A DNA stretch of 32,218 nt from Rhodobacteraceae bacterium CG17_big_fil_post_rev_8_21_14_2_50_65_11 (GTDB lineage Bacteria; Pseudomonadota; Alphaproteobacteria; Rhodobacterales; Rhodobacteraceae), in the NCBI GenBank assembly GCA_002783145.1, contig PFEX01000004.1, positions 1 to 32,218 of the forward strand, given 5' to 3'. The position numbers were made by a program, and so were the translations under genes. Shown one piece after another: positions 1-32,218 of this stretch. The notes beneath the pieces were generated by a model, which saw only the letters and a list, made by a program, of their open reading frames with translations, was not told the origin of the DNA and did not search any database. Every line of letters begins with the position of its first letter. Within the stretch, counting starts at the first letter, position 1.

Positions 1-315
1 CCCGTTTTCGACCGCGACCGGGACATTGCCATCGCCGGGGCGGGCCACGTGCCACCCGAAACGGAATTCGTGCTGGTCGAGGGAAACTACCTGCTGCTGC
101 AGGAGTCTCCGTGGGACCGGCTGCGCGCCCTCTGGACACTCTCGATCCGCGTCGATACCCCGCTGGAAACCATCAAGGCGCGGCTTCTTGATCGCTGGAC
201 GAAGCAGGGCCTGCCCGAGGCGCAAGCCTGCCTCCGGCGTGACGAGAACGACCTACCGAACGCGGACCTCGTGCTGGCCAGCAGCGTTGACGCCGACATG
301 ACGCTTGCCAACTGA
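1..315 (+). CDS. Nucleoside/nucleotide (P-loop, uridine kinase/FrcK-like) kinase family protein, 5' truncated by window edge
   Basis: Open frame 1 from window start to TGA at 313-315; ...EFVLVEGNYLLLQESPWDRLRALWTLSIRVDTPLETIKARLLDRW... resembles the C-terminal half of uridine-kinase-like P-loop kinases; 18 bp upstream of a PfkB kinase. Confidence 0.75.
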   Translation, partial: PVFDRDRDIAIAGAGHVPPETEFVLVEGNYLLLQESPWDRLRALWTLSIRVDTPLETIKARLLDRWTKQGLPEAQACLRRDENDLPNADLVLASSVDADMTLAN

Positions 316-333
316 ACCGAAGGACGGACCCCG

Positions 334-1281
334 ATGATCCTCTGCTGCGGCGAAGCCCTGATCGACATGATCCCGCGCCCCACCACCGATGGCAGCGAGG
401 GCTTCGTGCCCCATTCCGGCGGCGCGGTGTTCAACACCGCGATCGCGCTAGGCCGGCTTGGCGCGCGGGTGGGGATGGTGACGGGGCTGTCGACCGACAT
501 GTTCGGCCAGCAACTGGATGACAGCCTGCGCGCCAGCCACGTGGATACCAGCCGCGTGATCCGCGCCGACCGGCCCACGACGCTGGCCTTCGTCAAGCTG
601 ACGGATGGCCATGCCAGTTATTCCTTCTTCGATGAAAACTCCGCCGGGCGCATGATCGGGGTGGAGGATCTGCCCGTCCTGCCCGACACTGTCTCGGCGC
701 TCTTCTTCGGCGGAATCAGTCTCGCGGTGGACCCCTGCGCCGATACCTACGCGACGCTGCTTGCGCGCGAAGGTGCCGGCCGCGCGGTGATGATGGACCC
801 CAACATTCGTCCAGGCTTCATCCGGGATGCGGCGCGCTACCGCAACCGGCTGACCCGAATGCTGGCGCTGACCGATATCGTCAAGGTCTCGGACGAGGAT
901 CTGGACTGGCTGTATCCCGGCCCCGAGGCGCAGACCGACAAACTGGCCAACCTGCGCAGGTCCGGCCCCTCCATCGTGGTGCTGACAAAGGGAAGCGACG
1001 GCGCGACGGCCAGCCTTGCCGACGGCACCGAGGTCCATGTCGACGCCCCCCCCGTCACCGTCGCCGACACGGTCGGCGCGGGTGACACGTTCAACGCCGG
1101 GCTGCTGGCCAGCCTGTCGGACCAGGGCGCGCTGAGCAAGGCAGGGGTGAAGGCACTGACCGCAGGGCAGGTGCAAACCGCGCTGTTCCTCGCCGCCAAG
1201 GCCGCCGCCGTCACCGTCAGCCGCGCCGGGGCCAACCCGCCCTGGGCGGAAGAGGTGTCACCGAGCCTGACGACCAATTGA
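334..1281 (+). CDS. PfkB-family carbohydrate kinase (fructokinase-like)
   Basis: 315 aa; N-terminal CCGEALIDMIP, SGGAVFNTAIALGRLG; C-terminal DTVGAGDTFNAG PfkB signature. Confidence 0.92.
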   Translation: MILCCGEALIDMIPRPTTDGSEGFVPHSGGAVFNTAIALGRLGARVGMVTGLSTDMFGQQLDDSLRASHVDTSRVIRADRPTTLAFVKLTDGHASYSFFDENSAGRMIGVEDLPVLPDTVSALFFGGISLAVDPCADTYATLLAREGAGRAVMMDPNIRPGFIRDAARYRNRLTRMLALTDIVKVSDEDLDWLYPGPEAQTDKLANLRRSGPSIVVLTKGSDGATASLADGTEVHVDAPPVTVADTVGAGDTFNAGLLASLSDQGALSKAGVKALTAGQVQTALFLAAKAAAVTVSRAGANPPWAEEVSPSLTTN

Positions 1282-1309
1282 AAAGGGCGGCCCCGGAGGA
1301 CCGCCCTTT
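1282..1309. terminator. Bidirectional Rho-independent-type terminator between convergent genes
   Basis: Perfect 9-bp inverted repeat AAAGGGCGG / CCGCCCTTT directly after the PfkB stop and before the convergent pntB end. Confidence 0.8.
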
Positions 1310-1329
1310 CGTGTGCCGCGCAGCCGCCG

Positions 1330-2763
1330 TCACCCGATCTTGGGCAGCAGGCTGTCGATACTGGCTTTCGCGTCGCCATAGAACATCCGCGTGTTTTCCT
1401 TGTAGAACAGCGGGTTCTCGATGCCGGAATAGCCGGTGCCCTGGCCGCGTTTCGACACGAAGACCTGCTTGGCCTTCCACACCTCCAGCACCGGCATACC
1501 AGCGATGGGGCTGTTCGGGTCTTCCTGCGCCGCCGGGTTCACGATGTCGTTGGAGCCGATCACGATGACCACATCCGTCTTCGGGAAGTCCTCGTTGATC
1601 TCGTCCATCTCCATCACGATATCGTAAGGCACCTTCGCCTCGGCCAGAAGCACGTTCATGTGCCCCGGCAGGCGACCGGCGACGGGGTGGATGGCAAAGC
1701 GCACCTCCTTGCCCAGACCGCGCAGCTTGCGGGTCAGTTCGCTGACCGTTTGCTGCGCCTGCGCCACCGCCATGCCGTAGCCCGGCACGATGATGACTGA
1801 ATCAGCCTCGTTCAGCGCGGACGCCACGCCATCGGCGTCAATGGCGATCTGTTCGCCCTCGATGGCTTGTTGCTCGCCCGCCGGGCCGCCAAAACCGCCA
1901 AGGATGACGCTGATGAAGGACCGGTTCATCGCCTTGCACATGATATAGCTCAGGATCGCACCGGAGGAGCCGACAAGCGCGCCGACCACGATCAGAAGGT
2001 CATTGCCAAGGCTGAAGCCGATCGCCGCCGCCGCCCAGCCCGAATAGCTGTTGAGCATGCTGACCACCACCGGCATGTCGGCGCCGCCGATGCCCATGAT
2101 CAGGTGATAGCCGATGAACAGTGCCGCCAGCGTCATGATGATCAGCGGCAGCACCCCGCCGCTCGACAGGTACCACACGAGGCAAAGCACCGAGATCGCC
2201 GCAGCGCCGGCGTTCAGCATGTGCCCGCCGGGCAGTTTCTCGGCCACCGAGTTGACCTTGCCCGACAGCTTGCCATAGGCAATGACCGACCCGGTGAAGG
2301 TCACCGCGCCGATAAAGACACCAAGGAACAATTCCACCCGCAGGATGTTCTGCTCCACAACCGATTTGTGCGCCAGAAGCTCGGCGAACCCATGCAGCAC
2401 CGCGCGCGCCTCGGCGTCCATGGCCAGCACGCGCACCAGTTCCAGATGCGCATTGAAACCGACGAACACCGCCGCAAGGCCGACAAGGCTGTGCATCGCC
2501 GCCACAAGCTGCGGCATGCCGGTCATCTCGACCCGCGTCGCAACCTGCCAGCCGATGATGCCACCGCCCGCGATCAGGATGAGCGAGAACAGCCAAAGCC
2601 CCGATCCCGGCCCGAACAGCGTGGCGACAACCGCCAGCCCCATGCCCACGATGCCATACCAGACCGCGCGCTTGGCGCTTTCCTGTCCTGACAGACCGCC
2701 GAGCGAAAGGATGAAGAGAACCGCCGCGACCACGTAGGCCGCTGTCGTGAATCCGAAGTCCAT
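1330..2763 (-). CDS. pntB: NAD(P) transhydrogenase subunit beta
   Basis: 477 aa; multiple TM segments plus domain III motifs [45 protein letters not shown]. Confidence 0.97.
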
Positions 2764-2777
2764 TTGTCCCTACCCCT

Positions 2778-4352
2778 TCAAGATTTCTGGAACATGGCAA
2801 GCATGCGCCGCGTCACCATGAAACCGCCGAAGATATTGATCCCGGCCATGAACACCGACAGCGCGGCCAGCGTGATTACCAGCCAGTTGCCCGACCCGAT
2901 CTGCATCAGCGCGCCAAGGATGATGATCGACGAGATCGCGTTGGTCACCGCCATCAGCGGTGTGTGCAGGCTGTGGCTGACATTCCAGATCACTTGGAAG
3001 CCGACGAAGACCGCCAGCACGAAAACGATGAAATGCTGCATGAAGCTGGACGGTGCATAAAGCCCGGCCAACAGCACCGCACCGCCGCCGATCGCCAGCA
3101 GCGTCACCTGGTTCTTCGTCTGCTGCTTGAAGGCGGCAACCTCCGCGGCGCGGCGTTCCTCCGGCGTCAGCTCCTTCGCCGGTTCCTTCTTCGGTCGCGC
3201 CGCGATCGCCTGCACCTTGGGTGGTGGCGGCGGGAAGGTGATCTCGCCGCCATGCGTCACGGTGGCGCCGCGGATCACGTCATCCTCCATGTCATGCACG
3301 ATCACGCCGTCCTTCTCCGGCGTCAGGTCGGTCAGCATGTGGCGGATGTTGGTGGCGTAAAGCGACGACGCCTGGCTTGCCATCCGGCTCGGGAAATCGG
3401 TGTAGCCGATGATGGTGACGCCGTTCTCGGTGACAACCTTCTCGTCCGCGACGGTTCCTTCCGCGTTGCCGCCGCGCTCGGCGGCGAGGTCGACGATGAC
3501 AGAGCCCGGCTTCATCGCCGCGATCATGTCCTCGGTCCAAAGCTTGGGAGCCGGGCGGTTGGGAATGAGCGCCGTGGTGATCACGATATCCATCTGCGGG
3601 GCAAGCTCTCGGAACTTGGCCAGCTGCGCCTCGCGGAATTCGGGGCTGGAGACCGAGGCATAGCCGCCCGTCGCCGCGCCGTCCGCGGTTTCCTCCTCGA
3701 AATCGAGATAGACAAACTCGGCCCCCATCGATTCGACCTGCTCGGCCACTTCCGGGCGCACGTCGAAGGCATGGGTGACCGCGCCAAGCGCCGTCGCGGT
3801 GCCGACCGCGGCAAGCCCCGCCACGCCTGCGCCGACCACCAGCACCTGCGCCGGCGGCACCTTGCCCGCTGCCGTGATCTGGCCGGTGAAGAAGCGCCCG
3901 TAATTGTTGCCCGCCTCGATCACTGCCCGGTAGCCCGCGATATTGGCCATCGAGGACAGCGCGTCCATCTTCTGCGCGCGGGAAATGCGCGGCACCATCT
4001 CCATCGCGATCACCGACGCGCCCCTGGACCGGGCCAGCTCCATCCCCTCTTCGTTCCCGGCCGGGTTGAAGAAGGAAATCAACGTCTTGTCGGATGTCAG
4101 GCGCTTCAACTCCGTCGCCGTCGGAATGCGCACCTTGGCGATTATATCCGCCTCTTTCCATAGCGCGGCGGCTGTCTTGACGACGGTCACGCCGGCCGCC
4201 TCGTAGTCGGCATCGGAGATGCCGGCATTGGCGCCCGCGCCCGCCTCGATCAGGCAGTCATGGCCAAGCTTTTGCAGCTGCGCCGCACTCTCGGGCGTCA
4301 TCGCAACGCGATTTTCGCCGTCCTCGATCTCCTTCGGAGTCCCTATCTTCAC
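2778..4352 (-). CDS. pntA: NAD(P) transhydrogenase subunit alpha
   Basis: GTG start at 4352 ([31 protein letters not shown]), 524 aa; Rossmann [21 protein letters not shown]-terminal TM helices; the longer ORF 2778..6158 is over-extended. Confidence 0.95.
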
Positions 4353-4667
4353 ACTTCTCCCCTTTCCCTTTCGATCCAGACGTTCGGGATTATTGGGGTT
4401 TCTAACCCGATAAACGGGCCCCGGCAACGTAATCGACGCCGCAGGGCAGAAATCGGCCGCGCGATACTGTCGGGCTCCGAAGACGTTGCGGACAGAGCCG
4501 CCCCAGGCTGCGCCCCGGGATGGCGGGTTTTGACAACATTCCGAACCGTTTATCTCGCACGGTATACGGTCGCACACGTCCAACCTTCTATTTTCATTGA
4601 TTTTTTTCTTGATTGCAGCGCAGCAGGCGTTATGGCCGGATGGGATTGCCGCCGCCGAGGACCCGAG

Positions 4668-5951
4668 ATGCAAGAATTTTCCGATCACCCGCTGCGCCAT
4701 GACCTCGCGCATGAATTGCACGCGCGCCCGTTCCCGGCGATTGCATATGGCAGCCAGGCGGCGCTTCTGGCGCTCAAGACTCCAAGCAATGCCGCCGCCC
4801 GTGACCGTGACGCCGACCGCGCGCACCTGATCACGCTTCTTGACCGTCACGGCGCGCAACACCCGCGCCCCGATGCCACGCACTTTTCCGGCCAGATCGG
4901 GCGCTACCAGTTGAAATGGGAACAGCACACTGAATTCGTGACCTACATGGTGCACGGCCCCGGCTTGTCTGACCGGCCCTTCGACCCCGCGATCTGGGAT
5001 GTGTTCCCGGAGGACTGGCTGGCACAGACCACCGGCCTGCGCGTTACCTCGGCCCATTTCCGCATCTCCGACGCGGTCGCGGATGACACCGAGATTCCCC
5101 CGGCGCTGCGCAACTGGTTCGAACCCGAAAGCCTCGCGGTCAGCCGGGTTCTGGATGACAACGCGGTGCTGGCCAGCGATTTCCGCATCGACCCGGCGGG
5201 CCACATGCGCTTTGCGATCTTTCCCCGGCCCGCGACGGACCAATCCCGGATCGGGCGCATCGTGCAGCGGCTGGCCGAGATCGAGACCTACAAGACCATG
5301 GCGATGCTTGGTTTTCCCCGCGCGCGCGATCTCAACGCCCGGATGGCCGAGATCGACAGCGGCCTTTCGGCGCTGCTGGCCGACATGAGCGGCAAGCAAA
5401 GCGCCCCGGAGGTGCAGCTCGACCGGTTGCTCGGCTATGCGACGGACCTCGAAAACCTGATGTCGCGCGCCTCGTTCCGCTTCGGCGCGACCGGCGCTTA
5501 CGAGGCCATCGTGCAGCAGCGCATCGAGGTGCTGCGAGAAGAGCGCTTCGAAGGCCGTCAGACCTTCGCGGAATTCATGCTGCGCCGCTTCGACCCGGCG
5601 ATGCGCACCGTGAAAAGCACCGAACGCCGATTGCAGTCGATGACCGACCGTGCCTTCCGCGCCGGCGAGCTTTTGCGCACCAAGGTTGAGGTGGACCGCT
5701 CGGCGCAAAACCAGGCACTTCTGGAAAGCATGGACCGCCGCGCGGCGTTGCAACTTCGCTTGCAGGAAACGGTCGAGGGGCTGTCGGTGGTGGCGATCAG
5801 CTATTACGCAGTGAACCTGCTTGCCTACCTTCTGGCCCCGGTCGGGGCCGCGGTCGGAGTCGAAAAACCGTGGATCGCGGCGGCCCTCGTGCTGCCGGTG
5901 GTGATCGGCGTTGCGCTGACGACCCGGCGCATCCGCAAGACAGTGCACTGA
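4668..5951 (+). CDS. DUF3422 family membrane-anchored protein
   Basis: [25 protein letters not shown]... with C-terminal two-TM region ([20 protein letters not shown]... [12 protein letters not shown]); alternative in-frame ATG at 4632. Confidence 0.85.
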
Positions 5952-6232
5952 CCCCCTCTGCGCGGCACGCCGCCGTGGCCCGAATAGGCCCTGCGCTTTC
6001 AGCCTCGCGAGAATACCTCCGCCGCCTCGACCCGACCGCGGCCGGCATCCATGTCCGCCCTGCCCGATGTTCCGTGGCAACGCGGCCCGAGGAGGGCCCC
6101 GCAGGGGCTTGACGAGGGCCGCCCCGGGATCGACGCCGCAAGGCGGCGACACCGCCAACCATACGCACGCGGCTCACTCCCGGCGGAACCTCGCCTGCAT
6201 GTCGTGCCAACGGGCGGGCGCCTGGAACAGAC

Positions 6233-6252
6233 GCCGGTTCATTCTAACCGGC
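6233..6252. terminator. Hairpin overlapping the stop codon of the minus-strand lipoprotein gene (possible terminator)
   Basis: 7-bp inverted repeat GCCGGTT-cattct-AACCGGC; no clear U tract. Confidence 0.4.
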
Positions 6253-6720
6253 CGCGATGACCGTGAGCGTCGGCAGATCCGTCAGCCGAAGGCCAAGCGC
6301 CTGCATCGCGGCCAGCGAGATGCGGCTGCCCGACCCGGGCAAACCGCCGCTCGGGTAGAGGATGACCTCTGCCGTCGCGCCGCTCGCCGCCTCGACCCGG
6401 CCTTGTGTCTGCACCGACACCAGCGGCGTCTCCAGCCACAGACCGGGGCGCGCGGGATCGCCGAGGCTGGCAACCGTGGTGCCCAGATTGCCGGTCGCTT
6501 GCGGCGAAATCGCGGCCTCTTCGCTCTCGCCGCCTGCGGCGCCTGCGGCCTCATCGGCCGGATCGACTGCCACCTCCGAGGGCGGCGGCGGCACGTCGCT
6601 ACCGCGTTCGCCGCGGTCGAGGAAGGCGAGGGGTCGAAAATCGCCACCGCAACCGGCAAGGCCGGCGACGAGGCAAAGGGCAAGGCAGAGGCGAAGGCGA
6701 AGGCGAAGCGCGCGGGTCAT
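6244..6720 (-). CDS. Small lipoprotein of unknown function with conserved C-terminal LGTTVASLGDPARPGLWLETPLV segment
   Basis: MTRALRLRLRLCLALCLVAGLAGCGG: signal peptide and lipobox LAGC; Ala/Pro-rich linker; compact C-terminal domain. Confidence 0.7.
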   Translation of the reverse strand: MTRALRLRLRLCLALCLVAGLAGCGGDFRPLAFLDRGERGSDVPPPPSEVAVDPADEAAGAAGGESEEAAISPQATGNLGTTVASLGDPARPGLWLETPLVSVQTQGRVEAASGATAEVILYPSGGLPGSGSRISLAAMQALGLRLTDLPTLTVIAAG

Positions 6721-6794
6721 ATCCGGAAGCCTAGGCGCAATTGTCACCTGCATCAACGCTTGCCGTGCAGCGTAGCGGGGACTATTTTATCGCA

Positions 6795-7805
6795 ATGAAC
6801 ATGCAAGCACCCCTGATCGACCCGTTCGCCCGCGCCATCGACTACCTGCGCGTCTCGGTCACCGACCGCTGCGATTTTCGCTGCGTCTACTGCATGGCCG
6901 AGAACATGACCTTCCTGCCCAGGAAGGAGCTTCTGACGCTGGAAGAACTGGACCGGATGTGTTCCGCCTTCATCCGGCTGGGGGTGAAGAAACTGCGCAT
7001 CACCGGCGGCGAGCCCCTGGTGCGCAAGGGGATCATGACCTTCTTCAATTCGATGACGCGGCACCTGGACTCGGGGGCGCTGAGAGAACTGACACTGACC
7101 ACCAATGGCAGCCAACTGCACCGCTTCGCAGATGACCTGTTTGCGGCTGGCGTGCGGCGGGTGAATATCTCGCTCGACACGCTGGACGAGAAGAAATTCG
7201 CCGACATCACCCGCTGGGGCCGCTTGCCGCAGGTCATGCACGGCATAGACGCGGCGCAAAAGGCGGGACTTAGGGTCAAGATCAACGCGGTCGCGTTGAA
7301 GGGCTTCAACGAGGAGGAGCTGTTCACCATCCAGGAGTGGTGCGCCGACCGCGACATGGACCTGACCTGGATCGAGGTCATGCCGATGGGCGATCTCGGC
7401 AACGAGGACCGGCTCGACCAGTACTGGAACCTCAAGGACCTGCGCGCGCGACTGGCCGACCACTACACGCTGACCGACCTTGGCGAACGGTCGGGCGGGC
7501 CGGCGCGGTACGTGCGCATCGAGGAAACCGGCCAGAAGATCGGCTTCATCACGCCGATGACGCATAATTTCTGCGAAAGCTGCAACCGGGTGCGGCTGAC
7601 CTGCACCGGCGAACTTTACATGTGCCTCGGGCAGGAAGACATGGCCGACCTGCGCGCACCGCTGCGCGCCTCTGCCGATGACAGCATGCTGGAAGAGGCC
7701 GTCCGCGCCGCCATCGCAAGAAAGCCGAAGGGCCACGATTTCGACTATTCCCGGCAGGAAGTCGCCGGCCAGATGACCCGCCACATGAGCCATACCGGCG
7801 GCTGA
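6795..7805 (+). CDS. moaA: GTP 3',8-cyclase (molybdenum cofactor biosynthesis protein A)
   Basis: 336 aa from ATG 6795; radical [12 protein letters not shown] and C-terminal cluster ligands [23 protein letters not shown]. Confidence 0.97.
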
Positions 7806-7816
7806 TCCTATCCCCC

Positions 7817-8533
7817 CTATCCGGCGGTCGCCGCATCCCCCGGCGCGGGTGCCCGGCGGCGCCACCACGCCCGGCGCCCGGCCTCGAACTCGGCCGTGAT
7901 CGCGTCAGGGTCGTACTCGGTTTCGGCCCAGTCCAGCACGCTGATCGGCCCGCGGTCCAGCCGCCGCCCATAAGCGTCGAGCACCGCATCGAGGATCCCC
8001 GCCTTCGACCAGCTCAGGTGACCATAGCGCGATGACAGCATGCCGCGCGCCTCGGCAAAGGGGCGGCGCTCGATCTCGATCAGGTAGATCGCAGAGGCCA
8101 GCCCGGCCCGGTCGGCGCCCGCCTTGCAATGGATCAAGAACGGCTTGTCGATGCTGCGGAAGGCCTCGATCAGCATCCTGAAATGCTCCGGTCGCGGGGC
8201 GCGCTTGTCGGACAGGCCGGCGTGCAAGAAGGTCAGCCCAAGCTCCCGGCAGGCCTTGACCTCAAGGTGGTAATGCGCTGTCGGCTTGGCACCACGCAGT
8301 GACAGCACGGATTTCAGCCCCGCCGCCGCCAGCACTTGCAGCCGCTCTCGGGTGGGGTGGTTGGAGCGGATGACACCCGGGGCGACGACATCGGCATTGG
8401 ACCAGCTTCGCCGCGCGAAGCCTTGATCGAACCACAGAACGTGCGCCTGCGCGCGCGCCTCGGTCCGCGGGCAGACGGGCACCACGTCATACCTCGCCTT
8501 CCACTCAGAAAGCCGTTGTCCAATCGTACTCAT
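7817..8533 (-). CDS. Dual-specificity/tyrosine phosphatase family protein
   Basis: CX5R active-site motif HCKAGADRAG; IAPGV-like VVAPGVIRSNHPTRERLQVLAAAGLKSVLSLRG; start chosen at MSTIGQRL, upstream ATGs up to 8602 possible. Confidence 0.85.
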   Translation of the reverse strand: MSTIGQRLSEWKARYDVVPVCPRTEARAQAHVLWFDQGFARRSWSNADVVAPGVIRSNHPTRERLQVLAAAGLKSVLSLRGAKPTAHYHLEVKACRELGLTFLHAGLSDKRAPRPEHFRMLIEAFRSIDKPFLIHCKAGADRAGLASAIYLIEIERRPFAEARGMLSSRYGHLSWSKAGILDAVLDAYGRRLDRGPISVLDWAETEYDPDAITAEFEAGRRAWWRRRAPAPGDAATAG

Positions 8534-8661
8534 CGCCGCCGCCGCGTCAAAGGAATGGCGCGTCCCCGAATCGGGACGCCAGCCATGCATATCGGATACC
8601 AAATCACTATTTCGTGACTGTTTTCCGACACCCCGGGCGGATACCGGGCCGCATCGGCGGC

Positions 8662-9261
8662 TCAGCCCTGCGGGCGGCGCGCGATCAGGTCGATGAGAGC
8701 CGAACGCCCGCTGTGCCCCCTGCCCTCCTGCACCTCGCGTTCATAGGCGGCCAGCCGCTCGATCCGCCAGTCGCCGAAGGCGTCGCGCAGCATCGCGCAG
8801 GTATACATGTTCTCCCGGTGCGGCGGCCCGCCGGTGCCCAGATCCACCTGTTCGGGCGTGTAGCCGTGCAGCATCAGCACGCCCCCCGGCGCGACAGCGC
8901 GCCGCAGGTCGACGAACTGGCCCTTGCGCGCGACCGGGTCCGCGAACTGGATGAAGATTGCGACAACGAGGCCGACCCCCCGCGTCCAGTCCCATCCCTG
9001 CCAGTCCGAGACGTGGAAATCGACCGCGACACCCCGCTCTGCGGCAAGCGCCCGGCCCCGGTCTACCGCGCTCGGGGCCCTGTCGAAGGCGGTCACCCCC
9101 AGCCCCTTCTCGGCCAGGTGCACCGAATTGCGCCCCTCACCATCGGCGACGCAAAGCGCGCGCAGCCCCGGCCGCAGCCAGCCCGGATTTTCCAGCAGGA
9201 AACCAGCGGGTTGCCGTCCGAACAGGTAGTCCTGCGATGCCTTGTAGCGCTCTTCCCACAT
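8662..9261 (-). CDS. Class I SAM-dependent methyltransferase (TehB-like)
   Basis: 199 aa; MWEERYKASQDYLFGRQPAGFL...ALCVADGEGRNSVHLAEKGLGVTAFDRAPSAV motif I; 3 bp after the preceding M20 gene. Confidence 0.88.
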   Translation of the reverse strand: MWEERYKASQDYLFGRQPAGFLLENPGWLRPGLRALCVADGEGRNSVHLAEKGLGVTAFDRAPSAVDRGRALAAERGVAVDFHVSDWQGWDWTRGVGLVVAIFIQFADPVARKGQFVDLRRAVAPGGVLMLHGYTPEQVDLGTGGPPHRENMYTCAMLRDAFGDWRIERLAAYEREVQEGRGHSGRSALIDLIARRPQG

Positions 9262-9264
9262 TGC

Positions 9265-10428
9265 TCAGGCCGCCGGAAGCCGGCGCTCGACCACCTCAGC
9301 CAGCCATGAACAGCCCGCCGGGATCGCGTCGTCGTTGAAATTGTATTCTGGGTGGTGGACCGAGGCCCCCTCGCCGTTGCCGACAAGGATATAGGCACCG
9401 GGGCGTTCCTCCAGCATGAAGGCGAAATCCTCGCCACCCATGACCAGCGGGGCGTCGTCGCAACCGCCCGACACGGCGCGCGCCACATCGGCGGCGAACT
9501 CCGTCTGTTCGGGGTGGTTCACCATGCACGGATAGCCCTTGTGATAGGTCACCCCGGCCGCGCCACCCATGGCCGCGCAGACCTGATCCGCAATCGCGGT
9601 AAGCCGCGCCTCAGCCAGGGCGCGCATCCCGACCGACATGGTGCGCACCGTGCCCTTGAGATGGACCTTTTGCGGAATCACGTTGAAGGCGTGCGAGCTG
9701 CTTTCGATCGAGGTAACGGAGACGACGACCTGATCCACCGGGTCGGCGTTGCGGCTGGCGATGGTTTGCAGCATCGTGACGAGGTGCGCCGCCGTCACGG
9801 TGGGATCGACGGTTTCCTGCGGCTTGGCGGCGTGGCCGCCCCGGCCGGTGACGGTGATCTCGAACTGATCGGTGGCGGCGAAGAAAGCCCCCTCGCGGAT
9901 CGCGAAACTGCCCACCGGGCGGCCCGGCCAGTTGTGCATGCCGTAGACCTCCTGAATGCCGAACCGCTCCATCATGCCGTCGTCGCACATTTCCTTGCCG
10001 CCGCCGCCGCCTTCCTCTGCGGGCTGGAAGATGACCGCCACGCTGCCGTCGAAATTGCGCGTCTCGGCAAGGTAGCGCGCCGCCCCCAGCAACATCGCCG
10101 TGTGCCCGTCATGGCCACAGGCATGCATCGCGCCCGGCGTCTTGGAGGCATAATCGAGTCCCGTTGCCTCATGGATCGGCAGCGCGTCCATGTCGGCGCG
10201 CAGCCCGATCACCCGGCCTTTCGTGTCGGATTTGCCCTTGATCAGGCCGACGACGCCGGTGCGCCCGATGCCTGTCACCACCTCGTCGCAGCCGAAGGCC
10301 TTGAGCTTCTCGGCCACGATCCCCGCCGTGCGGTGGGTGTCGAACAGGATCTCGGGGTGTTCGTGCAGGTCGCGGCGCCATTCGGTGATCTCGGGCAGCC
10401 ATTCGGCAAAGCGGTTCTTGACGGGCAT
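9265..10428 (-). CDS. M20 family amidohydrolase (HipO/ILR1-like), tandem copy A
   Basis: MPVKNRFAEWLPEITEWRRDLHEHPEILFDTHRTAGIV; metal/catalytic motifs ACGHDGHT, QPAEEGGGG, GGEDFAFML. Confidence 0.95.
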   Translation of the reverse strand: MPVKNRFAEWLPEITEWRRDLHEHPEILFDTHRTAGIVAEKLKAFGCDEVVTGIGRTGVVGLIKGKSDTKGRVIGLRADMDALPIHEATGLDYASKTPGAMHACGHDGHTAMLLGAARYLAETRNFDGSVAVIFQPAEEGGGGGKEMCDDGMMERFGIQEVYGMHNWPGRPVGSFAIREGAFFAATDQFEITVTGRGGHAAKPQETVDPTVTAAHLVTMLQTIASRNADPVDQVVVSVTSIESSSHAFNVIPQKVHLKGTVRTMSVGMRALAEARLTAIADQVCAAMGGAAGVTYHKGYPCMVNHPEQTEFAADVARAVSGGCDDAPLVMGGEDFAFMLEERPGAYILVGNGEGASVHHPEYNFNDDAIPAGCSWLAEVVERRLPAA

Positions 10429-10450
10429 CTTGCTGTCTCCTGTTGCTCGT

Positions 10451-11617
10451 TTACTGCGCCGGCATCCGGCGCTCGACCAGTTCGGCGAACCAGCTGCATC
10501 CGGCCGGGATCGCGTCGTCGTCGAAGTTGTATTCGGGGTGGTGGCACATCGGCGTGTCGCCGTTGCCAAGGAAGATATAGGCGCCGGGGCGCTGTTCCAG
10601 CATGTAGGCGAAGTCCTCCGACGGCAGGATCGGGTCGATCGTGTCGATCACCGTGGCGCTGACGGCGCGCGCGGCGTCAAGCGCATGGCCGGTTTCAGCG
10701 GGTGTGTTGATGGTAACGGGGTAGCCCGGCACCCACCGGACCTCCGCCCGCGCGCCGAAGGCCGATGCCGTATCCTCGGCCACCCGGCGCACACGCTCCT
10801 CGGCCTGCGCACGGCATGACGGGTCGAGCGTGCGCACCGTGCCCTTAAGCCGGGCGGTATGGGCGATCACGTTGGAGGCGGTGCTGTCGGTTTCGAACGT
10901 GCCCACGGTCAGCACGACCCGGTGGATCGGGTCGATGTTGCGCGAGACGATGGAATGCAGGCTGACAACGATCTGCGAGGCAACGAGCGTGGTGTCGATC
11001 GCGGCATGGGGCGCGGCGGCATGGCCACCCTTGCCGGTCACGGTGATCTCGAAATCATCGGACGAGGCCAGAAGCGCGCCGGGTCGCGTCGCGAAAGACC
11101 CCACCGGCAGGCCAGGCATGTTGTGCAGCCCGTAGACTTCCTCGATCCCCCAACGGTCCATCAGGCCATCGTCGCACATCGCCTTGCCGCCGGCGCCACC
11201 CTCTTCCGCCGGCTGGAAGATCAGCACCACGGTGCCGTCGAAATTCTTCGTTTCATTCAGGTATTGCGCCGCGCCCAGCAGGATCGAGGTGTGCCCGTCA
11301 TGGCCGCAGGCATGCATCTTGCCCGCCACGGTGGAGGCATAATCGAGCCCCGTCGCCTCGGTGATCGGCAGCGCATCCATGTCCGCACGCAGCCCGATCA
11401 CCCGGCCCTTCGTGTCACTCTTGCCCTTGATCGTGGCAACGACGCCGGTCTTGCCGATACCGGTGGTGATATCCGCGATCCCGAAGCCCTTGAGCCTTTC
11501 CACCACGAAGGCCGCCGTTTCTTCAACGTCATAGAGCAGTTCCGGATGCTGGTGCAGGTGGCGGCGCCAGCCGGTGATGTCCTCGTGCAATTGGGCAAAG
11601 CGGTTGCGGGTGGGCAT
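10451..11617 (-). CDS. M20 family amidohydrolase (HipO/ILR1-like), tandem copy B
   Basis: MPTRNRFAQLHEDITGWRRHLHQHPELLYDVEETAAFV; ACGHDGHT, QPAEEGGAGG, SEDFAYML; 22 bp upstream of copy A. Confidence 0.95.
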   Translation of the reverse strand: MPTRNRFAQLHEDITGWRRHLHQHPELLYDVEETAAFVVERLKGFGIADITTGIGKTGVVATIKGKSDTKGRVIGLRADMDALPITEATGLDYASTVAGKMHACGHDGHTSILLGAAQYLNETKNFDGTVVLIFQPAEEGGAGGKAMCDDGLMDRWGIEEVYGLHNMPGLPVGSFATRPGALLASSDDFEITVTGKGGHAAAPHAAIDTTLVASQIVVSLHSIVSRNIDPIHRVVLTVGTFETDSTASNVIAHTARLKGTVRTLDPSCRAQAEERVRRVAEDTASAFGARAEVRWVPGYPVTINTPAETGHALDAARAVSATVIDTIDPILPSEDFAYMLEQRPGAYIFLGNGDTPMCHHPEYNFDDDAIPAGCSWFAELVERRMPAQ

Positions 11618-11631
11618 TGTCAGATATCCTT

Positions 11632-12801
11632 TCAGGCGGGCATGCGGGATTCGACAAGCTCTGCGAAGAAGCTGCATCCGTAGGGGATCGCTTCGTCGTT
11701 GAAGTTGTATTCGGGGTGGTGGACCTTGGCGCTGTCGCCGTTGCCCACGTTGACGAAGGCACCGGGGCGGGCGCGCAGCATGTAGCTGAAATCCTCGGCC
11801 CCCATGCGCGGCGGGCGGCCGTAATGCACGCGCCCCTCGCCCACCACGGCGCGCGCCACTTCGGCGGCAATTTCCGCGTTTTCCTCGTGGTTCACCGTCA
11901 CCGGGTAGCCGCGTTCGTAGTGGATGTCCGCCGTGCAGCCATAGGCGGCCGCGGTGGCATTCACGATCTCGATGATGCGCACCTCGGCCATGTCGCGCAC
12001 GTCCTCGTCAAGCGTGCGGATGGTGCCGGCCAGCGTCACCGTGTCGTCGATCACGTTGGTCGCGGCGCTTTCGGTGTTCATCACGCAGATCGACACCACC
12101 ACCGATTTCAGCGGGTCGGTGTTGCGGCTGGCCACGGTCTGCAATGCCATCACCGTGGCGCAGGCGGCGGGCAGCGGGTCGATCACGTTATGGGGCTGCG
12201 CAGCGTGGCCGCCGCGCCCGCGGATCACGATCTTCACCTCGTCGGCAGCGGCCATGATCGGACCCGGCGAGACGCCAAATTCGCCAAGCGGCAGGCCCGG
12301 CTCGTTATGCATGCCGTAGACTTCGTCGATGCCCCAGCGGTCCATCAGGCCGTCATCGACCATCGCCTTGCCGCCGGCGCCGCCTTCTTCCGCCGGCTGG
12401 AAGATCAGCACCACGGTGCCGTCGAAATTGCGCGTCTCGGCAAGGTATTTCGCCGTGCCGAGCAGCATCGCCGTGTGCCCGTCATGGCCGCAGGCATGCA
12501 TCTTGCCGGGGTTCTTCGAGGCAAAGGGCAGCCCCGTCTTTTCCGCCATCGGCAGCGCGTCCATGTCGGCGCGCAGGCCAATGACGCGGCCCTTCGTGTC
12601 GGACTTGCCCTTGATCACGCCGACAACGCCGGACCGGCCCACGCCGGGCACGACCTCGTCACAGCCAAAGGCGCGCAGCTTTTCTTCCACCAACGCCGTG
12701 GTGCGCGGCAGATCGTAAAGGAGTTCGGGGTTTTCATGGATATCCCGGCGCCATTCGGTGATCTCGGGCAGCAACTCGGCAAGACGGTTCTTCACAGGCA
12801 T
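11632..12801 (-). CDS. M20 family amidohydrolase (HipO/ILR1-like), tandem copy C
   Basis: MPVKNRLAELLPEITEWRRDIHENPELLYDLPRTTALV; ACGHDGHT, QPAEEGGAGG, AEDFSYML; 14 bp upstream of copy B. Confidence 0.95.
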   Translation of the reverse strand: MPVKNRLAELLPEITEWRRDIHENPELLYDLPRTTALVEEKLRAFGCDEVVPGVGRSGVVGVIKGKSDTKGRVIGLRADMDALPMAEKTGLPFASKNPGKMHACGHDGHTAMLLGTAKYLAETRNFDGTVVLIFQPAEEGGAGGKAMVDDGLMDRWGIDEVYGMHNEPGLPLGEFGVSPGPIMAAADEVKIVIRGRGGHAAQPHNVIDPLPAACATVMALQTVASRNTDPLKSVVVSICVMNTESAATNVIDDTVTLAGTIRTLDEDVRDMAEVRIIEIVNATAAAYGCTADIHYERGYPVTVNHEENAEIAAEVARAVVGEGRVHYGRPPRMGAEDFSYMLRARPGAFVNVGNGDSAKVHHPEYNFNDEAIPYGCSFFAELVESRMPA

Positions 12802-12873
12802 CAAGGGGGGTCCTTGTCAAAGCAATGATCGGATATCCGGAAACCTGACCGATTGTTCAAATCCCGGCAAGGG

Positions 12874-14037
12874 TCATTCGCAAAGCGTGTCCACCAGCCG
12901 GTCCATGAAGCGCTCCCCGGCGGCGAACTGGTCCAGCGTGATGAACTCGTCGGGCTGGTGGGCCTGCGCGATGTCGCCGGGGCCGCAGACAACGGCGGAA
13001 TAGCCCGCCGCCTGGAACTGGCCGGCCTCGGTGCCGTAGCTGACGACGTGGCTCGCGTTGTCACCGGTCAGACGGCGCACGAGGCGTTCGGCCTCGCCGT
13101 CCGTTTCCGGCCGCAGGCCCGGCACGTCCCAGCGACGGTCGAGCGCGATGTAGCAGGACGGGTGAACCTTTTGCATCTCCGCCTCCAGCCGGCGCACCTC
13201 CGCCTCGTAGCGCGCGCCCCAGTCGCCCTGCGAATCGCCGGGAACGCAGCGGAAGGACATGACGAAATTGCAGTCCCTGGCGGTGATGTTGTGTGCCGTG
13301 CCGCCCTCGATGATCCCGACATGCAGCGTGGTGAAGGGCGGGTCGAAGGCCGCGTCGACGCCTTGCGGCGCGCGCGCCCGGTTCTCGTCGTTCATCCGGT
13401 TGGCCCAGTCGATCAGCTTGGCGCCCTCCATGATCGCGTTGACGCCCCGGTCGATCATCGAGCTGTGCACCTCGAAGCCGCGAATCTGCGTATCGTAGCC
13501 GGACCCGCCCTTGTGGCCCGTCACCACCTGCATCGTGGTCGGTTCGCCGATGATGGCCAGCGACGCCTTCGGCAGGCTGCCCTGCATCGCCGCGATCATC
13601 GGCGGCGCGCCGGTGCAGCCGATTTCCTCGTCCCGGCTGAGGCAGATCTGCAAGGGCCGCTTCAGTTCGCGCCGGGACGCTTTCGCCATCGCCGCCATGG
13701 CAAGCGCATCGAACCCCTTCATGTCGCAACAGCCGCGCCCGTAAAGCTTGCCGTTCTTCTCCACCACGGTGAACGGATCGGAGGACCATTCCTGTCCGTC
13801 GACCGGCACCACGTCGGTATGCCCAGACAGGATGACGCCGCCGGGGATGTCCGGACCGATATGGGCGTAAAGGCTCGCCTTGGTGCCATCCTCGTTGTCG
13901 TCCCGGAAACAGCGCGCGCCGATGCCCGCAAGCCAGCCCTCTGCCCAATCCACGAGATCAAGGTTGCTGTCCCGGCTAACCGACGGGAAGGAAACGAGCT
14001 TTTCCAGAAGCTCGCGGGCTGTCTCTGGATCGGTCAT
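12874..14037 (-). CDS. argE: Acetylornithine deacetylase-like M20 peptidase
   Basis: MTDPETARELLEKLVSFPSVSRDSNLDLVDW...LSGHTDVVPVDGQEWSSDPF...GRGCCDMKGFDALAMA...SRDEEIGCTGAP. Confidence 0.88.
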   Translation of the reverse strand: MTDPETARELLEKLVSFPSVSRDSNLDLVDWAEGWLAGIGARCFRDDNEDGTKASLYAHIGPDIPGGVILSGHTDVVPVDGQEWSSDPFTVVEKNGKLYGRGCCDMKGFDALAMAAMAKASRRELKRPLQICLSRDEEIGCTGAPPMIAAMQGSLPKASLAIIGEPTTMQVVTGHKGGSGYDTQIRGFEVHSSMIDRGVNAIMEGAKLIDWANRMNDENRARAPQGVDAAFDPPFTTLHVGIIEGGTAHNITARDCNFVMSFRCVPGDSQGDWGARYEAEVRRLEAEMQKVHPSCYIALDRRWDVPGLRPETDGEAERLVRRLTGDNASHVVSYGTEAGQFQAAGYSAVVCGPGDIAQAHQPDEFITLDQFAAGERFMDRLVDTLCE

Positions 14038-14055
14038 GGGGGCTGTCCTTTGTTG

Positions 14056-14144
14056 TTTGCACAAAGCCTGAGCAGCGGTCACCGCCGCGTCAAGTGCACC
14101 CGCGATATTTGCACAATTTTTGCCCGATCGGTCAAATCTTGACC
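14056..14144. promoter_or_regulatory. Putative operator/promoter region between argE-like gene and ABC transporter operon
   Basis: Two copies of TTTGCACAA (14056-14064 and 14108-14116, 52 bp apart) and a perfect inverted repeat GGTCAA-ATC-TTGACC (14130-14144) inside a 219-bp divergent intergenic region. Confidence 0.45.
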
Positions 14145-14256
14145 CAAGGTTCCGATCAAAGCGCTTGCGAGGTCGGAATTTCCTGATACCGTCATGGCAC
14201 TTAGGCACCATCCCACGAGAGGACGGGCCTGTCCAACCGGCGAGGAGCGTCAGACG

Positions 14257-15264
14257 ATGCTTGATGGGGCAACGCCCTCCGTCCTTGACGTCAAGGACCT
14301 GACTACCACATTCAAGACCCGCGTCGGCGCGGTTCATGCTGTCAACAATGTTAGTTTTAACCTGAAGGCGGGCGAGCTTCTTGGCGTGGTTGGCGAGTCC
14401 GGGTCGGGCAAATCGGTGACGATGATGTCGTTGATCGGGCTTGTGCCATCGCCGCCCGCACGCGTGACCGGCGGGCCGGTGATGTTCGAGGGGCAGGACC
14501 TGCTGACCGCGAGCAACGAACAACTGCGCAAGGTGCGCGGCGCCCGCATCGGGTTCGTGTTCCAGGACCCGATGACCTCGCTCAACCCGGTGTTCTCGGT
14601 CGGCTTCCAGGTGATGGAGCCGCTGCGCAAGCACATGGGCATGAACAAGACCCGCGCCCGCGCCCGCGCCCGCGAATTGCTGGACCTTGTCGGCATTCCC
14701 GACGCGGCCCGGCGGCTCGACGATTTCCCGCACCAGTTTTCCGGCGGCATGCGTCAAAGGGTGATGATCGCCATTGCGCTCGCCTGCGATCCAAAGGTTC
14801 TGATCGCCGATGAACCGACCACGGCGCTTGACGTAACGATCCAGGCGCAGATCATCGAACTCATGAAAGACCTGCGGGACAAGCTCGGCATGGCGGTGAT
14901 CTGGATCACCCATGACCTCGGCGTCATCGCCGGCATCGCCGACCGTGTGCTGGTGATGTATGGCGGGCAGATCGTGGAACATGCCCCGGTGCGGGATCTG
15001 TTCGCCAACCCGCGCCACCCCTATACCCGCGCGCTCTTGCTGACCGTGCCGAACGTGCGCGGCGAGCGGGCGCAGCGGCTGCGGGTAATCGAGGGGCAGC
15101 CGCCAATCCTGCGCGCCGCCCCCACGGCCTGCCCGTTCCGCGACCGCTGCGAACATGCGTTCGACCGGTGTTCGCGCGAAAACCCGGCCCGGCGCCTCGT
15201 CGGCCCGGTGCATGACGTGGCCTGTTTCTGGGACCCCGAGACCGGAGCGTCCAGCGATGTTTGA
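14257..15264 (+). CDS. Dipeptide/oligopeptide ABC transporter ATP-binding protein (DppD/OppD-like)
   Basis: Walker A GESGSGKS, signature [12 protein letters not shown], Walker [14 protein letters not shown]-terminal oligopeptide transporter Cys motif [14 protein letters not shown]. Confidence 0.95.
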
Positions 15265-16267
15265 CGATAGCACCAGCCGCCGTAAACTGGTTTCCGTTTC
15301 GGGGCTGAAGATGTATTTCCCGATCCGGGGCGGCCTGTTGCGGCGACACAGCGGTGACGTGAAGGCCGTGGACGACGTCAGCTTCGACATCTTCGAAGGT
15401 GAAACGCTGGGCGTTGTCGGGGAATCGGGCTGCGGCAAGTCCACCTGCGGGCGTGCCGTGCTGCGGCTTTACGACCTGACGGCCGGCACCGTCCTTGTCG
15501 ATGGCATCGACATCTCGACCATGGGTCAAGGGGCGCTTCGCAAGATCCGCCCGGTGATGCAGATGGTATTCCAGGATCCGCAGGCCTGCCTCAACCCGCG
15601 CATGTCGCTGGCCGATATCATCGGTGAACCGCTGGTCGAGCACACGCGCTTGTCGAAAGCAGACCGGCTTGCCCGGATCTATGAGCTGATGGATGCCGTC
15701 GGCCTCAACCGCGATTTCGCCAATCGCTACCCGCATGAGTTTTCCGGCGGTCAACGGCAGCGCATCGGCATTGCCCGCGCACTCGCCCTGAACCCCAAGT
15801 TCATCGTCTGCGACGAGCCCATCGCAGCGCTCGACGTGTCGATTCAGGCGCAGGTGGTCAACCTGCTGGAGGATCTGCAAAAGGAATTCGGGCTGACCTA
15901 TCTCTTCATCAGTCACGACCTGTCGATGGTGCGCCATATCGCCGACCGCGTGGCGGTGATGTATCTGGGAAAGATCGTCGAACTGGCCGCGCGCGAGGGG
16001 CTCTACCGCGACCCCAAGCACCCTTATACGCAGGCGCTTTTGTCAGCGGTGCCGGAACCCGATCCGGTCGCCCATGACACCGCCAACCGAACGATCCTGA
16101 AAGGCGACGTGCCAAGCCCCTCGAACCCGCCCACCGGCTGCAACTTCTGCACACGCTGCCCGCAGGCAATGGAGATTTGCAGGCAACTGGACCCCGAGTT
16201 CCGCGAAGTCGAACCGGGCCGCTTCGTCGCCTGCCACCTGTTCAACGAAAACGAGACCGCCGGATAA
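15257..16267 (+). CDS. Dipeptide/oligopeptide ABC transporter ATP-binding protein (DppF/OppF-like)
   Basis: Walker A GESGCGKS, FSGGQRQRIGIA, FIVCDEPIAALD; C-terminal CNFCTRCPQAMEIC; overlaps upstream ORF by 8 bp. Confidence 0.95.
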   Translation: MFDDSTSRRKLVSVSGLKMYFPIRGGLLRRHSGDVKAVDDVSFDIFEGETLGVVGESGCGKSTCGRAVLRLYDLTAGTVLVDGIDISTMGQGALRKIRPVMQMVFQDPQACLNPRMSLADIIGEPLVEHTRLSKADRLARIYELMDAVGLNRDFANRYPHEFSGGQRQRIGIARALALNPKFIVCDEPIAALDVSIQAQVVNLLEDLQKEFGLTYLFISHDLSMVRHIADRVAVMYLGKIVELAAREGLYRDPKHPYTQALLSAVPEPDPVAHDTANRTILKGDVPSPSNPPTGCNFCTRCPQAMEICRQLDPEFREVEPGRFVACHLFNENETAG

Positions 16268-16319
16268 CGGTGGCGATCCTTGAGGACAAGAAGAGCACAA
16301 GACCAACAAGGAGACTGAT

Positions 16320-18029
16320 ATGACACTGAAACACATTCTGCTCGGGACCGCGGCGGCCTTCGCCCTGTCCCCGGCGATGGCCCTTGCCGAGCGCGGCTCG
16401 GACGGCCAGCTCAACATCATCTACTGGCAGGCGCCATCGACTCTGAACCCCTACCTGTCGGGCGGCACCAAGGAAGTGGAGTCGGCGTCGCTGGTGCTCG
16501 AATCCTTTGCCCGTTTCGACGAGAACGGAAGCCTCGTGCCGTTCATGGCCGAAGACATCCCGACCGTTGAAAACGGCGGCGTGGCCGAGGACCTGACCTC
16601 GATCACATGGACGATCCGCGAGGGCCTTCTGTGGTCGGACGGCACGCCGGTGACCGCGGCCGACGCCGTGTTCACCTGGGAATACTGCACCCACCCCGAG
16701 GGCGGCTGCGCACAGGCCAGCTATTTCGATGGCGTGGAAAGCGTCGAGGCGGTGGACGATAGCACCGTGACGGTGCATTTTGCAGCGCCCAAGCCGTTCC
16801 CCTACACCGCCTTCGTCGGCTCCGAGAGCCCGATCATCCAGGCTGCGCAGTTTGCCGACTGCCTCGGCGCCGCCGCGCCAGAATGCACCGACGCAAACTT
16901 CGGCCCGATCGGCACCGGCCCCTTCGTGGTCGAGGAGTTCCGGCCCAACGACGTGATCACCTTTGTCGCCAATGAAAACTACCGCAACCCCGATCAACCG
17001 GCCTTCGCAAGGGTGACCTTCAAGGGCGGCGGCGACGCGGCCTCGGCGGCGCGCTCGGTTCTGGAAACCGGTGAGTTCGACTACGCCTGGAACCTTCAGA
17101 TCGATCCGACGCTTCTGCTGGAAATGGAAGCCAACGGCATCGGCACCGTGGCAACCGCATTCGGCACCTCGGTCGAGCGTCTGCACCTCAACCAGTTCAA
17201 CCCGGATCCGGCGCTTGGCGACATCCGTTCGACCCAGGAGGGCGGACCGCATCCGTTCCTCACCGATCCGATCGTGGGCCAGGCGTTGTCGATGGCAATC
17301 GACCGTCCGCTGCTGTCCGAAATCGGCTACGGCGCCGGCGGACAGCCAACCTGCAACGTGCTGCCCGCACCAGAGCTTTATGCCTCCACCGCCAATGATG
17401 ACTGCCTCGTGCAGGACATCCCCGGTGCGATCGCCCTGCTGGACGAAGCCGGGATCGTGGATAGCGACGGCGACGGCGTTCGTGAATACGAGGGAACCCC
17501 GCTGCGGGTTCTGTTCCAGACATCGACCAACGCCGTGCGTCAGGACGCGCAAGCGCTGATCAAGCAGTGGTGGTCGGAAATCGGTGTCGATGCCGAGCTG
17601 CGCAACATCGACGCATCGGTGTTCTTCGGCGGCGATCCGTCGAGCCCCGACACGTTCCAGAAGTTCTACGCCGATATCGAGATGTACACCAACAACTTCG
17701 CCGGCGTGGACCCGGAGGCCTACATGGCCAACTGGCTGTGTTCGGACATTCCCAGCCCCGACACCCAGTGGCAGGGCGCCAACATCCAGCGTTTCTGCGA
17801 CCCGGCCTACGATGCCCTTGTCGCGGAGATGAGCCAGACCGCGGAACTCGAGGAGCGTGGCCGCCTCGCGCGTGAGATGAACGACATGCTGATGCAGTCC
17901 CACTCGATCATCCCGCTGGTTCACCGTGGCGGCGTTTCCGCCCATGCCAACACGCTTGGCGGCGTGCGCATGTCGGACTGGGATTCCGAGCTGTGGAATG
18001 CGGCCGAATGGTACCGCATCGGGGAATGA
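16320..18029 (+). CDS. Peptide ABC transporter substrate-binding protein (SBP family 5)
   Basis: 569 aa; Sec signal peptide MTLKHILLGTAAAFALSPAMALA; YWQAPSTLNPYLSGG, VTAADAVFTWEY, ALSMAIDRPLLSE. Confidence 0.95.
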   Translation: MTLKHILLGTAAAFALSPAMALAERGSDGQLNIIYWQAPSTLNPYLSGGTKEVESASLVLESFARFDENGSLVPFMAEDIPTVENGGVAEDLTSITWTIREGLLWSDGTPVTAADAVFTWEYCTHPEGGCAQASYFDGVESVEAVDDSTVTVHFAAPKPFPYTAFVGSESPIIQAAQFADCLGAAAPECTDANFGPIGTGPFVVEEFRPNDVITFVANENYRNPDQPAFARVTFKGGGDAASAARSVLETGEFDYAWNLQIDPTLLLEMEANGIGTVATAFGTSVERLHLNQFNPDPALGDIRSTQEGGPHPFLTDPIVGQALSMAIDRPLLSEIGYGAGGQPTCNVLPAPELYASTANDDCLVQDIPGAIALLDEAGIVDSDGDGVREYEGTPLRVLFQTSTNAVRQDAQALIKQWWSEIGVDAELRNIDASVFFGGDPSSPDTFQKFYADIEMYTNNFAGVDPEAYMANWLCSDIPSPDTQWQGANIQRFCDPAYDALVAEMSQTAELEERGRLAREMNDMLMQSHSIIPLVHRGGVSAHANTLGGVRMSDWDSELWNAAEWYRIGE

Positions 18030-18053
18030 TCCTCTGATCCAGCACGTCAGGCC

Positions 18054-18076
18054 CCTCCCCCCGTCGCGGGGGGAGG
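18054..18076 (+). other. GC-rich intercistronic stem-loop between SBP gene and permease genes
   Basis: 9-bp inverted repeat CCTCCCCCC-gtcgc-GGGGGGAGG, no U tract. Confidence 0.7.
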
Positions 18077-18134
18077 CGTCACTGCGACACACCCGTCATA
18101 ATACCAACAGACTTCTGAACCGAGGCGCCTCGCC

Positions 18135-19145
18135 ATGCTGACTTTCACGATCCGTCGCTTGCTGATGGCAATCCCGACGCTTCTGTTCATCAGTCTGATC
18201 ATATTCCTGATCCTCGACCTCGCCCCGTCCGACCCGACGGCAAACCTTCCGCTGACCATCCCGCCCGATGTCCGGGCCGATATCCGCGCCTCTCTCGGCC
18301 TCGATGAACCGATCCACATCCGCTTCGCGCTGTGGCTTCAGCAGTTCTTCGTCAACGAGCCGCTGAATCTGTTCGAACACTGGACCGGCTGGAATTTCGG
18401 CGGCGAGGATCGCACCCGCGTGATTTCGTGGCAGACCCGCAGCCCGGTCGTGGACATCATCGCGCAGCGCATGCCGCAGACCCTGTGGGTCGTGGGCACC
18501 GCCTACATCGTTGGCATCCTGATCGCTCTGCCCATCGGCATCTATTCAGCCTACCGGCAATATTCGATCTTCGATCAGGCTGGCACCTTCATCACCATGG
18601 TCGGCTTCTCGATCCCGCCGTTCTTCTCCGGGGTTCTGGTGATCGTGATCTTCGCGGTGCAACTGCAATGGTTCCCGTCGGTCTATGACACCACCCACGT
18701 GGTCATCGGGTGGGACAGCTTCGTCATCCAGATCAAGCAGATGATCCTGCCGGTGATGGTGCTGGCGTTGCAGATCACCAGCCAGATCAGCCGCTTCATG
18801 CGCGCCTCGATGCTTGATAACCTGACGCAGGACTATGTGCGCACGGCGCGCGCCAAGGGCCTGAAGGAAAGCACCGTCGTTCTGGTTCACGTCCTGCGCA
18901 ATTCCATGATCCCGGTGATCACGGTGATCGCGCTTGGCGTGCCGCAAGTCTTCGGCGGCGCCATCATCACCGAACAGGTGTTCAAGGTAAACGGGCTTGG
19001 CCACCTTCTGATCGGCGCCATCCAGAGTGGCGACCTGCCCACGGTGCAGACGCTGACCTTTATCTTCGCGGTGCTGATCGTTCTGTTCAACCTGATTGCC
19101 GATGTGCTTTACGGCATACTTGATCCGAGGATCCGCTATGACTGA
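18135..19145 (+). CDS. Dipeptide ABC transporter permease (DppB-like)
   Basis: 336 aa multi-TM; MLTFTIRRLLMAIPTLLFISLIIFLILDLAPSDP; EAA-type motif YVRTARAKGLKESTVVLVHVLRNSMIP. Confidence 0.95.
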   Translation: MLTFTIRRLLMAIPTLLFISLIIFLILDLAPSDPTANLPLTIPPDVRADIRASLGLDEPIHIRFALWLQQFFVNEPLNLFEHWTGWNFGGEDRTRVISWQTRSPVVDIIAQRMPQTLWVVGTAYIVGILIALPIGIYSAYRQYSIFDQAGTFITMVGFSIPPFFSGVLVIVIFAVQLQWFPSVYDTTHVVIGWDSFVIQIKQMILPVMVLALQITSQISRFMRASMLDNLTQDYVRTARAKGLKESTVVLVHVLRNSMIPVITVIALGVPQVFGGAIITEQVFKVNGLGHLLIGAIQSGDLPTVQTLTFIFAVLIVLFNLIADVLYGILDPRIRYD

Positions 19146-20055
19146 CCTGACCACGCTAGAGGCGGAAACCTACCAGAAGCCGCGCAACCAGTGGTGGGAT
19201 GTGTGGGATCAGTTCAAGACCCACAAGGGCGCGGTGATCGGCGCCGGGTTCTTCATCTTCGTGCTGCTCTTCGTTTTCCTCGGCCCGTTCGTCTGGACGC
19301 TGGACGCGCAGTATATCGATATCCGCGCCCGCAACCAGGGGCCGTCCTGGACGCACCCGATGGGCACCGATCAACTGGGCCGCGACATGCTGTCCCGGCT
19401 GATGGCCGGGGGCCGCACCTCGGTTTCCGTGGGGCTGACGGCAATGTTGCTGGCGCTGATCGTCGGCACCTTCGTCGGGGTCATCGCGGGCTATTTCCGG
19501 CGCCTCGACGGTATCCTGATGCGCCTGACGGACCTGTTCCTTGCGCTGCCGATCCTGCCCTTGCTGCTTGTCATCATCATGCTGTTCCGCGATCCGTTGC
19601 GCGCCAGTTTCGGCCCCGAGGCGGGGATCTTCATCCTGATCGTCTTCGTCATCGGCATCACCAGCTGGATGCCGACCGCGCGGATCGTGCGCGGCGATGT
19701 GCTGGCACTGAAGGAACGCGAATTCGTGCTCGCGGCCCGTTCCATCGGAACCCCACCGCACCGCATGGTGACGCGCCATATCCTTCCCAACGTGCTCAGC
19801 CCGATCATGGTGTCGGCCACGCTCGGGATCGCGACCGCGATCATCACCGAAAGCGCCTTGTCTTTCCTTGGCCTCGGGTTTCCGTCGGATTTCCCGACAT
19901 GGGGCCGGCTGCTGTTCGACGGCACCGACTGGCTGCAACGCAACCCGGAACGGGTGATCTGGCCGGGACTGGCGATTTCGCTGACCGTTCTTTCGGTGAA
20001 CTACATCGGCGATGGCCTGCGCGACGCGCTCGACCCGCGCATCCGGGGACGCTGA
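19138..20055 (+). CDS. Dipeptide ABC transporter permease (DppC-like)
   Basis: 305 aa from ATG 19138 (8-bp overlap with DppB-like); HPMGTDQLGRDMLSRLMAGGRTSVSVG; FVLAARSIGTPPHRMVTRHILPNVLSP. Confidence 0.95.
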   Translation: MTDLTTLEAETYQKPRNQWWDVWDQFKTHKGAVIGAGFFIFVLLFVFLGPFVWTLDAQYIDIRARNQGPSWTHPMGTDQLGRDMLSRLMAGGRTSVSVGLTAMLLALIVGTFVGVIAGYFRRLDGILMRLTDLFLALPILPLLLVIIMLFRDPLRASFGPEAGIFILIVFVIGITSWMPTARIVRGDVLALKEREFVLAARSIGTPPHRMVTRHILPNVLSPIMVSATLGIATAIITESALSFLGLGFPSDFPTWGRLLFDGTDWLQRNPERVIWPGLAISLTVLSVNYIGDGLRDALDPRIRGR

Positions 20056-20077
20056 GGCCGACCGTCGCCTATCGCAG

Positions 20078-21559
20078 CTATCGCACCCCGGCATCGCCGA
20101 GGCCGGCGATTTCCTCGGCGATCCGGCGAATACCATCGGGGATCTTTTCCGACGCGATGGAACTGTAGGCCAGACGGTAAAACCGGTTCGCCCCGTCCTG
20201 ATCGTGGAAAAAGCCACGCCCCGGTTCGATCACCACCCCCCGGTCATAAAGCCGCCGGGTCAGAAGATCGGTATCAATACCCTCGGGCGCCGCCATCCAG
20301 AAGCTTGACCCGCCCGTCGCCGTGGCCCCTGCAATCGTCAAGCCATGGCGGGCGATCGCCTCTGCCGTCACCGCGCGCCGCGTCGCGTAGGCCCGGCGCA
20401 TTCGGTTGATCTGCGCGTCATAGTGGCCGAGCGACAGGAAATAGGCGACGGTGCGCTGGATATGCCCCGGCGGGTGGCGCAGCACCAGCGTGCGCAGCGC
20501 ACGCGCCTCGCGCACGAATTCCGCGTCCGCGACCAGATAGCCAAGGCGCAAACCCGGAAACAACGATTTCGAGAACGATCCGATATGGATGACCGATCCT
20601 GCCTCGTCCATGGACTTGAGCGATGGCGACGGCGCGCCCTTGAATGACATCTCGAATTCATAGTCATCCTCGACCAGCACGATGCCCCGCTCCGCCGCCA
20701 TGTCGAGCAACCGTCGCCGCCGCTCCAGCGGCATCGTCACGTTGGTCGGGCAATGGTGCGACACGGTGGTGAAGACGACATCGGTATCGGGCGGCAGCGC
20801 GTCGGGCGGCAGACCGCCGTCATCGACATCCACCGGCACAAGATGACAGCGCGTCTGCATCAAGATCTCGCGCAGGCCGGGATAGGTCGGGTTTTCTACC
20901 ACCGCGGTGCGCCGTTGCGTCAGCAGGATCTGCGCCGCCATCCACAGCGCGTTCTGCGCGCCCATGGTGATCAGGATCTCCTCCTCGCGGGCGGCGATGC
21001 CCCGGCGCGGCAGGATGTGGCGCTGGATATGTTCCACGAGGCGGTCGTCATCCGCCTCGTAGCGATCGGCAGTCAGGATCTCGAAATCCCGCTGGCCAAG
21101 CGCCTGAAGCGCGCACTGACGCCATGTCTGGTGCGAAAACAGCGTCGGATCCGCCTGCCCGTAGATGAAGGGATAGGGATGGTCCTTCCAGTTGGCAGGG
21201 CGCAGCGGCAAGGCGGGCCCGTCAAACCGCCGCCCAATGGCGCGCGACCAGTCGATCCGGCGCCGGTCCCCTGGCCCGGAAAGGTCGAAATCCGGCGGCG
21301 TCGGGGCCGAGTCGGAGACATAATATCCCGACCGCCCGCGCGAATTCAGGTATTCGTCGGCCACCAGTTCCGTATAGGCATTGGTCACGGTAATCCGGCT
21401 GATACCAAGATGTTCAGCCAGTTTCCGGCTGGAAGGCAGCTTCTCGCCGGGCCGGAACCGACCCGACAGGATGCCCTCTGCCACCAGTCTTTGCACCTTT
21501 TGTTGAAGGGTTCCCGTCACTTCCACATCAAGGAAAAGGGACTCCACAGGGATCGACAT
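20078..21559 (-). CDS. MocR/PdxR-type GntR transcriptional regulator with aminotransferase-like domain (TauR-like by context)
   Basis: N-terminal wHTH SGRFRPGEKLPSSRKLAEHLGISRITVTNAYTELVADEYL; C-terminal PLP lysine motif GSFSKSLFPGLRLGY; divergent to Tpa-like gene. Confidence 0.93.
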   Translation of the reverse strand: MSIPVESLFLDVEVTGTLQQKVQRLVAEGILSGRFRPGEKLPSSRKLAEHLGISRITVTNAYTELVADEYLNSRGRSGYYVSDSAPTPPDFDLSGPGDRRRIDWSRAIGRRFDGPALPLRPANWKDHPYPFIYGQADPTLFSHQTWRQCALQALGQRDFEILTADRYEADDDRLVEHIQRHILPRRGIAAREEEILITMGAQNALWMAAQILLTQRRTAVVENPTYPGLREILMQTRCHLVPVDVDDGGLPPDALPPDTDVVFTTVSHHCPTNVTMPLERRRRLLDMAAERGIVLVEDDYEFEMSFKGAPSPSLKSMDEAGSVIHIGSFSKSLFPGLRLGYLVADAEFVREARALRTLVLRHPPGHIQRTVAYFLSLGHYDAQINRMRRAYATRRAVTAEAIARHGLTIAGATATGGSSFWMAAPEGIDTDLLTRRLYDRGVVIEPGRGFFHDQDGANRFYRLAYSSIASEKIPDGIRRIAEEIAGLGDAGVR

Positions 21560-21560
21560 G

Positions 21561-21662
21561 CTGGCCTTACCTCACGCCTTGTCTGGCCTTACCCCCAAAT
21601 GTGCGGGCACCCGGCGCGCTGTCAATGCACTGGCGCTATCTTTGCAGCGTTTCTGGCCCTAT
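21561..21662. promoter_or_regulatory. Four-copy direct repeat array, putative MocR/TauR binding sites
   Basis: CTGGCCTTAC 21561-21570, CTGGCCTTAC 21583-21592, CTGGCGCTAT 21630-21639, CTGGCCCTAT 21653-21662; start spacing 22, 47, 23 bp. Confidence 0.65.
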
Positions 21663-21722
21663 CGGTTCTGCCCAAGCCCCTGCACTCTGATGACAGACCC
21701 TTGTCCGTCCCGGAGGCCCCCA

Positions 21723-23122
21723 TGAACACCCCCTTCAACCCAAATGACATCAGCCACGTGATCGAGGCCGATCGCGCCAATGTCTGGCACCACCTGATCC
21801 AGCACAAGCCGTTCGAGACCGGCGAGCCGCGCATCATCGTCGAGGGCAAGGGCATGCGGGTCTGGGACGCGCATGGCAAGGAATATATCGACGCGGTGTC
21901 CGGCGCGGTCTGGACCGTAAACACCGGCTACGGGCGGACCCGCATCGCCGACGCGGTGCGCGAACAGCTGGTCAAGATGTGCTACTTTGCGCAAGCTGCC
22001 GGGTCGATCCCCGGTGCGCTCTACGCCGAGAAACTGATAGAGAAGATGCCGGGCATGTCCCGCGTCTACTACACCAACTCGGGGTCCGAGGCGAACGAGA
22101 AGGCGTTCAAGATGGTGCGCCAGATCGCGCACAAGAAATACGGCGGCAAGAAAACCAAGATCCTCTACCGCGACCGCGATTACCACGGCTCCACCCTCGC
22201 CGCGATGTCGGCGGGCGGGCAGGACGAACGCAACATGCAGTACGGCCCCTTCGCGCCGGATTTCGTGCGCGTCCCCCATTGCATGGAATACCGAAAGGAG
22301 GAGCTGGGCCTCGGCCACCTCTCGGGCCGCGCCTTCGGCATCGCGGCGGCCAACCAGATCGAGGAGGTGATCCTGCGCGAGGGCCCCGAAACGGTCGGCG
22401 CGCTGTGCCTTGAACCCGTCACTGCGGGCGGCGGCATCATTACCCCGCCCGAAGGCTACTGGGACCGGGTGCAGGAAATCTGCAAGCAGTACGATATCCT
22501 GCTGCATATCGACGAGGTTGTCTGCGGCATCGGGCGCACCGGCACCCATTGGTTCGGCTATCAGCATTACGGTGTGAAACCCGACTTCGTGACCATGGCC
22601 AAGGGGGTCGCCTCGGGCTACGCCGCGATTGCCTGCATGGTGACGACAGAAGAGGTGTTCGACCTCTTCAAGTCCGACCCGACCGACAAGCTCGACCATT
22701 TCCGCGATATCTCCACCTTCGGGGGCTGCACCGGCGGCCCGGCGGCAGCCCTGGAGAACATGAAGATCATCGAGGAAGAGGACCTGTTGACCAACACAAC
22801 CGAAATGGGCGCGCGGCTGATGGGCAACCTCACCGCCCTGATGGACAAGCACGAGGTCATCGGCGACGTGCGCGGCAAGGGCCTCTTTCAAGGTGTCGAA
22901 CTGGTAACGGATCGCACCACGAAAGAGCCGGTGGAGGAAAAGCATGTCGGCGCGGTGGTGGCCGAATGCGCCAATCTGGGGGTGATCATCGGCGCCGCCA
23001 ACCGCTCGATTCCAGGGCGCAACAACGTGCTCTGTTTCAGTCCGGCGCTGATTGCGACGGCTGCCGATATCGACGCGATCACCGATGCGGTGGACAAGGC
23101 CCTGACCAAGGTCTTCGGCTGA
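21723..23122 (+). CDS. tpa: Class III aminotransferase, taurine(hypotaurine)-pyruvate aminotransferase-like
   Basis: MNTPFNPNDISHVIEADRANVWHHLIQHKPFE...GAVWTVNTGYGR...YYTNSGSEANEKAFKMVRQIAHKKYGGKKTKILYRDRDYHGSTL...FVTMAKGVASGYAA; ggagg RBS upstream. Confidence 0.8.
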
Positions 23123-23161
23123 CCCGGACCCGTTCATCCTGAACAGAATACCTCGGGGCTT

Positions 23162-23178
23162 TGGGGGCAGCGCCCCCA
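23162..23178. terminator. Hairpin between convergent tpa-like gene and yacG
   Basis: TGGGGGC-agc-GCCCCCA inverted repeat (7-bp stem). Confidence 0.5.
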
Positions 23179-23266
23179 GGACGCCGGGATCCATGCCACG
23201 CCCCGAAATCTGGGTGGGTGCGCCCCGCCGATGAGCCCCGCCCAGCGGGTGCAAAGAGGCGCTGGG

Positions 23267-23452
23267 TCAGTGCAACCGCTCGTCGTCCCCGTCGCCCACG
23301 GCCCCGGCGGCGGCCTCGATATCCTCGGGGTCTTGCGAGGGAATGGCGTAACGGCCGTTCAGCCAGCGGCCCAGATCGACGTCCGCGCAGCGGCGCGAAC
23401 AGAACGGGTGGTATTTCGGATCGCTGTCCTTGGCACAGATCGGGCAGGTCAC
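23267..23452 (-). CDS. yacG: DNA gyrase inhibitor YacG (zinc-binding)
   Basis: MTCPICAKDSDPKYHPFCSRRCADVDLGRWLNGRYAIP: CX2C...CX3C zinc motif. Confidence 0.92.
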   Translation of the reverse strand: MTCPICAKDSDPKYHPFCSRRCADVDLGRWLNGRYAIPSQDPEDIEAAAGAVGDGDDERLH

Positions 23453-23519
23453 GCGCAGCCTCCATCACGTCGCTCGCGGGCAACCTGCCACACCCCCGCG
23501 CCGCGCAAAAGGCCCCGCG

Positions 23520-24563
23520 TCAGAGCAGCGCCGACAGCGGCAACCGGTCGCGCTTGCGCTGCAATTCAAACATCCCCAGCGGCGTCCAACCCGCCAGCAC
23601 CGTGTCGGTGCCGTCAAGGCGCAGGGCGCGGCGCAGCGCATCCTCGAAGCGGCGGCGGTCCTTCTTCGGCATTGGCGCCGGGTCAAGCGTGATCTGCCCA
23701 CCGAGGCCCCGCAACCGCAACTGGCGCGGCAATTCCTTCGCGACGGCAAGATTGGCCTTCAGACCGGCGGCAAGCGAGGTATCGGCGCCGGTATTCACGT
23801 CGACCGCGACAAGGGCCGAGGTCGGTTCCACCACCATCGACGCGCCGCCCGAAAGCGGCACATGGCGGTCTTGCAGGGCTGCGATGGCCTCGTGCACGCC
23901 GTGAGCCTCGAAAACACCCGCGTGCTCGATCACCTCGTCGGGTGCCGGCAGCGACCAGTCGCGCCAGGCCAGAAGATGCGCATTGGGCGCATCGACCAGC
24001 AACTCCGCCTCGCCCGCGCGGTCGGCGCCAACCGCCTCGGCCAGATCGCGCATGGCGGCGATGTCATCGGCAAGCTCATCCTCGTCGGCCCCATCGGCGG
24101 CGCTGCGCAGGATCAGGCCGCAGCCTTCGGGCGCGCCCTGCATCGCCTCGTGCGCAATCACTTGCAGGCGGTCGCGCTCCGCCTCGTCCTTGATCGACCG
24201 CGCGATGTTCAGCCCCGGCGCGTCCGGCGTGACAATGGCAAGGCGCGACTTGAACAAGAGGCGCGTGGTGACCGGCGTTGCCTTGCCATCCAGTCCCAGC
24301 CCGGTGACTTGCACCAGCAGCGGCTGGCCGGGCGCAAGCCCCTTGCCCTGTTTCAGAAAGCCCGCGTGCCCCCCCGGCAGGCGCAGGATCATGCCGCCCT
24401 GCCCCTTCAGTGGCCGATCGCAGATGCCGCGCAGGATCGCCCCAAGCTCCGGCGCGCCACCCTCGGGCGGGTCGATCAGCAGATCTTCCAGCCGGCCATC
24501 AACCATCAGCGCGGCGGCGGGACGCCCGTCAATATGGTCGAGCAGAACGGAACGGCCTTTCAT
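23520..24563 (-). CDS. Ribonuclease E/G family protein (short form)
   Basis: 347 aa; [31 protein letters not shown]...S1-like region...[12 protein letters not shown]...[11 protein letters not shown]...GMFELQRKR; ends before any CPxCxG Zn-link. Confidence 0.85.
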
Positions 24564-25135
24564 GTCCGGCACCAGACCGGATAACCCGCCGCCTGCAACA
24601 GATGCGCGGTTTCCGGCAAGGGCAGCCCCATGATGGCGTGAAAGCTGCCGCTGATCCACGGGATGAAGGCGCCTGCGGGGCCTTGAATGGAATAGCCACC
24701 GGCCTTGCCTTGCCAGTCACCGCTATCGAGATAGGCGTTGAGTTCGAGGTCCGACAGAAGCTTCATCTTCACCCGGCTTTCGACCGTTCGTTGCCAAAGC
24801 CTGTCCCCCCGCCGCACGGCGACCGAGGTATAGACGCGGTGACGGCGACCGGACAGCGCGGTGAGGAATTCGGCGGCTTCGCCCGCATCGGCGGGTTTGC
24901 CCATGATCCGGCGGCCCATGGCGACGGTGGTATCGGCGCAGAGCACCACATCCTCGGTCGCGGCCGAGATCGCAAGCGCCTTTTCCCGCGCCACCCGTTC
25001 GACGTAGGGGCGCGGCAGTTCGCCCTTCAAGGGGTCTTCGTCGATATCGGCGTGGCGGATCACATCGGGCACGACACCTAAGATCCCCAACAGCTCCTGC
25101 CGCCGGGGGCTTGCCGATCCGAGGACCAAAGCCAT
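24560..25135 (-). CDS. maf: Maf-like nucleoside triphosphate pyrophosphatase
   Basis: [36 protein letters not shown]; 4-bp ATGA overlap with downstream RNase gene. Confidence 0.95.
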
Positions 25136-25145
25136 CTTGTGTCGC

Positions 25146-25364
25146 TTACTTGAAGCGATAGTTGATCCGACCCTTGGTCAGATCATAGGGGGTCATCTCG
25201 ACCTGCACCTTGTCGCCGGCCAGAACCCGGATGCGGTTCTTGCGCATCTTGCCTGCCGTGTGTGCGATGATCTCATGGCCGTTTTCAAGCTCGACCCGGA
25301 ACGTCGCATTCGGCAGGAGTTCCTTCACGACACCGGGAAATTCGAGCATTTCTTCCTTGGCCAT
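25146..25364 (-). CDS. infA: Translation initiation factor IF-1
   Basis: [72 protein letters not shown]. Confidence 0.99.
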
Positions 25365-25448
25365 GGTCTCTCCTACATGAATGATCCGCGTTTGGAGCGC
25401 GGAATGGCGGATAAATGCGCCCGTTCGACGGGTTTTTCAAGGCGAATC

Positions 25449-26327
25449 TCACGCCCGCGCGGGGCCAGCCGGAACGGTGACAGGTGTGACCCGCTCAAGG
25501 CCACCGGGCCAGTCGGCGAAATTGCCGACCTGCCCGGTGCGGCGCGGCGCGGCAATGGCGGCGGGGTCGACCTCTGCCACCACCGCGCCGGGTGTGTCGG
25601 TCTCGCCCTGCGCCAGAATCCCGGTCTCCGGCAGCCCGTGGTCGGGCGGACAGAAGAAAGCTGCGCGCCCGGTCGATCGGTCAATGGGATCGCAGCCCGA
25701 AACCTCGCCCACCAGCGGGGCCTGCACGACAAGGCACTGGTTTTCTATGGCGCGGGCGCGACAAGACTGGCGCACGCGCGTCTGACCGGCGGCAAGATCG
25801 GTGCAGGAGGGCACGATGATCATCTCTGCCCCCGCGTCGCACAGCGCGCGCGCTTGCAGGGGAAACTCGCTGTCGTAGCAGACCAGAAGGCCGATCTTGC
25901 CAATGGCGGTGTCGAACAGGCGCAGCGCCTCGCCCGCCACCATGCCAAACGCCTCGCGTTCATAGCGCAGCAGCAACCGCTTGTCCTGATGTGCGACGCT
26001 GCCATCGGGCGCGACAAGCCAGCTTCGGTTGACCACGCCGCGCGCTGTCACCACGGGGCCGGAGCCGGCCACGATGTGGCAGCCATGCGCCTGCGCCATG
26101 TGGCGGAACTGATCCACCCACTTATCCGCCCGCTCTGCCGCCAGATCGCGCCAGTCGCTGATACTGGCGCTGCGAGGGCCGGTGATCAGGGCGGCCTCCA
26201 TCGCGGCGTATTCGGGGAAAACGACCAGATCTGCGGCAGCCTCGCGCAGTATGGCGTCAAGCTTGGCTTTCTGCGCGCCCCAGCCAGACAGCCGCTCGCA
26301 TTGGTAGGCGACGGCAGCGATCCTCAC
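25449..26327 (-). CDS. Carbon-nitrogen hydrolase (nitrilase superfamily)
   Basis: GTG start (VRIAAVAYQCERLSGWGAQKAKL); catalytic E in VVFPEY, K in HQDKRLLLRYER, C in LLVCYDSEFP. Confidence 0.9.
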   Translation of the reverse strand: MRIAAVAYQCERLSGWGAQKAKLDAILREAAADLVVFPEYAAMEAALITGPRSASISDWRDLAAERADKWVDQFRHMAQAHGCHIVAGSGPVVTARGVVNRSWLVAPDGSVAHQDKRLLLRYEREAFGMVAGEALRLFDTAIGKIGLLVCYDSEFPLQARALCDAGAEMIIVPSCTDLAAGQTRVRQSCRARAIENQCLVVQAPLVGEVSGCDPIDRSTGRAAFFCPPDHGLPETGILAQGETDTPGAVVAEVDPAAIAAPRRTGQVGNFADWPGGLERVTPVTVPAGPARA

Positions 26328-26800
26328 GACATGAAGCCTTGCGTCGGCGGGCCGAAACGGCCCCAGATCCGTTCGATCAGCATATCGCGGGTCTGGCGGT
26401 AGGCGGCAAGCTGCGCCTCTCGCGTGTGACCGATGCCGGATGGATCGAGGATCTGCCAATGGTCCACATCGACGTGAAAATGGCGCGTCAGTTCCTGTGC
26501 CCGGCGCAGGCTGGCGGGGCTGAGCGCGATGATCAGGTCGAAGCCTGACAGATCGTCGCCCCATTCCTCCATCTCGTCGAAACTGCGCGAGCGATGGCTT
26601 TCCAGTTCCACCCCGATCTCGGCGCAGACAGCAATGGCGAACCCGTCGATTTCAAGGTCGTTATGCACCCCCGCCGATTGCACATAGGCGGCGTGACCGT
26701 AGAAATGCTTCATCAGCGCCTCGGCAATGGGGGAGCGAATCGCGTTGTGATCGCAGCAGAACAGGACGGATTGGGGGAAGTCCTGCGCCACGCCGTTCAC
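26324..26800 (-). CDS. Low-molecular-weight protein tyrosine phosphatase / ArsC-like family protein
   Basis: VLFCCDHNAIRSPIAEALMKH: CX5RS P-loop; GTGA overlap with downstream C-N hydrolase. Confidence 0.88.
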   Translation of the reverse strand: MNGVAQDFPQSVLFCCDHNAIRSPIAEALMKHFYGHAAYVQSAGVHNDLEIDGFAIAVCAEIGVELESHRSRSFDEMEEWGDDLSGFDLIIALSPASLRRAQELTRHFHVDVDHWQILDPSGIGHTREAQLAAYRQTRDMLIERIWGRFGPPTQGFMS

Positions 26801-27279
26801 CCGCCGTAATGCAGGACGCAGACGAGGGTGAAAAGGCGGCGGGCGGTGTCGTGATCGACAGCCGCCTTGCCGTCGAGCCGTTCCTGCAACACCCGCGCGC
26901 CTTCGTCATGGATGCCGCGCCGGGCCATGTCGATCGCCTCGATCTTGCTCGGCGGCAGGGTCTTGACCGCGTCGTAATAGCTTTCGCAGATCTGCCAGTA
27001 ATCCTTGACCACCTGACGGAACGGGCTGAGCGAGAGGTGAAATTCCGCAGCATCCTCGCCGCCCTCTGTATCGACATCGAAGACAAGGCGCCGGTCGCGG
27101 ATCGCAAGGTGCAGCGTGTAGGGCGCCGCGGGTGCGTCACCGCCGTCCCGAACGGGCAGAGCAAAACTGTTGTCTTCCAGAAGATCGAAGACGGCGACCT
27201 TGCGCTCCTGCTCGATCTCGGGCGTCGGCGGTGGCAGGTCGCTGTCGTCGATCTCGATGGCACAGATATCCTTGCTCAT
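26797..27279 (-). CDS. UPF0262 family protein
   Basis: MSKDICAIEIDDSDLPPPTPEIEQERKVAVFDLLEDNSFAL...YWQICESYYDAVKTLPPSKIEAIDMARRGIHDEGA; ATGA overlaps on both sides. Confidence 0.9.
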   Translation of the reverse strand: MSKDICAIEIDDSDLPPPTPEIEQERKVAVFDLLEDNSFALPVRDGGDAPAAPYTLHLAIRDRRLVFDVDTEGGEDAAEFHLSLSPFRQVVKDYWQICESYYDAVKTLPPSKIEAIDMARRGIHDEGARVLQERLDGKAAVDHDTARRLFTLVCVLHYGG

Positions 27280-28589
27280 TCGCCTGCCCTTTCGTTCAAC
27301 CGCGCCAGCCGAGCCCGCACGCTCAGCCCATGTGCCTCAAGGCTTTCGGACTTGGCAAGCGTTTCGGCCGCAGGGCCGATGGCCTTCAGCGCCTCGGGCG
27401 TCATTTGCGCCACGGTGGTCCGCTTGAGAAAATCCATCACCGACAGGCCCGAAGAAAACCGGGCGGAGCGGGCCGTGGGCAGAACGTGGTTGGGGCCGCC
27501 GACATAATCGCCGATCGCCTCGGGCGTCCATGGCCCGAGGAAGATCGCCCCGGCATGCACGGTCTTCAGGCTCAGCGCCTGCGCATCGGCGACGCACAGT
27601 TCCAGGTGTTCAGGCGCGATGCGGTTGGAAAGCTTGGCCGCCTCGTCGAGGTCTCGCACCGTGATGATGGCGCCAAAGTCACGCCAGCTGGCGCCGGCGA
27701 TGGCGCGCCGCTCCAGCGTTTTCAGCCGCGCCTCTACCGCTTGCGCAACGGCTTGCCCGAACCCGGCATCGTCGGTGATCAGGATCGACTGCGCGCTGTC
27801 GTCGTGCTCAGCCTGGCTTAGTAAATCGAGCGCGATCCAGTCAGGGTCGTTGCTCGCGTCCGCGATGACGAGAATCTCGGACGGCCCGGCGATCATGTCG
27901 ATCCCCACCTTGCCGAACACCCGGCGCTTGGCGGCAGCGACGAAGGCGTTGCCGGGTCCGGTGATCTTGTCGACGGGCTGGATCGTCTCGGTGCCATAGG
28001 CCATGGCGGCGATCGCCTGCGCGCCGCCGATGCGATAGACGGTCTCGACGCCCGACAGATGCGCGGCCAGCAGCACAAGCGGGTTGACCTTGCCATCCGG
28101 CGTCGGCGCGCAGACCACCAGCCGCCCGACGCCAGCCACCTGCGCCGGGATCGCGTTCATCAGCAGCGACGACGGGTAGGACGCCAGCCCCCCCGGCACG
28201 TAGAGACCGGCGGCGGAGACCGGCGACCAGCGCCAGCCCAGCGTCGCGCCCTCGGGGTCGGTCCAGCGGTGATCCTGCGGCATCTGGCGGGTGTGGTAGG
28301 CGCGGATGCGCTCGGCAGCCAGTTCCAGCGCGTCGCGCTCAGGCGCAGGCACCTCATCAATCGCGCTTGCGATTTCTTCGGCCGGAATCGCAAGCGTTTC
28401 AGGCGTCAGCGTCAATCGGTCGAAGCGCGTCGTCAACTCGATCACCGCCGCGTCGCCGCGGTGGCGCACATCAGCGATGATCGCGGCCACCGTTTCGTCC
28501 ACCTCCGGCGTTTCCTCGCGCTTCATGGTCAGAAGCGCCGCGAAGGCCGCGTCGAAGCCATCATCCTTTGTGTTGAGAAAAACCGGCAT
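27276..28589 (-). CDS. hisD: Histidinol dehydrogenase
   Basis: MPVFLNTKDDGFDAAFAALL...VYRIGGAQAIAAMAYGTETIQPVDKITGPGNAFVAAAKR...GPSEILVIAD...APEHLELCV. Confidence 0.98.
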   Translation of the reverse strand: MPVFLNTKDDGFDAAFAALLTMKREETPEVDETVAAIIADVRHRGDAAVIELTTRFDRLTLTPETLAIPAEEIASAIDEVPAPERDALELAAERIRAYHTRQMPQDHRWTDPEGATLGWRWSPVSAAGLYVPGGLASYPSSLLMNAIPAQVAGVGRLVVCAPTPDGKVNPLVLLAAHLSGVETVYRIGGAQAIAAMAYGTETIQPVDKITGPGNAFVAAAKRRVFGKVGIDMIAGPSEILVIADASNDPDWIALDLLSQAEHDDSAQSILITDDAGFGQAVAQAVEARLKTLERRAIAGASWRDFGAIITVRDLDEAAKLSNRIAPEHLELCVADAQALSLKTVHAGAIFLGPWTPEAIGDYVGGPNHVLPTARSARFSSGLSVMDFLKRTTVAQMTPEALKAIGPAAETLAKSESLEAHGLSVRARLARLNERAGE

Positions 28590-28908
28590 GATCCACCCGT
28601 TGTGATTGCCTCCCTCCTCTACCCGGCTTCGGCGGGGGATTGAAGCGCCAAGGGCTGCAATTTTCGGCCTCATCGGCGGATCGAGCCTTGCGCTCCAAAC
28701 CTGACGGAAAATACTCGGTAACCGCTTGGGGCCTTCTGCGGACGGTTGAGCTTGGGCGCGACGCGCGGAGTCAAGGCAAGTCCACGGCACGACACGCCCG
28801 CACGGGCTGGCCAATCGCGCGGCCACAAACGCCGGTTCTGTCCACATGGCCGACCTGCGTGGTGTCGCGGCGAGGCGCACACGCGCCCCGTTTCTCAACT
28901 GTCGAACG

Positions 28909-29394
28909 CTAAAGCGCGCGGTCCATCTCGACAAGGTCGAGAAACCGTCCGTCCCGCGTCAGCGCGCGCGGGACGCAAGCGCCAGTCGCCCGGAACCCCG
29001 CCCGTGTGTAAAGCGCACGGGCGGGGGCGTTACCCTCGGCCACGCTCAGCGTCAGGCGACAAACACCCCGCCGGCGCGCCACTGACAGAAGCCCGGACAG
29101 AAGCCGCCACGCGATGCCCTTGCCCCGGTGATCGGCGCGCACGTAAACGGCCTCGATCACCGCGCATTCCGGATCGAGCGCGGCGCACCCGGCGATCTCC
29201 TCCCCGATGCAGGCCACAAGAACAAAGTCGCGCTCCAGTTGCGCGGCAAACGCCGGCAGGGGCCACCCGGCAAGGGCGTCGTGGCTTTCACCGAAGGCCT
29301 CGGGATGCAGCGCCCACACCTCTTGCCGAAGCGACCGCCACAGGCCCGCGTCGCCCGCACCAAGGCGGCGCAAGGTGACGCGCGGGTGCCTCAT
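28909..29394 (-). CDS. GNAT family N-acetyltransferase
   Basis: [37 protein letters not shown]...VEAVYVRADHRGKGIAWRLLSGLL acetyl-CoA motif; ATGA overlap with DUF2948 gene (the longer ORF to 29469 overlaps it further). Confidence 0.9.
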   Translation of the reverse strand: MRHPRVTLRRLGAGDAGLWRSLRQEVWALHPEAFGESHDALAGWPLPAFAAQLERDFVLVACIGEEIAGCAALDPECAVIEAVYVRADHRGKGIAWRLLSGLLSVARRRGVCRLTLSVAEGNAPARALYTRAGFRATGACVPRALTRDGRFLDLVEMDRAL

Positions 29395-29861
29395 AGGGGA
29401 TGATCCGGCACCTTGCGCGAGGGCGAAAGATAGGGCCGGGTGACGTCGCGCAGGGTGACGTCGATGCATTCGACATCCGCAGCAATCGCCCCGTCGCCCG
29501 CCAGAATCAGCGTGATCCGCCCGGTCCCTTCCTCACCCGGCCGCCAATCCAGCGCCAGCAGCGACAGCACGGTGTCGCGGTCGGCGCGGTCGATCCCGTG
29601 CGAGGCAACGCCAAGGGCGTCCTCGATCACCAGCACCGATTGCACCCGTTCGGGCGGATGGGCGCGGATGCGGCTGCCCTCTTCCCAGCGAAAGCGGTTG
29701 ATCAGCACCGCAAAGCGGCGGCGGGCGCGGTCCCATGTCATCTCCCTGACCGGAAAGACCGCGTCCTGCACCAAGGCCGAGATGACCTTCAGATCCTCGC
29801 CGTCCAGCGCCTTCAGCCGCATCGGCCGTGCGCCACCATCCTCGAAGCGCGCGTCAGTCAT
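29391..29861 (-). CDS. DUF2948 family protein
   Basis: [47 protein letters not shown]; position between murA and hisD as in related alphaproteobacteria. Confidence 0.9.
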
Positions 29862-31125
29862 CGCCTTGCACCCGGTCGATTTGCGCCCCGCAGGCGCGCA
29901 GTTTCTCTTCTACCCTCTCATAACCGCGATCGAGGTGATAGACCCGGTTGACCACGGTTTCCCCCTCGGCGGCCAACCCGGCCAGAATCAGCGAGACCGA
30001 GGCCCGCAAGTCGGTGGCCATCACCGGGGCACCGCGCAACCGATCCACCCCCGTCACCGTGGCATGGCCGCCCTGCACGTCGATCCGCGCGCCCATCCGC
30101 CCCAGTTCCGGCGCGTGCATGAAGCGGTTTTCGAAGATTTTCTCCTCCAGCACCGAAACGCCCTCGGCGGTGCACATCAACGCCATCATCTGCGCCTGAA
30201 GGTCGGTGGGAAAGCCCGGAAACGGCGCCGTCACCACATCAACGGCCTTCACCCGGCCATTGCGCCGAGCGACGCGCAGGCCGCGGTCGGTCTCGGCGAT
30301 GTCGATGCCGGCCTCGTACAGCTTGGCGGCGAAGCTTTCGACCAGCGAGAGTTTTCCGCCCAAAAGCTCCACTTCGCCGCCGGTGATCGCAGGGGCCAGC
30401 ATATAGGTGCCAAGCTCGATCCGGTCGGTGACAACCCGGTGGGTCGCCCCATGCAGCCGGTCGACGCCCTCGATTTCGATGGTCGATGTACCCTCGCCCG
30501 CGATCTGCGCCCCCATTGCCCGAAGGCATCTCACGAGATCCACGATTTCCGGCTCGCGCGCGGCATTCTTCAGAACCGTGGTGCCCTTGGCCAGCGTCGC
30601 CGCCATCACCACGTTCTCGGTCGCGCCGACGGAGGCAAAGCCAAGCTCGTGCACCGCGCCCTTCAGTCCGTTCGGCGCGGTGGCGTGCAGGTAGCCGTCG
30701 CGCAGCTCGATCTCGGCGCCGAGCGCTTCCAGCGCGGTGATGTGCAGGTCCATCGGCCGCGCCCCGATGGCACAGCCGCCGGGCAGTGACACCTCGGCCC
30801 GGCCATGGCGCGCCAGAAGCGGCCCAAGCACGAGGTTGGAAGCCCGCATCTTGCGAACGATATCGTAGTGGGCAAGGTGGTTGTCGGCCCCGTGCGACGA
30901 CAGCGCAATGACCTTGCCGTCATTCATCGCCGTCACCTCCGCGCCCAGCGATCGCAGAAGCTCCGCCATGGTGCGGATATCCGACAGCCTTGGCGCATTG
31001 GTCAGCGTCAGCGGCTCCTCGCTCAGAAGTGTGGCGGGCATGAGTGCGAGGCAGGCGTTCTTCGCCCCCGCAATGGGAATCGCACCGGAAAGTTCCGTCC
31101 CGCCCCTGATGATGATCCTGTCCAC
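29854..31125 (-). CDS. murA: UDP-N-acetylglucosamine 1-carboxyvinyltransferase
   Basis: [65 protein letters not shown]. Confidence 0.98.
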
Positions 31126-31177
31126 TGCCCTGCCGCCTTTCGCTTGCTGCCTCGATCGGGCCCGGATGCCCCGACCC

Positions 31178-31360
31178 TCAATCCTCTTTGTCGGTATCCG
31201 CCGACCCCGTCGCCTTGCGCGCCCGTGCCTGCGCCTTGCGCCGTGCCATGTTGGCCTTGAGCGCAGCCTTCAGCCGGTCTTCGCGGCTTGGCTTGACGGG
31301 TTTCGAAGGGCGTTGCCCGGCGCTTTGCTTCGAGGTCGGATCTGACATGGCCCCTTGCAT
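31178..31360 (-). CDS. Small basic hypothetical protein
   Basis: 60 aa Lys/Arg-rich ([45 protein letters not shown]...) upstream of murA on same strand; true start may be 31348. Confidence 0.6.
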
Positions 31361-31439
31361 ACTACCACGACGGAATAGGGTCCAGATTGCGCTTGCACCG
31401 CTGAGCGATTGAGTCTAGTTCACCGCCCACGATGATAGG

Positions 31440-31514
<75 letters not shown>

Positions 31515-31701
31515 TCTCGCTTTTTGCCCCGAACCAGACCGGATTTACCGGAGAGCGGAAAACACCGCTGCGCTGCGCTATCGCCCCGTATCTGACGGGC
31601 CGGCAGCACGGCGCGGCGCGCTCAAGGATCTTCTTGCACCAAGGCGCAGGGCGGTTAGCGTATCGCCGCCGGTCCTATTGTCGACAGAGGGGTGCCCGAT
31701 C

Positions 31702-32218
31702 ATGAAACTGCTGTTCATCCATCAGAATTATCCCGGCCAGTATCGGCAACTGGTGGAGTGGCTCGCCGCGCAAGGCGAACATGAGATCGTATTCCTGACG
31801 CAGCGCAAGGACATTCCACCCGCACGGGGACTCAAGGTGGTGCGCTACAATCGGCATCATTCCCCCGCCAAGGACGCCTATGCGCTGTCGCGCTACTGGG
31901 AAGAGAGCACAGGCTCGGGCTATGGTGCCGCGCTGGCCTGTCAGAAGCTGAAAGCGGCCGGCTTCACCCCCGATATCATCATCGGCCATGTCGGCTGGGG
32001 CGAACTGACATTCACCAAGCTCGTCTGGCCGAGTGTGCCGGTGCTCGGCTATTTCGAGTATTACTTTCTGGCCAAGGGCGGTTCGGTCGGGTTCGACCCG
32101 GAATTCCCGCCAACCGAGGCAACGCCCTACATCATGCACGCGCGCAACGCGGTGAACTTCATCAACCTCGAGACCGTGGACATGGGCCAGTCGCCGACGC
32201 AATGGCAGCGCGACACCT
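31702..32218 (+). CDS. Glycosyltransferase (family 4 N-terminal domain), 3' truncated by window edge
   Basis: MKLLFIHQNYPGQYRQLVEWLAAQGEHEIVFLTQRKDIPPARGLKVVRY...PDIIIGHVGWGELTFTKLVWPSVPVLGYFEYYF. Confidence 0.88.
   Translation, partial: MKLLFIHQNYPGQYRQLVEWLAAQGEHEIVFLTQRKDIPPARGLKVVRYNRHHSPAKDAYALSRYWEESTGSGYGAALACQKLKAAGFTPDIIIGHVGWGELTFTKLVWPSVPVLGYFEYYFLAKGGSVGFDPEFPPTEATPYIMHARNAVNFINLETVDMGQSPTQWQRDT

Follow-up and report, generated by a model that had tools for sequence, protein, structure and literature searches.

What is the function of four CTGGCSYTAY direct repeats crowded between a MocR-type regulator gene and a divergent tpa-like aminotransferase gene? The repeats lie in the 32,218-nucleotide stretch of contig PFEX01000004.1 analyzed here (the window), which comes from Rhodobacteraceae bacterium CG17_big_fil_post_rev_8_21_14_2_50_65_11. 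A first-pass annotation had described them as one phased array that could serve both autoregulation and tpa activation, and had singled out their paired-pair geometry as unusual. The features that bear on the question are listed below.

20078..21559, minus strand: tauR, MocR/GntR-family regulator of 493 aa with a winged helix and an aminotransferase-like domain (open reading frame, similarity to GabR structures, linkage to tpa and xsc); start codon at 21557-21559
21561..21570, plus strand: TauR box 1 of the tauR-side pair, CTGGCCTTAC, directly upstream of the tauR start codon
21583..21592, plus strand: TauR box 2 of the tauR-side pair, CTGGCCTTAC, 22 bp from box 1
21597..21602, minus strand: candidate tauR -10, ACATTT, 17 bp from TTGACA (pattern chosen post hoc)
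21620..21625, minus strand: candidate tauR -35, TTGACA, six contiguous columns invariant in 8/8 group sequences within an otherwise variable stretch
21630..21639, plus strand: TauR box 3 of the tpa-side pair, CTGGCGCTAT (motif count, group alignment)
21653..21662, plus strand: TauR box 4, CTGGCCCTAT, second box of the tpa-side pair at a spacing of 23 bp; the expected tpa -35 overlaps its 3' end
21683..21688, plus strand: candidate tpa -10, CACTCT, 30 bp downstream of the box 4 start; relatives carry TAnnnT at this position
21722..23122, plus strand: tpa-like class III aminotransferase of 466 aa (identity to annotated Tpa and to the tpa genes of tauR loci)

The repeats, the regulator and tpa

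All four repeats were found where the first-pass annotation had placed them, and they are the only CTGGCSYTAY matches on either strand of the window, in which 0.19 single boxes would be expected. A scan of the 82%-complete assembly, which also used a looser 23-bp pattern, recovered only the window's two pairs. The spacings of 22 and 23 bp reported earlier are right, as is the single base said to separate the regulator's start codon from the first repeat, which puts box 1 just upstream of tauR. The 47 bp given as the distance between pair centers is instead measured from the start of box 2 to that of box 3; the centers lie near 21576.5 and 21646, roughly 70 bp from each other. Because 47 bp amounts to about 4.5 helical turns, the tauR-side and tpa-side pairs are offset by roughly half a turn and do not share one face of the DNA. 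The description of four phased repeats thus holds within each pair, where boxes are about two turns apart, and fails between the pairs, whose distance also varies among relatives.

The regulator aligns over long stretches with MocR-type models and with full-length GabR structures. Its architecture, a GntR-type DNA-binding domain joined to an aminotransferase-like domain, agrees with the MocR type assigned to it earlier. TauR of Rhodobacter capsulatus binds direct repeats of the form CTGGACYTAA (Wiethaus et al., 2008, as reported in PMC5320631), which matches the CTGGAC-type TauR box named in the first-pass annotation, and reconstructed TauR regulons have a similar motif in common (comparative study, PMC5320631). 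TauR acts as an activator that responds to taurine (PMC4254191), and autorepression is common among MocR proteins (PMC5320631). The window boxes agree with CTGGACYTAA except at the fifth and last bases, both of which vary in relatives; position 5 is C in the window boxes and likewise in many relatives. Box 3 additionally carries G for C at position 6, and its score is low (7.7 of 17.1 with a matrix derived from tauR-side pairs).

As far as the R. capsulatus operator is described in PMC5320631, the window resembles it in box sequence, direct orientation, a MocR regulator and taurine genes as targets. Compared by box consensus, the window differs in holding two pairs in one divergent intergenic region and in having C for A at position 5. 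The operators of GabR and the rhizopine MocR protein also consist of direct boxes about two turns apart, an arrangement thought to suit head-to-tail dimers, but have other box sequences and other ligands (PMC5320631, PMC10107442).

The tpa-like protein is 70% identical to the "hypotaurine--pyruvate aminotransferase Tpa" annotated in Paracoccus seriniphilus and about 68-97% identical to the tpa genes of tauR loci, and is an orthologue of the Tpa proteins of tauR/xsc clusters, with taurine as putative substrate. Neither an xsc gene above the family cut-off nor a tauA-like match was found in the window assembly (82% complete) or in W635 (G002, 99% complete). Genes of both kinds are present in four other members of the genus (G001, G003, G004 and G005), in which xsc directly follows tauR. 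A tauR-tpa pair without Xsc puts the fate of sulfoacetaldehyde in question. The regulator's neighbours considered here were tpa, xsc and an Opp-type transporter; a convergent transporter of this type follows tauR in the window (16320-20055) and in W635 (compare L012:6493-10206).

Box pairs across orthologous loci

A protein search of genome contigs yielded 80 orthologous loci, mostly from Rhodobacteraceae, in most of which tauR is linked to tpa and xsc. The 81 tauR upstream regions (80 loci and the window) were scanned with the published consensus, leaving the spacing free from 12 to 40 bp, and the best pair lay at 22 or 23 bp with a score of at least 17 in 64 of them. In base-shuffled controls, 64 of 1620 trials scored as high, with no spacing peak. 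A matrix built from the tauR-side pairs and run over the full loci returned 142 pairs at 23 bp and 74 at 22 bp, against 1-19 at each other spacing from 12 to 39; the sole other excess was a small one at 33 bp (19 pairs). In L032, L039 and L040, a third box lies 33 bp upstream of the xsc pair, near position 6427.

Target-gene sites provide the more independent test, since the matrix was trained on tauR-side pairs. Among genes with visible promoters, 58/59 tpa and 65/67 xsc genes have a pair upstream and on the gene's strand. No pair was found at the Paracoccus seriniphilus tpa locus (L128), which lies apart from its tauR. In L027 and L081 the sole aminotransferase divergent to tauR is a distant relative (about 30% identity), and the tauR-side pair there is spaced at 23 bp.

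Within the window's own group, the core of the tpa-side pair is invariant in all eight aligned sequences. Conservation is lower on the tauR side: W635, the closest relative, has a degraded pair there, and in L003, L004 and L005 the second box of this pair is weak and lies at 23 bp. The phylogenetic footprinting proposed in the first-pass annotation therefore came out in favor of the repeats, with the tpa-side pair kept throughout the group and equivalent pairs before nearly every tpa, xsc and tauR examined. With CTGGACYTAA-type direct repeats, a spacing of about two turns that is kept in orthologues, and an adjacent TauR orthologue and tpa, the array has the features of a TauR operator region.

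Spacing at tauR and at target genes

Pairs within 30 bp upstream of tauR are directed away from that gene and have a spacing of 22 bp in 57 of 70 cases, and the stronger pairs elsewhere in the loci have a spacing of 23 bp in 117 of 128. Counted per locus, 22 bp at tauR is combined with 23 bp at targets in 47 loci and the reverse occurs in one. The loci are mutually related, and p-values computed for these counts therefore overstate independence. The window follows this tendency, holding one pair of each class (22 bp beside tauR, 23 bp beside tpa); its group is an exception to the tendency on the tauR side.

The two classes also differ in their placement relative to promoters. The promoter-side box of the target class is usually CTGGCCCTAW, most often CTGGCCCTAT or CTGGCCCTAA, and TAnnnT stands exactly 30 bp after the start of this box at 37 of 111 target sites (mean, 1.6 per offset), so that the box's end falls on the expected -35. 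This layout fits what would be expected of an activator compensating for a weak -35. A promoter of the form TTGC..17 bp..TAnnnT, directed toward tauR, is straddled by the tauR-side pair in 42 loci, as would be expected of a repressor. The inferred tauR -10 of these 42 loci (e.g., L016 and L022, upstream of 5001) is only about 7 bases upstream of the start codon, suggesting that the tauR transcript may be leaderless or nearly so.

For Sinorhizobium meliloti PtauA, a requirement for TauR was shown genetically (PMC4254191). The PtauA-tauR region resembles the window in having a divergent regulator and target, a direct box pair and a -10-like hexamer, TATTTC, 30 bp beyond the start of its promoter-side box. 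Unlike the window, its divergent region has one clear pair, with a spacing of 22 bp, and its target is tauABC rather than tpa. The -35 and -10 elements of the window were assigned by inspection and are no more than suggestive: the candidate tpa -10 is by itself a poor match, and the candidate tauR -10 is not clearly common to L004 and L005.

A further possibility, which we consider less likely than not, is that a single base pair separates two functional classes, 22 bp for repression at tauR and 23 bp with CTGGCCCTAW for activation, so that spacing and box might instruct the same dimer whether to repress or activate. A split of spacing by operator class is not stated in the literature searched, a body that did not include the original TauR paper, and its novelty is accordingly uncertain. 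Operators of this kind are already known, and the 22/23 split is the only, and a modestly, new point.

Two probable adjoining operators and competing readings

Why, then, do four boxes stand together in the window? In 56 loci the two genes share a strand, with tpa upstream and having its own pair. The genes are divergent in five loci: L003, L004, L005 and L012, which are close relatives of the window, and L019, in which tpa lies at a distance of about 3.5 kb. In the window's group, the divergent order of tauR and tpa brings two standard operators side by side. The paired-pair geometry, earlier regarded as a special arrangement, resolves into a standard two-box operator for each promoter, the two not being phased with each other.

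We therefore regard it as very probable, judging by sequence comparison, that the array consists of two separate TauR operators, the tpa-side pair activating tpa and the tauR-side pair limiting tauR. A head-to-tail TauR dimer carrying taurine and PLP would sit on the tpa-side pair (21630/21653), whose promoter-side box would overlap the tpa -35 region, and would recruit RNA polymerase to a weak tpa promoter. The tauR-side pair (21561/21583) would cover the start of the tauR transcript, allowing TauR to limit its own synthesis. An activation site on the tpa side and an autorepression site on the tauR side are the most likely assignments. The latter draws on the behavior of other MocR proteins and on the promoter overlap in other loci, and binding by TauR, the direction of regulation at each pair and the role of taurine as the signal in this organism are likewise predictions. 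The direct-repeat operator and dual role proposed in the first-pass annotation are thus supported, as an inference from the anatomy of the region.

Other readings of the region fare less well. The tpa-side pair could serve both genes, standing immediately upstream of the tauR TTGACA and also activating tauR in positive autoregulation; TTGACA is only 4 bp from box 3, and the two are among the best conserved features of the group. We consider this unlikely, since TTGACA is a consensus element that should need no activator, the boxes are directed toward tpa, and the tauR-side pairs of other loci overlap the tauR promoter. Still less probable is a single cooperative four-box operator, on which two TauR dimers would touch or loop the DNA and the paired-pair layout would set the switch. 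MocR direct repeats have been linked to DNA looping (PMC5320631), and most members of the group have both pairs at least in part, but the pairs are out of phase and at variable distance, and one is degraded in W635; for these reasons the phased four-box operator was dropped as leading explanation. Most other loci, moreover, have the same pairs at widely separated places, with one pair for each gene.

The identity of the regulator is also open to challenge, because it also passes the cut-off of the NCBIfam PdxR model (357 vs 320 bits), and the repeats might then be the operator of PdxR or another MocR protein. TauR is favored by the TauR-type box, by the orthologues' position beside tpa and xsc, and by 51% identity to TauR from the S. 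meliloti taurine cluster, leaving little room for that identification. A chance origin in GC-rich DNA, for which nothing speaks beyond the shortness of the boxes, was rejected as having almost no probability, given how few boxes would be expected in the window and the retention of the tpa-side pair in 8/8 relatives, which refutes chance for that pair.

The reading as two adjoining TauR operators replaces a guess by a well-supported operator annotation and supplies a simple cause for an odd-looking array. The 22/23 bp split would offer a testable rule for how one MocR protein may repress itself and yet activate its targets.
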